Source: an uncultured Flavobacteriales bacterium (GTDB taxonomy: Bacteria > Bacteroidota > Bacteroidia > Flavobacteriales_G > Salibacteraceae). Taken from it: a stretch of DNA of 64,000 bases. Shown here one piece after another: positions 1 to 64,000 of the stretch. Every line of letters starts with the position of its first letter. Within the stretch, counting starts at the first letter, position 1. The position numbers and the translations under genes were made by a program. Under the pieces are notes generated by a model that worked only from the letters and a program-made list of their open reading frames with translations, ran no database searches and had not been told where the DNA came from. The stretch covers positions 310,001 to 374,000 of the forward strand of contig CALSRO010000002.1 in the NCBI GenBank assembly GCA_943788775.1. The letters are read 5' to 3'.

Positions 1-1
1 G

Positions 2-832
2 GGAACATGGTATCCTATGGGTGGCATGAACAAGATTGTGGAAGGAATGGTCAAGCTGGCGGAAGAAGTTGGCGTAAAATTCAAGTATAATCAACCCGTT
101 GAACGGATTTCCATGAACGGTACTATGATCGTTGAAGCTGGCGGACACGAAATAAAGAGTGATTTTGTTGTTGGTGGAGCAGATTACCATCATATAGAAA
201 CGCACTTGCTAGATAAAGCGGACAGACAATACAGTGAAAGGTATTGGGAGGGACGCACTATGGCCCCATCGTGCCTCCTTTATTATGTTGGAGTAGATAA
301 ACGGGTGGAAGGTCTAAAGCATCACAACCTGTTTTTTGACACGCCCTTCGATGAGCATGCCATAGAGATATATAAAACCAGTAAATGGCCAAGAAACCCA
401 CTGTTTTATGTGTGTTGCCCCTCCAAAACGGATAACACAGTCGCTCCTATGGGTAAGGAAAACTTATTCATCTTGATCCCAATTGCACCAGGTTTGGAAG
501 GCGATGATCAGAAAAAACGTGACGATTATTTCAAAATGGTGATTGATAGAATCGAACGTCATACAGGAAGCTCATTTTCCGAAGCCATTAGTTATCAAAA
601 AAGTTACTCGGTATCTGAATTTAAGTCCGATTACAATTCATTTAAAGGTAATGCTTATGGTCTTGCCAATACATTGAAGCAGACGGCTTTTCTAAAGCCA
701 AGACTTCAGCACAAAAAAATCAAAAATCTTTATTACACAGGTCAACTAACCACTCCTGGACCGGGCATGCCGCCTTCCTTGATCAGTGGACAAGTCGTAG
801 CTGACCAAATTCTTAAATCAATAAAATCATAA
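2..832 (+). CDS. crtI: Phytoene desaturase (CrtI family), 3' part only
   Basis: This is the C-terminal ~276 residues of a CrtI-type FAD-dependent carotenoid desaturase, which introduces double bases pairs of conjugation into phytoene on the way to coloured carotenoids. The frame is open from base 2, so the gene begins upstream of the window. The visible start reads GTWYPMGGMNKI, a conserved CrtI stretch before the substrate domain, so the internal ATG at 17 is not the real start. Near the C-terminus, TGQLTTPGPGMPPS resembles the conserved C-terminal FAD-contact segment of the family. crtB follows 5 bases later and idi lies downstream, which supports a carotenoid role. The number of desaturation steps cannot be read from this fragment. 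Confidence 0.93.
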   Translation, partial: GTWYPMGGMNKIVEGMVKLAEEVGVKFKYNQPVERISMNGTMIVEAGGHEIKSDFVVGGADYHHIETHLLDKADRQYSERYWEGRTMAPSCLLYYVGVDKRVEGLKHHNLFFDTPFDEHAIEIYKTSKWPRNPLFYVCCPSKTDNTVAPMGKENLFILIPIAPGLEGDDQKKRDDYFKMVIDRIERHTGSSFSEAISYQKSYSVSEFKSDYNSFKGNAYGLANTLKQTAFLKPRLQHKKIKNLYYTGQLTTPGPGMPPSLISGQVVADQILKSIKS

Positions 833-837
833 GGCTT

Positions 838-1674
838 ATGAAAGCATTATTTGATGAGACATCCTTTAAAACAAGCAAGCTAACAACGCGTGCCTACAGC
901 ACTTCATTTTCACTTGGGACTCGATTTCTTGGCGCTTCCATCCAAGACGCTATTTATGGGATCTACGGGTTTGTAAGATTTGCCGATGAGATAGTAGATA
1001 CTTTTCATGACTACGATAAGCAGAGATTACTTGAAAAGTTCAAGAGAGACACCTATGAAGCAATTGAAGATGGCATTTCCTTAAATCCAATCTTGAACAG
1101 CTTTCAACACGTGGTGCGCGAGTTCAAAATCGATCATGAATTGATCGATACTTTTTTAGAAAGTATGGAAATGGACTTAAATAAATCAGAATATAACCAA
1201 CAGGGCTATGAAAAGTACATTCTAGGTTCAGCAGAAGTCGTTGGTTTAATGTGCCTAAAAGTGTTTGTTCATGGCAATGAATCTGAGTACCAAAGGCTTC
1301 AATATGCAGCCATGAGACTAGGTGCTGCTTTCCAAAAAATCAACTTCTTACGCGACCTAAAGGCAGATTTTGAAGGCATGGGAAGGTCTTATTTTCCAAG
1401 CGCAGATATGGACAACTTCGATGATGAGCAGAAAAAGAAAATTGAGGAAGAAATTGCGATTGATTTTGCAGAAGGATATGCCGGAATTTTAGAATTACCG
1501 AAGTCTTCGCGATTCGGAGTTTATATGGCATATATCTATTTCTACCAGCTATTCAAAAAAATTCAAAGAACACATGCCGCGCGCATTTTGGAGGAAAGAA
1601 TTCGCATTCCAGACCCACAGAAATACGGTATATTCTTAGAAAGTTACATCAAGCATAGTTTGAATTTACTATGA
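838..1674 (+). CDS. crtB: Phytoene synthase
   Basis: This 278-residue protein belongs to the squalene/phytoene synthase family, which condenses two geranylgeranyl diphosphates into phytoene. The first Asp-rich motif is DEIVD (residues 50-54). The second is in RDLKADFEGMGRSYFP around residues 175-190. Both bind the Mg-diphosphate of the substrate. The length is normal for bacterial CrtB. The gene starts 5 bases after crtI and its end overlaps the next gene by 4 bases, so it is co-transcribed with the pigment operon. The protein is predicted to be cytoplasmic or loosely membrane-associated. Confidence 0.95.
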   Translation: MKALFDETSFKTSKLTTRAYSTSFSLGTRFLGASIQDAIYGIYGFVRFADEIVDTFHDYDKQRLLEKFKRDTYEAIEDGISLNPILNSFQHVVREFKIDHELIDTFLESMEMDLNKSEYNQQGYEKYILGSAEVVGLMCLKVFVHGNESEYQRLQYAAMRLGAAFQKINFLRDLKADFEGMGRSYFPSADMDNFDDEQKKKIEEEIAIDFAEGYAGILELPKSSRFGVYMAYIYFYQLFKKIQRTHAARILEERIRIPDPQKYGIFLESYIKHSLNLL

Positions 1675-2165
1675 TCCGTTCCTTTCTAATATTGAGTGTC
1701 ATTTTCAATTGCTTCTCTCTCAAGGCATCGGATTTTGAAAAAAAGCCACTGTGCAGCTCATTTTTTGAAGCTTCAAAAGATGAGTCTAAGCGCACAGAAT
1801 TTCACAATTTTCTGGACGAAATCAAGTCCAAGGAATCGGCTCAATTAGCCTATTTGGGGGCAGCCAAAACCTTGATGGCCGAAATTGTTTCAAACCCGTA
1901 TTCGAAATACAGCTATTTCAAGGATGGTAAAGAGTTGATCGAGCGGGCAGTAAACTCGAACCCCACCAATCCTGAGATTCGCTATGTTCGGTTCATGATT
2001 CAACTCAACACCCCAGATTTTCTAGATTACAACGATGATCTAGTTACCGACTTCAAAATCATAAAACACAGCATTGAAAACGCAATAGTAAAGGTTGAAT
2101 GGATGAATCATTTGTTGGCCTACTTGGATGCCAATCCTACAGATTTTCAAATTTCAAACACATAG
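1671..2165 (+). CDS. Small secreted or periplasmic protein of unknown function in the carotenoid operon
   Basis: This 164-residue protein has an N-terminal hydrophobic signal-like segment (residues 1-19, ending near LKASD), so it is probably exported. The remainder is mostly helical and charged. A stretch around residues 60-110 (ending SNPTNPEIRYVRFMIQ) resembles TPR-type helical packing, but no domain is certain. The start overlaps the crtB stop by 4 bases, and idi follows within a few bases, so it is translated as part of the pigment operon. I do not recognise a biochemical function. Its position between crtB and idi suggests a pigment- or envelope-related role, which is inference only. Confidence 0.75.
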   Translation: MIRSFLILSVIFNCFSLKASDFEKKPLCSSFFEASKDESKRTEFHNFLDEIKSKESAQLAYLGAAKTLMAEIVSNPYSKYSYFKDGKELIERAVNSNPTNPEIRYVRFMIQLNTPDFLDYNDDLVTDFKIIKHSIENAIVKVEWMNHLLAYLDANPTDFQISNT

Positions 2166-2171
2166 AAATTG

Positions 2172-2696
2172 ATGATCGAAGAAGTAATACTGGTAGATGA
2201 AAAGGATATGGAAATCGGTTCCATGGAAAAAATGAAAGCACACGAAGAGTCAAAACTTCATCGTGCATTTTCGGTCTTTCTATTCAATGAAAGATGTGAA
2301 ATGTTGATTCATCAGCGTGCATTAGAGAAATATCATTCTGGGGGGTTATGGACCAACGCCTGCTGCAGTCATCCACGACCTGGTGAAAACACGAAATCCG
2401 CAGCAGAGAGGCGATTGTACGAAGAGCTTCGAATCCAATGTCAAATTAATGAAGTTTATTCATTTATCTACAAAGCCAAATTGGACAAGGGCTTAACCGA
2501 ACATGAATTTGACCATGTGTTCTTTGGGAGATTTAATGATGAATTAAATCCTAACCCTAAAGAAGTCTTGGATTGGAAGTATATCTCCATACAAGATTTG
2601 AATCATGAAATTAATCACTCGCCAGAACAATATACTGAGTGGTTCAAGATTGCACTCCAAGGATTAGAAGCTCAGAAAATAGCATTGAAAGCGTAA
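2172..2696 (+). CDS. idi: Isopentenyl-diphosphate delta-isomerase, type I
   Basis: This Nudix-fold type I IPP isomerase (about 174 residues) interconverts IPP and DMAPP, the C5 units for carotenoids and quinones. The catalytic Cys lies in NACCSHPRPGE, and the catalytic Glu region is EHEFDHVFFG. A Nudix-like segment AAERRLYEEL follows the Cys motif. A TTG at 2169 is in frame, but the ATG at 2172 (MIEEVILVDE) fits the family N-terminus better. The stop overlaps the next ATG in a TAATG junction, a sign of translational coupling. It supplies precursor for crtB in the same operon. Confidence 0.95.
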   Translation: MIEEVILVDEKDMEIGSMEKMKAHEESKLHRAFSVFLFNERCEMLIHQRALEKYHSGGLWTNACCSHPRPGENTKSAAERRLYEELRIQCQINEVYSFIYKAKLDKGLTEHEFDHVFFGRFNDELNPNPKEVLDWKYISIQDLNHEINHSPEQYTEWFKIALQGLEAQKIALKA

Positions 2697-3106
2697 TGAA
2701 GGTAAGAGTATCACGCAAGGCACATTTCAACGCAGCCCATAGATTGAACAATCTCGATTGGTCAGTGGAGCAAAATCAGCGTGTATTTGGCAAATGCAAT
2801 AATCCAAACGGACATGGTCATAACTATGAAGTCATTGCGCATGTGATAGGCGAGATCGACCAAGAGTCAGGTTATGTCATGGATATGAAAGATCTCAAGC
2901 AATTCATGCGCGAGGAAATAGAAGATCGATATGATCATAAGAATTTGAATTTAGATGTTCCAGAATTCATGGATTTGAACCCAACAGCGGAAAATATGGT
3001 AGTTGTGATCTGGAATAGACTGAGGAAAAGAATTGACAATAAACACCAGTTGGTGGTCACCTTATATGAAACGGAAAGAAATTATGTCGAATACAGCGGT
3101 AACTGA
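2696..3106 (+). CDS. 6-pyruvoyl-tetrahydropterin synthase / QueD-type enzyme
   Basis: This is a PTPS/QueD-family protein of about 136 residues. The zinc-binding histidines are visible at His15 (AHFNAAHRL), His40 and His42 (NGHGHNYE). Cys34, just upstream in the CNNPNGHGHNY segment, is at the position of the catalytic Cys of true PTPS. The enzyme acts on 7,8-dihydroneopterin triphosphate, the product of GTP cyclohydrolase I. folE overlaps its 3' end, so the two sequential pterin enzymes are coupled. An ATG at 2696 in the TAATG junction is preferred over longer frames. Either a tetrahydropterin product or queuosine precursor is possible. Co-location with folE, SDR and photolyase and the absence of queCEF nearby favour a pterin cofactor. 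Confidence 0.88.
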   Translation: MKVRVSRKAHFNAAHRLNNLDWSVEQNQRVFGKCNNPNGHGHNYEVIAHVIGEIDQESGYVMDMKDLKQFMREEIEDRYDHKNLNLDVPEFMDLNPTAENMVVVIWNRLRKRIDNKHQLVVTLYETERNYVEYSGN

Positions 3107-3758
3107 CGAATTGCTAGAAGCTTTGGATTACGAACATTATTGGAATGGGCTTTCAACTCCTATGAGAGATGATGTAAACCCTCTTTCAAAAGAGGAAAAA
3201 ATTGAAAAAATCCGATCGCATTTTAAAAGTATCATGGAGACGCTTGGAATGGATTTGAACGATGATAGTTTGCAAGAGACACCTCTGCGCGTTGCTAAGA
3301 TGTATGTGAACGAAGTCTTCAAAGGCTTAGATGCAGATAACAAACCTGCTATTAAACTCTTCAAGAATGGCTATAAATACAAGGAGATGCTCGTGGAACG
3401 AGATATTACTGTTTATAGTTATTGCGAACACCACTTTGTGCCGATTATTGGAAAAGCACACGTAGCATATATTAGCAATGGAAATGTAATTGGATTAAGC
3501 AAGATTAATCGGTTAGTAGAGTATTATTCAAAGCGTCCTCAGGTACAAGAAAGACTAAATGAGCAAATTGCTCGAGCCTTGATAGAGGTTTTGAAAACTG
3601 AAGATGTTGCGGTAATCATTGATGCCGAGCACCTTTGTGTGAAATCACGTGGAATTCAAGACACAGCCAGTAGCACTGTTACGGCAAGCTATCACGGTAA
3701 ATTCAAAAATGAGACAACTCGAAAAGAGTTCTTGACATATATCAATCTTAACGCCTAA
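3084..3758 (+). CDS. folE: GTP cyclohydrolase I
   Basis: This 224-residue type I GTP cyclohydrolase converts GTP to dihydroneopterin triphosphate, the entry step of folate and pterin synthesis. Zinc ligands are visible in YCEHHFVPIIGKAHVAYI (Cys and His) and in HLCVKSRGIQDT (second Cys). The segment GLSKINRLVEYYSKRPQVQE is typical of the active-site region. The start at 3084 (MSNTAVTDELLEAL) overlaps the end of the PTPS gene by 23 bases. Placement in a carotenoid/photolyase operon suggests that it makes a pterin for light-related proteins, for instance an antenna cofactor, in addition to or instead of folate. That link is inference. Confidence 0.95.
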   Translation: MSNTAVTDELLEALDYEHYWNGLSTPMRDDVNPLSKEEKIEKIRSHFKSIMETLGMDLNDDSLQETPLRVAKMYVNEVFKGLDADNKPAIKLFKNGYKYKEMLVERDITVYSYCEHHFVPIIGKAHVAYISNGNVIGLSKINRLVEYYSKRPQVQERLNEQIARALIEVLKTEDVAVIIDAEHLCVKSRGIQDTASSTVTASYHGKFKNETTRKEFLTYINLNA

Positions 3759-3764
3759 GCCACA

Positions 3765-4448
3765 ATGAAAGTTTTAGTCATTGGCGGTAGTAAGGGAATC
3801 GGGAAAGCCTGTGCCGAGCAGTTGCTGGAAAGCGGAAATGAGGTAATTGTAGCAGCCCGATCCAACAATTCCATCAGTCATTTGCCGCTTGAGTTTATTG
3901 ATCTAGATGTTCTAGAGGATGTCTCATCTCTAGAAGATTTTGACGAACTCAACGGCTTAATCTATTGTCCAGGTAGTATCAACCTGAGGCCATTTCATCG
4001 ATTAACCGGGGAAGACTTTAAAAACGACTTCGAACTAAACGTTTACGGAGCCATCAAATGCATTCAATCCTGTTTGCCAGCATTGAAGAAAGGTAAGGGT
4101 TCCGTGGTTCTTTTTAGTACAGTTGCCGTGCAGCAAGGAATGGCTTTTCATGCCTCGGTTGCGGCTTCAAAAGGAGCAATTGAAGGTCTCACTAGGTCAT
4201 TGGCTTCCGAGTTAGCTCCGCACATCAGAGTGAATGCCATTGCACCCAGCCTAACCGACACACCTCTTGCTGGGGCCTTACTTTCAAACGACAAAAAGCG
4301 CGAGGCAAGTGAAGAAAGGCATCCACTGAAGCGAGTTGGTAATGCGAAAGAAATTGCCTCGATGGCTGTGCATTTGGTTTCTGAAAACGGAGGCTGGATC
4401 ACGGGTCAGGTAATTGGAATTGATGGCGGAATGAGCAGGGTGCGCTAG
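3765..4448 (+). CDS. SDR-family protein lacking the usual catalytic tyrosine
   Basis: This 227-residue classical-type short-chain dehydrogenase/reductase has the NAD(P)-binding glycine motif GGSKGIGK (residues 7-14) and a Ser at residue 118 in the strand before the active site. At the normal YxxxK catalytic position the sequence reads HASVAASKGA, so Lys136 is kept but Val132 stands where the Tyr is expected. The C-terminal GGWITGQVIGIDGGMS is typical for the family. It sits between folE and a flavin reductase-like gene with gaps of only 2-6 bases. It may be a pterin-related reductase, a divergent reductase using another acid, or a binding protein. The substrate is unknown. Confidence 0.85.
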   Translation: MKVLVIGGSKGIGKACAEQLLESGNEVIVAARSNNSISHLPLEFIDLDVLEDVSSLEDFDELNGLIYCPGSINLRPFHRLTGEDFKNDFELNVYGAIKCIQSCLPALKKGKGSVVLFSTVAVQQGMAFHASVAASKGAIEGLTRSLASELAPHIRVNAIAPSLTDTPLAGALLSNDKKREASEERHPLKRVGNAKEIASMAVHLVSENGGWITGQVIGIDGGMSRVR

Positions 4449-4450
4449 CT

Positions 4451-5059
4451 ATGGCAGTTTTTACTGAAATAGACTGGGCTGAGCGCAAGGATCGGTACTG
4501 GGCAAACTTCTTCAACACATTAAGCGGAGTAAGATCCTCCGTTCTTGTTGGAACAACTAACCTTCAAGGTCAGCACAACTTGGCTATTTTCAATTCTTTG
4601 GTGCATCTAGGTGCGAATCCCCCTTTGCTAGGGTTTATTCTGAGACCGACAACCGTTCCTCGAGATACCTATGAAAATATTCTGACCCAGAAGTATTACA
4701 CACTCAATCACATTTCAGAATCTATGTTTGACGCTGCGCATCAAACGTCTGCCAAATATGAAAGTGATGTGAGCGAATTTATGGCCACCGGTCTTACTCC
4801 CCAATTTGACGCTCAAAACAATGCCCCATTTGTGAAGGAAAGTCCGATCAAAATGCTGATGGAATTTCAAGAAGAACATTTGGTGGTGAATGGTACTAGA
4901 TTGATTGTCGGTCAAGTCAAAGAAGTCATATTAAACGATGCAATTATCGAAGTTGACGGATCTATAAAGGTCGCAGATGAGCATCTAGTCGCTACCAGCG
5001 GTTTGTATAATTATCATAGGTTCTCATTTTTAAAGAAAAAATCTTTCGCTCGCCCATGA
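4451..5059 (+). CDS. Flavin reductase-like / flavoredoxin-type FMN-binding protein
   Basis: This 202-residue protein resembles the flavin reductase-like (split beta-barrel FMN-binding) family. The early segment SSVLVGTTNLQGQHNLAIFN followed by LLGFILRPTTVPRDTYENI fits the FMN-binding core of flavoredoxin-type proteins. The gene begins 2 bases after the SDR stop and overlaps the photolyase start by 4 bases (ATGA), so it is coupled to both. A role in supplying reduced flavin, for example for photolyase FAD or a pterin/flavin redox step, is plausible from context but not shown. No signal peptide is seen. Confidence 0.8.
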   Translation: MAVFTEIDWAERKDRYWANFFNTLSGVRSSVLVGTTNLQGQHNLAIFNSLVHLGANPPLLGFILRPTTVPRDTYENILTQKYYTLNHISESMFDAAHQTSAKYESDVSEFMATGLTPQFDAQNNAPFVKESPIKMLMEFQEEHLVVNGTRLIVGQVKEVILNDAIIEVDGSIKVADEHLVATSGLYNYHRFSFLKKKSFARP

Positions 5060-6357
5060 ACGAAATAGATTTTTTTTGGTTCAGACGCGATCTTCGCTTA
5101 GAAGATAATACAGGTTTATACCACGCGTTAAAAGAGGGAAAAAACGTACAACCCATCTTCATTTTCGATAGAAACATTCTTGATGATCTAGAAGATAAAG
5201 AAGACCGCAGGGTAAGCTTTATCTATGCTCAAATTGAGCGCCTCAAGCGAGAATTGCAATCTAAAGGTTCAGACTTGTGGGTATTTTACGGCTCTCCGAT
5301 AGGTGTATTTCAGTCACTGCTGAAAGAGTACTCGATCACCGGCCTTTTTGCCAACAAGGACTATGAGCCATACGCTCGTGAAAGAGATAAAAAGGTTTAT
5401 GATCTGTTTCAAAGTCACAACCTCAAGTTTCGCGCTTTCAAGGACCATGTAATTTTTGAGAAGGAAGAAGTAATAAAGGATGATGGCAAGCCATACACTG
5501 TTTTTACTCCTTATTCAAAGAAATGGAAAGCTAAACTGAACGATTTCTATTTGAAGCCCTACCCTACTGAATCGTATTTCAATCACTTGCGCCACACAGA
5601 TGCATCACCGCTGCTTGGCCTCGAATCAATGGGTTTCAAAAAACACGCTGATGATTGGAACGACAAGTCTGTTGACAAGGCTATTATAGCTAAATACCAT
5701 GAAAGGCGTGACATCCCTTCATTGAGAGGAACTTCTGGGTTGAGTGTTCATTTACGATTTGGCACTGTCAGCATTAGACAATTGGCTCAAGTCGGTATAA
5801 ATCTTAATGAAAAATGGCTTAATGAATTAATTTGGAGAGACTTTTACCAATCCATTTTATGGCATTTTCCGCATGTGGCTAATAGCAGTTTTAAGCCTGC
5901 TTACGATTTCATCCCTTGGCTAAATGATGAATCACACTTTGAAGCGTGGTGTGAAGGCAAAACAGGTTATCCAATTGTAGATGCTGGAATGCGTGAATTA
6001 AACCAAACTGGATTTATGCATAATAGAGTGCGCATGATCGTTTCGAGCTTCTTGACTAAGCATTTGTTAATTGACTGGAGATGGGGAGAGGCATATTTCG
6101 CTCAAAAACTCATTGACTTTGACTTAGCTTCAAACAATGGTGGTTGGCAATGGGCCGCCAGTTCTGGTGTGGATGCGGCACCGTATTTCAGAGTTTTTAA
6201 CCCATACCTGCAAACTGAGAGATTTGATCCTGAGCTAAAATATGTTCGAAAATGGGTGCATGAACTGAATTCTCCTTCCTACCCAAAACCAATAGTCGAG
6301 CACAAAATGGCTCGGGAGAGGGCAATTAATACCTACAAAAAAGCCCTATCGAAATAG
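5056..6357 (+). CDS. phr: Deoxyribodipyrimidine photolyase (cryptochrome/photolyase family)
   Basis: This 433-residue photolyase repairs UV-induced pyrimidine dimers using blue light and FAD. The N-terminal Rossmann-like antenna domain opens with WFRRDLRLEDNTGLYHAL. The helical FAD domain contains NELIWRDFYQSILWHFP, GYPIVDAGMRELNQTGFMHN and WQWAASSGVDAAPYFRVFNP, which are the strongest FAD and DNA-lesion binding signatures of the family. The length is typical of class I-type CPD photolyases. A cryptochrome-only role is possible but less likely. It is the last gene of the operon, and its last codons form one arm of the terminator hairpin shared with paaB. Overlap with the flavin reductase-like gene and the pterin genes upstream matches its need for FAD and an antenna chromophore. 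Confidence 0.94.
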   Translation: MNEIDFFWFRRDLRLEDNTGLYHALKEGKNVQPIFIFDRNILDDLEDKEDRRVSFIYAQIERLKRELQSKGSDLWVFYGSPIGVFQSLLKEYSITGLFANKDYEPYARERDKKVYDLFQSHNLKFRAFKDHVIFEKEEVIKDDGKPYTVFTPYSKKWKAKLNDFYLKPYPTESYFNHLRHTDASPLLGLESMGFKKHADDWNDKSVDKAIIAKYHERRDIPSLRGTSGLSVHLRFGTVSIRQLAQVGINLNEKWLNELIWRDFYQSILWHFPHVANSSFKPAYDFIPWLNDESHFEAWCEGKTGYPIVDAGMRELNQTGFMHNRVRMIVSSFLTKHLLIDWRWGEAYFAQKLIDFDLASNNGGWQWAASSGVDAAPYFRVFNPYLQTERFDPELKYVRKWVHELNSPSYPKPIVEHKMARERAINTYKKALSK

Positions 6358-6360
6358 GGC
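6343..6360. terminator. Terminator hairpin between photolyase and paaB
   Basis: A perfect 7-bp stem GCCCTAT / ATAGGGC closes a CGAA tetraloop. Six A residues precede it on the + strand, so on the - strand the hairpin is followed by a six-T run. It is therefore a good intrinsic terminator for paaA-paaB. It also covers the final codons of the photolyase gene, so any effect on the + strand would overlap coding sequence. Confidence 0.8.
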
Positions 6361-6368
6361 CTCCTTGA

Positions 6369-6659
6369 TCACATATACTTTACCTCATCCGGTAACTCGT
6401 AGAACGTTGGATGACGATATATTTTGTCGTTTGCAGGATCGAAAAGCGCATCCTTTGCATCAGGATCCGAAGCAAGAATGTTATTTGACTCTACTACCCA
6501 AATACTTATTCCTTCACTTCGTCTGGTATAGACATCACGTGCCATCTCCAAAGCCATTTCTGCGTCCGCAGCATGCAGACTTCCAGAGTGTCGGTGGCTC
6601 AACCCTGCCTTGCTTCGCACAAACACCTCCCATAGAGGCCAATTCTTTTTATTAGACAT
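6369..6659 (-). CDS. paaB: 1,2-phenylacetyl-CoA epoxidase subunit B
   Basis: This 96-residue protein matches PaaB, the small subunit of the phenylacetyl-CoA ring-epoxidising monooxygenase. Supporting stretches are NWPLWEVFVRSKAGLSHRH at the N-terminus, HAADAEMALEMARDVYTRR and SIWVVESNNI. PaaB bridges PaaA-PaaC heterodimers in the multicomponent complex and is usually encoded directly after paaA, as here (17-base gap). In most clusters paaC and paaD follow. Here the gene is followed at once by an intrinsic terminator and the convergent photolyase gene, so those subunits are absent from this locus. Confidence 0.94.
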   Translation of the reverse strand: MSNKKNWPLWEVFVRSKAGLSHRHSGSLHAADAEMALEMARDVYTRRSEGISIWVVESNNILASDPDAKDALFDPANDKIYRHPTFYELPDEVKYM

Positions 6660-6676
6660 AGTGGTAGATTTAAATG

Positions 6677-7627
6677 TTAGGCCGCGGCCATTTCAGATTT
6701 TCTTGATTTCTTTTTGTCGGCATACACCAAAGCTGCCTCACGCACCCAAGCACCATCATCGTATGCACCTTTTCGGTCACGAAGTCTTTGCCTATTGCAT
6801 TTCCCATTGCCCTTGACAACATTCCAGAATTCGTCCCAGTCAATCGGACCCATTTCCCAATGTCCAGATTCTTCGTTGAATTTCAAATCGGGATCAGGCA
6901 CTTCACATCCCAATAAATGACATTGTGGTACAGTCATGTCGAGAAACCGTTGACGCAATTCATCATTACTAAACCGCTTGATTTTCCATTTCATGCTTTG
7001 AGCCGAATGTTCAGATTCGGCATCATTTGGTCCAAACATCATTAACGCGGGCCACCACCATCGATTAATCGCATCCTGAGCCATTCTCTTCTGTTCTGGC
7101 GTGCCGTTTGCCATTTTCAGCATAATGCTATATCCCTGTCTTTGATGAAAACTTTCTTCTTTACAAACGCGAATCATAGCACGGCTGTATGGTCCAAAAG
7201 AACACCGACAAAGAGGCACTTGATTCATAATAGCTGCACCATCTACCAACCAGCCAATGGCTCCTATGTCAGCCCAAGTGAGTGTAGGATAATTGAAAAT
7301 GGATGAATATTTAGCCTTGCCTGAATGCAAATCATCAATTGTATCATCTCTTTCCACCCCTAAAGTTTCGCAAGCGCTGTATAGATACAAACCATGACCT
7401 GCTTCATCTTGCACTTTAGCTAAAAGAGCTACCTTTCGGGTTAAGCTGGGCGCTCGAGTAATCCAGTTCGCCTCAGGAAGCATTCCTACTACCTCACTGT
7501 GTGCGTGTTGTGAAATTTGACGAATCAATGTTTTCCGATATGACTCGGGCATCCAATCCTTCGGTTCAATTTTGATTTCATTGTCGACCTTCTCTTGGAA
7601 GATCTGCTCTAAGTTTTTTTCAGCCAT
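6677..7627 (-). CDS. paaA: 1,2-phenylacetyl-CoA epoxidase catalytic subunit A
   Basis: This 316-residue ferritin-like di-iron oxygenase subunit converts phenylacetyl-CoA to the ring-1,2-epoxide, the first committed step of aerobic phenylacetate breakdown. Di-iron ligand regions are visible as [18 protein letters not shown] and [16 protein letters not shown] (ExxH-type), with [19 protein letters not shown] near the second half. The start ATG at 7627 precedes [15 protein letters not shown]. It is the first gene of a two-gene unit with paaB and diverges from paaE across a 151-base promoter region. Confidence 0.95.
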
Positions 7628-7752
7628 AGCCTTTAGGTGTATTTGCGAATATAATTACCAATGTGCTTGTGGTGGTTAGTTCTGATTAAAATCAGTGACT
7701 AAACAACTTGGAAGTTCATTATGTTCGCTACATTGTTATATCCTTCTAATAC

Positions 7753-7760
7753 TAAATTTG
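7753..7760 (+). promoter_or_regulatory. Bacteroidota-type -7 box upstream of paaE
   Basis: TAAATTTG matches the TAnnTTTG consensus of the Bacteroidota primary sigma factor. A TTG at 7733-7735 lies 17 bases upstream, within the spacing known for -33 elements. The ATG of paaE follows 18 bases after the box. The same intergenic region (7628-7778) must hold the divergent paaA promoter. On that strand I see only a near match, TATATTCG at 7653-7646. Confidence 0.5.
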
Positions 7761-7778
7761 ACAACCTAATTTTTTCGA

Positions 7779-8858
7779 ATGCCTAAATTTCACCCGCTCC
7801 GCGTTTGTGACGTAAGACAAGAAACTGAAGATACTGTTTCGGTTGCTTTTGAAGTACCAACAGACCTGAATGACTCTTACAAATTCACACAAGGTCAATA
7901 CCTTACATTTAAAAAAGAATTGAATGGGGAGGAGATTCGAAGGAGTTATTCAATCTGTACAAGTCCTCTCGATAATGATTTGAGAGTTGCAATCAAAAAA
8001 GTTGATGGCGGTCTTTTTTCAACTTACGCAAACCAAAATCTCAAGGTGGATGACATACTTGAGGTTATGACTCCGTTGGGAAGATTTTTCACCAAATTGG
8101 ATTCAGCAAATAGCAAATCATATGTTGCTTTTGCCGCGGGTAGTGGTATAACTCCAATTATGGCGCACATTAAAACTGTTTTAGCCGTAGAGCCCAAAAG
8201 TGAGTTTACATTGATCTATGGAAACAAAACCACCAGCAGCATTATTTTCAGAGAAGAGTTAGAGGATCTTAAAAATGAATACATGAGCAGACTTCGGGTG
8301 TTTCATGTATTAAGCAGAGAAGCAAGCGAATTCCCTTTTTTACAAGGTCATATTGATGGTGAAAAGTGCGAGACCTTTTTTAAGCATTTTTTAGACATTG
8401 AAACTACAGATGAAGTGTTCATTTGCGGTCCTGCGCCCATGATTGAAGCTGTCAGCAATTCACTTCAACAAATGGGTTTAGACAGAAAACAAATTCATCT
8501 TGAATTATTTGCATCACCGCAGCAACTAGCCGAACGAAAAGGAGCTGCCACCAAAAAACAGGACGGGCCATCTATTCAAGCTCATATCAAGATTATTTTG
8601 GATGGGCTTAGTATGGAGTTTGACATGAAATCTTCACAGACAAACATTCTTGATGCAGCCCTGGCAAACGGAGCAGACCTTCCATATGCGTGTAAGGGTG
8701 GAGTTTGCGCAACTTGTAGAGCGAAAATTGATGAAGGCGAAGTGGAAATGGACGTGAATTACAGCCTTGAACCAGATGAACTCGAACGAGGTTTTGTTCT
8801 GACTTGCCAAAGTCACCCTAAGACAAAAAATGTAGTCGTCAATTTTGACGAGGCCTAA
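7779..8858 (+). CDS. paaE: 1,2-phenylacetyl-CoA epoxidase reductase subunit E
   Basis: This 359-residue three-domain reductase passes electrons from NADPH through FAD and a 2Fe-2S centre to the PaaA di-iron site. Domains in order are an FAD-binding barrel (RRSYSICTSP near residue 55), a nucleotide-binding domain (AAGSGITPIMAHIKT, later VFICGPAPMIEAV), and a C-terminal plant-type ferredoxin with cysteines in CKGGVCATCRAKI and LTCQSH. The order and length fit PaaE. Other ring-hydroxylase reductases share this architecture, but divergence from paaA-paaB supports the call. It is transcribed away from paaA, with its own promoter-like box. Confidence 0.9.
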   Translation: MPKFHPLRVCDVRQETEDTVSVAFEVPTDLNDSYKFTQGQYLTFKKELNGEEIRRSYSICTSPLDNDLRVAIKKVDGGLFSTYANQNLKVDDILEVMTPLGRFFTKLDSANSKSYVAFAAGSGITPIMAHIKTVLAVEPKSEFTLIYGNKTTSSIIFREELEDLKNEYMSRLRVFHVLSREASEFPFLQGHIDGEKCETFFKHFLDIETTDEVFICGPAPMIEAVSNSLQQMGLDRKQIHLELFASPQQLAERKGAATKKQDGPSIQAHIKIILDGLSMEFDMKSSQTNILDAALANGADLPYACKGGVCATCRAKIDEGEVEMDVNYSLEPDELERGFVLTCQSHPKTKNVVVNFDEA

Positions 8859-8904
8859 TTCAACAACCCTATTTTCACTTGTTTCGCAAATAGAAATTTA
8901 ATTC

Positions 8905-9840
8905 ATGAAGCATTCTAAAATCCTTGTAATTGGAGCCTGTGGTCAAGTTGGGACCGAATTGGTAGACAACCTAGCTGATCGCTTTGGTCCTGAACGCGTG
9001 ATTGCCTCTGACATTCGTGATCAAGCCGATTTTTCGGTGGATTATATCAAATTAGATGTCTTAGATAGAGCAGCAGTTAAACAAGTCGTAATTGACAACA
9101 ATATTTCTGAAGTATATCATCTGGCAGCATTGCTATCTGCCACTGCCGAAAAGAACCCCGAATTTGGTTGGAAACTCAATATGGATGGTCTGTTCAGCAT
9201 TCTCGACTTAGCAAAGGAAGGATTGCTCAAAAAAATATTTTGGCCAAGTTCCATTGCGGTATTTGGACCTACAACTCCACGTTTCGACACCCCACAATAC
9301 ACGATTATTGAGCCAACTACGGTTTATGGCATTTCAAAATTTGCAGGCGAACGTTGGTGTCAATATTACCATGACAGATATGGTGTGGATGTGAGAAGCA
9401 TAAGGTATCCAGGCCTAATCGGTTGGAAATCACTTCCAGGAGGTGGGACAACCGATTATGCAGTTGAAATCTTTCATGAAGCATTAAAAAACAACTCATA
9501 TAATTGTTTTCTGAGTGCCGACACCGCCTTGCCTATGATGTACATGAGCGATGCAATCAAAGCTACAATTGACATAATGCAAGCGCCAAGTGACACAATT
9601 AAAATCAGATCAAGTTATAACATCAGCGCAATGAGTTTTAATCCTGCAGAAATTGCTCACGAGATTAAAAAACACATTTCTGATTTTGAAATTCAATACG
9701 AACCTGACTTCAGACAGGCAATAGCTAATAATTGGCCTGCCTCTATCAATGACCAGGAAGCAAGGGATCATTGGAACTGGAAACATGAGTTTGACCTTCG
9801 TAGAATGGTTGTTGATATGATAGAAAACCTAAAAGGATGA
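8905..9840 (+). CDS. L-threonine 3-dehydrogenase, short-chain (epimerase-like) type
   Basis: This 311-residue protein of the extended SDR/epimerase fold has an NAD-binding motif GACGQVGTEL (residues 10-19) and the catalytic YGISKFAGE motif (YxxxK). The segments YHLAALLSATAEKNP, SSIAVFGP and GGGTTDYAVEIFHEALK are characteristic of the short-chain L-threonine 3-dehydrogenases known from flavobacteria and proteobacteria. These oxidise threonine to 2-amino-3-ketobutyrate. No 2-amino-3-ketobutyrate CoA ligase lies next to it. A generic NAD-dependent epimerase is the alternative, but the substrate-loop sequences favour threonine dehydrogenase. Confidence 0.85.
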   Translation: MKHSKILVIGACGQVGTELVDNLADRFGPERVIASDIRDQADFSVDYIKLDVLDRAAVKQVVIDNNISEVYHLAALLSATAEKNPEFGWKLNMDGLFSILDLAKEGLLKKIFWPSSIAVFGPTTPRFDTPQYTIIEPTTVYGISKFAGERWCQYYHDRYGVDVRSIRYPGLIGWKSLPGGGTTDYAVEIFHEALKNNSYNCFLSADTALPMMYMSDAIKATIDIMQAPSDTIKIRSSYNISAMSFNPAEIAHEIKKHISDFEIQYEPDFRQAIANNWPASINDQEARDHWNWKHEFDLRRMVVDMIENLKG

Positions 9841-9937
9841 ATCAACGTATGATCATTTGAATTATTCCTTAACTAGTTTCGTAAGGTCGTTCAATGAAAT
9901 AAATCTATCTTGCGCTCCCTTCGAAAGGCATTTATAA

Positions 9938-10816
9938 ATGAAATTCACAGTTCTATTATTATTATTATTCGTCTCTTCCTTTGCGTTAGCCCAAAACGCA
10001 ACAAATCCTGATGGTCGAAAGACGGGCCCCTGGGTTATTAAAGGTGCTGACTCTCCTAAACCTGGATATGCGCCAAGCGCTAAGGTGGAGGAAGGTAGCT
10101 ATGAAAATGGTAGAAAGGTTGGGATTTGGAAGACCTATTACCCAAGCGGCCAAATCAAATCCGAAATCACACATGTTAGTGGTCGCCCAAAGGGTCCTTA
10201 TAAGACATACTATGAAAATGGTCAGATTGAAGAACAAGGAAATTGGGCGTTAAATAAACAGACCGGAAATTTCAAACGATACTATGAAAATGGTCAAGTG
10301 TCTCAGAATTTCACATTTAATGAATCTGGAAAACGAGACGGAAAACAGGTCTATTACCATGAAAATGGTCAAGTAACGATAGAGGGAAGTTGGGCAGGTG
10401 GAAAGGAAGATGGTGAAATCAAAGAATATTTTGCGGACGGAAGCGTAAAATCTATCCGAGTATTTAATGGTGGTCAAATGGATGCTTCTAAGTCAACTTT
10501 CAAAGAACCAGCCACTCCACAGGCAGCCGTAAAATCTGAGCCCGAACCAGTTAAAGATGCTTCGAATAAAGTAAAGACTACGGTTAAAGTCACAAGTTCT
10601 GTTGCCAAACCAAATACTGAATTGTTCGATGGAAATGGCGAACACACCCTGTACAACAAGGACCGACAGATTTTTCAAAAAGGTCTTTTTAAAGATGGAC
10701 GACTTTATAACGGAAAAGTCTATCGATACGATGATAACGGAATCCTCACCAATATTGAAATGTATCAAAAGGGTAAATACATTGGTGATGGTGTCATTGA
10801 TAAAAACATGCAATAG
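9938..10816 (+). CDS. Secreted MORN_2-repeat protein
   Basis: This 292-residue protein has an N-terminal signal peptide (residues 1-18, cleavage after FALAQ). At least four to five MORN_2-type repeats follow, with the pattern G-x-W-K-x-Y-Y-x-x-G-Q-I (for example GIWKTYYPSGQIKSE and GPYKTYYENGQIEEQ), between residues 55 and 175. A low-complexity linker rich in Pro, Lys and Val (residues 185-225) follows, and then one or two more repeats at the C-terminus. Such proteins are common in Bacteroidota and are often annotated as YwqK-family antitoxin-like proteins, but no toxin is adjacent. The function is unknown, and an envelope scaffold role is plausible. It is flanked by short gaps and seems monocistronic. 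Confidence 0.85.
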   Translation: MKFTVLLLLLFVSSFALAQNATNPDGRKTGPWVIKGADSPKPGYAPSAKVEEGSYENGRKVGIWKTYYPSGQIKSEITHVSGRPKGPYKTYYENGQIEEQGNWALNKQTGNFKRYYENGQVSQNFTFNESGKRDGKQVYYHENGQVTIEGSWAGGKEDGEIKEYFADGSVKSIRVFNGGQMDASKSTFKEPATPQAAVKSEPEPVKDASNKVKTTVKVTSSVAKPNTELFDGNGEHTLYNKDRQIFQKGLFKDGRLYNGKVYRYDDNGILTNIEMYQKGKYIGDGVIDKNMQ

Positions 10817-10850
10817 GCTGAATCTGCCCTCGACTGCAACCTCACGATAC

Positions 10851-10858
10851 TATCTTTG
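10851..10858 (+). promoter_or_regulatory. -7 box upstream of cysS
   Basis: TATCTTTG is a perfect match to the TAnnTTTG -7 consensus and lies 20 bases before the cysS ATG. No convincing TTG -33 element is seen at the expected distance. Confidence 0.45.
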
Positions 10859-10878
10859 CGCTTCTTACTAGAAGTATC

Positions 10879-12342
10879 ATGGATTCATTGCATTTATACA
10901 ATACACTTTCGAGTCAAAAAGAAAAGTTCGAACCAATAAACCCTCCGTTCGTTGGCCTATACGTGTGCGGACCTACTGTCTACAGCCATGTTCATCTAGG
11001 AAACTGTAGAACCTTCATCTCCTTTGACCTCGTAAATCGATACCTCCGACATTTAGACTACAAGGTGCGTTATGTTCGAAATATTACAGATGCTGGCCAC
11101 CTCGAAAATGATTCTGATGAGGGGGAGGATAAAATCAGCAAAAAGGCTCGATTAGAATCTTTGGAGCCAATGCAAATTGTGCAGACCTATTCGCTAGACT
11201 TTCATGAAAAGATGGCTATCTTCAACACCTTACCACCTGATATAGAGCCAACTGCTACCGGCCACATTGTTGAGCAGATAGAAATAATCAAAAACATTAT
11301 TGAAAAAGGACTTGCTTACGAAGTGAACGGTTCTGTCTATTTTGATGTGATTAAGTATTCAGAAAGTAACAATTACGGTGAGCTCAGTGGCAGAAAAATA
11401 GATGAACTCCTTAGTGGCACAAGAGACTTAGATGCACAAGAAGAAAAGAGAAACCCTCTAGATTTTGCGTTATGGAAAAAAGCTTCTCCTGCACACATAA
11501 TGAGATGGAACTCTCCTTGGGGTATAGGTTTTCCTGGTTGGCACCTTGAGTGTTCAGTCATGAGCACAAAATACTTGGGTGAGACTTTTGACATACATGG
11601 CGGAGGAATGGATCTTAAATTTCCGCACCATGAGTGTGAAATCGCCCAAAACAAAGCTGCAAATGGACAACACGCGGTCAAGTACTGGCTACATGGCAAC
11701 ATGCTCACGTTTGAAGGAAAGAAAATGTCGAAGTCACTCGGAAATTCAATACTACCCGAAGAGCTTTTTACCGGAGATCATCCGCTTTTAAATAAAGATT
11801 TCCACCCAATGGTGGTACGATTCTTTATGTTGCAGGCACACTATAGAAGTACTTTAGATTTTTCGAATGCCGCGCTAGAAGCTTCTGAAAAAGGTTTTTA
11901 TCGATTGATGGCTGCAATAAAGCAAATCGACACTTTACCTATTTCAGAAGAAAATGAAGTTGATGTTGAATCCTATTCAAAGTCTTTTTATCAGGCTATG
12001 AATGATGATTTTAATAGCCCCATTCTGATAGGTCATCTATTTGACTTAGTGAAAACCATTAATTCGGCAGCTGACGGAAGAATCAAGGTGACACAGGATG
12101 CTGTCAATCAAATCAAGGTGCTTGTGAACCATTTTGTTTTTGATGTTCTCGGCTTAAAACCTGCTGATGAAGACGGTAATCAAGATCTGGTGAATGGACT
12201 TATGGATTTGATTATTGAGATGCGGACACGGGCAAGGCAAAGCAAGGATTGGTCGACATCAGATGCCATTAGAGATCAGTTAAACTCGTTGAAAATAGTC
12301 GTAAAAGACGGCAAAGAAGGTGTTACATGGGAAGCTCAATAA
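10879..12342 (+). CDS. cysS: Cysteinyl-tRNA synthetase
   Basis: This 487-residue class I aminoacyl-tRNA synthetase attaches cysteine to tRNA-Cys. The zinc ligand Cys30 sits in [14 protein letters not shown], which also contains the HIGH-type motif HVHLG. Further zinc ligands are in [10 protein letters not shown] and FPHHECE. The KMSKS loop is visible as [10 protein letters not shown]. The C-terminal helical anticodon-binding region is present, so the gene is full length. The last 16 bases overlap the start of the next gene, which suggests coupling. Confidence 0.97.
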
Positions 12343-13337
12343 GTAAGTACCTTGTCCTATTTATCCTTATCACTCTATCTTTAAGTGGATGCGAGGATGA
12401 TCAGAAAATTGGCCCAACAAACGAACAAGTTGCACCCAAACCCCAACTGGTTCTTAAATCAATTCCTGATTTCTCTGCTGACTCTGCATACAGCTATATC
12501 AAAAAACAAGTTGATTTTGGTCCCAGGGTTCCAAACACTGATAACCATGTTGCTTGCGCAAAATGGTTAGAGGGTAAACTTGACTCGTATGGCTTAAAAA
12601 CGAATGTCCAAGAAGCTTCCGTTGTTGCATACAACGGACAAAATTTGGAAATATTCAACATTATGGGGCAATACCTGCCCGAAAATGAAAAGAGGATTCT
12701 TCTATGTGCTCATTGGGACACCAGACCCTATGCCGACCGAGATTCAAAAGACCTGAGAAAACCAATTGATGGCGCAAATGATGGTGCGAGTGGCGTTGGG
12801 GTTTTGTTAGAAATTGCTCGTGTATTAGGTTCAACAGAGCTACCACCAAATGTGGGGGTAGATATAGTATTCTTCGATGCTGAAGATTATGGAAAACCGG
12901 AAGGTTCGATGGTAGGCAATTCAAGTAATTCATGGTGCTTAGGCTCTCAATATTGGTCTAAGAATTTACCCATCCCCGGTTATAAAGCCGAGTATGGAAT
13001 CTTATTGGATATGGTAGGTGCTGGAAATGCCGTTTTTCCAAAGGAGGGAATATCTATGTACTACGCGCCACAGGTGGTCAATCATGTGTGGAATATCGCA
13101 GCAGCAATGGGGCATACAAATTACTTTAAACCTTTTAAGGGAAACGAGATCACAGACGATCATCGCTACCTCAATGAAATTGCTCGGATTCCGACTATTG
13201 ACATTATCCATTACGAAATGGGAAGGAACGACTTTGGTGTATTTCATCATACCCATGATGACAACATGGATGTTATCGCGAAACCAACCTTGAAAGTAGT
13301 GGGTGAGGTAGTCTTGCAGGTTATCTATAGCGAGTAA
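12327..13337 (+). CDS. M28-family glutaminyl-peptide cyclotransferase-like lipoprotein
   Basis: This 336-residue protein has a lipoprotein signal (lipobox LSLSGC, Cys22), so it is anchored in the envelope. The mature part is an M28-type zinc hydrolase fold with metal-binding segments [27 protein letters not shown] and FFDAEDYG, plus a late FHHTHDD. This pattern, with QYWSKNLP, is typical of bacterial glutaminyl cyclases, which convert N-terminal Gln to pyroglutamate on exported proteins. A Zn aminopeptidase is the alternative. In Bacteroidota many exported proteins begin with Gln after signal cleavage, so an envelope glutaminyl cyclase would have many substrates. It overlaps the end of cysS by 16 bases and meets the next gene tail-to-tail. 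Confidence 0.85.
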
Positions 13338-14224
13338 CTACTTCGCCAAACCGCGAATCCAGTCTTTAACTTTCTCCTGTAGTTGAAATGGAATAAAGTG
13401 ATTTCCTCCGTACATGGTAACCATGTTTGGGATCACATGTGCTAGTTTTTCTTCAGCAAACGCGAAATTCTCAAATGGCACAATACCATCGCTGTCACCA
13501 TGTACATATGTCACTTTGGCCTGGATGTTTTTCCATTGATCTAGGAGTTTTTCAAGTTCAGCTGCGTGATTTGTTTTCTCAACTGCAGCAGTCTCCATGT
13601 CCTTTGGCGTTATCCATTTAGTTGGAACCGAACAACCTAGTTTACCTGCCCATTCAAACTTTTCATGTTTAGGATCAATTGCAGGTGCTAGAAATAACAA
13701 TCCATGTATGTCGTCTGGTCGATCCATGGCAATCTTGGCGATAATCGGACCTCCATAGGAGTGACCAACAAGTATAATCGGCTGGCTATCCAACAATAGT
13801 TCATTAATAATCGGATAGAGTGATTCTGCCTGTTTTTGAATACTTGGTTCAGCATTACCCCTACCAGAGCCTCCATATCCAAGGCGATCAATAGTGATTA
13901 ATTGAATGAATCTGCAAAAGATGGGTCCTTCAGATAGTCATAATAATTGTCTGAGCCACCGGGTGCACCATGAACAAAAATGACTGTAGGCTTTGCTGTG
14001 CTCGCAGTCGTCACTTCCAAATATCTTATCGAAAGATCACCATTATCCGTGTATTTCAAATTCGGCATAGTACTACTATCCTCAAATTCGGCCAAAGCAT
14101 CGGCATCAATGTCTTTCTTCTGACAAGCTGAAATACCGGTAACCAAGACCCATGCAATGGGTAAAGCAAACCTTCTAGTTTTCCATTTTAGCTTTTTCGC
14201 AAATATGTTTCTATATATATTCAT
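13338..14224 (-). pseudogene. Alpha/beta-hydrolase lipoprotein with a single frameshift
   Basis: The N-terminal part (14224 down to a stop at 13898-13900) has a lipoprotein signal (lipobox GISAC) and the oxyanion segment VIFVHGAPGGSDNYYDYL. The C-terminal part continues in another frame, with LITIDRLGYGGSGRGNAEPS read upstream of the next start, then the nucleophile elbow GHSYGG and a C-terminal acid/His region (HGDSDGIVPF, YGGNHFIPF). The two halves join perfectly if one base is restored near 13898-13912. The whole would be an envelope alpha/beta hydrolase of about 295 residues. It may be a recent pseudogene or a sequencing error. I chose ATG 14224 over the in-frame TTG at 14233. Confidence 0.8.
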
Positions 14225-14360
14225 GTCATTCAAATCTAATCTCTCCTCCTAAATGTAAACCTGAATAATTGCAAACGGTTCATTACTTAAGCCAATCAAC
14301 CAAGAATATCTTTCTTCGACTAAATCCTATCCCCTATTTTTCGGCCATTAACTTGACCTT

Positions 14361-17144
14361 ATGGCAGAAGACAAAAGACTTTTTTTAATTGACGCTTATG
14401 CGATCATTTTCCGAGCGTATTACTCTTTCATTTCTAACCCAAGAATAAATAGTAAGGGCTTAAATACTTCAGCCATGTTCGGATTTACGAACACGCTATG
14501 GAGTCTATTGCAAAAAGAAAACCCAACACATATTGCCGTTGTTTTTGATCCGCCAGGTGATAATTTCAGAAAGGAGCAATTCCAAGCCTACAAGGCAAAT
14601 CGGGATGAAACACCAGAGGATATTAAAAAGTCTGTTCCTTATATACGCGAAATCATCAAGGCCATGCGCATACCAACACTTGAAGTGGCTGGCTTCGAAG
14701 CGGATGACACCATTGGCACCCTCGCTAAAAAAGGAAAAAAGGCGGGCTACACCGTCTATATGATGACTCCTGACAAGGACTTTGGTCAGCTGATTGAAGA
14801 TGGAATTTACATGTATAAACCCGGAAGAAAAGGTGGTGATCACGAGGTGATTGGAGTGAAAGAAGTATGCGAACGATATGGCATTGAACGCCCAACACAG
14901 GTGATTGACATCTTGGGAATGATGGGAGATGCTGTGGATAATATACCAGGAATACCAGGTGTTGGCGAAAAAACGGCCATCAAGTTTATCCAGCAGTTCG
15001 GGTCAATGGAGGGTTTGTATGAAAACTTGGATCAATTGAAAGGCAAGATGAAAGAAAAGGTCGAAGCAAATAAAGAGCAGGCCTTCATGTCAAAACAATT
15101 GGCCACCATCGAATTGAACGTTCCTATAGAATTTGACGAGTCCGACCTAATTAGAGAAGAGCCTGATAAGGATAGATTGATAGCCATCTTTGAAGACCTT
15201 GAATTCCGGACCCTTACCAAAAACATTTTAGGTGAAGAAATTGCGGTAACAAAGACTCCTTCCGAATCACAACTAGACTTGTTTGGAGGAGGCGAGGATA
15301 ATGTGGAGGTTGAGCTAGTTTCATCTAATATCAAAACCATTGAAAACACACCACATGAATACAAAATGGTGCAAGGGGAATCAGAATTGGCCGATTTGGT
15401 TCAACTCTTAATCAATCAACCCTCGGTTTGTTTTGACACAGAAACCACTGGAATTGACCCCCACCAAGCAGAAATTGTAGGAATCTCCTTTTGTTATCAA
15501 AAAGGTGAGGCATATTATGTTCCTACTCCTAAGGACGAAATTAAAACTCAGCAAATTCTAAATGCATTCAAACTATTTTTTGAAAATGAAAGCATTGAGA
15601 AAGTTGGTCAAAATCTAAAATATGACATCGAGGTTCTAAGGCAGTATAACATCAAAGTTGAAGGTCCACTTTACGACACCATGATTGCGCATTTCCTGCT
15701 TCATCCAGAAACCAAAAACAATATGGATGACATGGCTCAATTTTACCTTGGTTATAAACCGGTTTCTATCGAGTCTTTAATTGGACCAAAAGGTAAAAAC
15801 CAAGGTAATATGCGAGATGTGACCTTGGACAAAGTCACTGAATACGCGGCTGAAGATGCTGACATTACCTGGCAACTCAAACTTTCAATTGACAAAAAAT
15901 TGACCGAAGAGCATACGGTTCGACTTTTGAAGGAAATGGAGTATCCACTTGTTCGGGTGCTGGCAGATATGGAATGTCAGGGAATCAACTTGGACGTAGC
16001 TGCGCTCAACAAAATGTCAGAAGAACTTGATAAAGATGCCATCAGGTTGAAAGACAAAGTATTTGCATTAGCCAACACTGATTTTAATTTGGATTCACCA
16101 AAGCAATTAGGCGAAGTTTTATTCGATCATTTAAAAATTGATAGTAATGCTAAAAAGACACAGACTGGTCAATATCAAACGAATGAAGCTACGCTTGAAA
16201 AGCTTGCTGCTAAGCATGAAATCATACCGTTGATTCTAGATTATCGATCTGTGCGAAAATTGAAAAGCACTTATGTTGATAGCCTTCCTGATATGGTCAA
16301 TCCCAAAACGGGACGGGTGCACACTAACTATATGCAAACCGTAGCGGCCACAGGTCGTTTATCCTCCAATCATCCCAACCTTCAAAACATTCCGATTCGG
16401 ACTGAGCGCGGTCGTGAAATACGAAAAGCTTTCATACCAAGAGACAGCAAGCACCTCATTCTAGCGGCAGATTATTCTCAAGTTGAGTTAAGAATCATTG
16501 CCGCCATCAGTAAGGATGAAGGAATGATTAAAGCCTTTAAGGACGGGTTAGATATTCATACAGCCACTGCTGCTAAAGTGTTCAATGTAGAGTTATCTGA
16601 TGTGTCGCGAGAAATGCGTAGTAAAGCTAAGGCTGTAAACTTTGGGATCGCCTATGGTCAAGGAGCTTTTGGTTTGGCGCAAAACCTTAATATTTCCAGA
16701 ACAGAGGCGAAAGAAATTATAGATAACTATTTCGAGCAATTTCCTGGAATCTTGAGCTATAAGGACTCAAGCATAGAACTTGCACGCAAGAATGGATATG
16801 CAGAGACAATTATGGGTCGCAGACGCTATTTACCCGATATCAATTCAAAAAACCATGTTGTGCGAAGCAGTGCGGAGCGAAATGCGATTAATGCCCCCAT
16901 TCAGGGATCAGCAGCTGACATTATCAAAGTAGCGATGATCAACTTATCAAAGGTTTTTCATGAGCAAAAATTCAAGAGTCAAATGCTATTGCAAGTTCAC
17001 GATGAGCTTGTTTTTGATGCACATGTTGATGAAATTGATGAAATCACTCCTATAATCCGAAAAGAAATGGAAGGTGCCGTGCAATTAAGTGTTCCATTGT
17101 TGGTCGATATTAATACTGGAAACAATTGGTTAGAAGCTCACTAA
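14361..17144 (+). CDS. polA: DNA polymerase I
   Basis: This 927-residue family A polymerase is used for Okazaki fragment maturation and repair. The N-terminal 5'-3' exonuclease (about residues 1-290) opens with FLIDAYAIIFRAYY and contains GFEADDTIGTLA and DAVDNIPGIPGVGEKTA. The central 3'-5' exonuclease appears active, with CFDTETTGIDP (DxE) near residue 357, NLKYDIEVL and YAAEDADITWQL. The polymerase domain carries motif A (AADYSQVELRIIAA), motif B (RSKAKAVNFGIAYGQG) and motif C (QVHDELVFD). All domains are intact. The gene starts 127 bases from the divergent hydrolase. Confidence 0.97.
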   Translation: MAEDKRLFLIDAYAIIFRAYYSFISNPRINSKGLNTSAMFGFTNTLWSLLQKENPTHIAVVFDPPGDNFRKEQFQAYKANRDETPEDIKKSVPYIREIIKAMRIPTLEVAGFEADDTIGTLAKKGKKAGYTVYMMTPDKDFGQLIEDGIYMYKPGRKGGDHEVIGVKEVCERYGIERPTQVIDILGMMGDAVDNIPGIPGVGEKTAIKFIQQFGSMEGLYENLDQLKGKMKEKVEANKEQAFMSKQLATIELNVPIEFDESDLIREEPDKDRLIAIFEDLEFRTLTKNILGEEIAVTKTPSESQLDLFGGGEDNVEVELVSSNIKTIENTPHEYKMVQGESELADLVQLLINQPSVCFDTETTGIDPHQAEIVGISFCYQKGEAYYVPTPKDEIKTQQILNAFKLFFENESIEKVGQNLKYDIEVLRQYNIKVEGPLYDTMIAHFLLHPETKNNMDDMAQFYLGYKPVSIESLIGPKGKNQGNMRDVTLDKVTEYAAEDADITWQLKLSIDKKLTEEHTVRLLKEMEYPLVRVLADMECQGINLDVAALNKMSEELDKDAIRLKDKVFALANTDFNLDSPKQLGEVLFDHLKIDSNAKKTQTGQYQTNEATLEKLAAKHEIIPLILDYRSVRKLKSTYVDSLPDMVNPKTGRVHTNYMQTVAATGRLSSNHPNLQNIPIRTERGREIRKAFIPRDSKHLILAADYSQVELRIIAAISKDEGMIKAFKDGLDIHTATAAKVFNVELSDVSREMRSKAKAVNFGIAYGQGAFGLAQNLNISRTEAKEIIDNYFEQFPGILSYKDSSIELARKNGYAETIMGRRRYLPDINSKNHVVRSSAERNAINAPIQGSAADIIKVAMINLSKVFHEQKFKSQMLLQVHDELVFDAHVDEIDEITPIIRKEMEGAVQLSVPLLVDINTGNNWLEAH

Positions 17145-17163
17145 TCATTCATTTGATTCACGC

Positions 17164-17171
17164 TATCTTTG
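17164..17171 (+). promoter_or_regulatory. -7 box upstream of the 17188 lipoprotein gene
   Basis: TATCTTTG matches the TAnnTTTG consensus, 16 bases before the ATG at 17188. A TTTG at 17152-17155 is too close to serve as -33, so the upstream element is unclear. Confidence 0.4.
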
Positions 17172-17187
17172 CAGAATATAAATCAAC

Positions 17188-18087
17188 ATGAGGTACATTA
17201 ACATTACCGGATCAATAATGATCTGTCTGGTTATTGGAAGCTGTGGATCAGAACAGTCTGAATCAACTACAAAAAGCCAGACTGATTACTCTACCCCTGT
17301 CACTGACACAAGTGAAGTGTATAAACGTGCCAAGGAAGTCTTTTACTCTTTACCATCTCCTTTAGAATTATCAGCCATTCTAAAGAAAGCAGATGGTCAA
17401 TTTCGAAAAGATCTTTTACATGATCCAAAAAAGGCGAACATTTACCAATCAACACAAAACCGGGCAATGGCACTGGGTGTTTATGGTGCTGACTTAGGAT
17501 ACTCTACCGTCTACGGAGAGCAGGGAGATGCAGTGAAATTTTTAGCCGCAAGCAAACGAATCGGAGAGACAATTGGAATTCAAGAAGCTTTTTCTGCCGA
17601 AACTATTGAGCGCGCAAATGCCAACCTTGACAATAGAGATTCAATGATGGCTATTATGTCCGAGATGTATTGGCTGACAAACAGCCAATTGAAGGAGGAA
17701 AATCGAGATCAAATTGCGCTTATGGTAATTGCTGGTGGTTGGGCCGAAGGCTTGTTCATAGGTTGTAATGTACATGATGACTCAGATTCAAAAACAAATG
17801 TCATGAATCGCATGGCTGAGCAGAAATATGCATCTAGCCAGCTTCAGGAAATGTTTAATCAACTTGATGATGACTATATGATCAATGAAGTTGGAGAGAT
17901 GTTCGCGCCCGTTTTCAATTTCTTTTCAAACCTCGAAATAGAAGAAGGAGAAAAATCTATTACAAAAAACAACGAAGATGGTTCACATATCATTGGTGGA
18001 GCAAACAATATTGAGATGACGCCTCAAAAGTTTCAAGAACTAAAGAGCATCGCCACTGAACTCAGAACAAAAATTGTCCAACCATGA
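17188..18087 (+). CDS. Lipoprotein of unknown function
   Basis: This 299-residue protein has a lipoprotein signal: a hydrophobic stretch followed by VIGSCGSEQ, with the lipid-attachment Cys at residue 19. The mature part is mainly helical and acidic, without Cys-rich or repeat features. I recognise no domain. The region SLPSPLELSAILKKADGQFRKDLLHDP and the Gly/Trp-containing segment VIAGGWAEGLFIGC recall lipoproteins often seen near small secreted proteins in Bacteroidota. The next gene overlaps its stop by 4 bases and also encodes an exported protein, so the two probably act together in the envelope. Confidence 0.75.
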   Translation: MRYINITGSIMICLVIGSCGSEQSESTTKSQTDYSTPVTDTSEVYKRAKEVFYSLPSPLELSAILKKADGQFRKDLLHDPKKANIYQSTQNRAMALGVYGADLGYSTVYGEQGDAVKFLAASKRIGETIGIQEAFSAETIERANANLDNRDSMMAIMSEMYWLTNSQLKEENRDQIALMVIAGGWAEGLFIGCNVHDDSDSKTNVMNRMAEQKYASSQLQEMFNQLDDDYMINEVGEMFAPVFNFFSNLEIEEGEKSITKNNEDGSHIIGGANNIEMTPQKFQELKSIATELRTKIVQP

Positions 18088-18527
18088 TGCAAAAAATCAC
18101 ACTTATTGGGCTGACTGCGCTTCTAGTATTGTTGGGTTCAATTCAGAATATAAACGCACAGTGCAAGTCTTTTACGAAGAAAAGGTGTTTAAGTGAGCTT
18201 GGTGACTATAGCAGTAATGGACAGTACAATGGGGCGGTAATGTTTCAAGGCGAGGAGGCTACATTGATGCAAACCTTCTATTCAAACCAGAAGTATAAGT
18301 TGATGATCTGCTCACAATCGTCCATCAACGAATCTCTTTTTTTCGAGGTAAAGGACTATCGCAACAATTTGCTTTATACAAGCGAAGGCACCGGTTCGAA
18401 CATTTTCGAATTTGATGTTGAATCGACTCAACAACTCAAAATCCGTATTGTAGTTCCAGGTGACGAAAGCGGTTCTCAAATCAAAAAGAATGGGTGTGTA
18501 TCAGTAATCGTAGGCTTTCAGGAGTAA
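18084..18527 (+). CDS. Small secreted protein of unknown function
   Basis: This 147-residue protein has a signal peptide of about 25 residues (MMQKITLIGLTALLVLLGS, then NINAQ). The mature part begins with CKSFTKKRC, so Cys residues sit close to the N-terminus, with two more further on. The rest looks beta-rich, with alternating polar strands. The gene overlaps the upstream lipoprotein gene by 4 bases. The yicC gene follows after 27 bases. No family is recognised, and a periplasmic or outer-surface partner of the lipoprotein is inferred from the overlap. Confidence 0.75.
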   Translation: MMQKITLIGLTALLVLLGSIQNINAQCKSFTKKRCLSELGDYSSNGQYNGAVMFQGEEATLMQTFYSNQKYKLMICSQSSINESLFFEVKDYRNNLLYTSEGTGSNIFEFDVESTQQLKIRIVVPGDESGSQIKKNGCVSVIVGFQE

Positions 18528-18554
18528 CGAAACCCACTAAACGAGTAAACAAGA

Positions 18555-19442
18555 ATGACGTATTCAATGACTGGTTATGGCAAGCAAAGCGCCAATTATA
18601 ATGGCCGATTGCTTACCGTAGAGGTCCGCACATTAAACAGTAAGCAAGCTGATTTAAACCTTCGAATTCCTTCTATTTTTAGAGAAAAAGAGTTTGAATT
18701 GCGCGATTTAATCGCAACAACCTTGAACAGAGGAAAGATTGACGTTTTTATTCAACGTGACTTAGCTCCTGGCGAATCTGGTACTCAATTAAACGAAAGT
18801 TTGATTTCGAGTTATTACGAGCTATTAAAGAAGGTAGAAAAACAGTTCAAAGAACCAAGTTCCAACAATGCTGCAGATTACTTGAATCTAATTATGAAAA
18901 TGCCTGAGGTGCTGAGTCCAGCTGGGGTCGAGTTAGAGGATGATGAATACCAGGTATTGAAGACCGCGGTTGAAAACTGTTTACAGAGTTGTCAAGACTT
19001 CAGGAGTCAAGAAGGTATGAAGTTGGTCAAGGTGTTGGGTGATTCCGTTCGATCAATACTTCAAAATCTCAAGGAGATTGAAACAATGGAGGATGATCGC
19101 ATCCAAAGAATTCGTGAACGCATTTCCACAAATTTGGCAGAGGAATTGAAAAGTCAATCTAAGTTGGATAATGACCGATTTGAGCAAGAACTGATCTTTT
19201 ACATAGAAAAACTTGACATCACAGAGGAAAAAGTGAGATTAAACGCCCATTGCGATTTTTTTCTAAAAACACTATCCGAAGATGGTCCGAAAGGAAAAAA
19301 ACTAAGTTTTATTAGCCAAGAAATGGGCAGAGAAATCAACACACTTGGCAGTAAGGCACAGCATTCCGACATACAACGGTTGGTCGTTGGTATGAAGGAT
19401 GAATTAGAAAAAATTAAAGAACAAGTATTAAATATTCTATAA
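18555..19442 (+). CDS. yicC: YicC/YloC family endoribonuclease
   Basis: This 295-residue YicC-like protein opens with the family hallmark MTYSMTGYGKQSANYNGRLL and EVRTLNSKQADLNLRIP. The C-terminal domain has FISQEMGREINTLGSKAQHS, the other strongly conserved block. YicC proteins have been shown to have RNA-cleaving activity in other bacteria and affect stationary-phase and small-RNA physiology. The next gene is gmk, the same order seen in many genomes (yicC-gmk), which supports the call. The length is full. Confidence 0.92.
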   Translation: MTYSMTGYGKQSANYNGRLLTVEVRTLNSKQADLNLRIPSIFREKEFELRDLIATTLNRGKIDVFIQRDLAPGESGTQLNESLISSYYELLKKVEKQFKEPSSNNAADYLNLIMKMPEVLSPAGVELEDDEYQVLKTAVENCLQSCQDFRSQEGMKLVKVLGDSVRSILQNLKEIETMEDDRIQRIRERISTNLAEELKSQSKLDNDRFEQELIFYIEKLDITEEKVRLNAHCDFFLKTLSEDGPKGKKLSFISQEMGREINTLGSKAQHSDIQRLVVGMKDELEKIKEQVLNIL

Positions 19443-19452
19443 CCTCATTGGT

Positions 19453-20022
19453 TTGAACCCACAAGGCAAAGCCATCATATTTTCAGCACCCTCTGGGGCA
19501 GGCAAAACGACTATAGTTAAAGCTCTTCTAGAATCTGGATTTCCGCTTCGATTCTCAGTTTCTGCTACCAGTAGGTCACCAAGAGGTGATGAGAACCACG
19601 GTAAGGATTACTATTTTTTAGGTATTAACGGATTCAAGGATTCCGTTGACAAGGATGGGTTTCTTGAATGGGAAGAAGTTTATCCGGATCAATTTTATGG
19701 TACACTCAAAGCCGAAATCGAACGAATTTGGAAGGAAGGCTTCGCTGTTATTTTTGACGTTGATGTTTATGGCGGATTGGCACTAAAAGAAAAGTTTGGA
19801 GACAAAGCATTGTCCATATTTGTGATGCCACCCTCTGTTGAAGCACTTGAAAAGCGACTCAGATATAGGCAAACGGAATCTGAGGAAAAAATTCAAATGC
19901 GCCTCGCGAAAGCCAATGAAGAACTTTCAATGGGATCTGAATTTGATGTGGAATTAATCAATGCAGACCTAGATGTTGCGATCACCGAAGCAAAGAAACT
20001 TGTCACACGATTTTTAGAATAA
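19453..20022 (+). CDS. gmk: Guanylate kinase
   Basis: This 189-residue kinase phosphorylates GMP to GDP. The P-loop SAPSGAGKTT covers residues 11-20. The GMP-binding segments FSVSATSRSPRGDENHGKDYYF and EWEEVYPDQFYGT are intact, as is the VIFDVDVYGG strand. The start is TTG at 19453. No ATG lies in frame nearby, and this start places the P-loop at the usual distance from the N-terminus. The stop overlaps nadD's ATG in a TAATG junction. Confidence 0.95.
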   Translation: MNPQGKAIIFSAPSGAGKTTIVKALLESGFPLRFSVSATSRSPRGDENHGKDYYFLGINGFKDSVDKDGFLEWEEVYPDQFYGTLKAEIERIWKEGFAVIFDVDVYGGLALKEKFGDKALSIFVMPPSVEALEKRLRYRQTESEEKIQMRLAKANEELSMGSEFDVELINADLDVAITEAKKLVTRFLE

Positions 20023-20627
20023 TGTCTAAATCAGTTGGTCTCTTCTTTGGAACGTTTAATCCTATTCATGTTGGACACATGATACTGGCGAATCACATGT
20101 TGCAATACAGTGATTTGGATGAAGTTTGGTTTGTGGTCTCACCACATAATCCACTCAAGGACAAAGTCTCCATTTTGGCCGACAATCATCGTTTGGCTTT
20201 GGTGCAAACTGCTGTTGAAGATAATTTCAAGCTGATGGCCTGTAACATTGAGTTTGACTTACCAAGACCATCCTATACCATCCACACATTGGTTCATTTA
20301 CAAGAAAAGTATCCGAACACTAATTTCCAATTAATCATGGGTGAGGATAATTTAAACGGCCTTCACAAATGGAAAAACTACGAACAGATCATTGAGCAAT
20401 TTCAAATTCTCGTTTACCCTCGAGTTGAGTCGGATAAGGAATTAATGATGCGATCTGAATCTACAAGTGGGTTTGCAACTCATAAGAATGTGAAAATCAT
20501 TGATGCTCCATTGATGAAAATATCTGCAAGTTTCATTAGAAGGGCCATCAAGAACAAAAAAGATGTGCGATATCTTTTAACAGAACCTGTGTGGAAATAT
20601 GTGGATGAAATGAACTTTTATAAATAA
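20022..20627 (+). CDS. nadD: Nicotinate-nucleotide adenylyltransferase
   Basis: This 201-residue NadD transfers AMP from ATP to nicotinate mononucleotide, the penultimate step of NAD synthesis. The nucleotidyltransferase motif FFGTFNPIHVGHM (residues 8-20, GxFNPxHxGH) and the C-terminal ISASFIRRAIKN are diagnostic. YTIHTLVHLQEKYPN and MGEDNL are typical of the middle of the protein. It is translationally coupled to gmk, and thiL follows after 5 bases. Confidence 0.95.
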   Translation: MSKSVGLFFGTFNPIHVGHMILANHMLQYSDLDEVWFVVSPHNPLKDKVSILADNHRLALVQTAVEDNFKLMACNIEFDLPRPSYTIHTLVHLQEKYPNTNFQLIMGEDNLNGLHKWKNYEQIIEQFQILVYPRVESDKELMMRSESTSGFATHKNVKIIDAPLMKISASFIRRAIKNKKDVRYLLTEPVWKYVDEMNFYK

Positions 20628-20632
20628 TTGAT

Positions 20633-21658
20633 ATGAGCGATAGAACAGAATTAAGTGAATTAGGAGAATTTGGTCTCATAGATCATTTGACCAAAGATTT
20701 GAAATTGACTCAATCAACCACTATCAAAGGTGTTGGTGATGATGCTGCGGTAATAGATCGAGGTGACCATTATGAGCTTATTACTACTGATATGCTTGTT
20801 GAGGGTGTGCATTTTGACATGAGTTATACTCCATTAAAGCACCTTGGATATAAGGCCGTTTCTGTCAACTTAAGTGACATATGTGCGATGAATGGCACAC
20901 CAACCCAAATTACTGTATCCATCGCTGTTTCCAGCAGGTTTCCAGTCGAAGCCATGGATGAACTATACAGCGGGATTACGCAAGCATGTGAACGATATCA
21001 AGTCGATTTAGTCGGTGGAGACACCACGTCCAGTTTGACTGGATTAATCATTAGTGTAACAGCTATTGGTCGGGTCGAAAAGTCAGAAGTCGCGTATAGA
21101 AGTGGTGCCAATGAACATGACTTGATCTGCGTAAGTGGGGATTTAGGCGGAGCCTATATTGGTCTTCAAATATTGGAGCGTGAAAAGGAAGTTTGGAAAG
21201 AGAACCCAGAAGTACAACCTGACTTAGAGGGATTTGACTATGTCCTAGAGCGAATTTTGAAGCCCGAGCCACGCACGGACGTGATTCAAGAGTTACGTAA
21301 GCACAGTATTCGACCTACAAGTATGATTGATATTTCTGACGGTTTGGGATCCGAAATTCTTCATCTCTGCAAGCATAGTGAATGCGGAGCAAGGATTTAT
21401 GATGAGAAAATCCCCATTGATGCTGCAACCGCCACACAGTGTCAAGACTTCAATCTTGAACCTAGCGTTTGCGCATTGAATGGTGGCGAAGACTATGAAT
21501 TGCTTTTCACCATAAGTCAAGAAGATTTTGAGAAAATATCTAAAGTAAAACAGGTATCCGTTATAGGCCATATAACGGATAAAGCATCTGGTGCTGCCAT
21601 TGTGTATCCTCAAGGGGAGGAAATTCAGATCAAAGCACAAGGTTGGAAGTCTTTCTGA
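20633..21658 (+). CDS. thiL: Thiamine-monophosphate kinase
   Basis: This 341-residue ThiL forms thiamine diphosphate from the monophosphate. GVGDDAAVIDRGDHYELITT near the N-terminus and YKAVSVNLSDICAMNGTP followed by DLVGGDTTSS are the conserved ATP/Mg binding motifs of the ThiL/PurM fold. DISDGLGSEILHLCKHS and LNGGEDYELLF are also typical. It is the last gene of the yicC-gmk-nadD-thiL run and is followed by a strong terminator. Confidence 0.95.
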   Translation: MSDRTELSELGEFGLIDHLTKDLKLTQSTTIKGVGDDAAVIDRGDHYELITTDMLVEGVHFDMSYTPLKHLGYKAVSVNLSDICAMNGTPTQITVSIAVSSRFPVEAMDELYSGITQACERYQVDLVGGDTTSSLTGLIISVTAIGRVEKSEVAYRSGANEHDLICVSGDLGGAYIGLQILEREKEVWKENPEVQPDLEGFDYVLERILKPEPRTDVIQELRKHSIRPTSMIDISDGLGSEILHLCKHSECGARIYDEKIPIDAATATQCQDFNLEPSVCALNGGEDYELLFTISQEDFEKISKVKQVSVIGHITDKASGAAIVYPQGEEIQIKAQGWKSF

Positions 21659-21682
21659 CCCAAATTAGGGTTTAAAAAAAAC

Positions 21683-21707
21683 CACGGAGTTGCCTCCGTG
21701 TTTTTTT
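21683..21707. terminator. Bidirectional intrinsic terminator after thiL
   Basis: A perfect 7-bp stem CACGGAG / CTCCGTG with a TTGC loop is followed by seven T residues. It is preceded by a run of eight A residues, so it can also end transcription from the opposite-strand gene at 21720. Confidence 0.9.
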
Positions 21708-21719
21708 ATAGTTTAGATT

Positions 21720-22046
21720 TTATAGCATAGACCCCACTGCCATAAGTAGGTCAACCAACAACGCCAGAGCGATGGATCGTGTAACCCATTTCATGGGAGC
21801 CAGGGCAAGCATAAATGTTACCGATATCATTGAAAACCCAACGATTATTGATAGCTTCCAGATAGCGTCAAAAGCAAAAAAGCCAGCGGTCGCTCCACCT
21901 ACAATTCCAACCAGCAAAAAGCCAATAGACATAATTCCATATCTATTAAATTCTGCTGTTTCATCAAATCTTTGGATAAATGATGGATTCGTTGCTTTCA
22001 AGTTTACATCGATTGTTTGTTGGTGGTCTGATTGTATCGCTTCCAT
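21720..22046 (-). CDS. Small membrane protein of unknown function
   Basis: This protein of about 108 residues (from ATG 22046) or 117 (from TTG 22073) has a polar N-terminal 35 residues and three hydrophobic segments: SIGFLLVGIVGGATAGFFAF, IIVGFSMISVTFMLALA and IALALLVDLLMAVG. It is therefore an inner-membrane protein with a cytoplasmic or periplasmic tail. An AAGAAGAA stretch immediately upstream favours the ATG start. No family is recognised. It ends at the bidirectional terminator and diverges from the large membrane protein at 22236. Confidence 0.65.
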   Translation of the reverse strand: MEAIQSDHQQTIDVNLKATNPSFIQRFDETAEFNRYGIMSIGFLLVGIVGGATAGFFAFDAIWKLSIIVGFSMISVTFMLALAPMKWVTRSIALALLVDLLMAVGSML

Positions 22047-22212
22047 TTCTTCTTGTGTTTTGTGTAAGGACAAAAGTCATGCACTGAATATGCTTTGGAA
22101 ATGACCGTTTGCAACCAAATAACTGAGATTAATCAATTTCAAACATCACTTTCTTCCGGTTTTCGAATTCCTCAGATTACATATACCACTATCATTGTCC
22201 TAGAAGCATCGA

Positions 22213-22226
22213 TAGATTTGCAAATC
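22213..22226 (+). promoter_or_regulatory. -7 box with an overlapping palindrome upstream of the 22236 gene
   Basis: TAGATTTG (22213-22220) matches TAnnTTTG, and a TTG occurs 15 bases upstream, slightly closer than usual. It overlaps a perfect 12-base palindrome GATTTGCAAATC (22215-22226), which could be an operator. The position supports translation from ATG 22236 rather than from the upstream TTG at 22095. Confidence 0.35.
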
Positions 22227-22235
22227 GAAGTCAAT

Positions 22236-23711
22236 ATGCGAGACCAGATGAAATGGACGACCAATAGAATTGAAATCAATAATTGGAAACTATGGTTTTC
22301 GATCGCATTTGTAATCAAAGTTGCAATGGCTTTGGTTTTAGCAATGCTTAAGTCTCAAGGTGATTTTCAATTCTATTTTTCGGGTGGTGACACAATCAAT
22401 TACATCGAACCACTCGAGAATTTGGTAAAAACTGGAACACTATTTACCAATATCAGCAGTGACATCTTCCAGCTTAGAATGCCTGGTTTCATGCCGCTCT
22501 ACCTTCCTTTAAGATTCCTGTTTGACCCGGAAACTTCCCTCACAATCATTGTTGTGATTCAATTACTCCTTAGCTCGATAAGCTGCTATCTATTGGCAGT
22601 TATATCCACCCGATTGATTCCAAATCAGAAACATCTAGCGTTTATTCTCACTTTCACCTTGTTTACATTCAGCACCTACGCCAGTTATTTTGACATATAC
22701 ATTTTATCAGAAAGTCTAAGCACTAGTCTATGCATATTAATAATATATCTCTTTACTGAAAATCTATATAGGTCTAAACCAATACTGATCGTAGGCCTCT
22801 GTTTGTCTTGGTTGGTATTTCTTAAACCCTATTTCGTGCCAATGATTGGCTTCTTGGCCATTTACATATTCCAGCAATCAAAGGAGTTGCAGCTAAAAAA
22901 CAGGTTAACTCGAGTTAGTTTGTTGGTCGCACCCTATGTAGTTGTATCCATTCTTTGGGCATCTTGGAATTATCAAAATCATGGTGAATTCATTTGGCTT
23001 CAGAAACAGCGCGGTCATTGGACAGCGATCGACTCCCCAACCAATCCTAAGCCCCAATTACAAGAATTTGTTAGAATATTTGGAGGACAATACATTGCTT
23101 GGGACCCAAAAGGCCATGTGTATCCATTTTTTCAGGAGCCCTCCAAACCACTTCCAAATGACCTATTTCCTGATGTGGCTTTTAGTTCAAACTTTAATCG
23201 GGACTCACTTGAAACTGCTCGATATTGGTTCTATAGGTATGTAACTTTAGAAGACAGCGCAACATCCAATAAGGCGGGCGAAAAGGCAACGGCAATGCTA
23301 TACAAAGCCAGGCAAGGCTATTTAAAGGAGCACATTATTGACCATTATATTGGTGCAAGACTGCGTTGTTTTTTTGATTTCTTTTTCCAAGGGGCCTCAT
23401 ATAACATTCCCTTTCCACCCTTTGAAAAGCAGAACCTTTTGCAAAAACTAATCAAGGTCTTTTACACAGTGTTGTTTTGGATAGTAATGACATTAGGTGC
23501 CTTTGAGTTGCTGCGCTTGCTCATGTTCAGACGGACTCCCGTTGTTTGGCTTTTGGCCGCTATTCCGGGTTTCCTTTTATTACTCTTTCCTATTGTTCTG
23601 TTGAAACAAGAGCAACGATATGCTGTGGCTATTTATGTTTTTCTAATCCCATTCGCAGTATCCTTCATTATAAATCTATACGGCAGACTGACTAGCCTTC
23701 AAAAGCAGTAA
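22236..23711 (+). CDS. Multi-spanning membrane protein, likely GT-C type glycosyltransferase
   Basis: This protein of about 491 residues has roughly ten hydrophobic helices: LWFSIAFVIKVAMALVLAM first, several between residues 90 and 230, and two or three at the C-terminus. Between the first two helices is a large loop with SGGDTINYIEPLENL, where acidic residues occur as in GT-C (ArnT/PMT-like) sugar transferases that use lipid-linked donors. This class assignment rests on topology, not on a specific motif, so it is tentative. The start at 22236 is chosen because upstream codons are not membrane-like. The gene meets an opposite-strand hydrolase tail-to-tail with no gap. Confidence 0.7.
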   Translation: MRDQMKWTTNRIEINNWKLWFSIAFVIKVAMALVLAMLKSQGDFQFYFSGGDTINYIEPLENLVKTGTLFTNISSDIFQLRMPGFMPLYLPLRFLFDPETSLTIIVVIQLLLSSISCYLLAVISTRLIPNQKHLAFILTFTLFTFSTYASYFDIYILSESLSTSLCILIIYLFTENLYRSKPILIVGLCLSWLVFLKPYFVPMIGFLAIYIFQQSKELQLKNRLTRVSLLVAPYVVVSILWASWNYQNHGEFIWLQKQRGHWTAIDSPTNPKPQLQEFVRIFGGQYIAWDPKGHVYPFFQEPSKPLPNDLFPDVAFSSNFNRDSLETARYWFYRYVTLEDSATSNKAGEKATAMLYKARQGYLKEHIIDHYIGARLRCFFDFFFQGASYNIPFPPFEKQNLLQKLIKVFYTVLFWIVMTLGAFELLRLLMFRRTPVVWLLAAIPGFLLLLFPIVLLKQEQRYAVAIYVFLIPFAVSFIINLYGRLTSLQKQ

Positions 23712-24491
23712 TTATAAGCACTTCTTCAGAAGAATAATAGTCGACTCTGGGTCTTCCAAATAACTCATGTGACCACTACCTTTTATTAAATGAAGTTGCA
23801 CATCTTCCGAAATACTCTCTAGGTATTTGGACTCTTCAAGTGGTATTCGTGGATCCATATCAGAAGCGATTATATGCACCGGGTATGGAGAAAACTTCAA
23901 CAGTACTTCTCGGTTTGGTCTATCTTTCATACCCGTCAAAGCCGCAATTACGCCTTGTTTTGACGTTTTCAGCGCCTCATTTTTTAACTCCTTGATTTGC
24001 TTTGCTAATCGTTTTCTGTTTTTTGATCGGAATAACATTGGTATCGATTGCCTAATGAACGATTGGTGGTTTTTCTTGATCAGTTCAATAGCACGCTGTC
24101 TATCCTTCTTTTTCCATTCAGAATCTGCCCTAGCTGTACTTTGATATAATACTAGCGTCCTAACCTTATCTGGATATTGCTCAGCAAAGGCAAGTGCTAC
24201 ATAGCCGCCCATGGAGTGCCCAACCAACGAAACTTTACGAATACGAAGACTTTTCATGAGGGTATGACAAGCCTCCGCCATTTCTTCCATAGTATGAACA
24301 TATCCTATTGACTCAGATTTACCATGTCCAGGCAAATCAATGACGATCACTCTATGTTGCTTTGCCAATTCAGGTGCGATATCCTTCCACATCCAAGTGC
24401 TTTCTAAAAAGCCATGAATGAGTAAAACGGTTGAGCCAGAACCGTGTTCTTCGTAATGGATCTCAACCCCTTTGAACAGGATTCTAGGCAT
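23712..24491 (-). CDS. Alpha/beta-fold hydrolase
   Basis: This 259-residue cytoplasmic alpha/beta hydrolase shows the oxyanion segment LLIHGFLESTWMW, the strand motif IDLPGHGKS, the nucleophile elbow VGHSMGGY (Ser93) and a C-terminal GSGHMSYLEDP that supplies the catalytic His. The third acid is probably in the IIASDMDPRIPL segment. The length and lid suggest an esterase or a C-C/C-O hydrolase of the 2-succinyl/biphenyl type, but the substrate is not inferable. The start overlaps the end of pepP by 8 bases, so it is co-translated with the peptidase. Confidence 0.9.
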   Translation of the reverse strand: MPRILFKGVEIHYEEHGSGSTVLLIHGFLESTWMWKDIAPELAKQHRVIVIDLPGHGKSESIGYVHTMEEMAEACHTLMKSLRIRKVSLVGHSMGGYVALAFAEQYPDKVRTLVLYQSTARADSEWKKKDRQRAIELIKKNHQSFIRQSIPMLFRSKNRKRLAKQIKELKNEALKTSKQGVIAALTGMKDRPNREVLLKFSPYPVHIIASDMDPRIPLEESKYLESISEDVQLHLIKGSGHMSYLEDPESTIILLKKCL

Positions 24492-25773
24492 TCATCAAGT
24501 TTTCAATTTCTTCTGCTTCGATTGGAATGGATCCCATTAAGTTATCATACCCATCCTTCGTGATCAAATAATCATCCTCCAATCGAATACCGAGATTTTC
24601 TTCTAAAATGTATATCCCTGGCTCAACCGTAAACACTGCCCCTTCTGGTATTGGGGCATTCCATGGGCCATAATCATGTGTATCCAATCCAATGTAATGT
24701 GAAGTTCCATGCATAAAGTACTTCTTATAGGCAGGCCAATTTGGATCCTGATTGCGAATATCATCCATTGTAATCAGCCCCAACTCCACCAGCTCTTTTT
24801 CCATAAGATGTCCAACCTCAACGTGATATTCTTTAAGTGTCTTACCCGGTCGAAGGATATCTATAGCCCCATTCTTTACTCGAAGAACGGCATTGTAAAC
24901 GTCTTTTTGTCGTTTAGTAAACCTTCCACTCACAGGCACGCAACGAGTCAAGTCTGCGGCATAGTTGGCATACTCAGCCCCAAAATCCATCAGAATCACA
25001 TCCCCTGCTTTACACTCTTGGTTGTTCTCTATATAGTGCAGAACGCATGCATTTCTTCCGGATCCTATAATTGGTGTGTAGGCAAATCCTTGAGATCTGT
25101 TTCGAATGAATTCATGCCACAATTCTGCTTCGATTTCATATTCCATCACCCCAGGTTTTATGAAATCAAGGATTCTCCTCACCCCTTTTTCTGTTATTGA
25201 ACAGGCGTGTCTCATTAATTCCACTTCAATTGGATGTTTAACGGCTCTTAATTCATGAAGAATTGGATTGCTTCTCAAATATTGATGCACAGGGTATTTT
25301 GACCTGCACCATTCAACCCATCTATCCTCTCTTGTTTGGGCTTCTGTGTTTGCTCGCCAATGCTCATTTGTATTTACGTAAATGCTTTGTGCTTCACTCA
25401 TCAATTGATTGAAAATCGTTTCGAATTGGTTCAACCAGTAGACAGTCTTTACGCCAGAAGTTTCAAAAGCAGCGTCCTTTGTCAGCTTCTCACCTTCCCA
25501 AATGGCAATATGCTCGTTAGTTTCCTTTAGAAATAGAATTTCACGATGATTCTCATCGTGGCAGTCGGGAAAAAGAATTAATATACTCTCTTCTTGGTCA
25601 ACACCACTCAACCATAAAATATCAGTGTGTTGTTTGAATGATCGTGTGCTGTCCGCACTTGTAGTAATAATGTCGTTGCTGTTAAAAACAGCCATGGAAG
25701 CAGGTGCCATGTGCGCGATAAACTTTTCCCTATTCGATTCGAATAAGACCTTGTCAATTCTTTGATACTTCAT
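24484..25773 (-). CDS. pepP: Xaa-Pro aminopeptidase (aminopeptidase P)
   Basis: This 429-residue M24-family metallopeptidase releases N-terminal residues before proline. The pita-bread domain shows the metal-binding set MDFGAEYANYAADLTR (two Asp), HGTSHYIGLDTHD (His), VEPGIYI (Glu) and IRLEDDYLIT (Glu). The N-terminal domain starts near MKYQRIDKVLFESNREKF. The sequence is full length, with all five metal ligands. It lies directly upstream of the alpha/beta hydrolase, and no signal peptide is seen, so it is cytoplasmic. Confidence 0.94.
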   Translation of the reverse strand: MKYQRIDKVLFESNREKFIAHMAPASMAVFNSNDIITTSADSTRSFKQHTDILWLSGVDQEESILILFPDCHDENHREILFLKETNEHIAIWEGEKLTKDAAFETSGVKTVYWLNQFETIFNQLMSEAQSIYVNTNEHWRANTEAQTREDRWVEWCRSKYPVHQYLRSNPILHELRAVKHPIEVELMRHACSITEKGVRRILDFIKPGVMEYEIEAELWHEFIRNRSQGFAYTPIIGSGRNACVLHYIENNQECKAGDVILMDFGAEYANYAADLTRCVPVSGRFTKRQKDVYNAVLRVKNGAIDILRPGKTLKEYHVEVGHLMEKELVELGLITMDDIRNQDPNWPAYKKYFMHGTSHYIGLDTHDYGPWNAPIPEGAVFTVEPGIYILEENLGIRLEDDYLITKDGYDNLMGSIPIEAEEIENLMNA

Positions 25774-25874
25774 GATTCAATTCTACTAAATACAATTGAA
25801 ACAGTACTTCATGAAAAAGCGCATTCGATCATTGGTTTTACAATGTGCGAAGAACCTATGTTTGTTTTCACAAG

Positions 25875-27026
25875 ATGAAGCTACTTTTCATATCCTTTTG
25901 GTCGCTGAATGATGGGCTTACTCAAGCAACGGTGCTTCCGGTAATTAAATACTTAAAGAAAAAAAAGCTTGTTGATGAGGTAATTCTAGCCACACCTGAA
26001 TCGAGGTTGGAAGGATTAAAATCGAATGAAAATGCAGACTTCACTCATCTACCAATCAAAGGTATTTTAAGCCAAGACTTTACATCGGGTATTAACGTGC
26101 TTGTATCAATGACATTCGGGGTTTTGAAATATCTAAGGAGGAACAATAGATCCATTACCCTAATTTGGGCTAGAGGCAGTGTCGCAGGTGGATCAGCCTA
26201 TCTAATATCTAGGATATTCAAATTGCCATTTGGAGTGGAATCCTTTGAACCTCATGCCGAATACATGATTGAAGGAGGTGCCTGGAAACGTGGCAGCCTA
26301 AAATCAAGGCTTCAGCTTTTTTTTGAAAGAAAAATAATCGCTAATGCCGAGGTAATTATAACTGTCTCTCAATCATTTACGAGAAAAATAATAGACTTTA
26401 GAAGTAACCGAAACACCTACTGCATTCCTTGCTCGGTGGCATTCGATGAATATAAAATTACCCAATCCAACGAACGTTTTCAGAAAGAAAAAATCACAGG
26501 AATCTATGTCGGGAAGTTTGGTGACATTTATTATTCAGACGAGTTTTTCGACCTGCTTGAATTATTGTTTAAATCGTACCCTGAATACCATCAAATCATA
26601 CTTTCTCCGATGGTAGAATACGCGCAAAAGGAGCTTGCCAATCGACAAATACCGAAACATCGCTATCAAATTAGGTTTGTGAGTCAAGCGGAAGTAAAAG
26701 ATTACTTGAAAGAAGCAGACATCGCCTTTTGCCCTGTGAGACAATCGCCTATCCGTAAATTCTGTTCACCAGTAAAAACGGCAGAATATTTAGCTGCAGG
26801 TCTTCCGATCATTATTAGCAAGGATATTAGCGATGATTCAGACTTTATCCAGCAACATCAGATTGGTCAGGTGATCGATTTTGAGAGTGAAATTAAAGTT
26901 CCTGATTTGGCCTCTATTATCAATAGACATACACCAATGGAAATTCAAGAAATCGGTCGGAAATACAGAGATGCCACAACTAATTTTACTGTATATGATC
27001 AGGTATTTGAAGCACTTAAAATTTGA
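25875..27026 (+). CDS. Glycosyltransferase, GT-B fold (GT4-like)
   Basis: This protein of about 383 residues has a GT-B fold. The N-terminal half starts MKLLFISFWSLNDGLTQ with a loop for the acceptor. The C-terminal half includes KITGIYVGKFGD, the stretch around AKELANRQIPKHRYQIRF-type strands, and a late PVKTAEYLAAGLPIIIS that is typical of the donor-binding E-loop in GT4-like enzymes. The start at ATG 25875 is preferred to an upstream GTG. Its last 28 bases overlap the opposite-strand GT2 gene, an unusual convergent arrangement. It is the first of five glycosyltransferase-type genes in this polysaccharide region. Confidence 0.85.
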   Translation: MKLLFISFWSLNDGLTQATVLPVIKYLKKKKLVDEVILATPESRLEGLKSNENADFTHLPIKGILSQDFTSGINVLVSMTFGVLKYLRRNNRSITLIWARGSVAGGSAYLISRIFKLPFGVESFEPHAEYMIEGGAWKRGSLKSRLQLFFERKIIANAEVIITVSQSFTRKIIDFRSNRNTYCIPCSVAFDEYKITQSNERFQKEKITGIYVGKFGDIYYSDEFFDLLELLFKSYPEYHQIILSPMVEYAQKELANRQIPKHRYQIRFVSQAEVKDYLKEADIAFCPVRQSPIRKFCSPVKTAEYLAAGLPIIISKDISDDSDFIQQHQIGQVIDFESEIKVPDLASIINRHTPMEIQEIGRKYRDATTNFTVYDQVFEALKI

Positions 27027-27838
27027 ATTGCGCCACTAATAGCCTTGATGGGCTTAACCTGCTTCAAAAAGCTTTTGAAAATTATACTTGCCGCCTTTTT
27101 TCGAAATCGGGATACTTGATTCTTTGTTACACCCTGCATAGCATCAACTTTAGAGATTAGTTTAACATAACTATCTCTTTGACCATCAATATTAGACATT
27201 GCTGAAGGCCCATGCTTTCTGTAAAACAAAACTGGCTCTTCTGTAAAATCATAGTACATCCCATTTAAGGCCATGATGTAAAAAAGCAATTCTTCCCCGT
27301 GAGTAAGTCCATTTTCGAATCTTAATTGGATGGGAGATTTCACTCTTATCATCCATGTGTTCCCCATAAAGACTGAACCATCAAGAGACAGCAACCTATC
27401 CATGGGTTCCCCTTTGAAATTTGGAGTATATGTGGCAATTACATTATCAACCGAATCTTGCACGGTCAGCACCTTACCATCAACAAATCCAATTCTTTCA
27501 TCCTTCTCAAAGATTTTTACTCGAGATGAAATACTGCCCGTTGGCAGAACATCATCTCCGTCTAAAAAACAAATAAAGCTTCCTCTTGACCTCTCCAAGG
27601 CTATATTTCGTCCTGCAGAAACACCGATGTTTTTTTCGAGATTGATTACAGTGATGCGCGAATCAGATATTTGAGAAAGAAAAACCTCTGAATTATCGGT
27701 AGAACCATTATTTACAATTATCCACTCCCAATCTTTATAAGACTGAGCCAACACCGATTCCACACACTCAGAAATATGGGCTCCATCGTTCCATGTGGCC
27801 GTTATTATTGAAACTATTTCTGGTCTTGACTTGTGCAT
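26999..27838 (-). CDS. Glycosyltransferase family 2
   Basis: This 279-residue GT-A fold enzyme opens with VSIITATWNDGAHISECVES and IIVNNGSTDNSE, the nucleotide-sugar site, and contains FLDGDDVLP, the DxD-type metal motif. Later parts, MGNTWMIRVKSP and GEELLFYIMALNGMYYDF, carry the acceptor-side residues. It is soluble, with no membrane segment. Its 3' end overlaps the + strand glycosyltransferase by 28 bases. Its start diverges from the PKD gene by 35 bases. Confidence 0.9.
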   Translation of the reverse strand: MHKSRPEIVSIITATWNDGAHISECVESVLAQSYKDWEWIIVNNGSTDNSEVFLSQISDSRITVINLEKNIGVSAGRNIALERSRGSFICFLDGDDVLPTGSISSRVKIFEKDERIGFVDGKVLTVQDSVDNVIATYTPNFKGEPMDRLLSLDGSVFMGNTWMIRVKSPIQLRFENGLTHGEELLFYIMALNGMYYDFTEEPVLFYRKHGPSAMSNIDGQRDSYVKLISKVDAMQGVTKNQVSRFRKKAASIIFKSFLKQVKPIKAISGAIQILSASNT

Positions 27839-27873
27839 GAATTAAGTTCAGACAATATCACGATCTTTGATCG

Positions 27874-30800
27874 ATGAATCCACTATTCAGGTTAATACTT
27901 TTATCGGTATTCATTTGCAGCTCATTCACGGGCATGAGCCAATGTGGACAAATATCTATTTCTTATGTCGATTCTGTCTGCTTAGGTGATGAAATAGTCA
28001 TCGAATCTAGCGGTGTGGGCAGTTCACTTTCAGAAATTGACCTTGTTGATATTATTGCCGATTCAATTATAACACTTGACCCAATTGATGGCCTTCAAGG
28101 TACTTTATCAGACCCAAGATCCATTACGATTGTAAAAGAAGACAGCCTGTATTACGGGTTTGTTAAAAACCCAAATCTCACCAGTTTAGTGCGTCTTGAA
28201 TTCGGAACAAGTCTGAACAACACACCTACTATTCATCCTATCACCAACCAATCATCAAGTTCTCTTGCCATTACCACACGTTCAGACATGAAATTTGTGA
28301 AAGCCAATGGAACATGGCATGCACTAACCACACTGACGAGCGCCAGAATTGGTATTATGCGATTCGAAAATGGATTATCATCAGACACTATTTCAACCAG
28401 TCTGTACTTTAATGCAACCCATTTATATCAACCTGCGGATCTGGACATAGAAATTGTTAATGACAGTATCTACGCCATTGTATTAAGCAGGGATGGTAAG
28501 GTTGCGGTGTTAAATTTTGGAGACACTCTTGATACACCGATAAGTATCTCGTCCACCGATGTCTTTGCATCAACGGATCTATCTAATGGTCGATGTATTG
28601 AAGTTATTCACCAATGTGGACAATTCACAGCCTTTGTAACGGGAATCACAAGGAACAAACTATGCAAGCTTGATTATGGAAATTCTCTCTTGAATACTCC
28701 AACATATACAGTTGAGGAAACTGGTGTGAATACCGTAAATAACATCACATCTTATCAATCTGAGGGTGGTTTTCAGATATGGACTCAACATAGCTTTCAG
28801 GGAATTAGACGCTTTGACTATGATTCTACCTTGAACACCATGATTTCCCAAAACACCTTTAATCCAAACAATAACCTAAGGGGAACAGCCTTTGACATTG
28901 TAAATGATTCAGGTGTGTTTAAAATTGTTAGTTACAACTCCGAAGATTCGGCTTTCAGGCAAATCATTTTTCACGAACCAAATTTGACGAGTGTTGGTTT
29001 TTCAAAAGCCGATACGACAAATGCAACTCCACTTGATTCAGGATCCATATGGATGAGTGTGAGACGTGTCGATGAACATGGTATGATTCGAACTAGAAAC
29101 GTCAAATCTAGAATATCACCAACGCCAGTAGTTTCTTTTGGCGTTGATCTTACCTGTTTGGGAAACACCACACAGTTTAGTGATTCAAGTGCTTCACTTT
29201 TACCAATTCAATCATGGAGTTGGGATTTTGGAGACGGTTCAACATCCTCTGCTCAACATGCAAATCACGTATATCTGGATACTCGTTTTTATTCGGTTAC
29301 ACTCGAAGTAGAAAATCAAGGAGGTTGTTCCAATATTGACTCACAGCAAGTTTATATCAGTTCGTACCCTGTCGCCAACTTTGCCACAACAATTCCTTGT
29401 CAGGGGCAAAACTTAGAGTTGTCAGACATATCAACTGTAGCAGGATATAGTTATATCGATTCCGTTTTATGGGTAATTAACGCTTCGGACACGAGCTATG
29501 GGATAAATACAGAAGCACTGTTTTTGGACACAGGTATTCAATCGATATCTCAAATTGTATATACCAATTATGGCTGTCAGGATCAGCTCGATTCCTCCAT
29601 TCATATCCAACCATCGCCAATTGCTGATATTACTATTTCATCAACCTGTTTTGGTGATTCGGTGATTTTCACAAATCAGACTTCATCGATTGAATCATAC
29701 ACGGATCTGTGGCAGTTTGGTGATGGAGACTCATCCTTACAATATGAGCCACAACACCAATATCTTGACACTGGTTTTTATACAATAACCTACGCGGCAA
29801 CTTCAACAGGACAGTGCTCGGACACCTTAGAGTCAACAATTCGAATCTCTAACCAACCGTCTTATTCGCTGCACTTTCCAGAAGACAATATTTGTGCATT
29901 TGAAAAAAACCTATTCTCGGACAGCTCTATTTATATCGATGGATACACTGGAATCTGGGTCAATAATTTAGATACTCATTTCGGTAATAGCTTTCTATTA
30001 GAAAGTGTGATTGCAAGCAATAATAATCTGATCGACTATTCAAGCGTAACGGGAACTGACTGTAGGTTGGATACCACCTTCATTTATAATGTGATTGAGG
30101 GACCGCGACCAAGTTTTGATGTGAGTAGTTTATGCGTAGATCAATTCTCTCAGTTTATAAACACATCTCAAATTCCGTCAAATCAATCGATTTCCAACAT
30201 AACATGGACATTTGACAACAGCCTTATCCCTGGGTTTGACACTGCGGTAGTCTTAACAAATGATAGCGGAACTTTTGCGTTAAATTTAGAAGTGGTGACT
30301 GACTCAAACTGCTTGGTAACCCTTGACACTTCTATAAGAGTCGTCCAAAAACCAATCGTTTCTCTTTCCATTTTGGAGCCAATTTGCAGCTACACAACAG
30401 CCGAAACTTCGCTTGATATTTCTACTGATAAGTATGATAGTTTACAGAATACAACCTGGTTAGTAAACTTCGCTCAGAAAATCGATACGTTCTCGGATCT
30501 TTCGTCACTATACCTATCTGATTTCGAAAACAATGTCAAGGTTCGGCTAGTTATTGAGACTAAATCCGGCTGTGTTGTAACGGATTCTCAAATCATAGAT
30601 ATTACTGAATCACCAAGACCGAGCATCGCACAATCTAATTCTTGTTATGGCGAATTGGTGACTCTAGCCTGTGGGTATGACGGCACAAACTATTTGGCAA
30701 GCTGGTATATAGATTCCAGCGTCACGATAAACGGGCTCGAAGTTCAATATATATTCAATGAACCTGGCGTTTACCCCGTTAGTATTGATTTAAAAGACAT

Positions 30801-31887
30801 AAGCACAGGATGTGAAACTTCAACTCAAGATAGTGTGACGGTTTCGGGGTTCAATGAAACACAAATATTAGCAACTGGCCTATGCAAAGGATCGTTAGGA
30901 ACCTTCAGTTATTCTACAGAAGTAATTGGCGACTCAATTTATCGTTCAGCTTGGAAAATTGGCAACGAAAATCGGCTTGGTGATTCAATTTCCGCATTAA
31001 CCGGAAGTTCTGACCTTCTCATTGGAACCTTGAGGCTTGAATCTGAAAAGGGTTGCGAACAAGAAACTGAGTTCGAATTCCAGCTTGCTGATTCGGTAAA
31101 ATTCAATCGCCAAATTGATGTGACTGATTTAACTGTTGATTTCGACATTCTCATTGATGACACTTTTAAATTGACCAATGCATTGTGGGTGTTTAACGGG
31201 TCTGACAGCACTCTCAGTCCAAGTGGAACGCATGTATTTGGCGTTGAGGGTGAAAGTCAGATTTTCACAATGGTCGAGTTTAATAACTCATGTAGGTACC
31301 TGATGAATGAATCCTACCTTATTGGAGAAAGCTCTCCGAATGTAAAACTGATAGACTTCGTTTTACGTGAAAAGGATGAGGCCATCGAATTAGAGGCATT
31401 AGTTCAAAACAAAGGATTAACTGCGATTTCAGAGCTCAACTTCCACGTTAGTTCGGTGGGTAATGCACCAACTTATGAAAGGAAAACCTATGAACTTCAA
31501 CCTGGAGAAATTGATTGGATCAATCTTTCTACAACTTTTTCTTTAGGTTACTCAGACGCCTTTTGCTTGTCAATCAATTCTTTAGATGAAATACCATTTT
31601 CGAGCGACACTTTGTGCGACAATTTAATGGACGAATTATTCATTGGTGATTTTTTTCCAAACCCTGGAAACGGCAAGCCAACCGTAATTATTACAACTCA
31701 GGATAATCGCTCGTTTGCAATCAGCACCTTCGACTCTTCAGGCAAACTTCGTGATGCTTTTGAATTAATCACTACAAAAGGAACGAACCTATACAGACTA
31801 GATTTTAGTTCCATGAGTACTGGCATATACTTGATAAAGTTTGAAAGTGAGCAAGATGTAATTGTTCGAAAAATTGTAATCCAATAG
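27874..31887 (+). CDS. Giant secreted PKD-domain protein with T9SS sorting domain
   Basis: This 1337-residue secreted protein has a signal peptide (residues 1-22). Then comes a long beta-rich N-terminal region of about 400 residues, in which short repeats read like a propeller or sugar-binding domain. At least two PKD domains with the WDFGDGS core (SWSWDFGDGSTSSAQHANHVY and WQFGDGDSSLQYEPQHQY) follow, and then further PKD-like repeats to about residue 1150. The C-terminal 80 residues (FFPNPGNGKPTVIIT ... GIYLIKFES) form a type A T9SS sorting domain for export and surface attachment. Next to the polysaccharide export genes, it may be an adhesin or scaffold. Confidence 0.9.
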   Translation: MNPLFRLILLSVFICSSFTGMSQCGQISISYVDSVCLGDEIVIESSGVGSSLSEIDLVDIIADSIITLDPIDGLQGTLSDPRSITIVKEDSLYYGFVKNPNLTSLVRLEFGTSLNNTPTIHPITNQSSSSLAITTRSDMKFVKANGTWHALTTLTSARIGIMRFENGLSSDTISTSLYFNATHLYQPADLDIEIVNDSIYAIVLSRDGKVAVLNFGDTLDTPISISSTDVFASTDLSNGRCIEVIHQCGQFTAFVTGITRNKLCKLDYGNSLLNTPTYTVEETGVNTVNNITSYQSEGGFQIWTQHSFQGIRRFDYDSTLNTMISQNTFNPNNNLRGTAFDIVNDSGVFKIVSYNSEDSAFRQIIFHEPNLTSVGFSKADTTNATPLDSGSIWMSVRRVDEHGMIRTRNVKSRISPTPVVSFGVDLTCLGNTTQFSDSSASLLPIQSWSWDFGDGSTSSAQHANHVYLDTRFYSVTLEVENQGGCSNIDSQQVYISSYPVANFATTIPCQGQNLELSDISTVAGYSYIDSVLWVINASDTSYGINTEALFLDTGIQSISQIVYTNYGCQDQLDSSIHIQPSPIADITISSTCFGDSVIFTNQTSSIESYTDLWQFGDGDSSLQYEPQHQYLDTGFYTITYAATSTGQCSDTLESTIRISNQPSYSLHFPEDNICAFEKNLFSDSSIYIDGYTGIWVNNLDTHFGNSFLLESVIASNNNLIDYSSVTGTDCRLDTTFIYNVIEGPRPSFDVSSLCVDQFSQFINTSQIPSNQSISNITWTFDNSLIPGFDTAVVLTNDSGTFALNLEVVTDSNCLVTLDTSIRVVQKPIVSLSILEPICSYTTAETSLDISTDKYDSLQNTTWLVNFAQKIDTFSDLSSLYLSDFENNVKVRLVIETKSGCVVTDSQIIDITESPRPSIAQSNSCYGELVTLACGYDGTNYLASWYIDSSVTINGLEVQYIFNEPGVYPVSIDLKDISTGCETSTQDSVTVSGFNETQILATGLCKGSLGTFSYSTEVIGDSIYRSAWKIGNENRLGDSISALTGSSDLLIGTLRLESEKGCEQETEFEFQLADSVKFNRQIDVTDLTVDFDILIDDTFKLTNALWVFNGSDSTLSPSGTHVFGVEGESQIFTMVEFNNSCRYLMNESYLIGESSPNVKLIDFVLREKDEAIELEALVQNKGLTAISELNFHVSSVGNAPTYERKTYELQPGEIDWINLSTTFSLGYSDAFCLSINSLDEIPFSSDTLCDNLMDELFIGDFFPNPGNGKPTVIITTQDNRSFAISTFDSSGKLRDAFELITTKGTNLYRLDFSSMSTGIYLIKFESEQDVIVRKIVIQ

Positions 31888-31888
31888 C

Positions 31889-32713
31889 ATGAAAAAAACC
31901 ATCATCAAGCCAAGAAATTTCACGCCAATACATTGGAACGAGTTGGTAGAATATCGGGAGCTATTTTGGTCTTTGGCTTATCGTGATTTCAGAGTTCGAT
32001 ATGCTCAAACAACCATGGGATTGCTTTGGGCGCTAATCCAGCCAATTATCTCTATCCTAATCTTGCATGTAGTATTTGGAAAATTTGCTCAAGTGGAAAC
32101 CGCAGGGCTGCCACACGTTTTATACATATCCTCTGGAATGATCTGTTGGACTTATTTCTCCTATGTATTAACCAACACCGGTAATTCCATTATTGCTTCT
32201 CAGGCAATGTTGAAGAAAATCTATTTTCCACGAATCATTGTCCCGATATCCAAGGGCATAGTTGGGCTCATAGATTTAGGAATTATGATCTTGATTTTAT
32301 CTGGGCTAATGATATTCTTTGGTGTGACTCCAGATGCACGAAGCATTTATACTCCAGTCTTCATTTTAATCAATCTCATAAGCGCACTTGGAGTAGGAAT
32401 TTGGATAAGCGCATTAACGGTTCGTTATCGCGATTTCCAATATGTAGTGCCATTCTTGGTTCAACTCGGATTGTATTTAACCCCTGTTGCCTTTCCATCT
32501 GAATATGCACTAGAGCATCTTCCTAATTGGGCCTCATTTGTTTACTTTTTAAATCCTGCTGTCGGCATCATTGATGGATTTCGATGGGCGCTTTTCGGTC
32601 TAGACACACTGACTTGGCAATCTATGATGAGTTTGGGCAGTGGTTTGGTAATCTTTATTACCGGATTTATTTTCTTTCAAAGAATAGAAAACAAGATTGC
32701 GGATATAGTTTAA
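31889..32713 (+). CDS. wzm: ABC-type polysaccharide exporter permease (Wzm-like)
   Basis: This 274-residue integral membrane protein has six predicted helices. It fits the ABC-2 / O-antigen and teichoic acid exporter family: the N-terminal segment REL FWSLAYRDFRVRYAQTTMG and the run ALIQPIISILILHVVFGKF are characteristic, as is GMICWTYFSYVLTNTGNS. It moves undecaprenyl-linked glycan across the inner membrane with its ATPase (the Wzt-type gene at 38647). It starts one base after the PKD gene stop. The partner ATPase lies beyond an inverted block of six genes. Confidence 0.93.
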   Translation: MKKTIIKPRNFTPIHWNELVEYRELFWSLAYRDFRVRYAQTTMGLLWALIQPIISILILHVVFGKFAQVETAGLPHVLYISSGMICWTYFSYVLTNTGNSIIASQAMLKKIYFPRIIVPISKGIVGLIDLGIMILILSGLMIFFGVTPDARSIYTPVFILINLISALGVGIWISALTVRYRDFQYVVPFLVQLGLYLTPVAFPSEYALEHLPNWASFVYFLNPAVGIIDGFRWALFGLDTLTWQSMMSLGSGLVIFITGFIFFQRIENKIADIV

Positions 32714-32721
32714 GTAGACGG

Positions 32722-33372
32722 CTAGGACTTTACAATGTAGGCAGGAACATGATAATATGGCAAATTATTTACCTGTGCCTTGCCATTAAAAAACTCGTCC
32801 ACGGCCTTAGTTTCTCCGGCTACGGTTCCATAATCATCTAACATTAAAACTCCGCCAGACTCTAAATTTTCCCACAGTAATTCTAAAATGAGTTTAGATG
32901 GCTCATAAACATCCACATCAATGTGTATTAATGACAATTTAAGCTCTGGATTATCATCGATATACGTTGGAAGCGTTTGCATGATATCACCCTCGATTAA
33001 CTCAAAATTGGAAGCTTTTTTGTTGACTAAGTGCCCTTCCAGTTCAGATTTGGTCATTCCATCCCCACCTTCGTTTTCAAAGCGCTGTACAAATTTGAGA
33101 TCGCTCTCCAATTGCAGATTTTTTGGAAACCTCCCGAAGGCATCAAAACCCACCAGTTTCCGGTTGGCACCTTTTTCAAGTAAATCTCTAAACGCGAGTA
33201 ATCGCATAAATGAACTGCCTTTGTAAACGCCAAATTCCATGATATCACCTGGCACATTCAGAATCTGTTTGTAAATCTCAAGCTGGTTTAAGAATTTACC
33301 TATTCGTTCTTTCTCACAAGTGAGATAGAAACCAATTTCATATTCCCACTTTTTATCAAACTCTGCAATCAT
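32722..33372 (-). CDS. TylF/macrocin-type O-methyltransferase-like protein
   Basis: This 216-residue protein resembles TylF-family O-methyltransferases acting on sugars. The N-terminal IMEFGVYKGSSFMRLLAFRD is the SAM-binding helix region and is followed by VGFDAFGRFP. Later LSLIHIDVDVYEPSKLILE and MLDDYGTVAGETKAVDEFF carry the metal-binding acids. It is the last gene of the minus-strand block that contains neuCBA and so could methylate a glycan sugar. No signal or membrane segment is seen. A sugar substrate is inferred from context only. Confidence 0.85.
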   Translation of the reverse strand: MIAEFDKKWEYEIGFYLTCEKERIGKFLNQLEIYKQILNVPGDIMEFGVYKGSSFMRLLAFRDLLEKGANRKLVGFDAFGRFPKNLQLESDLKFVQRFENEGGDGMTKSELEGHLVNKKASNFELIEGDIMQTLPTYIDDNPELKLSLIHIDVDVYEPSKLILELLWENLESGGVLMLDDYGTVAGETKAVDEFFNGKAQVNNLPYYHVPAYIVKS

Positions 33373-33386
33373 CTTAATTATGTTCT

Positions 33387-34520
33387 TTATTTCCTTTCGA
33401 GGTCTAAAAATTGTTTTTGGGCATCGAAGTTTTCAAAATCAAAGTTCGAAATGAACTCGATAAATTTAGACGCACTATCCCCATTACCGAATTCATTCGT
33501 TTTGCTTTCAATGCGCAGGGACTTTGCAAGCCCAATACCTTTGAGTACATCGACAGAAGCATAATCACAGTTGATGATATTTTTATCTGAGCTTCTATTT
33601 TGCTGTCTCGAACCAACATTAACTGTCGGCACACCATAAAATGGAGCTTCGCGAATTCCGGCACTCGAATTACCCACGATATACTTGGCATTTCGCAATA
33701 GAACCAAAAAGTATTCGAATCGAACTGATGGTAGAACCCGAAAATTTGAATGTCCTTTTAGGCTTTTATATTCCTTAATTATTGCCGCAGATCCTAGATC
33801 ATTATTTGGATAAATAACTAGGTAATTATCTCCTGAATTTTTTAATGCGGTCACAAACTCTTGAACATATCCTTCAAATCGCTCAACTTCAGTTGTAACG
33901 GGGTGAAACAACACTACTGCGTAATCAGTAAACCCAATTTCATATCTATCAAGTGCTGATTTTATACTCGGGAGCTGATCCGATATCATTATGTCTAAAT
34001 CTGGCGATCCAATTACACTAATCAATTTTGGGTTTTCTCCCATTTGAACCAATCTGCTGGCCGCATTTTGATTCGAAACAAAATGTAAATGGGATAATTT
34101 GCTAACGGCATGGCGTATCAACTCATCAATAGTTCCTGAAATCTCCCCTCCTTCAATATGTGCAACCGGTAAATTATTCAGACTACCTGTTATTGCACCA
34201 GCAAGTGCTTCAACACGGTCACCATGCACTACTATCAAATCTGGATTTAGCCCTTTAATATATTCTGAAAAACCAACAATAGTTTTAGAAAGAGTCAAAT
34301 CCATAGTCGCCTCGGAAGTATGGTTCTCAAACTGGTGAATGTTTTTAAACCCAGACTTTTCAATTTCATGAACTGTAAATCCATACTCATGCATAAGGTG
34401 CATTCCCGTTACAAAAAGATAGGGTTCAAAATCAGCATGCTCGACTAAGCTTTGAATCAAGCTTTTAATTTTCCCGAAATCTGCCCGTGTCCCAGTAAGA
34501 AAAACGATTTTCCTAATCAT
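33387..34520 (-). CDS. neuC: UDP-N-acetylglucosamine 2-epimerase, hydrolysing (NeuC/LegG type)
   Basis: This 377-residue GT-B-fold epimerase-hydrolase opens with FLTGTRADFGKIKSLIQSL and contains VVHGDRVEALAGA, AHIEGGEISGTIDELIRHAV, KLSHLHFVSN and NSSAGIREAPFYGVPTVNVG, all classic for hydrolysing UDP-GlcNAc 2-epimerases. It releases ManNAc (or a related amino sugar such as the legionaminic acid precursor) for NeuB. Its ATG overlaps the neuB stop in a TAATG junction, so it is co-translated. Whether the sugar is Neu5Ac or another nonulosonate cannot be decided here. Confidence 0.93.
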   Translation of the reverse strand: MIRKIVFLTGTRADFGKIKSLIQSLVEHADFEPYLFVTGMHLMHEYGFTVHEIEKSGFKNIHQFENHTSEATMDLTLSKTIVGFSEYIKGLNPDLIVVHGDRVEALAGAITGSLNNLPVAHIEGGEISGTIDELIRHAVSKLSHLHFVSNQNAASRLVQMGENPKLISVIGSPDLDIMISDQLPSIKSALDRYEIGFTDYAVVLFHPVTTEVERFEGYVQEFVTALKNSGDNYLVIYPNNDLGSAAIIKEYKSLKGHSNFRVLPSVRFEYFLVLLRNAKYIVGNSSAGIREAPFYGVPTVNVGSRQQNRSSDKNIINCDYASVDVLKGIGLAKSLRIESKTNEFGNGDSASKFIEFISNFDFENFDAQKQFLDLERK

Positions 34521-35569
34521 TATAATGGATCTGTAATGTTTTTCCAGCTTAACAATTGATCTCGATCAATATCCGTTGCTGCTGTTTTTCCAATAATACT
34601 ATCTAAATGTTCGGCTAAGATTTCTCCAGTACCAGGTCGTTTTACCCAGAGGTTTTCCATAGTGAACTTTTCTCCCCTTTTAATTGGCTTGATGGTGCAA
34701 ACTGAGGCAAAAGCAAAATCAATGGTCACCTGTTCTTCTTTTGTGGGTTCCTTATGACCTCCGCGCATTTGCCACATTTCATTGCTTTGAGCAACGAGTT
34801 CCTTAGCGGCATTTTCATCCATTGAACAAATCACATCTGGACCTTTTCTAGACATATTGTCAATAAAATGCCTTTCCAGAATAGACGCACCAAGTGCCAC
34901 GGCTCCCAAACAAGCCACATTGGAAGTAGTATGATCTGATAAACCAAAGACCTTATCTGGATTTGCTTGTGCTAGTTCTTGCATGGCGCCATGTCTCACT
35001 AAATTGGGTGGCGTTGGATACAAGTTGGTCGTATGCAGAAGTGCTACTGGTACATTTCTCTCATCAAATATTTCCACTGCCCTGGCAACGCTTTGCAAGG
35101 TATTCATGCCTGTGCTGAGAATCACTGATTCCGCAAATCCTGCAATATGCTTCAATAGCGGATAATTATTGCATTCCCCAGATCCGATTTTGATGGTTGT
35201 CACACCCATAACCTTAAGTCGATCGGCCGCAGCTCTCGAAAACGGGGTTGATATAAAGGTCATCCCTTTGGATTCTACATAGCTTTTTAACTCAAGTTCT
35301 TCTTCAAAATTCAATGAGCACCGATCCATGATTTCATATATCGACACATCGGCATTGCCTGGAATCACTTTTTTCGCAGCTGATGTCATTTCATCTTCCA
35401 CAATATGTGTTTGATGTTTCAACACCTCAATTCCCGCGCGAGCAGCGGCATCTACAATCTCTTTCGCAACCGACAAATCACCCTCATGGTTGATCCCCAG
35501 TTCTGCAATTACAAGTGGGGGGAAGTCAGGCCCCACACTTCGCTCTCCAATCTTAATGTGTGGATTCAT
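34520..35569 (-). CDS. neuB: N-acetylneuraminate (nonulosonate) synthase
   Basis: This 349-residue NeuB-type synthase condenses an acetamido sugar with phosphoenolpyruvate. The TIM-barrel part shows VIAELGINHEGDLSVAKEIV, LKHQTHIVEDEM, STPFSRAAADRL, KIGSGECNNYPLLK and SDHTTSNVACLGAVALGA. The C-terminal SAF-type antifreeze-like domain starts near IKPIKRGEKFTMENLWVKRPG. The product is a sialic or related acid. The start overlaps neuA by 17 bases and its end is coupled to neuC. Confidence 0.95.
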   Translation of the reverse strand: MNPHIKIGERSVGPDFPPLVIAELGINHEGDLSVAKEIVDAAARAGIEVLKHQTHIVEDEMTSAAKKVIPGNADVSIYEIMDRCSLNFEEELELKSYVESKGMTFISTPFSRAAADRLKVMGVTTIKIGSGECNNYPLLKHIAGFAESVILSTGMNTLQSVARAVEIFDERNVPVALLHTTNLYPTPPNLVRHGAMQELAQANPDKVFGLSDHTTSNVACLGAVALGASILERHFIDNMSRKGPDVICSMDENAAKELVAQSNEMWQMRGGHKEPTKEEQVTIDFAFASVCTIKPIKRGEKFTMENLWVKRPGTGEILAEHLDSIIGKTAATDIDRDQLLSWKNITDPL

Positions 35570-36239
35570 CCGAATAATTCTTAATGTAAAACTCTGCCTT
35601 TTTTAAATCTTGCTCTATGTCAATATCAATTTCTGAGAAAGGGTGATCCACAATCATTGGTTTTAGTTTAGGCCCAAATATTACACCTTGCTCAATTAGT
35701 TCAGATTTAGTCAAATACAACAAGCCGGTTTCATAATAAGCTTGTCGCATGTCTTGGCTCCTTTGACCAAAACTGTAATTCAATCCACGAAATCTTTCAC
35801 CCTCAATATAACCCAGTTTTCTGTGGCTCAATTGAACTGTAAATACACTATCGCATTCACCAGATTCGAGGATTTTTATCGCATTTTCTAGAATCCCATC
35901 GGGTCTTAATGGATTTGTCGGCTGCAATGTCAACACCAAATCAAAGTCCCCCGCAACTTGCGATAGTGCATGTTTTACTGCTTGACTTGTAGGCGAATGA
36001 TCTCCGCTTATATCATCTGGTCTTCGTATTGTTTCCACTCCAAATTCCTGCGCCATTTCTGCAATCGCATTATCGTCAGTGCTCACCACTGTTTTTGTTA
36101 TCAAATCAGAATTCGCCATTGCAAAATCTATTGAATACTCTAACAAGGTTTTGTTTCCAAGCCTAGCCAAGTTTTTTTTGGGAAACCGTTTCGAACCGCC
36201 TCTTGCAGGAATGACCGCTAATATTTTCGGGTTACTCAC
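35553..36239 (-). CDS. neuA: CMP-N-acylneuraminate cytidylyltransferase
   Basis: This 228-residue CMP-sialate synthetase activates the nonulosonic acid made by NeuB as CMP-sugar, the donor for glycosyltransfer. IPARGGSKRFPKKNLA at the N-terminus is the nucleotide-binding loop. TLQPTNPLRPDG is the family's CMP-binding strand, and DIDIEQDLKKAEF is the C-terminal metal site. The order neuA-neuB-neuC forms one translationally overlapping unit. Its start overlaps the SGNH-type gene by 8 bases. Confidence 0.95.
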   Translation of the reverse strand: MSNPKILAVIPARGGSKRFPKKNLARLGNKTLLEYSIDFAMANSDLITKTVVSTDDNAIAEMAQEFGVETIRRPDDISGDHSPTSQAVKHALSQVAGDFDLVLTLQPTNPLRPDGILENAIKILESGECDSVFTVQLSHRKLGYIEGERFRGLNYSFGQRSQDMRQAYYETGLLYLTKSELIEQGVIFGPKLKPMIVDHPFSEIDIDIEQDLKKAEFYIKNYSDESTH

Positions 36240-37122
36240 GTATTTCGCTACTTAAGGTTGAGTCGATTAATAAAGAGAAGGCTTGCGCGCCAAAAGGGTT
36301 CAAATGCGTGTTGTCTGAATAATATTCTGAAGGCAAAACCCGATTTGAATAGTTGTAAAAATAGACTTGATTATTTGAGCTTAAAACTGTTTTAATATGA
36401 GCATCAAATTGATCCAATTCTGACTTGGTATACTGAGATAATTCTTTGCTTTGGATGGGTTGCATGAAGATGTATAGCCTAATTTTATTTTCGAGACAAA
36501 ACTCAGCAATCTTATTGAAGTAACTTATTTGAACATTATTCCATTCCATTTTCCTCACCTTAGAATCTCCGGTATGTCTCTGGCCTAGTTTGATTTGAAA
36601 ACCGTCCTTGTTTGTCCTGACCTTGGTCCCAAACTGTAATTTATTCAATTTCAATGGATTCAACTGGTTCCAAAGATGCAATGCAGTGTAATTCTTTTTT
36701 GGATAATCGGATAGATATTCTGCTGGAAAATAATTTTGATAGGCATAGTTCCTTGAATCACTGAAAACTCCAAATTGGAAATAATCAATTATCAATATCA
36801 CCACCTTGGGTAATTTGTCTTTTCTGTCTAAATAATCTAGTTTATAGAAGCACTGGTTATATGAATCGTTGACGTGAGAAAAATTGTAAACCCGAGACTT
36901 AAAAACACTTGGATCCACCCCAAAACTTGCGTGTGAGTTACCCAGTACAATTGTGTCATATTCTTGTTCGACTACAGTACTAAAGGCCAAGTCAATTTGC
37001 TCTTGGGTTGTGGCGCCATATAGGTATGTTAAGGTTGGAGGAACAATCACCAAACCGACAAACAAGTATATGCAGCTAAACACCAATGCTGACCAGATGA
37101 TATTAACTAAAAATCTGCGCAT
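36232..37122 (-). CDS. Membrane-anchored SGNH-fold protein, O-acylation partner (AlgJ/DltD-like)
   Basis: This 296-residue protein starts at ATG 37122, which overlaps the MBOAT stop in a TAATG junction. One N-terminal membrane segment (VNIIWSALVFSCIYLFVGLV) anchors the rest in the periplasm. The SGNH signature is visible: GNSHA (nucleophile Ser63), and near the C-terminus a DNTH (Asp270, His273) that supplies the Asp-His pair. Such proteins work with MBOAT acyltransferases (as AlgI/AlgJ, PatA/PatB and DltB/DltD do) to move an acyl group to a surface polymer. The pairing with the adjacent MBOAT gene makes O-acetylation of the local glycan likely. Specific family assignment is inference. Confidence 0.8.
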   Translation of the reverse strand: MRRFLVNIIWSALVFSCIYLFVGLVIVPPTLTYLYGATTQEQIDLAFSTVVEQEYDTIVLGNSHASFGVDPSVFKSRVYNFSHVNDSYNQCFYKLDYLDRKDKLPKVVILIIDYFQFGVFSDSRNYAYQNYFPAEYLSDYPKKNYTALHLWNQLNPLKLNKLQFGTKVRTNKDGFQIKLGQRHTGDSKVRKMEWNNVQISYFNKIAEFCLENKIRLYIFMQPIQSKELSQYTKSELDQFDAHIKTVLSSNNQVYFYNYSNRVLPSEYYSDNTHLNPFGAQAFSLLIDSTLSSEIRE

Positions 37123-38532
37123 TAGAATTGAAAATAAATAAATGACTGTTGACCAGCTGAGAAAAAGACGATCATGATTATCAAAATCGAATATGAAAAC
37201 CACTTAGCCAATCTCGGCAACAGGTTAAATGATTTATTCAATGGGAAATGATCGGATCTTCCAACCCACTCCAAGCATAGCATTATGCCGATGTATAGAA
37301 AAACATTATAGGGTCTTACAGATGGGATGGAAAACAAACTGGATGAAAACACTTCGCTCAAAATAATCCAGGCTTGTTCGGCATTATTCGCTCTAAAAAA
37401 AACCCATCCAATGCATACCAATAAAAATGTAATTCCAATCATGGGTAGGTCTAGAATCCTCACCTCATCAGACAACTTTATTCTTCCTGTTCTTTGAATC
37501 AAATGGTAGGGAATGCATGGAAAGCTCCCCATAAAACAAAAGTCCAATTAGCACCATGCCATAATCCGCTCACTAAAAAAACAATCAAAATGTTGAGATA
37601 AATACGCGTTTTTCCCTGTCTGTTCCCACCTAATGGTATATAGAGATAGTCTCGAAACCAATTGGTTAAAGAGATATGCCAGCGCTTCCAAAAATCAGTG
37701 ATTGACTTTGCGAAATAGGGAAACCGAAAGTTTAACGATAATTCAAATCCGAGCAGCTTCGCAAGTCCTCTCGCAATGTCGGTATATCCACTAAAATCGC
37801 CATAAATCTGAAACGCGAATAGTATTGTTACCAATGCCATTGTGCTGCCAGATTGATATTCAGCAGAATCATAGAAACGATTAACAATTTTGGCGCAATT
37901 ATCCGCAACTACCATTTTCTTAAATAGTCCCCAAATCACCAGCTCAACCCCTTCGACTGCCTGCGAGTAAATGAACACCTTCTTTTTTGAAAACTGAGGG
38001 AGAAAAACTTTAGATCTCTCAATGGGACCCGCAACCAACTGCGGAAAAAATGAAACATAACCAGCAAATTCAATGAGATTTCTGGTGGCATGTCGCGATC
38101 CTCGATACACATCGATAGTATAACTCAGAGTTTGAAATGTGTAGAAACTTATCCCGACAGGCAAGAGGACATCAAAAATGGGTAGTTGACTAGATGCATT
38201 GGTCAAACCGATTAAATCATTGGCAATTTCAGTGATGAACCCCAAGTATTTAAAGCCCGCCAGTAATCCCAAATTAATCGTCAAACTAGTATAGAGTAAA
38301 GCCTTTTTTCTTTTAACGTCCTCTGAATGTTGTATTCCGAGTGCAACGTAGTAATCCACTAGAGTGCTAAATAGGATCAGGATTAGAAATCGAGCATCCC
38401 ACCAGCCATAAAAAAAGTAACTCGCAAGTACCAAGAACGATGCTTTAACCTTTGATCGGTCAGATGGTATTGCCCAATAGAGTGCAAACACTACCGGAAA
38501 AAAACCGCAAAAACAATGGAATTGAATAGCAC
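37122..38532 (-). pseudogene. MBOAT-family O-acyltransferase (AlgI-like), broken by two single-base frameshifts
   Basis: The locus encodes an MBOAT protein of about 470 residues if two bases are restored. Reading from GTG 38532, LFNSIVFAVFF runs into a stop. Continuity with PVVFALYWAIP needs one extra T in the 7-T run at 38498-38504. The central part then has YFFYGWWDARFLIL, FFPQLVAGPIERSKVFLPQF and GLWHGANWTFVLWGAFH, with the active-site His. A second break needs one extra base in the CCC at 37509-37511, after which HLIQRTGRIKLSDE and more helices follow. The intact form would span the inner membrane and pair with the downstream SGNH protein. Homopolymer sequencing errors are a real alternative to gene death. 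Confidence 0.82.
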
Positions 38533-38646
38533 TATATCTGGCTCGTTTAATCTATACGACTGTATAGGTTTTTGGCTTTACAATAGAAACCTCAAAACTA
38601 TACTTTCGCCACTGCATTATTATCGAATATCACGAATTCAAATCAC

Positions 38647-39876
38647 TTGGAAGGCGAGTCAATATCTGTAACTGGAATTAGTAAGAAGTTCGACCTGGGT
38701 GCCATTAACTCTGAAACTCTCAGAGAGCACCTTACTGAATTTGTGCGAAGGCTTTCCTCAAAGGCAAAACCAACAGATTCAAAAGAAGAGTTCTGGGCTC
38801 TCAAAGACATTTCATTTAGTGTTAAACCAGGTGAGGTAGTCGGGATTATTGGTAAAAATGGTGCTGGGAAAAGTACTCTGCTCAAAATTCTATCTCGAAT
38901 CACCCCACCCACTAAGGGTCAAATTGAAGTGAATGGACGGCTGGCCTCCCTACTTGAAGTGGGAACAGGATTTCATCCCGAATTAACTGGACGCGAAAAT
39001 GTGTTTTTGAATGGCTCCATCTTGGGAATGAAGAAAACGGAAATCGAAAAACAATTCAACGCAATTGTGGAATTTGCCGGAGTAGAAAAATTCATTGATA
39101 CTCCCGTAAAGCGGTATTCCTCGGGCATGTATGTCCGATTGGCATTTGCAGTGGCGGCTCATTTGCAACCCGAAATTTTAGTCGTAGATGAAGTGTTGGC
39201 AGTTGGCGATGCAGAATTTCAAAAAAAGTGCCTAGGAAAAATGAACGAAGTAGCTGGAGAAGGTCGAACAGTCATATTCGTAAGCCATAACATGGGTGCA
39301 GTTTCTGAATTGTGTACCCGAGTTATTGTACTAGAAGAAGGGAATGTTGTGTTTGATGGCAGTGTTGACGATGGTATTAACCGCTATTTATCAGGCAGTA
39401 CCAGTCAAAGCAGGTTTGAGCTAAGAGAAGAGAGAGGGCCGAGACTCGAAAATGTTGTTTTAGCGGCTGAATTGGTGAACGAAAGTTTAATCCCTCAAAG
39501 CGAGTTTTCCATTGACGATTCGATTTCTATCAAATTCAGATACCGTTATCTTCACCCTGACCCTGAGAACAGGATCACCGTTGTTTTGCACAGAAACGGA
39601 AAACCAATTTTCACCAGTTTTTCGTCAGATCAAGGTTTGAGTTTGACTCCAGGTGAGTCAAATGAACTCATTTTCAAACTGCCCAAACGGTTTTTGAAGG
39701 CAGGTAACTATCAAGCGGAGTTATATTTTTCTCCTCCTGTTTACAAGGTACCTCACTCACTCGACTTCAATGTTGTAGATGCTGTTGAAAATACAACTCA
39801 TAAAGGTTACAGAGAAGATAGGCAGGGTTTTATCATAACACCCGGAATCTGGAATCATACTAATCAAGAATTATAA
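38647..39876 (+). CDS. wzt: ABC exporter ATPase with C-terminal glycan-binding domain (Wzt-like)
   Basis: This 409-residue ATPase drives polysaccharide export with the permease at 31889. Walker A is GKNGAGKST (residues 69-77), the signature is YSSGMYVRLAFAVA, and Walker B is ILVVDEVLAVGD. An insertion before Walker A (LREHLTEFVRRL) is typical of the Wzt/TagH group. Residues from about 265 to 409 form a beta-rich domain (FRYRYLHPDPENRITVV, AGNYQAELYFSPP), as in Wzt proteins that bind the non-reducing end of the glycan. The start is a TTG at 38647, since no ATG is in frame nearby. Confidence 0.9.
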   Translation: MEGESISVTGISKKFDLGAINSETLREHLTEFVRRLSSKAKPTDSKEEFWALKDISFSVKPGEVVGIIGKNGAGKSTLLKILSRITPPTKGQIEVNGRLASLLEVGTGFHPELTGRENVFLNGSILGMKKTEIEKQFNAIVEFAGVEKFIDTPVKRYSSGMYVRLAFAVAAHLQPEILVVDEVLAVGDAEFQKKCLGKMNEVAGEGRTVIFVSHNMGAVSELCTRVIVLEEGNVVFDGSVDDGINRYLSGSTSQSRFELREERGPRLENVVLAAELVNESLIPQSEFSIDDSISIKFRYRYLHPDPENRITVVLHRNGKPIFTSFSSDQGLSLTPGESNELIFKLPKRFLKAGNYQAELYFSPPVYKVPHSLDFNVVDAVENTTHKGYREDRQGFIITPGIWNHTNQEL

Positions 39877-39879
39877 AGC

Positions 39880-41031
39880 GTGGCTCATATATTCAAACAA
39901 CCAAGTGGATCGACCAAAGGAATCATTTGCTTTACACACAAAGAGATAAAATACCTTTTCTCTGGCCATCGATACTTTGCAGAACCTCAAAGAAGGCTTA
40001 AGCGGCTTATCAATATAGCCCCTAAACATTCCGATTTGGTGATTGATGAGCACCATGAAGCATTCGAAAAAATCAAAAAGAAATACTTTGTTGGCATCCA
40101 TTTCGGTTGGCATCAAGAGAATTACCCAACCATTCCGGGTATAGATTTTTACATGGCTGGTCCCAGCACAATAACATTTGAAGAACCTGAGAAAGTAAAC
40201 TTTATCCCACTGGATGGGAGTAGCTTCATACCCTCTTGCTTTTATCTCGATAACCCGAAAGATTATCATAAGGAATGGGACATCATTATGGTTTCGCGTG
40301 ATGTAAGGTGGAAAAACCTTGACAAGTTCATGCTTTCTATCCGAAAACTCTACGATCAAGGGCATAATTTAAAGGTGTTGTTAGTTGTGCCATCTAATAA
40401 TGATGTTGCAAGAGACAACAATCCTAAAATCACTTATGTAAATCTGCTTTCGGATTACGAAAAGATGTTTTCATACGAAGAAAGGGGCCTTTTCAGCATT
40501 CTAAAAACACATAATAAAATGCCGTTTTTAGGACTAGCTCAACCAGAAATCGCGAAGTTTTATCATTTATCGAAAGTCTTCACTCTCTACTCAGAAACAG
40601 AAGGTGGATCAAGAGTAATATCTGAGGCATTGCTGGCGGGTTTGCCAGTAGTAGTGAAATCCAACCTAACAGGGGGTGGTCGTGACTTCCTCAATTCTGA
40701 AAACGCACGATTCTTTGATGATTTCGAATCGGCCCATACAGTACTACTTGATGCAGTGAATAATTGGCAAGCCATCAATACTGATACAGAGGCAGTCTAC
40801 TCTGAAACGCATGAAGACGCATCACTGGAACGTTTGAAGGATTATTTTTCAGATCTATTTGATAAGAATAATCAGGTTTTCGATGGAGGTTTGTTAAACA
40901 CAGATTGGTTGAGTTTTCGAATTAATGCACATTGGCACCAAGGTTTGCCATGGGCGTCTAAAGATTTCATAAGCCCTGACATTGTAACTCCAGAACAATT
41001 TAGCCTACTCCTACAAGAACTTGAATTATGA
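39880..41031 (+). CDS. Glycosyltransferase, GT-B fold
   Basis: This 383-residue protein starts at a GTG 3 bases after the ATPase gene stop. The donor-binding half has WDIIMVSRDVRWKNLDKFM, VTLYSETEGG-type residues (TLYSETEGGSRVISEALLAG) and LPVVVKSNLTGGGRDF, which match the C-terminal E-x7-E region of GT4-like enzymes. The N-terminal half has no recognised acceptor motif. It overlaps the FkbM-type gene by 4 bases and belongs to the exporter operon on the + strand. Confidence 0.85.
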   Translation: MAHIFKQPSGSTKGIICFTHKEIKYLFSGHRYFAEPQRRLKRLINIAPKHSDLVIDEHHEAFEKIKKKYFVGIHFGWHQENYPTIPGIDFYMAGPSTITFEEPEKVNFIPLDGSSFIPSCFYLDNPKDYHKEWDIIMVSRDVRWKNLDKFMLSIRKLYDQGHNLKVLLVVPSNNDVARDNNPKITYVNLLSDYEKMFSYEERGLFSILKTHNKMPFLGLAQPEIAKFYHLSKVFTLYSETEGGSRVISEALLAGLPVVVKSNLTGGGRDFLNSENARFFDDFESAHTVLLDAVNNWQAINTDTEAVYSETHEDASLERLKDYFSDLFDKNNQVFDGGLLNTDWLSFRINAHWHQGLPWASKDFISPDIVTPEQFSLLLQELEL

Positions 41032-42005
41032 TTCCTGACAATCGACTATTACTTCATTCATCTTTTAAGAAACTGATCAATGACGACCGAGTAAACATCG
41101 TAGATGTTGGGGCTCGCGAAGAGCTGTTTGCTCCTTATAACAAGCTACCACAGGACTTAATCAAAGTATTTGGGTTTGAGCCAGATGCAAAAGAGGCCGA
41201 ACGACTAAAGAATCTATATAAGCTAGAAGAACGAGAGTATTTTCCATTCGGACTTTGGAATAAAACAACGGACATTAAGCTAAGCTATTCGGAAGTTCCC
41301 GGCAATTCGAGCATTCATCCTCCTAACATGGAAAGATTGAAAGAACTTTTTCCACCAATCAATTGGAAAACGAGGACTCCGAAAGAAATCCTAACGCTTG
41401 GCGTCAAGTCGATTGATGATATTAATGCTGAAACACCTTTCGATTGTGATTTATTAAAGGTCGATACCCAAGGATCTGAATACGAAATTTTAGTTGGAGC
41501 AGAGAAATTCCTAAAATCCAATGTCAGCTTTGTGCTCCTAGAAACATGGACATTTGAAGTTCACAAAGGCCAGGCGCTTAGTGGAAAAATCATGGAGTGG
41601 ATGAACGAAAGGGGATTCACACTAATTCGATTGAACAATGGTGCCGAATGGGAGCGAAAAACAGACAAACCAATACCGATTAAGGGAATGCAAACATTGG
41701 TTGGACTCGATTTACTATTTGTGCGCAATGAATTTAAATTCGATAACCCATCTTTTCAGAAGTCCAAAATCGTGAAGGCCGCAGCATTGGCTGAGCTATA
41801 CGGCTTTCCTGATTTAGGCATCCAAATTCTCGAAACATGGTCTGATTCCAGTGATGAAAATGCGGCCAAGGCCAAATCGATTATATACAACAACTGGCAA
41901 AAAAGTCATGACCCAATTCTTCTAAGAGTTCTAAGAAAAACCGCATGGAATTTAGGCTTCATACTGAAAAAAAGGAATAGTAATCCGTATGCACCCCTTC
42001 ACTAA
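41028..42005 (+). CDS. FkbM-family methyltransferase
   Basis: This 325-residue SAM-dependent methyltransferase has the SAM-binding motif NIVDVGAREELFAPYNKLP followed by VFGFEPDAKEAERLK. The FkbM-typical LLKVDTQGSEYEILVGAEKFL motif lies in the middle. The C-terminal 100 residues are an extra helical tail. Proteins of this family often O-methylate sugars in surface glycans, and the placement between glycosyltransferases suggests the same here. It overlaps its neighbours by 4 and 17 bases. Confidence 0.85.
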   Translation: MIPDNRLLLHSSFKKLINDDRVNIVDVGAREELFAPYNKLPQDLIKVFGFEPDAKEAERLKNLYKLEEREYFPFGLWNKTTDIKLSYSEVPGNSSIHPPNMERLKELFPPINWKTRTPKEILTLGVKSIDDINAETPFDCDLLKVDTQGSEYEILVGAEKFLKSNVSFVLLETWTFEVHKGQALSGKIMEWMNERGFTLIRLNNGAEWERKTDKPIPIKGMQTLVGLDLLFVRNEFKFDNPSFQKSKIVKAAALAELYGFPDLGIQILETWSDSSDENAAKAKSIIYNNWQKSHDPILLRVLRKTAWNLGFILKKRNSNPYAPLH

Positions 42006-42786
42006 AATATTGAAGACATATCATGGGAATGAAGTCGCGAATTGGAGACACCGACTGAATAATCAGAAAAAAATCGAACTTCAACCTGGAGATATTCAGC
42101 ATCTTGAAAACTTAGAAAAAAGAGGTTGGACCGTCATTCCTTCTCAATTCAACGCAAGTGATTTAGAAGAAATCAGAACTGAATTAGATCGTGCTTTTGA
42201 GCGAACTGAATTGCCAATATGGTCAGATGATGAAGGCGCTGACCATCGCCTTTTCGGATTCGATTCAATATCTGAAAAGGCTAAACAATTTCACCAATTT
42301 GCTGACTCAATTCGAATCTTGTCTTCTTATACGAGAATTCCAATTTCCTTCATGACCACGATGGGTGGCAGAATAAAATCAATAGAAAAAAACAAAGGAT
42401 CTGGCGGTGGTTGGCATCGAGATACCGCTGAGTTCAGACAGGTCAAATCAATTATGTATGCTTCCCCTATCGATTTGAACAATGGGCCATTTCAATATGT
42501 GGATGGCAGTCATATTCGAAAGAACATACCTACTTATGCGAAGTACTTGAAAAAAGATTGGAACGAGAGGAGATTTACAAACGAAGAGGTCGAAAACCTT
42601 TGCAATCAATTCAATCTGAAAGTATCAACTTTAGTTTCAAGTCCCGGGGAAATAATTCTGGTGGACACATCTGGGCTTCATCGTGGCAAACCACTTGAAA
42701 CTGGAACTAGGTATGCCTTAACGAATTACATCTGGAATCACAGATTAATTCCTCCGCATATCAGGCAAATGATCTATACGCCTTGA
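41989..42786 (+). CDS. Phytanoyl-CoA dioxygenase (PhyH) family protein
   Basis: This 265-residue Fe(II)/2-oxoglutarate oxygenase-like protein shows the HxD metal motif in GGWHRDTAEFRQVKS and a distal His in TSGLHRGKPLETGTRYALTNY, with Arg for 2-oxoglutarate in the same strand. The middle includes PFQYVDGSHIRKNIP, a typical PhyH feature. PhyH enzymes hydroxylate varied small molecules. In this sugar locus a glycan-linked or lipid substrate is possible but unproven. It overlaps the FkbM gene by 17 bases and the next gene by 4. Confidence 0.82.
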   Translation: MHPFTKILKTYHGNEVANWRHRLNNQKKIELQPGDIQHLENLEKRGWTVIPSQFNASDLEEIRTELDRAFERTELPIWSDDEGADHRLFGFDSISEKAKQFHQFADSIRILSSYTRIPISFMTTMGGRIKSIEKNKGSGGGWHRDTAEFRQVKSIMYASPIDLNNGPFQYVDGSHIRKNIPTYAKYLKKDWNERRFTNEEVENLCNQFNLKVSTLVSSPGEIILVDTSGLHRGKPLETGTRYALTNYIWNHRLIPPHIRQMIYTP

Positions 42787-44117
42787 TTTCACCAAGTCAA
42801 TCATCGCATGAAGCAGGAGCGTATATAAGTTGCTTGCAAATTTCAATTAAAGAATATTGCACTGGCTTTGAAAATGACAACACTGAAGTTTGGTTGTACA
42901 ATGGATTCAATCTTCGCCCAGCGGTTGAGAAGAAATTATATTTCAAGCTGATCGACCAACGTGAACTTCGAAAAACATTTGCATCAACTGGTCAAATCGA
43001 CATTCAGAATTACCTACGTGACAAAACGACCAACAACAGCGCTGTAAGACACAATTTGCGCAAGCTTCGCTCGGCATTTGATCGTTCACAAATTGTTAAT
43101 CGCCTGGGAAAGACCATCGCTTTAGTATCTTCACAAAAGCACAAAAGCTATTGCCTTGAAGCCGTCTTGGTTGACGAATTGGAAGTGTTGCTTTTTGATG
43201 ATTTGATTCTCGCTTATGAGAAAAAATCAATTCCAAACAAAGCTGCATCCAGCAATGTGCTGTTCAAGTACCATTATGACCTTCTGGTATACTTCGAAAT
43301 CCTCCAAGCATTTATTAACGACTGCCATTCTTCAACAGTTGTTTTCATTGAAGGAAACACTCCTCAAGACTATATAGGCTCGATAATCTCAAAGTCTTTG
43401 AATAAAAGAAGCGTTTGCCTACAATTTGGATGGGCTTTCAATGTTCATCTTGGATTTCAAAACTTAGTGTTCGATTCTTTCCTTTCATGGGGGAGGCCTT
43501 TCTCACAGCTCTTGAGTATTCATTCATCCGACACTGAGTTTATCGATGTTGGGCACCCGACCCTTCGAATTTCTGATAAAGACAGAAATGACAATTGCAT
43601 CTCCTTTATTTGTCAAGCTCCTTTCAGGTGGATCGGGTTAGACACCTTCAATTCATTTATAGATTCTATTGAATTAACCGCAAAGCAAGGTTGGCAAATC
43701 CTTGTGCGTGCCCACCCATCTTGGCCTCTAGATGCTAAAGTGATTGACCAGTTACAGGCCTTTGACAACGTCAAAATCGTTGACAATTCCACTTTGAGAT
43801 TACAGGATCAACTAGCGGAATCAAGCCTTGCCGTTACGGTTTTTAGTTCGGTAGGATTTGAATCAATGATAACGGGTACCATTCCAGTTTTCACCCTTTT
43901 TGATATGACTATCGATCTGCAGCCAAAATTCAATATCGGAATGAATCAGATGATATTTCATTCTATGGATGCCTTTCTGAAACAACTCTCAGAATTAAGA
44001 TCACGACCAGATCTAGTTTCTAATCTTCGTAATGAAATGATTGATTTAAGTCAACAAATGTTTTCTGCCACTGGTGACGAAGCCAAAAAACTTATAGCGA
44101 GCCATTTGAATGACTGA
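42783..44117 (+). CDS. Glycosyltransferase-like protein of the polysaccharide cluster
   Basis: This 444-residue protein starts at a TTG overlapping the previous stop. No ATG is in frame nearby. The C-terminal half has a GT-B-like arrangement: strand FICQAPFRWIGLDTFNSF, then VRAHPSWPLDAKVIDQL, and a late SLAVTVFSSVGFESMITGTIPVFTL that resembles the donor-site segment of capsule- or CDP-glycerol-type transferases. The N-terminal half is not recognised. It is tightly coupled to its neighbours on both sides, so I treat it as a polysaccharide assembly enzyme. The exact family is uncertain. Confidence 0.7.
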   Translation: MISPSQSSHEAGAYISCLQISIKEYCTGFENDNTEVWLYNGFNLRPAVEKKLYFKLIDQRELRKTFASTGQIDIQNYLRDKTTNNSAVRHNLRKLRSAFDRSQIVNRLGKTIALVSSQKHKSYCLEAVLVDELEVLLFDDLILAYEKKSIPNKAASSNVLFKYHYDLLVYFEILQAFINDCHSSTVVFIEGNTPQDYIGSIISKSLNKRSVCLQFGWAFNVHLGFQNLVFDSFLSWGRPFSQLLSIHSSDTEFIDVGHPTLRISDKDRNDNCISFICQAPFRWIGLDTFNSFIDSIELTAKQGWQILVRAHPSWPLDAKVIDQLQAFDNVKIVDNSTLRLQDQLAESSLAVTVFSSVGFESMITGTIPVFTLFDMTIDLQPKFNIGMNQMIFHSMDAFLKQLSELRSRPDLVSNLRNEMIDLSQQMFSATGDEAKKLIASHLND

Positions 44118-45303
44118 CCAACATACATTGAATATCATTTTTCTGCTAGATAATCCTTTCATATCCGACTTAAGGGTAGAAAAAGAAGCACTCGGGCTTT
44201 CTAAAATTGGGCATCGAGTAACTATTATTTGCACGCATAAAGAGTCTTTGCCTTGGGATGAAGAAAGGCAAGACCTGACGATCAAAAGATTAATCCCCGA
44301 CTGCTATAATCGACCTTACAGTAAGGATTACAAATTAAGAATAAAGGATTTCGCAACCCGAATATCTAAAATGGAATTCGATGTTATTCATTGTCACGAC
44401 AGTGCAATGCTTCGAATCGGATTTGAAATAAAAAAGCTTAAACCTACATCCGTTCTGATATATGATACGCACGAATATCTGCGGGGTTGGAAATACTATC
44501 AAGATATACCAGGAGTGATTTCGAAGTTCAAAGGTTATTTAGTGTGGCGATATTTCTTGAAATTTGAGCGGGAGGCTTGTAAATCTGTCGTTGATAGAAT
44601 TATCACAACTACCATAGCCATTTCCAAACAGCTCGCAACAGATTATAAGCTTTCAAAAATGCCGGTTGTTCTCAGGAATCTAACGAGCCTCAAGCCAAAT
44701 GCTCACAATAATCCGACCTCACTCCGAGCAAAACTGAACATTCCAATGGACCACCTGATTATGGTTCAGTCTGGAAACATTTACCAGAGGATGGACGAAA
44801 TTGAAAGAATGTTTGAAGTGACTAGCCACTTTGAAAACCTTCATTATGTAATCATCAACAATCGTCCAATTGCCAATAAGCTGAAAGAGCTAATCTCCAA
44901 TAATCCCAAAAAATATAGTCGCATTCATCTGGTAGATTATGATAGTTCAAACCTTTTAGAGTTTCTTCAATCAGCGGACTTTGGGGTATTGTATATGAGG
45001 TCAAAGGAATGGGAATCTCACTACTTAACATCCCCAAATAGAATTTACGAATACACGCAGGCAGATCTGCCATTTATTTCTGTACCACAGACATCATCAG
45101 AAGAACTTGCTTCAGAATTTGGACACGTGGTTTTCTTCGAGCAATTGAATTATTCCTCATTAAAATCGGCTATTAGCCAAATGATCGACCAATTGGATAC
45201 GTATAAAACCAACGCTAGAGGTGCCGTTCTCAATTGGGATGATGAATTTAATTCCGTTTCAGACCTATATAAATCAGTAGCAGAAAAGAAGAATTCTATT
45301 TAG
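44110..45303 (+). CDS. Glycosyltransferase, GT4-like
   Basis: This 397-residue GT-B protein starts with NIIFLLDNPFISDLRVEKEA, the acceptor-side strand. It contains FDVIHCHDSAMLRIG and DTHEYLRGWKYYQ, typical of GT4 N-terminal domains. The donor half has LIMVQSGNIYQRMDEIERMF and a weak version of the E-loop (SPNRIYEYTQADLPFISVP). It is the last gene of the + strand exporter operon and is separated by 77 bases from sdhC. Confidence 0.85.
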   Translation: MTDQHTLNIIFLLDNPFISDLRVEKEALGLSKIGHRVTIICTHKESLPWDEERQDLTIKRLIPDCYNRPYSKDYKLRIKDFATRISKMEFDVIHCHDSAMLRIGFEIKKLKPTSVLIYDTHEYLRGWKYYQDIPGVISKFKGYLVWRYFLKFEREACKSVVDRIITTTIAISKQLATDYKLSKMPVVLRNLTSLKPNAHNNPTSLRAKLNIPMDHLIMVQSGNIYQRMDEIERMFEVTSHFENLHYVIINNRPIANKLKELISNNPKKYSRIHLVDYDSSNLLEFLQSADFGVLYMRSKEWESHYLTSPNRIYEYTQADLPFISVPQTSSEELASEFGHVVFFEQLNYSSLKSAISQMIDQLDTYKTNARGAVLNWDDEFNSVSDLYKSVAEKKNSI

Positions 45304-45380
45304 TTTTAATCAAACTGCTTTTATCTCTTTGCCTTGAACATTTGGATCATACATTTGTCTTCCTTAAAGAGAACAGATCT

Positions 45381-46052
45381 ATGGCATCAAATAAAGGAAT
45401 TCTAAATACATCTATACTTAGAAAGTTTGCAATGGCCCTGTCAGGCCTCTTTCTTGTGGTATTCCTCTTACAGCACTTAACGATCAATATGACTTCGGTC
45501 ATTAGTGCAGATATGTTTAATTCACTCTCGCATTTCATGGGCACTAATCCAATAGTGCAATTCGCACTGCAACCGGTTTTGGCTTTCGGAGTGTTTTTTC
45601 ACCTCATCATGGGGATGGTGTTGGAAATGAAAAATAGAAGCGCTCGTCCAGTGAAATATGCATACTCTAAACCTGAAGAAAATTCAAGTTGGATGAGTCG
45701 CAACATGATCATCACTGGAATAATGGTGATGCTTTTCTTGGGTCTTCATTTCTACGACTTTTGGCTTCCTGAATTGAAACTCAAATTCATTGATGGTGTA
45801 TGGAATATTGAGGATCGTTACTTTGCCGAACTGCAGCATAAGTTCCATGATCCAATACGCGTAGCACTATATGTGCTGTCCTTCGTGTTTTTGTCCTTGC
45901 ACTTGATGCACGGTTTTCAATCGGCTTTTCAATCGGTTGGTTTCAGGAATAACAAATACACCCCATTTATTAAGAAGCTATCGAATATTTACGCGATCGT
46001 AGTTCCTTTTGGATTTGTTTTCATCGCAATCTTTCACTTTTTAGCTCAATAA
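45381..46052 (+). CDS. sdhC: Succinate dehydrogenase cytochrome b subunit
   Basis: This 223-residue membrane subunit of the Bacteroidota-type (type B) succinate dehydrogenase / fumarate reductase carries two hemes and the quinone site. It starts at ATG 45381 (MASNKGILNTSILRKF). Five hydrophobic helices are predicted. His residues in helix regions FLLQHLTINM, FFHLIMGMV, LGLHFYDFW and SLHLMHGFQ are probable heme ligands. It precedes sdhA and sdhB in the usual C-A-B order. Confidence 0.93.
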   Translation: MASNKGILNTSILRKFAMALSGLFLVVFLLQHLTINMTSVISADMFNSLSHFMGTNPIVQFALQPVLAFGVFFHLIMGMVLEMKNRSARPVKYAYSKPEENSSWMSRNMIITGIMVMLFLGLHFYDFWLPELKLKFIDGVWNIEDRYFAELQHKFHDPIRVALYVLSFVFLSLHLMHGFQSAFQSVGFRNNKYTPFIKKLSNIYAIVVPFGFVFIAIFHFLAQ

Positions 46053-46069
46053 CTTAAAATTAATCACGC

Positions 46070-48073
46070 ATGTCAACGCTTGATTCTAAGATACCAGAAG
46101 GTCCTATCAAGGACAAATGGACCAATCATAAGAACAATATTAATGTCGTTAATCCAGCGAATAAACGATTGATCGATGTGATCGTTGTTGGTTCGGGGTT
46201 AGCAGGTGGTGCAGCTTCGGCCTCTTTGGCGGAACTTGGTTATAATGTGAAGTGCTTTTGCTTTCAAGATTCACCAAGAAGAGCTCACTCGATTGCTGCC
46301 CAAGGTGGAATTAACGCTGCAAAAAACTATCAGAATGATGGTGATAGCACCTACCGACTTTTCTATGACACGGTAAAAGGTGGGGATTATAGAGCTCGCG
46401 AAGCCAACGTTTATCGATTAGCTGAAGTTTCAGCTAACATTATTGATCAATGTGTTGCTCAAGGAGTTCCTTTTGCAAGAGAATATGGCGGCTTGTTAGA
46501 CAACCGATCTTTTGGAGGCGTACTCGTTTCTCGAACGTTCTACGCAAAAGGACAGACGGGTCAGCAATTGCTTCTGGGTGCATATTCAGCAATGTCTCGT
46601 CAGATCAACAAGGGTAAGATTAAAATGTACAATCGACATGAGATGCTTGACCTAGTTATTGTTGATGGCAAAGCGAGAGGAATCATTGCTCGAAACTTGG
46701 TCACTGGAGAACTTGAAAGACACTCGGCACACGCTGTAGTTTTAGCATCTGGCGGATATGGCAACGTATTCTACCTCTCTACCAACGCGATGGGATCTAA
46801 TGTTACTGCAGCATGGAGAGCACACCGAAAAGGCGCTTTTTTCGCAAATCCTTGTTATACGCAAATTCACCCAACGTGCATTCCACGCTCAGGAGATTAT
46901 CAGTCAAAACTTACTTTAATGTCTGAGTCATTGAGAAATGATGGTAGAATTTGGGTTCCAAAAAACAAAGAGGATGTTGAAGCTATTCGATCCGGCAAGA
47001 AGAAGCCAACAGACCTTAGTGAGGAAGAAAGAGATTATTACTTGGAAAGAAGATATCCGGCATTTGGTAATCTAGTACCGAGGGATGTTGCTTCACGAGC
47101 CGCCAAAGAACGATGCGATGCTGGATACGGTGTAAACAAAACTGGCGAAGCGGTTTACCTAGACTTCGGCTCAGCCATCATGCGCTATGGTCGAGAAAAA
47201 GCCAATGTCTTACACATAAAAAATCCGTCTGACGCACAAATCAAAGAGTTAGGTGAGGGAGTCATTGAAGCTAAGTATGGTAACTTGTTCCAGATGTACG
47301 AGAAAATCACGGATGACAATCCATACAAAACACCAATGATGATTTACCCTGCAGTTCACTATACTATGGGTGGCTTATGGGTTGATTATAACTTAATGAC
47401 CACAGTTCCTGGTTGCTTCGCGGCAGGTGAAGCAAACTTCAGTGATCACGGTGCGAATAGACTTGGTGCTTCTGCATTAATGCAAGGTCTTGCCGATGGT
47501 TATTTTGTGTTGCCCTACACCATTGGTGATTTTCTAGCCAATGACATTAGAACTGGAGCAATACCTAATGACAGCGCAGAGTTTTTGGAAGCGGAAAAAG
47601 AAACAAAAGCTCGACTCGAATCTCTTGTGAATAATAAGGGAACGAAGTCAGTGGATCACTTTCACAAGCGACTAGGTAAGGTAATGTGGGACAAAGTTGG
47701 AATGGCCAGAAATGAACAAGGTCTTAAAGAAGCGATTGCGGAAATCCAACAGATACGCGAAGAGTTCTATAAGGATGTCTTCGTTCCAGGATCTTCTAAT
47801 GAATTTAACACTGAACTAGAGAAAGCAACTCGTGTTGCCGACTTTATAGAATTAGGCGAATTATTTGCCAAAGATGCATTGGAAAGAAACGAATCCTGCG
47901 GTGGTCATTTCCGAGAAGAATCTCAAACTCCTGAAGGTGAAGCATTGAGAAACGATAAGGACTTTGCCTATACTTCCGCCTGGGAATGGACAGGTAATCC
48001 AAGTCAGGCTAATCTGCACAAAGAGCCGCTGACATTCCACGACATTGAACTGAAACAAAGATCATACAAGTAA
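46070..48073 (+). CDS. sdhA: Succinate dehydrogenase / fumarate reductase flavoprotein
   Basis: This 667-residue flavoprotein oxidises succinate. It has [22 protein letters not shown] (FAD Rossmann fold), the covalent FAD segment [18 protein letters not shown], and [20 protein letters not shown], which bears catalytic residues. The active-site capping and C-terminal domains are also present, including [19 protein letters not shown] and [17 protein letters not shown]. The length fits type B enzymes. It starts 17 bases after sdhC and ends 6 bases before sdhB. Confidence 0.96.
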
Positions 48074-48079
48074 GAAGCT

Positions 48080-48820
48080 ATGAATTTGACACTAAAAATC
48101 TGGAGACAGAAAGACTCAAAAGCGAGCGGCTCCATGGAAACGTATCAAGTTTCTGAAATATCTGAGCACATGTCATTTCTCGAAATGATGGATGTGTTAA
48201 ATGAACGTTTAATCACTGAAGGCAAAGAGCCTGTTGCATTCGACCATGATTGCCGAGAGGGAATTTGTGGTTCGTGTTCGATGTACATCAACGGTGAACC
48301 TCATGGACCAGACCGAGGAGTTACGACTTGTCAATTGCACATGCGTAAATTTAAGGATGGTGATACGATTCACATCGAACCATGGAGAGCTTCTGCTTTC
48401 CCAGTAATTAAAGATTTAGTTGTTGATCGAAGTGCCTTTGATAGAATAATTCAGTCAGGTGGATACGTATCCGTCAATACTTCAGGAAACAGTCAAGACG
48501 CAAATGCAATTCCAATTCCCAAGGAAAATGCAGATTTAGCGTTCGATGCTGCTACTTGTATTGGTTGTGGTGCTTGTGTGGCAGCGTGTAAAAACTCATC
48601 TGCCATGTTGTTTGTGTCTGCAAAAGTGTCTCAGCTAGCTCTACTACCACAAGGACAAATTGAGCGAAAAGAACGCGTGTTAAATATGGTAGATCAGATG
48701 GATACTGAAGGTTTCGGAAACTGTTCGAATACCGGGGCATGCGAAATTGAATGTCCAAAAGGAATTTCCTTGGATAATATTGCTAGAATGAATCGGGAGT
48801 TCTTGAGTGCTAAAGTCTAG
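48080..48820 (+). CDS. sdhB: Succinate dehydrogenase iron-sulfur subunit
   Basis: This 246-residue subunit passes electrons from the FAD of SdhA to heme/quinone. The 2Fe-2S motif is [15 protein letters not shown], with a later [10 protein letters not shown]. The 4Fe-4S motif is [15 protein letters not shown] and the third cluster uses [16 protein letters not shown]. All cluster cysteines are intact. It is the last gene of sdhCAB. Confidence 0.96.
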
Positions 48821-48887
48821 AACCTAAGCAATTAGATCAAAATCATTTTCTAGCCAATAATTACGAGTAAACAACGCTCGGTTATGG

Positions 48888-48895
48888 TACCTTTG
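48888..48895 (+). promoter_or_regulatory. -7 box upstream of the aminotransferase gene
   Basis: TACCTTTG matches the TAnnTTTG consensus and lies 14 bases before the ATG at 48910. No good -33 TTG is visible at the expected spacing. Confidence 0.4.
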
Positions 48896-48909
48896 GCGTT
48901 AGTAATTAT

Positions 48910-50067
48910 ATGCCACAATATCCACACTCCATAAGTTCTAAATTGCCTAAGGTTGGAACCACAATTTTTACTGTGATGTCTCAGCTTGCCGTGGTAAATG
49001 ATGCCATAAACCTCAGCCAGGGTTTTCCAGATTTTCCAGTAAACAGACATTTAATTGACTTAGTGCATAAGCACATGGTTGAAGGTAGAAATCAATATCC
49101 GCCTATGGCTGGTGTTATGAGTCTTCGGGAGCGTATTTCTGAAAAAATGGAACGTGCTTATGGAGTTTCTTACGATCCAGAAAGTGAAGTGACGATCACA
49201 GCAGGTGGAACTCAAGCACTTTTTACGGCAATTAATGCCTTCATAAGCGAAGGGGATGAAGTAATTGTTTTTACTCCAGCATATGATTGTTATGCTCCCG
49301 CTATAGAATTGGTTGGGGGTAAACCTATTTACATACAACTTAGTTCGAAAGACTATTCCATTGATTGGAAACAAGTGAAAAAGGTTGTAACGCGCAGGAC
49401 AAAGATGATCCTGATAAACACGCCTCACAATCCTACAGGTGCAATAATCAGCGACAAGGATATTCAAGAACTGACTAAAATTACAAAGGACAATGACATC
49501 ATTATTCTAGGTGATGAGGTTTATGAGCACATCGTATTTGACGGAAATAGACACCAAAGTCTAGCACTTTACCCAGAATTGGCAAATCGCTCTCTCATTG
49601 TTTATTCGTTCGGAAAAACTTTCCATGTAACAGGCTGGAAAACTGGCTATGTGGTAGGGCCTGCGAATTTGATGAGCGAGTTTAGAAAAGTGCATCAATT
49701 CAATGTTTTCACTGCAAATGCTCCGATACAATATGCGCTAGCCGAATATATGCTGTACCCTGATACATATCTTGGTGTTGCAGAAATGTATCAGAGAAAA
49801 CGTGACATATTCATTGCGGCCGTCAAAGCCTCAAGATTCGAATTAAAACCATCGAAAGGCACATATTTTCAGTTGTTGGACTATAGCAAGATATCAGACG
49901 AGGAAGATCAGGACATTGCCGTTCGATTTACTAAAGAACACAAAATAGCATCCATCCCCGTCTCCGTTTTCTATCACAACCCAGTTCAGAATAATGTTTT
50001 ACGGTTCTGCTTTGCTAAAGAAGAAGAAACTCTCCTGAGAGCTGGAGATATTCTGACCAAAATTTAA
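48910..50067 (+). CDS. Methionine-type PLP aminotransferase
   Basis: This 385-residue fold-type I aminotransferase has the PLP lysine in VYSFGKTFHVTGWKTGY. The phosphate-binding strand TITAGGTQALFTAI and substrate segments NTPHNPTGAI and LGDEVYEHIVFD are typical. It resembles the methionine/glutamine aminotransferases that regenerate methionine from 4-methylthio-2-oxobutyrate. The omega-amidase gene 6 bases downstream, which removes the oxoglutaramate formed from glutamine, supports this. Kynurenine-oxoglutarate transaminase-like activity is possible. Confidence 0.87.
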   Translation: MPQYPHSISSKLPKVGTTIFTVMSQLAVVNDAINLSQGFPDFPVNRHLIDLVHKHMVEGRNQYPPMAGVMSLRERISEKMERAYGVSYDPESEVTITAGGTQALFTAINAFISEGDEVIVFTPAYDCYAPAIELVGGKPIYIQLSSKDYSIDWKQVKKVVTRRTKMILINTPHNPTGAIISDKDIQELTKITKDNDIIILGDEVYEHIVFDGNRHQSLALYPELANRSLIVYSFGKTFHVTGWKTGYVVGPANLMSEFRKVHQFNVFTANAPIQYALAEYMLYPDTYLGVAEMYQRKRDIFIAAVKASRFELKPSKGTYFQLLDYSKISDEEDQDIAVRFTKEHKIASIPVSVFYHNPVQNNVLRFCFAKEEETLLRAGDILTKI

Positions 50068-50073
50068 GAACAC

Positions 50074-50880
50074 GTGAAAGACCAATTCGCAGTAACTATC
50101 CTACAATCCAATCTGGAATGGGAAGATGCAGCGAGAAACATTGAAACTTTTGAATCAATGTTAAATGATCATGTCAAAACAACTGACCTGATCGTTTTGC
50201 CTGAAATGTTTACTACTGGATTCACCATGAACGCTGAAAGTCAGGCGGAAACAATGGATGGTCCTACTATACAGTGGATGCAAAGAACTGCCAAGGAAAT
50301 GTCATCCGCCATTACTGGATCACTTATTATCCGCGATAACGACCACTTTTTCAACCGACTAATCTATGCAACTAAGAATGGTGAAATCCATCAATACGAC
50401 AAAAGGCATCTTTTTTCTTTTGCTAAAGAAGACTTGCATTTTAAACCTGGAAATAGTCGACTTATTGTTGAATCTGAAGGCTGGCGAATATGCCCTCTAG
50501 TCTGTTATGACCTGCGTTTTCCGGTTTGGTCTAGGAATGCATCGCTAATAGGAGAAAACCGGGTTAATGAATATGATTTATTGATATATGTTGCGAATTG
50601 GCCAGAGGCAAGAAGACAACCTTGGATAAACCTTCTTGAGGCGCGGGCTCATGAAAACCAATCATTTGTTGTAGGATTAAACAGAGTTGGAGTCGATGGA
50701 AATGGCATATCATATTCTGGGGATAGTGCTATCTACTCACCAAAAGGGGAGCGTTTAATTGCCCCTCAGCCAAATCAAGTCGCTATAGAAACTATCGTAC
50801 TTGAAAAAAAGGCGCTGGATGATTTTCGGGAAAAATTCCCGGTGGGTAAGGACAAGGATGTATTTGACATAAAGAAATAG
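50074..50880 (+). CDS. Nitrilase-fold omega-amidase
   Basis: This 268-residue carbon-nitrogen hydrolase shows the Glu-Lys-Cys triad: Glu in VLPEMFTTGFTM, Lys in YDKRHLFSF, and Cys in CPLVCYDLRFPVWSR. The last motif and the length fit the YafV/omega-amidase subgroup. It hydrolyses alpha-ketoglutaramate formed when the neighbouring aminotransferase uses glutamine. The start is a GTG at 50074. The end meets an opposite-strand gene with no gap. Confidence 0.88.
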   Translation: MKDQFAVTILQSNLEWEDAARNIETFESMLNDHVKTTDLIVLPEMFTTGFTMNAESQAETMDGPTIQWMQRTAKEMSSAITGSLIIRDNDHFFNRLIYATKNGEIHQYDKRHLFSFAKEDLHFKPGNSRLIVESEGWRICPLVCYDLRFPVWSRNASLIGENRVNEYDLLIYVANWPEARRQPWINLLEARAHENQSFVVGLNRVGVDGNGISYSGDSAIYSPKGERLIAPQPNQVAIETIVLEKKALDDFREKFPVGKDKDVFDIKK

Positions 50881-52551
50881 TTACTTCAGTAATTTCCATT
50901 CCAATTCAGATGCCCAATTACTTCTTATTTCGATGGGTTGGTCATAATATTTAACAGCCTCTGGCTGCCTTTTTCCGAGGTAATATCCCGTATCCCAAAT
51001 TCCATTACTATTCAAGTCATAGAGAATTCGTATCGAATACTTTCCTGTTTCAAGATATGGATAAGCGATCTCACCGTTCGGTTGGACTATTATTTCATCA
51101 ATTATCTTCTGTTGGTCATTTAACAGCTGCCAAATAAATGGGTGTCCATTATCTGGTAATTGATGTTTGATGAGCAGTTGGCCAAAATCTTCTTTTTGAC
51201 TTGCAGTAAAACTAAAAACCAATGAGTCATTATTTGTTTCTCCAAATCGATTATAAATTGATGAATCCGGAATTACAATCGTGTATCGTAAACCTTGTTT
51301 CCAGTTATACTTGGCAACAAGGGAATAATACTCCATTTGGATCAGGTCACCAATTTGACCGGTGTCTTTACCTTCAATAAACAAGCCATCACGAATACCA
51401 TCTATTGACTTTAAGGGCGTTTTTGATGTCAAATTCCAATTCTTAAAGTGAGGTTGTTTTCCCTTCACAGATGCATTTAGCGACAACCCAGAGGCAGATT
51501 TCGATTTAGATTTCCCACTTCCTTTTTTTCCCATGTTGCGAATTGCAACTGGTTTTCTAAAAAAGATGGTGTCTTCAAACCCGTCAACATCGATCTTCAG
51601 TTTAAGTGAATCATATTCAATTGGCTCAGCGAACCAATAGGCAACTGAATCTAAATCTTCTGACCACTGTTCTGACCATCCCGAGACATCCAATGAGTTG
51701 TCCAAATCTGAAACTGAAATCTTCTCAACCGCTCTGTTGAATTCGAAAATCAAACCCTTGTTACCCTCTTGTGCAAAGCTTTTGACATATTGTGTGGAAT
51801 CATCCTGCACAAACAACCTTAATACATAATTTGAATCGATTGTATCATCCGATGAAGTAGCTGGCAACATTCCGCTTAAAAATCCTATGGCCTCTTCTTG
51901 TACATCATACAAATACCCGCCATTCACAGATTCAAGGGCGAAAATTTTATATTCCCCTTGAGACAAATACTGCAAGTGAAACTCGCCTTTTTCGTTTGTT
52001 TTGGCAAAGTATCTTGGCAGTTCTTTGTAAGGTAGCGAATCCACATCTTCACTATACAGCATTACCCACACATCCTTCACAGGCTTTAAATCGAATGCAT
52101 CTATAACCTTGCCCTCCAGACTGAAAGAGTCAATGAACGGCCCCGTGGAAAACACAAACAGATTGCTGTCCAAAGGATTTCCCTCGTTTACATCAACAAT
52201 GCCATCTCCAAATTGAAATAGATATGTAGTGTTATCTCTGAGAGTGTCTTTCCAGCTTACATAAAGTTTCTTGTTCTTCAGTTTAAAATCTACTGGATAT
52301 TTCAATGGAGGTGATACTATCAATTCTTGATTCGCCCCTTTCAAAGAAACATATTCGTCAAATTCGAACATGATCTCTTCTCTAAGAAATGCTACCGAAT
52401 TGTTTTTTGGGTTAGATGCTAATATATTTGGTGGCACCTCATCTTTATCCCCTCCAGTTGGAGCTACTTGCTGAGCACAACTTTGCAACAAAATTGCTGC
52501 AAGAGCCATTCCAACAAGGATGCTAGAATATCTTATCGCCCAGCCAGCCAC
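50881..52551 (-). CDS. Ig-like lipoprotein, surface or periplasmic
   Basis: This lipoprotein of about 556 residues belongs to the Bacteroidota Ig-domain group. The signal part IRYSSILVGMALAAILLQSC has the lipobox LLQSC. Start options are GTG 52551, which gives a charged n-region and overlaps the previous gene by 29 bases, or ATG 52509. I prefer GTG. The mature part begins with APTGGDKDEVPPNILASNPKN, a hallmark of this group, followed by an Ig-like domain of about 100 residues (MFEFDEYVSLKGANQELIVSP) and a long beta-rich tail with a prealbumin-like segment (VKDVWVMLYSED ... GEFHLQYLSQGEYKIFALE). The role is unknown. Confidence 0.82.
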   Translation of the reverse strand: MAGWAIRYSSILVGMALAAILLQSCAQQVAPTGGDKDEVPPNILASNPKNNSVAFLREEIMFEFDEYVSLKGANQELIVSPPLKYPVDFKLKNKKLYVSWKDTLRDNTTYLFQFGDGIVDVNEGNPLDSNLFVFSTGPFIDSFSLEGKVIDAFDLKPVKDVWVMLYSEDVDSLPYKELPRYFAKTNEKGEFHLQYLSQGEYKIFALESVNGGYLYDVQEEAIGFLSGMLPATSSDDTIDSNYVLRLFVQDDSTQYVKSFAQEGNKGLIFEFNRAVEKISVSDLDNSLDVSGWSEQWSEDLDSVAYWFAEPIEYDSLKLKIDVDGFEDTIFFRKPVAIRNMGKKGSGKSKSKSASGLSLNASVKGKQPHFKNWNLTSKTPLKSIDGIRDGLFIEGKDTGQIGDLIQMEYYSLVAKYNWKQGLRYTIVIPDSSIYNRFGETNNDSLVFSFTASQKEDFGQLLIKHQLPDNGHPFIWQLLNDQQKIIDEIIVQPNGEIAYPYLETGKYSIRILYDLNSNGIWDTGYYLGKRQPEAVKYYDQPIEIRSNWASELEWKLLK

Positions 52552-53011
52552 AGAGTATTTCAAGGTATTTCTTATCCGTTTCGTCAAAAGTGGCAAGTTG
52601 AATGCTATCCACATCGAGCACTGCACATATCTTACCCTGACTATTCTTTATAGGAACAACAATTTCAGAGCGACTATCAGAACTACATGCAATATGCCCA
52701 GGAAATTTATCTACATCTGGCACTACAATGGTTTCACCTCCCGCTAAAACCGCACCACTTACACCCTTTCCAATCCTAATACGCATACAAGCCACAGGCC
52801 CTTGAAAAGGTCCTAATATCAACTGATCACCCTCTACTGTATAGAAGCCTGTCCACAAATATCCAAATGCACTGTGTAGAGCCGCAGATACATTAGCCAT
52901 AATTGCAATTGCATGCGTATCCTCACCAACTAGAGCCTTTATCTGGGGCAGAAGCTGCTCGTATTTAACTGCTTTGGGCGCAGATTTTTCTATTGTAATT
53001 GACTCTGCCAT
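52523..53011 (-). CDS. msrC: Free methionine-(R)-sulfoxide reductase, GAF-domain type
   Basis: This 162-residue GAF-domain enzyme reduces free methionine-R-sulfoxide. Catalytic cysteines are in GPVACMRIRIGKGVSG and HIACSSDSRSEIVVPI. The WTGFYTVEGDQLILGPFQG segment is also typical. The family is fRMsr. It lies near the methionine aminotransferase pair, which fits methionine handling. It is probably co-transcribed with the lipoprotein gene, which overlaps its end. Confidence 0.9.
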   Translation of the reverse strand: MAESITIEKSAPKAVKYEQLLPQIKALVGEDTHAIAIMANVSAALHSAFGYLWTGFYTVEGDQLILGPFQGPVACMRIRIGKGVSGAVLAGGETIVVPDVDKFPGHIACSSDSRSEIVVPIKNSQGKICAVLDVDSIQLATFDETDKKYLEILCGWLGDKIF

Positions 53012-53075
53012 TGGGCGTCAAAGATAACATCAACCAAATGCCATAAATGATAGAATATGTTATTCGGGCAGTGAA

Positions 53076-53777
53076 CTAATATGGACTAGGGCATGCCAAG
53101 GTTGCAACACTCACTTTTGTGTCTTGAACTTGTAAGATTGCATCTGCACAAGCCTCTAAAGTCGACCCTGTAGTGACGACATCGTCAATGAGAAGAACAT
53201 GCTTACCTATCACAAATTGTGGTTCGGTGACCCTAAATAATTCCTTAACATTTATCCAGCGCTCGTATCGACCTTTTTTGGTTTGCGTTTCATTGGCTCG
53301 CAATCGCTGCACAACTCGATTATTGTATGATTTATCCAGCTCACGCGCCAAAGCGGCTGCAATAAAATCGCATTGATTAAAACCCCGTTTCTTTAATTTA
53401 TCGGCATGCAATGGAACTGGAACCACCACATCCACATCGGTAAAGTGCCCATCTTTGAGGACCCGTCCAAATAGCTGACCTAGTATTGCTCCAACCTCTT
53501 TTTTGCCATTGTATTTTAATTGATGCATTAGCTGTTGCACCAAACCATCTTTAATAAAGAACAAATAGGATGAGGCAAAGGTGAGTGGGATCTTACCCCA
53601 AAAAAGCTTTGCGACCTGGTTATCAGGATATTCCCAATATCGTGTTTGTGGCAATGACTCTTTGCAGTGGTCGCAAATGGATTGCTCATTTTCATCCAAG
53701 GTATTATCGCAACCCAAACAATTGAAGGGGAAGGCTAAGTGAGAAAAATCTGAGAGATATTTAGAAATCTCAGCCAT
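53076..53777 (-). CDS. comF: ComF-family phosphoribosyltransferase-like protein
   Basis: This 233-residue protein has the double-zinc-finger-type N-terminus (CLGCDNTLDENEQSICDHC) and a PRTase domain with VLLIDDVVTTGSTLEACA (PRPP loop). VVPVPLHADKLKKRGFNQ is the other ComF signature. ComF is needed for natural transformation in several bacteria. The biochemical substrate is unknown. It is followed by a T9SS protein gene 2 bases upstream in genome order. Confidence 0.92.
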   Translation of the reverse strand: MAEISKYLSDFSHLAFPFNCLGCDNTLDENEQSICDHCKESLPQTRYWEYPDNQVAKLFWGKIPLTFASSYLFFIKDGLVQQLMHQLKYNGKKEVGAILGQLFGRVLKDGHFTDVDVVVPVPLHADKLKKRGFNQCDFIAAALARELDKSYNNRVVQRLRANETQTKKGRYERWINVKELFRVTEPQFVIGKHVLLIDDVVTTGSTLEACADAILQVQDTKVSVATLACPSPY

Positions 53778-53779
53778 GG

Positions 53780-55960
53780 CTATTTTACCACTAAACGCTC
53801 AATCTTCAATCCTTCCTGCGTTTCGATTTCAACCATGTATAATCCTGCAGACACTCGACTTGGAAGCGTAAACTGTGCACCACAATTCGCAGAGAAAACA
53901 AGCCTTCCTTCTATAGAGAAGATGCGTATTTCATGACTGTCAAAGTCCGATTGAATTTGAATTTGGTCGCCAGATATTGTTGGATTTGGAAACAACAAAG
54001 TTGATGTCGAACGAATATCATTACCAACGGAAAGTGGAATTGCTTGGATTGTAGTTAGGCTTGAGCATTGATTTTGGAAGCTTGAAGAATAAGTAAAGAA
54101 TGTCCCCATAGCTCCGATGGGTTCATATAATACATCGTTTCCATGTAGAGTATTTCCTTCTGCTTCCCATTTAATTGTGCTTACCCAATTATTAAGGCTA
54201 TGCGCTATAAAAGTCCCTGTTAACGGATTTGAATCGAAATTTTCCTGAAAATATCCAATTCCATCTGCGTATTTATCCGTTTTGATCTCTATGGAACCCA
54301 TGGCTCCAAGACCTTCATTCCAGTAAGTACCCGAATGGTTTTCGATCAACTTAGTAGCCTTAACCAGGTAGGTGTGAGTTCCCTCTTCAATCACACAAGA
54401 GTCAATAAAACTTAGACTAGTTATCGGTTCTTCATTCAATCGAATATATGGCTCCTCCGTTGATTGGCGATAAACGTTATAGCCATCTATTGCTGCATCA
54501 ACGCTTGCCGACCAAGTCAAGGAAACATAAAAAGTATCTACAGTGTCTATTTCGAGGCTCGTAGCCGGGCTTACATATTCCATCCTTAAGGAAGGGTCAC
54601 CAAGCAGTGCAATGTGCACAAAACGAGCTCCATAGCTTGACCAATATAGGTTGTCATTGTTTTGACTTAGAAATGCTGAATATCCTATTGAATGGCCTGT
54701 TGCCATGGGATGATAAAACCAATTTGGTCTTCCTGCCCAACTTATGCTCATTGTCCTTCCTTGAGCCAAGGCTGACCTAATAAAATTGTCCGATCTATCC
54801 CAATCGCCAAAATAGCTTCCAAATATCATGGTAAACCCCGTTTGCAAAGAGTCAGTTGAAAGTTGAGTTGAATTGCCTATTCCCCCAGCCGAAGTGAATG
54901 TTCCTCCACCACAACCATATGAAAACAGGTAGCCATCACTTGACATAGTAGTTCTATAATCACTTGCACCAACGTTGTCTCTACCTACTAATGGCGAAAA
55001 GTTTCTCCATCCATTGGCTGCAAATGCCTCACCATTAAATCCTCCAAAATTATCGTCAATTAAGGCTCGCTTTTCCAAAGTCCACTCGCCCATTTTATAT
55101 TCATGTGTTCTTTGTAAATACCTACGCGTAAGTTCAATTTCGCTCTCCGCAAACACGGGTAAATTGGCAAAATCCACACGGCCTATATACAGTTCAACAT
55201 CGCTTGGCAATTCACTTTGATCAAACTTACCATCACCAGGAGTGTTGTGATTCCTAGGATCGCTGGCAGTCACATTATTCACACTTTGGTCTGTCCAAGT
55301 GCCATTCATATCCGCATAATAAACATCTGCAGGCCACGCTCCAATGTGATTTGTGTGTGCGTCTGGATATAAGTTTCCTGAGTAAGGTACGGGAACATGC
55401 CCCAAAACATAGACTAACCTCATGTCCGAAACACTATTGTAATATTCGGTTATAATTGATTTCACATCCACCACATCTGTGTCCGAGGCAACAACTGCAA
55501 TCTCAGCTCTCCAACCATCTGCCTTGAGGTCGGCCAGCGCTTGATTGACTTCATCAGTCAAAGCATCAAATATTCCAGACTCCACTAGAAGCAAGGCTGC
55601 CCCCCGATCTTCTTCCAAATAAATGCCGACTCCAGCATTACAATATCCATGACCAATATACCCGCCAGCCGATTTTTTTACATAGTATTCATATTCTTTT
55701 TCTGATTCAATTTCATCATCAGTATACATTGTATCCCCTCCGGATAGGGTGGCCAAGGGCACGCCAAATGTGAGTTCCGAGGGCAACTTTCTATACACTG
55801 CGTATGACGTTGCATTTCCGTCTAAGTTCCAACTCAGCTCAATGGACAATGGATTCTGCTGAGCTTTCGCTTCTACATGCACCGCATAGCTTGAAGCTGA
55901 TTGCGCAAACCAAAATGGACTAATTAAGCATAAGATAAGTGATAGTAGTAAGTGCTTCAT
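53780..55960 (-). CDS. T9SS secreted protein with a conserved central domain of unknown function
   Basis: This 726-residue secreted protein has a signal peptide (residues 1-20) and an N-terminal fibronectin-III-like domain (SYAVYRKLP ... YEYYVKKS). The central domain of about 350 residues includes AALLLVESGIFDALTDEVNQ, YVLGHVPVPYSGNLYPDAH, IGAWPADVYYADMNG and FSYGCGGGTFTSAGGIGNST. This arrangement recurs in secreted proteins of several phyla and may be gingipain-like (C25), with a Cys in GCGGG, but catalysis is unproven. A second FN3-like domain and a T9SS type A sorting domain (LLFPNPTISGDQIQIQS ... GLYMVEIETQ) follow. Confidence 0.85.
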   Translation of the reverse strand: MKHLLLSLILCLISPFWFAQSASSYAVHVEAKAQQNPLSIELSWNLDGNATSYAVYRKLPSELTFGVPLATLSGGDTMYTDDEIESEKEYEYYVKKSAGGYIGHGYCNAGVGIYLEEDRGAALLLVESGIFDALTDEVNQALADLKADGWRAEIAVVASDTDVVDVKSIITEYYNSVSDMRLVYVLGHVPVPYSGNLYPDAHTNHIGAWPADVYYADMNGTWTDQSVNNVTASDPRNHNTPGDGKFDQSELPSDVELYIGRVDFANLPVFAESEIELTRRYLQRTHEYKMGEWTLEKRALIDDNFGGFNGEAFAANGWRNFSPLVGRDNVGASDYRTTMSSDGYLFSYGCGGGTFTSAGGIGNSTQLSTDSLQTGFTMIFGSYFGDWDRSDNFIRSALAQGRTMSISWAGRPNWFYHPMATGHSIGYSAFLSQNNDNLYWSSYGARFVHIALLGDPSLRMEYVSPATSLEIDTVDTFYVSLTWSASVDAAIDGYNVYRQSTEEPYIRLNEEPITSLSFIDSCVIEEGTHTYLVKATKLIENHSGTYWNEGLGAMGSIEIKTDKYADGIGYFQENFDSNPLTGTFIAHSLNNWVSTIKWEAEGNTLHGNDVLYEPIGAMGTFFTYSSSFQNQCSSLTTIQAIPLSVGNDIRSTSTLLFPNPTISGDQIQIQSDFDSHEIRIFSIEGRLVFSANCGAQFTLPSRVSAGLYMVEIETQEGLKIERLVVK

Positions 55961-56070
55961 GTTATAGATTTGAAAGCAAAAGATATGTCTTTCAGAGAAA
56001 CTAATTCAAAATGATATGACTGAAAAACGATCAAAATTGAATCTCATTTGTTCAACATAAAATATCAGCT

Positions 56071-56616
56071 ATGAAAACACTATTTATTGTGCTCTCCATT
56101 GTAGGGCTCTCTCTTGTGCCTGCATCCATGACAATTCATCAATTTACCATGACGGACATCGATAGTGAGGACGTGAGTTTATCCGATTTTAAAGGCAAAG
56201 TCATGTTAATTGTGAATGTTGCAAGCAAGTGTGGGCTCACCCCACAGTATGAAGACTTGCAGAAATTGTACGATGAAAAGAAAGATGAAGGATTAGTCAT
56301 ACTCGGTTTTCCAGCCAATAACTTTATGAGCCAAGAACCGGGAACTGATGATGAAATTCAGTCCTTCTGCCAAAAAAACTATGGAGTCACATTCCCAATG
56401 TTTTCAAAAATATCGGTGAAGGGAGATGACATTCATCCTCTCTACCAATTTCTGACTGAGAAAGAAAAAAATGGCGTCATGGATAGTAGCGTGAAATGGA
56501 ATTTTCAGAAATATCTATTGAATAAAAATGGGGAGTTGGTTGAAGTAATTCCACCAAGTACCAGCGTTCTTAAGTCAGACGTTCAAGACCAGATTGATGA
56601 GTTGTTGGCTCAATAG
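56071..56616 (+). CDS. Exported glutathione peroxidase-family protein
   Basis: This 181-residue GPx-fold peroxidase reduces peroxides with thioredoxin or glutathione. The peroxidatic Cys54 is in NVASKCGLTPQY. The Gln/Asn region is GFPANNFMSQEPGTDDEI, in which the usual Asn-Gln has changed to Asn-Asn, and WNFQKYLLNKNG carries the Trp. A signal peptide (residues 1-19) predicts periplasmic or lipid location. In Bacteroidota such enzymes often use thioredoxin rather than glutathione. Confidence 0.92.
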   Translation: MKTLFIVLSIVGLSLVPASMTIHQFTMTDIDSEDVSLSDFKGKVMLIVNVASKCGLTPQYEDLQKLYDEKKDEGLVILGFPANNFMSQEPGTDDEIQSFCQKNYGVTFPMFSKISVKGDDIHPLYQFLTEKEKNGVMDSSVKWNFQKYLLNKNGELVEVIPPSTSVLKSDVQDQIDELLAQ

Positions 56617-56734
56617 TCCAAGTCCTATTTATCGTTTAGATCTGATTATTTTCATGCTTATTTGACCTGAATCATAGAAAGGACATTACGTCCATTGGAT
56701 GCCGGTTCAATAATTTCTTATTATTGATCTGCCC

Positions 56735-59560
56735 ATGAAAACTTATGTCCTACTATCACTAATTTGTGTTTTTCAGTTTCTGAATGCCCAGGCGCAAACG
56801 GAGGTGAAGGGCAAAATGCAGGATGAAAACGGGGAACCGCTTATTGGAGCAACCGTTCAAATTGAAGGCACAACCATTGGTGCAATAACAGATCTTGACG
56901 GTAATTTCAAATTTAAGTCAGAAACCAACCCCCCTTTTAACCTCAAAATATCCTACATCGGTTATGAGGATCAAACAATAGAATTTCTGAAAGCTGGTCA
57001 AAAGATTGATGTCAAAATGGCGCCCTCCGCGGTTATGCTCGAGGCATTTGAAGTTTCTGACTTTCGAATTTCAGAAAAACAACGCCAAGATCCTCTGACT
57101 GTTGAATCGATGGATATCTTAGCCATCAAAGAAACCCCTGCAGATAATTTCTATGATGGGCTTGCCATGCTAAAAGGAGTTGATCTGACCTCTGCAAGTT
57201 TAGGTTTCAAAGTCATCAATACTCGAGGGTTTAACAGCACGAGTCCAGTCCGATCATTGCAATTGATTGATGGGGTTGACAACCAAAGTCCCGGGCTCAA
57301 TTTTTCACTTGGAAATTTCTTGGGGTCGTCAGATTTGGACGTAATGAAAGTGGATGTCGTTGCTGGGGCAAGTAGCGCATTTTATGGACCTGGCGCTTTC
57401 AATGGAGTCATAGATATGACCACAAAAAACCCCTTCGATTTTCAAGGACTTAGCTTTTCAACAAAAATTGGCGAGCGCCAAATGCAGGAGTATGCGGTAC
57501 GCTGGGCGCAGGTTATTAAGAATAAAGATGGAAAACCCAAATTCGCTTATAAACTGAATTTCTTCTATATGCAAGCCACGGATTGGTATGCCGAAAACTA
57601 TGATCCAATAGACGGTTCAGAAGTTGGGTTCGACAATCCAGGAGGCAAGGATGCGGTCAATATATATGGCGATGAAACATTTGATGATAAATCGGATCCG
57701 TTATCCAAACTGCAGTATCCTGGCTATGGAATAGTGCACCGAGAAGGGTATCGTGAAATTGATTTAGCCGATTATGGCACAGATAATTTGAAAGCTAACG
57801 TTGGCCTGTATTATCGAGTGTTTGATAGTGTTGAAGTATCCTATAACATTAACTACAGTACCGGCACCACTGTATATCAGGGCGATAATAGGTATAGCCT
57901 CAAAGGAATCCAATTCATGCAGAATAAGTTCCAAGTAGGTAAGAAAGATAAATGGTTTATAAGAGCATATGCAACGCATGAAGATGCAGGACAATCGTAT
58001 GACATTGTCACTGCTGGGGTAAGAATGGTCGAGTCCACTCGAACAGATGACATAAACGGAAACGACAATTGGTTTACCAGATATCGCACCATATGGGGAG
58101 GACGAGATTATGCAAGACAGCTCAAGCAATTTGAAGGTTATCCTGAAATTACGGATTACGACAACGACACCCTGTGGGAGGCAGCTTTAGATGACTGGTT
58201 GATCCAATACGAGGATACACTTATTGCATGGCACTCGCAGTTGCGTTCAGAACTAAATGAGGATAGCAGAGCCGGTAAACCAAAATACGAACCTGGAACA
58301 CCAGAGTTTGACTCTGCGTTTGCCGATATTACCAGTAGAACTTTCACAGAAGGTGGAGCATTGTTTTATGATAAATCAGCACTTTATCATCTGCATGGGG
58401 AATATCGATTTGATTTAGCATCTTTCAATTTTGTAGTCGGTGCGAATTATAGATTGTACACTCCTAATTCGAGAGGTACCATATTCCAAGACACATTGAC
58501 CTACGAGCGAGTCCAGACCGATTCAGGAGTTTCAATTATAGATTCCAGTTATCGTCAAATTCGAAATTCAGAGTATGGTGCATACTTAGGAATCGGAAGA
58601 TCCTTTATGAAGAAAAAGTTTGAAACAAACTTTACCATCCGAATGGATAAAAATCAAAACTTCAATTTTCTCTTTTCTCCTGCTCTATCGGCTGTCTATA
58701 CTCCATGGAAAAATCACACGTTCAGAACGACTTTTTCATCCGCTGTCAGAAATCCAACCATGGCAGACCAATATCTATATTACAATGTTGGCCGAGCCAT
58801 TTTGCTTGGAAACCTCAATGGATATGACTCACTCATTACCGTCAACTCCTTCGTAGATTATTTAGCCGAAATCAATCAGGATACGCTAGAGTACTTTAAT
58901 ACGGAAGCCATAAGACCTGAAAAGGTGAAGACAATTGAACTAGGTTATCGCGGTATTTGGTTTGACAAAGTATATCTGGATGTTAGTGCTTATAAAAGTT
59001 GGTATCAAGACTTTATTGGCTATCGAATTGGCATTGATTCAGAGTTTGACATCATCGGATTTCCGCAAGGTCCGCAAGTATACAGACTTGCGGCAAACGC
59101 GGAATCCATTGTTCAAACTCAAGGACTATCTGCAGGCCTCAATTACTTCTATGCTAAGAAGCATGCCGTCAATGCAAACTATTCTTACAACCAGCTAACC
59201 TCAGGAGAGGATGACGAAATCATACCAGCATATAATACGCCCAAACACAAATACAACGCTGGGATTTCGGGACGTGACATCATACTTCCATTTATGAAGT
59301 TCGGTCGTTGGGGATATTCAATTAATTACAGATGGATTCAAGGTTTCGAATTTGAAGGCTCACCCCAGTTTTCTGGTAACATCGAATCATATGGGCTACT
59401 GAACGCTCAAGTGAATTATTCAATACCAAAATGGTATTTGACCATCAAAGGAGGGGCTTCAAACGTCTTAAACAATCAAGTTTACCAAGTTTATGGAGGC
59501 CCAAGAATTGGTCGACTTTCTTATATTTCACTTGTATTTGACTGGAATAAAGTATATTAA
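56735..59560 (+). CDS. TonB-dependent receptor with N-terminal carboxypeptidase-regulatory-like domain
   Basis: This 941-residue outer-membrane receptor has a signal peptide (residues 1-20), then a CarboxypepD_reg-like domain (residues 22-105, GKMQDENGEPLIGATVQIEG). A plug follows (DPLTVESMDILAIKETPADN, with VINTRGFNSTSPVRSLQLID and SSAFYGPGAFNGVIDM), and the rest is a beta-barrel ending in YISLVFDWNKVY. The size is normal, and the last residue is aromatic (Tyr) as in outer-membrane proteins. No SusD-type partner follows. Instead a secreted alpha/beta hydrolase comes right after, so the pair may import and process an unknown compound. Confidence 0.93.
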   Translation: MKTYVLLSLICVFQFLNAQAQTEVKGKMQDENGEPLIGATVQIEGTTIGAITDLDGNFKFKSETNPPFNLKISYIGYEDQTIEFLKAGQKIDVKMAPSAVMLEAFEVSDFRISEKQRQDPLTVESMDILAIKETPADNFYDGLAMLKGVDLTSASLGFKVINTRGFNSTSPVRSLQLIDGVDNQSPGLNFSLGNFLGSSDLDVMKVDVVAGASSAFYGPGAFNGVIDMTTKNPFDFQGLSFSTKIGERQMQEYAVRWAQVIKNKDGKPKFAYKLNFFYMQATDWYAENYDPIDGSEVGFDNPGGKDAVNIYGDETFDDKSDPLSKLQYPGYGIVHREGYREIDLADYGTDNLKANVGLYYRVFDSVEVSYNINYSTGTTVYQGDNRYSLKGIQFMQNKFQVGKKDKWFIRAYATHEDAGQSYDIVTAGVRMVESTRTDDINGNDNWFTRYRTIWGGRDYARQLKQFEGYPEITDYDNDTLWEAALDDWLIQYEDTLIAWHSQLRSELNEDSRAGKPKYEPGTPEFDSAFADITSRTFTEGGALFYDKSALYHLHGEYRFDLASFNFVVGANYRLYTPNSRGTIFQDTLTYERVQTDSGVSIIDSSYRQIRNSEYGAYLGIGRSFMKKKFETNFTIRMDKNQNFNFLFSPALSAVYTPWKNHTFRTTFSSAVRNPTMADQYLYYNVGRAILLGNLNGYDSLITVNSFVDYLAEINQDTLEYFNTEAIRPEKVKTIELGYRGIWFDKVYLDVSAYKSWYQDFIGYRIGIDSEFDIIGFPQGPQVYRLAANAESIVQTQGLSAGLNYFYAKKHAVNANYSYNQLTSGEDDEIIPAYNTPKHKYNAGISGRDIILPFMKFGRWGYSINYRWIQGFEFEGSPQFSGNIESYGLLNAQVNYSIPKWYLTIKGGASNVLNNQVYQVYGGPRIGRLSYISLVFDWNKVY

Positions 59561-59598
59561 TGCCCTCAAAACCATTTTTGCAACTAAATCTTAGAATT

Positions 59599-61359
59599 AT
59601 GAAAAAGAAACTACTTACCACGTTATCCATAATGGTGTGCTTCGGAGCTATAGCTCAAGAGCGCTACCTTGACGAAGTTTTTACGGACAGCCAAATTACT
59701 GTCACTAAGAACATCACCTATGGTATTAACGTGAATCCACTATTGAATACCAATCTATTGAGCCCAACATTTGTTGGAGCTAATGCTGCGCAAATCACGG
59801 CTGAGAAAGACTCTCTGCAAAATATGATCGCCACCGATCCATCAACCATTCCATTGAATTTTTTCTATCCTTACTCAGTGGATACCACCACCCTCCTAAA
59901 GGTAGCTCAATTGAAAATGGATGTATACATGCCTGATATGTCCGTAGACACTGAAACGGAGCGCCCTGTAATTGTATATGTCCATACTGGTAACTTCCTT
60001 CCACCAGTGATTAACGGAAGTTACGGAGGTTCTAAGGAGGATTCTTCCGCGGTTGAATTATGCAAAAGATGGGCTAAGCGAGGATTTGTCGTAGTGGCTC
60101 CAAATTATCGTCATGGATGGAATCCACTTGCAACCGGCTCAGCGGGTCTTGTAACCAGAAGAGCTACTCTACTGAACGCTGTTTACCGTGCTATTCATGA
60201 TATTCAATACTCGATAAAGGGAATCCGATTAGATGCTACGGCCGGATCAAATACTTATGGAATTGATGCCGACAAAATCGCTCTCTACGGGGTAGGTTCT
60301 GGTGGTTATGTTGCTCTTGGGTATAATACACTAGATAAGCAAAGCGAAACAGAATTAGAAAAGTTCGTGTTTGGGGGAAATTCTGTGATTGTGCCTTCAG
60401 TAGTTGGCGATGTTGAAGGCAATGGAGGTTTAATCAATCTATATGTCGATAATGGAATGTCTACCGAAATTGACATTTGTGTGAATGCAGGTGGTGCCCT
60501 CGGAGATATCAGCTGGTTGGAAGCTGGAGATGCTCCTATGGTAACATTCCATAGTGCTTATGACAATTTTGCTCCATATGATACGGGCACGGTTATCGTT
60601 CCAACAACAGGTGATGACGTAGTAGACGTTAATGGCCCAATGACATTCATGCCAAAAGCAAATGCCTTAGGATTAAATAATGCATATGCAGGAGAATACC
60701 ATGATGATGTTTACACGCAACGCGCCCGTTCATTCTTTGGAACAGACATTAACGATGCTCCAGTAATCAATATCAATGACCCTCTGAGCATTCCAGCAGA
60801 AGGTATGGAGGGTGTTTTCACGTTTACTGTTGGGGATGGAGCTGGAGGTAATGAACCTAATGGCACGCCTTGGGAATGGTGGTCTAAAGCTGATCTTGAT
60901 CTCCTTGTCGCAGGAACAAACGCTCAAACAGGAGGTACTTATAATAGTGATGATATCAATGATAATTCTCTTTTGACAAACCCTAATATGTCAAAGGCGA
61001 AGGCTTTGCTGTACATCGACACGATCGTAGGATATATGATGCCACGTTTAGTTAAGACAATGCAAATTGGAGACAATTGGCAAAGTGTGAATGTGAACGA
61101 ATTACGCTTAGATCAATCAAGCGTATCTGTTTTTCCAAATCCATCTGATGATGCAGTTAACTTCCGTTCAAATAACCTGAACTCAAATATTGAGTCTGTA
61201 GAGATTTATGATGTTGCCGGAACAAGAGTTTCATTGAACACCAATGTTTTTGCTCCGACCACACAAATCAATGTGAGTGACTTTGCTTCAGGGCTGTACA
61301 TAGGCAAGGTATCGCTTGATAACGGACAAGAAATGATTGTTCGATTCTCAGTATTTTAA
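59599..61359 (+). CDS. Secreted alpha/beta hydrolase with T9SS sorting domain
   Basis: This protein of about 586 residues starts at ATG 59599 (MKKKLLTTLSIMVCFGAIAQE), a signal peptide. The body is a carboxylesterase/alpha-beta fold: VIVYVHTGNFLPPV (oxyanion), WAKRGFVVVAPNYRHGWNP, KIALYGVGSGGYVALGY (nucleophile elbow GxGSGG) and VTFHSAYDNFAPYDTG (acid/His region). The C-terminal 80 residues (VFPNPSDDAVNFRSNN ... GLYIGKVSLDNG) are a type A T9SS sorting domain. It is adjacent to the TonB receptor and probably acts outside the cell on an ester-containing substrate. Confidence 0.88.
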   Translation: MKKKLLTTLSIMVCFGAIAQERYLDEVFTDSQITVTKNITYGINVNPLLNTNLLSPTFVGANAAQITAEKDSLQNMIATDPSTIPLNFFYPYSVDTTTLLKVAQLKMDVYMPDMSVDTETERPVIVYVHTGNFLPPVINGSYGGSKEDSSAVELCKRWAKRGFVVVAPNYRHGWNPLATGSAGLVTRRATLLNAVYRAIHDIQYSIKGIRLDATAGSNTYGIDADKIALYGVGSGGYVALGYNTLDKQSETELEKFVFGGNSVIVPSVVGDVEGNGGLINLYVDNGMSTEIDICVNAGGALGDISWLEAGDAPMVTFHSAYDNFAPYDTGTVIVPTTGDDVVDVNGPMTFMPKANALGLNNAYAGEYHDDVYTQRARSFFGTDINDAPVININDPLSIPAEGMEGVFTFTVGDGAGGNEPNGTPWEWWSKADLDLLVAGTNAQTGGTYNSDDINDNSLLTNPNMSKAKALLYIDTIVGYMMPRLVKTMQIGDNWQSVNVNELRLDQSSVSVFPNPSDDAVNFRSNNLNSNIESVEIYDVAGTRVSLNTNVFAPTTQINVSDFASGLYIGKVSLDNGQEMIVRFSVF

Positions 61360-61382
61360 CAACCAAGAAGATTCTAGTTTAA

Positions 61383-61407
61383 GGGCCGGCTTAGCTGGCC
61401 CTTTTTT
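61383..61407 (+). terminator. Intrinsic terminator after the T9SS hydrolase gene
   Basis: An 8-bp stem (GGGCCGGC / GCTGGCCC, one G-T pair) with a TTA loop is followed by six T residues, 24 bases after the stop codon of the + strand gene. Confidence 0.88.
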
Positions 61408-61418
61408 ATGTGTATCTG

Positions 61419-61453
61419 CATAAAAAAAGCCCCTATTGGGGCTTTGTGGAGAA
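61419..61453. repeat. 35-bp direct repeat, copy 1, containing a terminator hairpin
   Basis: This segment is identical over 35 bases to 61796-61830. It holds an inverted repeat AAAGCCCC TATT GGGGCTTT, preceded by further A residues on the + strand, so it ends transcription of the - strand. It begins with CAT (ATG of the - strand) and ends in TGTGGAGAA, which on the - strand is the 3' acceptor end of a tRNA (TTCTCCACA). Confidence 0.9.
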
Positions 61454-61455
61454 TA

Positions 61456-61496
61456 CCGAAATAAGATGATTTTTCCTTCGGAATCATCTAATTCGG
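61456..61496. repeat. Imperfect inverted repeat (hairpin)
   Basis: CCGAA ... TTCGG arms enclose a perfect GATGATT / AATCATC stem (61465-61471 with 61482-61488). It lies between the tRNA-like sequence and the terminator repeat. Its arms resemble the TCCCGA/TCGGGA hairpin inside the tRNA-like sequence, which suggests a shared origin. Confidence 0.6.
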
Positions 61497-61500
61497 GACA

Positions 61501-61571
61501 TGCTGGATGGGAGTCGAACCCACGACCTTCCCGAATGCTTTCGGGACGCTCTATCCATTTGAGGTAATCAA
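61501..61571 (-). other. tRNA-like sequence, degenerate
   Basis: Read on the - strand it has a D-arm-like CTCAAATGGATAGAGC and a canonical T-arm GTGGG TTCGACT CCCAT. In the anticodon-arm position is a hairpin TCCCGA AAGCAT TCGGGA, whose loop lacks the conserved T33 and has the wrong length. The 5' and 3' acceptor strands do not pair. It is therefore not a working tRNA. The D-arm also supplies the stop codon of the GIY-YIG gene. Confidence 0.7.
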
Positions 61572-61798
61572 CCAATCAATGTACTTCCTAGACTTTTTTG
61601 ATTTTATCTCCGCCTCTCGCTTTCTGGCTTCAGGTCGGGTGTTGTGAGACTCTGAATGCTTTAGAATCCATGGTATTCCGGGCTTTGTATACTTCGATCG
61701 CCCTCGGTTATGGTCCGATATTCTTCTGTTCAAATCATCACACGACCCGACATAATATCGATCCAATTTCCGCTGTATATGATATAAACATAGAACAT
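61551..61798 (-). pseudogene. GIY-YIG family nuclease, frameshifted near its N-terminus
   Basis: The main frame (61551-61766) reads LDRYYVGSCDDLNRRISDHN, with an Arg and a Glu (KREAEIKSKKSRKYIDWL) that match the GIY-YIG active site. The missing GIY part, MFYVYIIYSG, is found just upstream from ATG 61798 in another frame. One extra A in the AAA at 61767-61769 joins the two as SGK-LDRYYVG, giving a normal 82-residue protein. The ATG directly follows the poly-T of the terminator repeat, and the end runs into the D-arm of the tRNA-like sequence. Such small GIY-YIG nucleases are commonly found close to tRNAs in Bacteroidota. Confidence 0.82.
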
Positions 61799-61830
61799 AA
61801 AAAAAGCCCCTATTGGGGCTTTGTGGAGAA
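61796..61830. repeat. 35-bp direct repeat, copy 2, containing a terminator hairpin
   Basis: Identical to 61419-61453. The two copies flank the GIY-YIG gene plus tRNA-like module, 377 bases apart, as expected for a tandem-duplicated or mobile unit. Confidence 0.9.
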
Positions 61831-61860
61831 GATGGGAGTCGAACCCACGACCTCTTGATA
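61822..61860 (-). pseudogene. 3' half of a tRNA, truncated at the anticodon loop
   Basis: On the - strand this reads TATCAAG, AGGTC (variable loop), GTGGG TTCGACT CCCAT (T-arm) and CTTCTCC ACA (3' acceptor). The sequence stops matching a tRNA upstream at 61860, inside the anticodon arm, so the 5' half is missing. The spurious SNPRPLD translation is a typical trace of a tRNA T-arm. The amino acid identity cannot be read. Confidence 0.75.
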
Positions 61861-62245
61861 CATTAGCACAAAAGACTCCACATAGTCAAACTAAAAAGTC
61901 CGTATTACTCAAAGGGAATGGCTCTGATCTATCGGACACTAAAGCGCTACAAGGCAGGGCAAAACGAAAGTTAATTTCTCAAAGTTTGGCTTTGAGCCTC
62001 ATTGACATTGCAAAAGAAAACGAAGACAATGAAAGCCTAAAATCCTTCTGGAATTTCTACCACTGCCAAAACAAGCTTCACACCCATAACAACCGTATTC
62101 ATGGCAATTATTGTAAAAGTCACATTTGCCCGATTTGCTGCGCTAATCGAAAGGCTGATTTGATAAACCGTTATTTGCCCGTTGTTTTATCTTGGCCAGA
62201 CCAGCAATTCTTAACCCTTACAAGTAGATCGGTAAAAAAAAATAT
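61861..62245 (+). pseudogene. Fragment of a plasmid-type replication (Rep) protein
   Basis: An open frame without a start codon begins at the tRNA break and reads SDLSDTKALQGRAKRKLISQ, FWNFYHCQNKLHTHNNR, YCKSHICPICCANRKADLIN and VLSWPDQQFLTLTSRSVK. The Cys-rich CxxxxCxxC-type cluster followed by F-L-T-L-T resembles the N-terminal part of rolling-circle-type Rep proteins of small Bacteroidota plasmids. The frame ends in unrelated codons after a run of nine A residues near 62234-62242, so the 3' catalytic part is lost. The start is also missing. It is a remnant of an inserted replicon. Confidence 0.6.
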
Positions 62246-62272
62246 CGTTCTTTGCAGGTTCAAAATATTGTT

Positions 62273-64000
62273 ATGGGCAAATTAAAGGCGAGACAAGGAT
62301 TATTAAAGGCTTCAATCTTGATGTTTGCACTTGGATTCTTGCATCAAACTTCTCAAGGTCAAGACACAACGGCCTTTTTAACCTCAAGCACAACTTCCAT
62401 TTGCTTAGGTGATACTGCCACTCTAAATGCGGGTACAGTTAGCGCGTATTATGGTGATGGATCAGATGGAGCGCTTACTGTCAGCTCAGGAACAGCATAC
62501 ACCGATGCATTAAGAACTGGCGTAACAGGGACCAATGCAGCAGGCGGAAACACATTAACTGTTGCATCTTCAAGCGGCTTTGCTGTTGGTGATGAAATCA
62601 TCATCATAACAATGGTAGATGCTGCTACTTCAGGTAATACAGTGGGTCAACATGAGTTCAACATAATCACAGCTATTAGCGGAAATACATTTACGCTGGC
62701 TACCTTAAGAACCAATGCTTTTAATGCTTCGAGCACGCAAATACATCAGGCCATTAAGGTACCTAACTATACTAATGTTTCTATTTCTGCAGGCGCTATA
62801 CTTACTTGTAATACATGGAATGGCTCCACAGGAGGCGTTTTGTGCTTTAGAGCAAACGGCACTTTAACCAACTCAGGAACAATTACTTCAAGCGGAAAAG
62901 GTTACCGAGGCGTTGGTCACAATGCAGTTTGGCGCAACAAGAATGGCGCTCAAGGTGAAGGAATATATGGTACTGGCTACGCTGGAGGGAGCTCTAACGG
63001 AAGTAACAGCGTCACTTGGAATGGTGCCAATGGTAATGGTGGCGGTGGCGGCACCGGACGTCAAGATTCTGGTGGAGGCGCTGGTGGCGGTGATGCATCA
63101 AACGGAACTAACGGAACTAACCAGGGTAGTCATTTTGGTGGCACTGGAGGCCTTTCGGTAGGTACAGCAAACTTAGAATTATTGATCATGGGTGGCGCTG
63201 GAGGCGAAGGTGGCGGTGACGAAGATGGCCAGAAACCTGGATATGGCGGAGATGGTGGTGGAATTATCTACATTAGTGCTTCGGTTACTCAAAATGCTGG
63301 CACCATTACTTGTAACGGCCAAAACGGTGGCAACGGAACTGGTGGTGGATGCGGTATGGGTGGTGGCGGTGGTGGCGCCGGTGGATCCATAAAATTAATT
63401 AGTGTTTTCAGCGGCAATGGCACTATTACTAGCCTTGGCGGTAATGGAGGCACAAATAATGGATGCGGTGGACCAGGAGGTGCAGGTTCTGTTGGTAGAA
63501 TAGCACTAGCCTCAACCATATCTTCATATCCTACTACTAACCCTGTATCAGCTACAGCAAGTTTAGCGGTTATAACAGGTTCAAGCTATGCCTGGAGCAA
63601 TGGCGACACCACGTCTTTTATACAAGTAAGCCCAGCAACAACAACAACTTATACGGTTACTATTTCCAATGGAAATTGGGCAGATACATTATCTCAAGAA
63701 ATCTATGTTTTTGGTGTGCCAAACATGCCCGTAGGATTAGCCGATATTGAGCATTGCGCAGGCACTTTTACATTTAATGCGACTACAGATAGCTTGGTAC
63801 AAACAGTTTGGTATGACACTGATACTGGAGGTACGCCAATCTCTTATGGTAATGAATTTACTACGCCTTTCTTAAACGACACCACAACCTATTATTATTC
63901 TTCTCAATATATAACCTATACCCCACCGGCAGATGCCGTTGATAACAGCATGCAATTGGCCCTTGGTTTAAGATTGCTCGTTTCTGACTATGAAGGCAAG
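62273..64000 (+). CDS. Glycine-rich secreted adhesin-like protein, 3' end beyond the window
   Basis: The frame is open for 576 codons from ATG 62273 to the window end. Residues 1-31 form a signal peptide (LKASILMFALGFLHQTSQGQ). After a region with TSICLGDTATLNA comes a beta-rich domain of about 170 residues, and then a Gly/Asn/Ser-rich region (residues 205-410) with many short GG runs and a few Cys. Thereafter Ig-like repeats (SYAWSNGDTTSFIQVSPATTTTYTV) appear. The pattern is that of large T9SS-exported surface proteins, but the sorting domain lies outside the window. Codon use in the Gly region (GGT/GGC-rich) differs from its neighbours. Confidence 0.85.
   Translation, partial: MGKLKARQGLLKASILMFALGFLHQTSQGQDTTAFLTSSTTSICLGDTATLNAGTVSAYYGDGSDGALTVSSGTAYTDALRTGVTGTNAAGGNTLTVASSSGFAVGDEIIIITMVDAATSGNTVGQHEFNIITAISGNTFTLATLRTNAFNASSTQIHQAIKVPNYTNVSISAGAILTCNTWNGSTGGVLCFRANGTLTNSGTITSSGKGYRGVGHNAVWRNKNGAQGEGIYGTGYAGGSSNGSNSVTWNGANGNGGGGGTGRQDSGGGAGGGDASNGTNGTNQGSHFGGTGGLSVGTANLELLIMGGAGGEGGGDEDGQKPGYGGDGGGIIYISASVTQNAGTITCNGQNGGNGTGGGCGMGGGGGGAGGSIKLISVFSGNGTITSLGGNGGTNNGCGGPGGAGSVGRIALASTISSYPTTNPVSATASLAVITGSSYAWSNGDTTSFIQVSPATTTTYTVTISNGNWADTLSQEIYVFGVPNMPVGLADIEHCAGTFTFNATTDSLVQTVWYDTDTGGTPISYGNEFTTPFLNDTTTYYYSSQYITYTPPADAVDNSMQLALGLRLLVSDYEGK

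Follow-up and report, generated by a model that had tools for sequence, protein, structure and literature searches.

The locus described here raises the question of whether a small GIY-YIG nuclease gene lodged among pieces of a broken tRNA gene is the accident of a single genome or a unit that recurs, and perhaps moves, among related bacteria. It lies on contig C2 of genome G000, within the window, by which we mean the whole 64,000-nucleotide stretch analysed, and comprises the following features.

61823..61858, minus strand: tRNA-Ala(GGC) 3' remnant, nt 40-75, without a 5' half (36 bp, 100% identical to the intact tRNA-Ala)
61796..61830, minus strand: first copy of a 35-bp repeat, consisting of tRNA acceptor end, terminator hairpin with T-run, and ATG
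61551..61798, minus strand: GIY-YIG (UPF0213/SLX1-like) nuclease gene, frame broken near 61775-61760 (PF01541, E=9.6e-12)
61547..61569, minus strand: remnant of the 5' part of a pseudo-tRNA (D arm, ...GGATAGAGCG), sharing bases with the end of the GIY-YIG gene (judged by eye from tRNA-Ala GATGTAGCTCAGTTGGCTAGAGCG)
61529..61546, minus strand: palindrome TCCCGAAAGCATTCGGGA replacing the anticodon arm
61506..61528, minus strand: second copy of the tRNA-Ala T arm (23 bp, 100%)
61454..61505, minus strand: hairpin-forming insert between the pseudo-tRNA T arm and acceptor end (by eye)
61419..61453, minus strand: second copy of the 35-bp acceptor end and terminator

The minus-strand layout proposed in the initial annotation is present at base level in all its parts, in the order tRNA-Ala 3' remnant, terminator, GIY-YIG gene, tRNA-like copy, hairpin and 35-bp repeat. 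The two copies of this repeat (TTCTCCACAAAGCCCCAATAGGGGCTTTTTTTATG, 61830-61796 and 61453-61419) are 100% identical, the duplication of acceptor end and terminator thus being as claimed, and the sequence likewise bears out that the nuclease ATG (61798) directly follows the terminator T-run and that the stop codon (TAG, 61553-61551) falls in GGATAGAGCG of the tRNA-like D arm. The tRNA 3' half placed upstream is there in so far as 61858-61823 equals nt 40-75 of the intact tRNA-Ala(GGC) of the same genome, found on contig C4 (G000:C4:487-561), over 36 identical bp, but no intact tRNA stands at the site and the 5' half has been lost. ARAGORN called no intact tRNA in the window, and Rfam at the gathering score matched no family there. 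The frame opened by the ATG differs from that of the GIY-YIG body, with the break near 61775-61760, so that the assembled gene is interrupted, whether this is real or an assembly error. The window unit is a decayed member of its kind, with the nuclease frame broken and the tRNA 5' half gone. The pattern TCCCGAAN{0,10}TTCGGGA finds a single match in the window, the palindrome at 61546-61529, and none in 100 shuffles (0/100), and this palindrome string recurs at a tRNA-Ala unit in a different host family (L127). In the maximum likelihood (ML) tree described below, a tRNA-Ala-linked GIY-YIG protein from another host family (L109) is the sister of the window protein (SH-aLRT 91).

One further feature of the window concerns the surroundings of the lost tRNA gene.

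56071..56613, plus strand: glutathione-peroxidase-like (gpx) gene (named by eye); in related genomes its relatives are found immediately upstream of tRNA-Ala(GGC), whether a GIY-YIG gene is present or not

The gpx-like gene marks the ancestral tRNA-Ala locus, and the window unit lies about 5 kb from it on the opposite strand. Sister loci have the order gpx, tRNA-Ala, Cys-rich genes; in G000 the gpx gene is on C2 and the intact tRNA-Ala lies close to the beginning of C4, next to Cys-rich genes that resemble those found after tRNA-Ala in the sister genomes. From this separated layout it is probable that the genome was rearranged with a break in tRNA-Ala, by steps that the contigs do not allow to be followed exactly. 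The 36-bp identity with the C4 tRNA-Ala and the nearby contig ends had prompted the view that the window tRNA half belongs to an integrative element. This was rejected, as no integrase was evident by eye in the seven ORFs of at least 100 aa beyond the half on C2 (the Pfam scan near the C2 end covered only three proteins, two of them among these seven), and we therefore claim only a rearrangement. Beyond the tRNA half C2 carries surface-protein genes and then the IS1595 end. The surface-protein ORFs (L012:6253-15937, equivalent to G000:C2:372252-381936 and starting at window position 62252) are very large; one has HYR and CHU_C type IX secretion domains, the next gene is PorP/SprF-like by eye, and an IS1595 transposase fragment lies near the contig end of this region. 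Overlapping the tRNA remnant is a 154-aa ORF (window 61821-62285, plus strand) with weak likeness to an IS91-type zinc-binding domain and a rolling-circle Rep_1 domain (E 0.005 and 0.017, both below cut-offs) and to a Di19 zinc finger (E 0.0027); it is perhaps a mobile-element remnant tied to the tRNA-Ala break.

Units comparable to that of the window are widespread. A protein search of 35 genomes of the window's family gave a match at 1e-6 in 19, and a tRNA was called in the stretch at 22 of 30 same-family loci fetched. When a 16-row alignment (A1) was used as query against genomes at least 90% complete, matches were found in 22/29 genomes of the order (1e-9), 148/396 of the class (1e-20) and 174/392 of the phylum (1e-15), although not every one of these last was checked for a tRNA. 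We assembled a neighbourhood set of 121 units scoring at least 45 bits in 96 loci, repeats removed, and classed them by the nearest intact tRNA. In 77 units a same-strand tRNA lies within 200 bp (52 upstream, 25 downstream), a further 22, largely members of tandem arrays, have a same-strand tRNA farther away, and 22, several of them at contig ends, have none in the stretch; an opposite-strand tRNA was not seen in any (0/121). Counted by locus (n=96), the same-strand tRNA is within 200 bp in 76, within 500 bp in 3 and beyond in 1, with none in the stretch in 16 and none opposite. The best-scoring new loci from genomes outside A1, 25 in number and not a random draw, agree: 23 have a same-strand tRNA within 300 bp and none an opposite one, and in the remaining two the gene is less than 300 bp from a contig end. 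Likewise, 20 of 23 loci from a named collection have a same-strand tRNA in a stretch of about 3 kb; these loci include Roseivirga thermotolerans, Algoriphagus sediminis and a Croceitalea, and are also found in metagenome-assembled genomes labelled Omnitrophota, Parcubacteria, Chloroflexi and Verrucomicrobia. In contrast, of 21 GIY-YIG loci with low scores taken from the same genome family, 16 have no tRNA in the stretch and 5 have a same-strand one. Some units carry stop codons. At one locus (L147/L029, G021:C1) genes resembling IS3-type transposases by eye separate a tRNA-Met from its GIY-YIG gene.

Two arrangements account for the anatomy of these units. In type B an intact tRNA is followed by a terminator, the GIY-YIG gene, a copy of the tRNA 3' part and often the same terminator again; in type A a copy of the tRNA 5' part (a pseudo-tRNA) precedes the GIY-YIG gene and the intact tRNA, and in some cases (L230 and L237, by eye) the stop codon of the gene is the tRNA's own TAG at nt 8-10. 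For the 77 units with an intact tRNA within 260 bp, a partial duplicate of this adjacent tRNA was found across the gene in 61 at E<=1e-4 (48 at 1e-7), compared to 0/77 in each of the shuffled, reverse-complement and other-isotype controls. A looser criterion gave 65 units, with 3 in the shuffled, 2 in the reverse-complement and 18/77 in the other-isotype control; 16/77 units lack a duplicate at E<=1e-4 and 12 lack even a loose one. Breaks, mapped on the 65 units, are internal to the tRNA gene, in the D loop, anticodon region or T loop, and their positions recur. In type B Met units the copied 3' part begins at nt 47-49 in 12 of 15 (the others at 20, 55 and 58), and type A breaks fall at nt 22-23 in 10/13 Ala, Arg and Val units and at nt 27-29 in 5/8 Pro units. 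Whole units also repeat as tandem arrays of 2-10 genes with a repeat length of about 320-475 bp, e.g. a 322-bp unit four times at tRNA-Pro (L099), a 365-bp unit five times at tRNA-Met (L098) and a 457-bp unit, with ten genes called, at another tRNA-Met (L096). GIY-YIG gene, tRNA part and terminator fill these 322-457 bp units. Not every unit fits a simple scheme in which the lost tRNA half is restored, as G018 has, 3' of the gene, a pseudo-tRNA of another type than the intact tRNA of the host. A separate locus (L019, G034:C23, match-strand 1377-1455) has ahead of its gene a pseudo-tRNA that looks chimeric by eye, with a tRNA-Pro 5' half joined to a tRNA-Tyr (GTA)-like anticodon arm and 3' half, and another (L039, G025:C35) has five tandem GIY-YIG genes with palindrome-rich spacers and no tRNA in the stretch.

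Comparison of filled and empty sites shows insertion at existing tRNA loci. Of 101 genomes in the genus to which G406 belongs, 97 match the upstream flank with its tRNA-Met, and of 30 such loci fetched 29 have the tRNA and no GIY-YIG gene while that of G406 is occupied by an array of five units. Aligned to an empty site (G495, L260), the G406 locus matches through tRNA and terminator; the match then resumes at tRNA nt 27 and runs on into the flank downstream. These two matches overlap by 97 bp, a duplication of tRNA part plus terminator, and the filled site differs by the insert and this duplication. In 20 of the 29 empty sites the tRNA has the same sequence as the intact one of the filled genome. 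At the gpx - tRNA-Ala locus of the window's family, a tRNA-Ala is present in the stretch at 8 of 30 loci fetched, and of these three have a GIY-YIG gene (G018, G021, G030), four do not (G011, G012, G015, G004) and one is cut by a contig end. For a type A unit at tRNA-Arg(ACG) in the genus of G361 the sample is thinner than for Met and the distance from tRNA to matched gene varies: against one occupied locus, 6 of 24 others have a same-strand tRNA without a GIY-YIG gene (5 of the 6 with a promoter flank similar by eye), one has a tRNA on the other strand and 17 have none in the stretch. A search for empty sites from the prolyl oligopeptidase flank of L088 yielded none: although the flank is conserved, none of the 29 other stretches has a called tRNA. 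With GIY-YIG genes abutting tRNA genes within 200 bp at 76 of 96 loci, a one-off rearrangement, which the initial annotation had named as the outcome that would refute it, is ruled out. Its further proposal of a repeatable unit that moves or duplicates at tRNA 3' ends is supported by the many relatives with units at tRNAs, by the arrays and by the empty sites, but requires amendment as to place, the breaks being internal to the tRNA and on the 5' side as well as the 3'.

An ML tree was built from 111 proteins over a short alignment (79 columns), with 53 of the 108 inner branches open, and each unit was labelled by the nearest same-strand tRNA within 1.7 kb. On this tree tRNA isotype changes 27 times over 77 loci compared to a mean of 52.0 (lowest 47) when labels are shuffled. 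Host family changes 49 times, compared to a shuffled mean of 51.6 (lowest 48). The protein tree thus follows tRNA isotype and not host, a little host signal not being excluded (49 versus the lowest 48), and isotype switches do occur, as the 27 changes attest. A Met clade of 24 rows has an SH-aLRT of 98, and its Met-labelled rows span 11 host families. By eye, the tRNA 5' end also encodes the final few residues of type A proteins, and a few of the 79 columns are consequently not independent of isotype. Among 278 pairs with dS of 0.1-1.5 no dN/dS exceeds 1 (median 0.53), and the 16 closest pairs give 0.00-0.31; these pairs include tandem copies, which are not independent, and distant pairs are near saturation. 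On this measure the nuclease is evidently under purifying selection in close pairs.

These data bear on two other accounts of the family. tRNA genes are common insertion sites, and the units could be passengers in a safe harbour, where recombination at tRNA hot spots and ordinary tandem duplication of tRNAs, which does exist (L134), combine with drifting GIY-YIG genes and the nuclease has no role in insertion. The frequency of insertions at tRNA genes lends this some support, but a protein phylogeny that tracks isotype across host families, the lack of any opposite-strand case, break positions that recur per isotype (nt 47-49 in 12/15 type B Met units) and purifying selection all run counter to it, and we doubt it strongly. 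The second account, in which selection keeps the units as modules of benefit to the host, draws on the same purifying selection, though an active selfish nuclease would likewise show it, and on the absence of opposite-strand cases, which fits co-transcription with the tRNA. Either the nuclease or the anticodon-less tRNA-like RNA could serve, e.g. as decoy or trigger against tRNA-cleaving toxins, or in phage defence or counter-defence; phage SegB amplifies tRNA-Tyr and so overcomes the Septu defence (PMC13096335). However, distribution is patchy (148/396 genomes of the class and 174/392 of the phylum, at different thresholds), the unit is missing from 29 of 30 orthologous tRNA-Met loci of one genus, some units have stops, and PADLOC gave only weak matches, to PDC-S14, in 2/5 proteins (E 0.002-0.004). 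We consider a host benefit unlikely.

What the protein itself might recognise is suggested by its relatives. Profile searches place it nearest UPF0213 (1ywl 1e-14, 1zg2 3e-14) and then the structure-specific nuclease SLX1 (1e-7), with I-TevI matched only at 0.007. Given this likeness, the enzyme may be a nuclease that recognises structure, with hairpins of tRNA-gene DNA or the palindrome as its substrate, an inference made without cleavage data. UPF0213/YhbQ-type GIY-YIG proteins (COG2827) belong to the same domain family by profile, and low-scoring relatives mostly have no tRNA neighbour (16 of 21 loci). No NCBIfam model was matched above cut-off, the weak match in 2/5 proteins being to a group I intron endonuclease model, and PHROGs gave a weak homing endonuclease match for 4 of 16 members (best E 2.5e-4). 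A group I intron was considered and rejected, since at the Rfam gathering score nothing was found in the window and only tRNAs in 10 loci with units; the homing-type nuclease domain (PF01541 in the window) thus sits outside any Rfam intron. Phage origin was also rejected: two query proteins found no match at E 1e-5 in 50,697 phage records, and viral contigs gave one weak match for the first query and none for the second. A plasmid search gave one weak match.

A palindrome (score at least 7) is present at the break in 45 of the 65 units defined by the looser duplicate criterion, compared to 3.1 expected from shuffled windows (single-letter shuffles) and 3/65 in mid-gene windows; the other 20 have none, and the sequence varies between isotypes and hosts. 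The window's own TCCCGA..TCGGGA was considered as a dispersed repeat of its genome and rejected, with only 5 places versus 3 in the control. A CCTGCC..GGCAGG palindrome (CCTGCCTGCCGGCAGGCAGG), searched with up to 2 mismatches, has 23 copies in G071 (control 0); five other genomes have 1-5 copies each, and G000, G016 and G207 have none. Of the 23 places in G071, 20 were read by eye: 11 are inside a dispersed repeat, one is at a GIY-YIG unit, one lies just before a tRNA-Pro, one is in a pseudo-tRNA-Met with an added Met-type palindrome and no GIY-YIG gene in the stretch, and 6 are elsewhere. Within copies of the dispersed repeat (CGTCATTCCGAGC...AGCGAGG/AATC; L319-L328 and L330, G071:C2, 1.20-1.23 Mb and 1.456 Mb) the position of the palindrome is nearly constant, as if it had been inserted. 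The pseudo-tRNA-Met (L332, G071:C2:2682600-2683600, 1 kb without a GIY-YIG gene) has two different palindromes, which by eye occupy the anticodon-loop position and the T arm. To judge from these places, the palindrome can exist apart from the nuclease. Its role as a possible recognition element, put forward in the initial annotation, stays conjectural: palindromes are strongly enriched at the breaks, but one of them is also scattered elsewhere in a host genome. RAYT transposases move REPs, and it is conceivable that the palindrome, not the tRNA, is the substrate, an SLX1-like enzyme cutting cruciforms at dispersed palindromes and so moving them, with tRNA copies as favoured landing places. The palindromes at 45/65 breaks, the SLX1 similarity and the dispersal in G071, which extends to another repeat and to a pseudo-tRNA-Met lacking a GIY-YIG gene in 1 kb, could all be read in this way, but we regard it as very improbable in view of the differing sequences between isotypes and hosts, the rarity of TCCCGA..TCGGGA in the window's genome (5 versus 3), the absence of CCTGCC..GGCAGG from G000, G016 and G207, and the 20/65 breaks without a palindrome. 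REP/RAYT systems have dispersed palindromes near the enzyme gene and a Y1 transposase; the gene of the present unit encodes a GIY-YIG nuclease, and the one palindrome counted across genomes numbers 23 in G071, 1-5 in five others and 0 in three.

Other known systems share parts of this organisation. tRNA 3' ends host integrative elements, a direct repeat of the tRNA 3' end being the result, and such a repeat is common to the units here; unlike integrative elements, however, units of about 320-475 bp are too small for an integrase, and type A duplicates the 5' part. No larger element was delimited around the window copy. In fungal mitochondria, homing endonuclease insertions bring a replacement end for the host gene, and double-hairpin elements also occur. 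The units resemble these in having a nuclease gene within a host gene, a duplicated end that keeps this gene working and hairpin elements nearby, but the mitochondrial insertions are in protein genes and those described here in bacterial tRNA genes. Presence or absence at a fixed locus, as in the Met, Ala and Arg cases, is likewise a property of free-standing homing elements. The closest known is SegB of T-even phages, a free-standing GIY-YIG homing endonuclease in a tRNA gene region, for which homing is reported and where tRNA and segB together are amplified in tandem via breaks and recombination (PMC13096335, PMC2988022). The GIY-YIG gene in a tRNA region and the tandem amplification are common to both. 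SegB is phage-borne, however, and no tRNA isotype preference was seen in the account of it (PMC13096335), whereas our units are in bacterial chromosomes and have strong isotype fidelity; they also split and partly duplicate the tRNA gene itself, with a palindrome at the break. Among the matches listed by an open-access literature search (titles and abstract openings; few subscription journals, no preprints) we found no such unit in bacterial chromosomes, and a term search of a GIY-YIG superfamily analysis found no 'Bacteroidetes' and 'tRNA' three times in passing (PMC1564403).

The consistent view, which we consider probable, is that these units are a widespread family of isotype-specific, homing-like selfish elements that enter tRNA genes and leave one intact tRNA, cleavage and transfer being inferred. 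To judge from comparison of sequences, from which both insertion and isotype fidelity are evident, the unit is real, recurrent and apparently mobile; nuclease-driven homing, i.e. the cutting of the element-free allele and preferential inheritance, remains an inference. Comparison further shows that one intact tRNA is kept and that the second copy has become a pseudo-tRNA, its break lying where many units of the same isotype are broken and usually marked by a palindrome. In the predicted mechanism the nuclease would cut the cognate tRNA gene, or structures formed by that gene, and repair from an element-bearing copy would install the unit together with a tRNA half, keeping the host alive. The element would in this way spread as a selfish, isotype-specific and homing-like entity without intron or splicing, and repeated cutting or unequal recombination could generate the tandem arrays. 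On this reading the lineage of the window has a broken nuclease frame, and a rearrangement has split its unit from the tRNA 5' half. Several observations do not sit easily with this mechanism. The adjoining intact tRNA retains the presumed target, being identical in 20/29 empty sites, and avoidance of self-cutting is therefore unexplained. A lone GIY-YIG domain of about 85 residues has no visible DNA-binding domain that would confer isotype specificity. Moreover, 16/96 loci have no tRNA in the stretch, 16/77 units no duplicate and 20/65 no palindrome, and the array L039 is without a tRNA.

More tentatively, and with rather less confidence than would make it our expectation, the family may constitute a mobile element of a new class, a parasite of tRNA genes that has one gene and no intron and in which an SLX1-like nuclease recognises a structure of the tRNA gene or palindrome, keeps to one isotype across distant hosts, duplicates half a tRNA for survival and has the palindrome disable the leftover copy. 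tRNA genes are essential, and a parasite inside them must avoid killing its host; the units seem to spare the host without splicing, since an intact tRNA remains and the second copy is disabled. Members of the gene family are common, with matches in 174/392 phylum genomes (E 1e-15), and vary in isotype. The family offers an account of the arrays of small GIY-YIG genes and the tRNA fragments that lie beside tRNA genes, a compact system for asking how a nuclease of about 85 residues can target one tRNA gene, and a chromosomal parallel to the amplification of tRNA by phage SegB.
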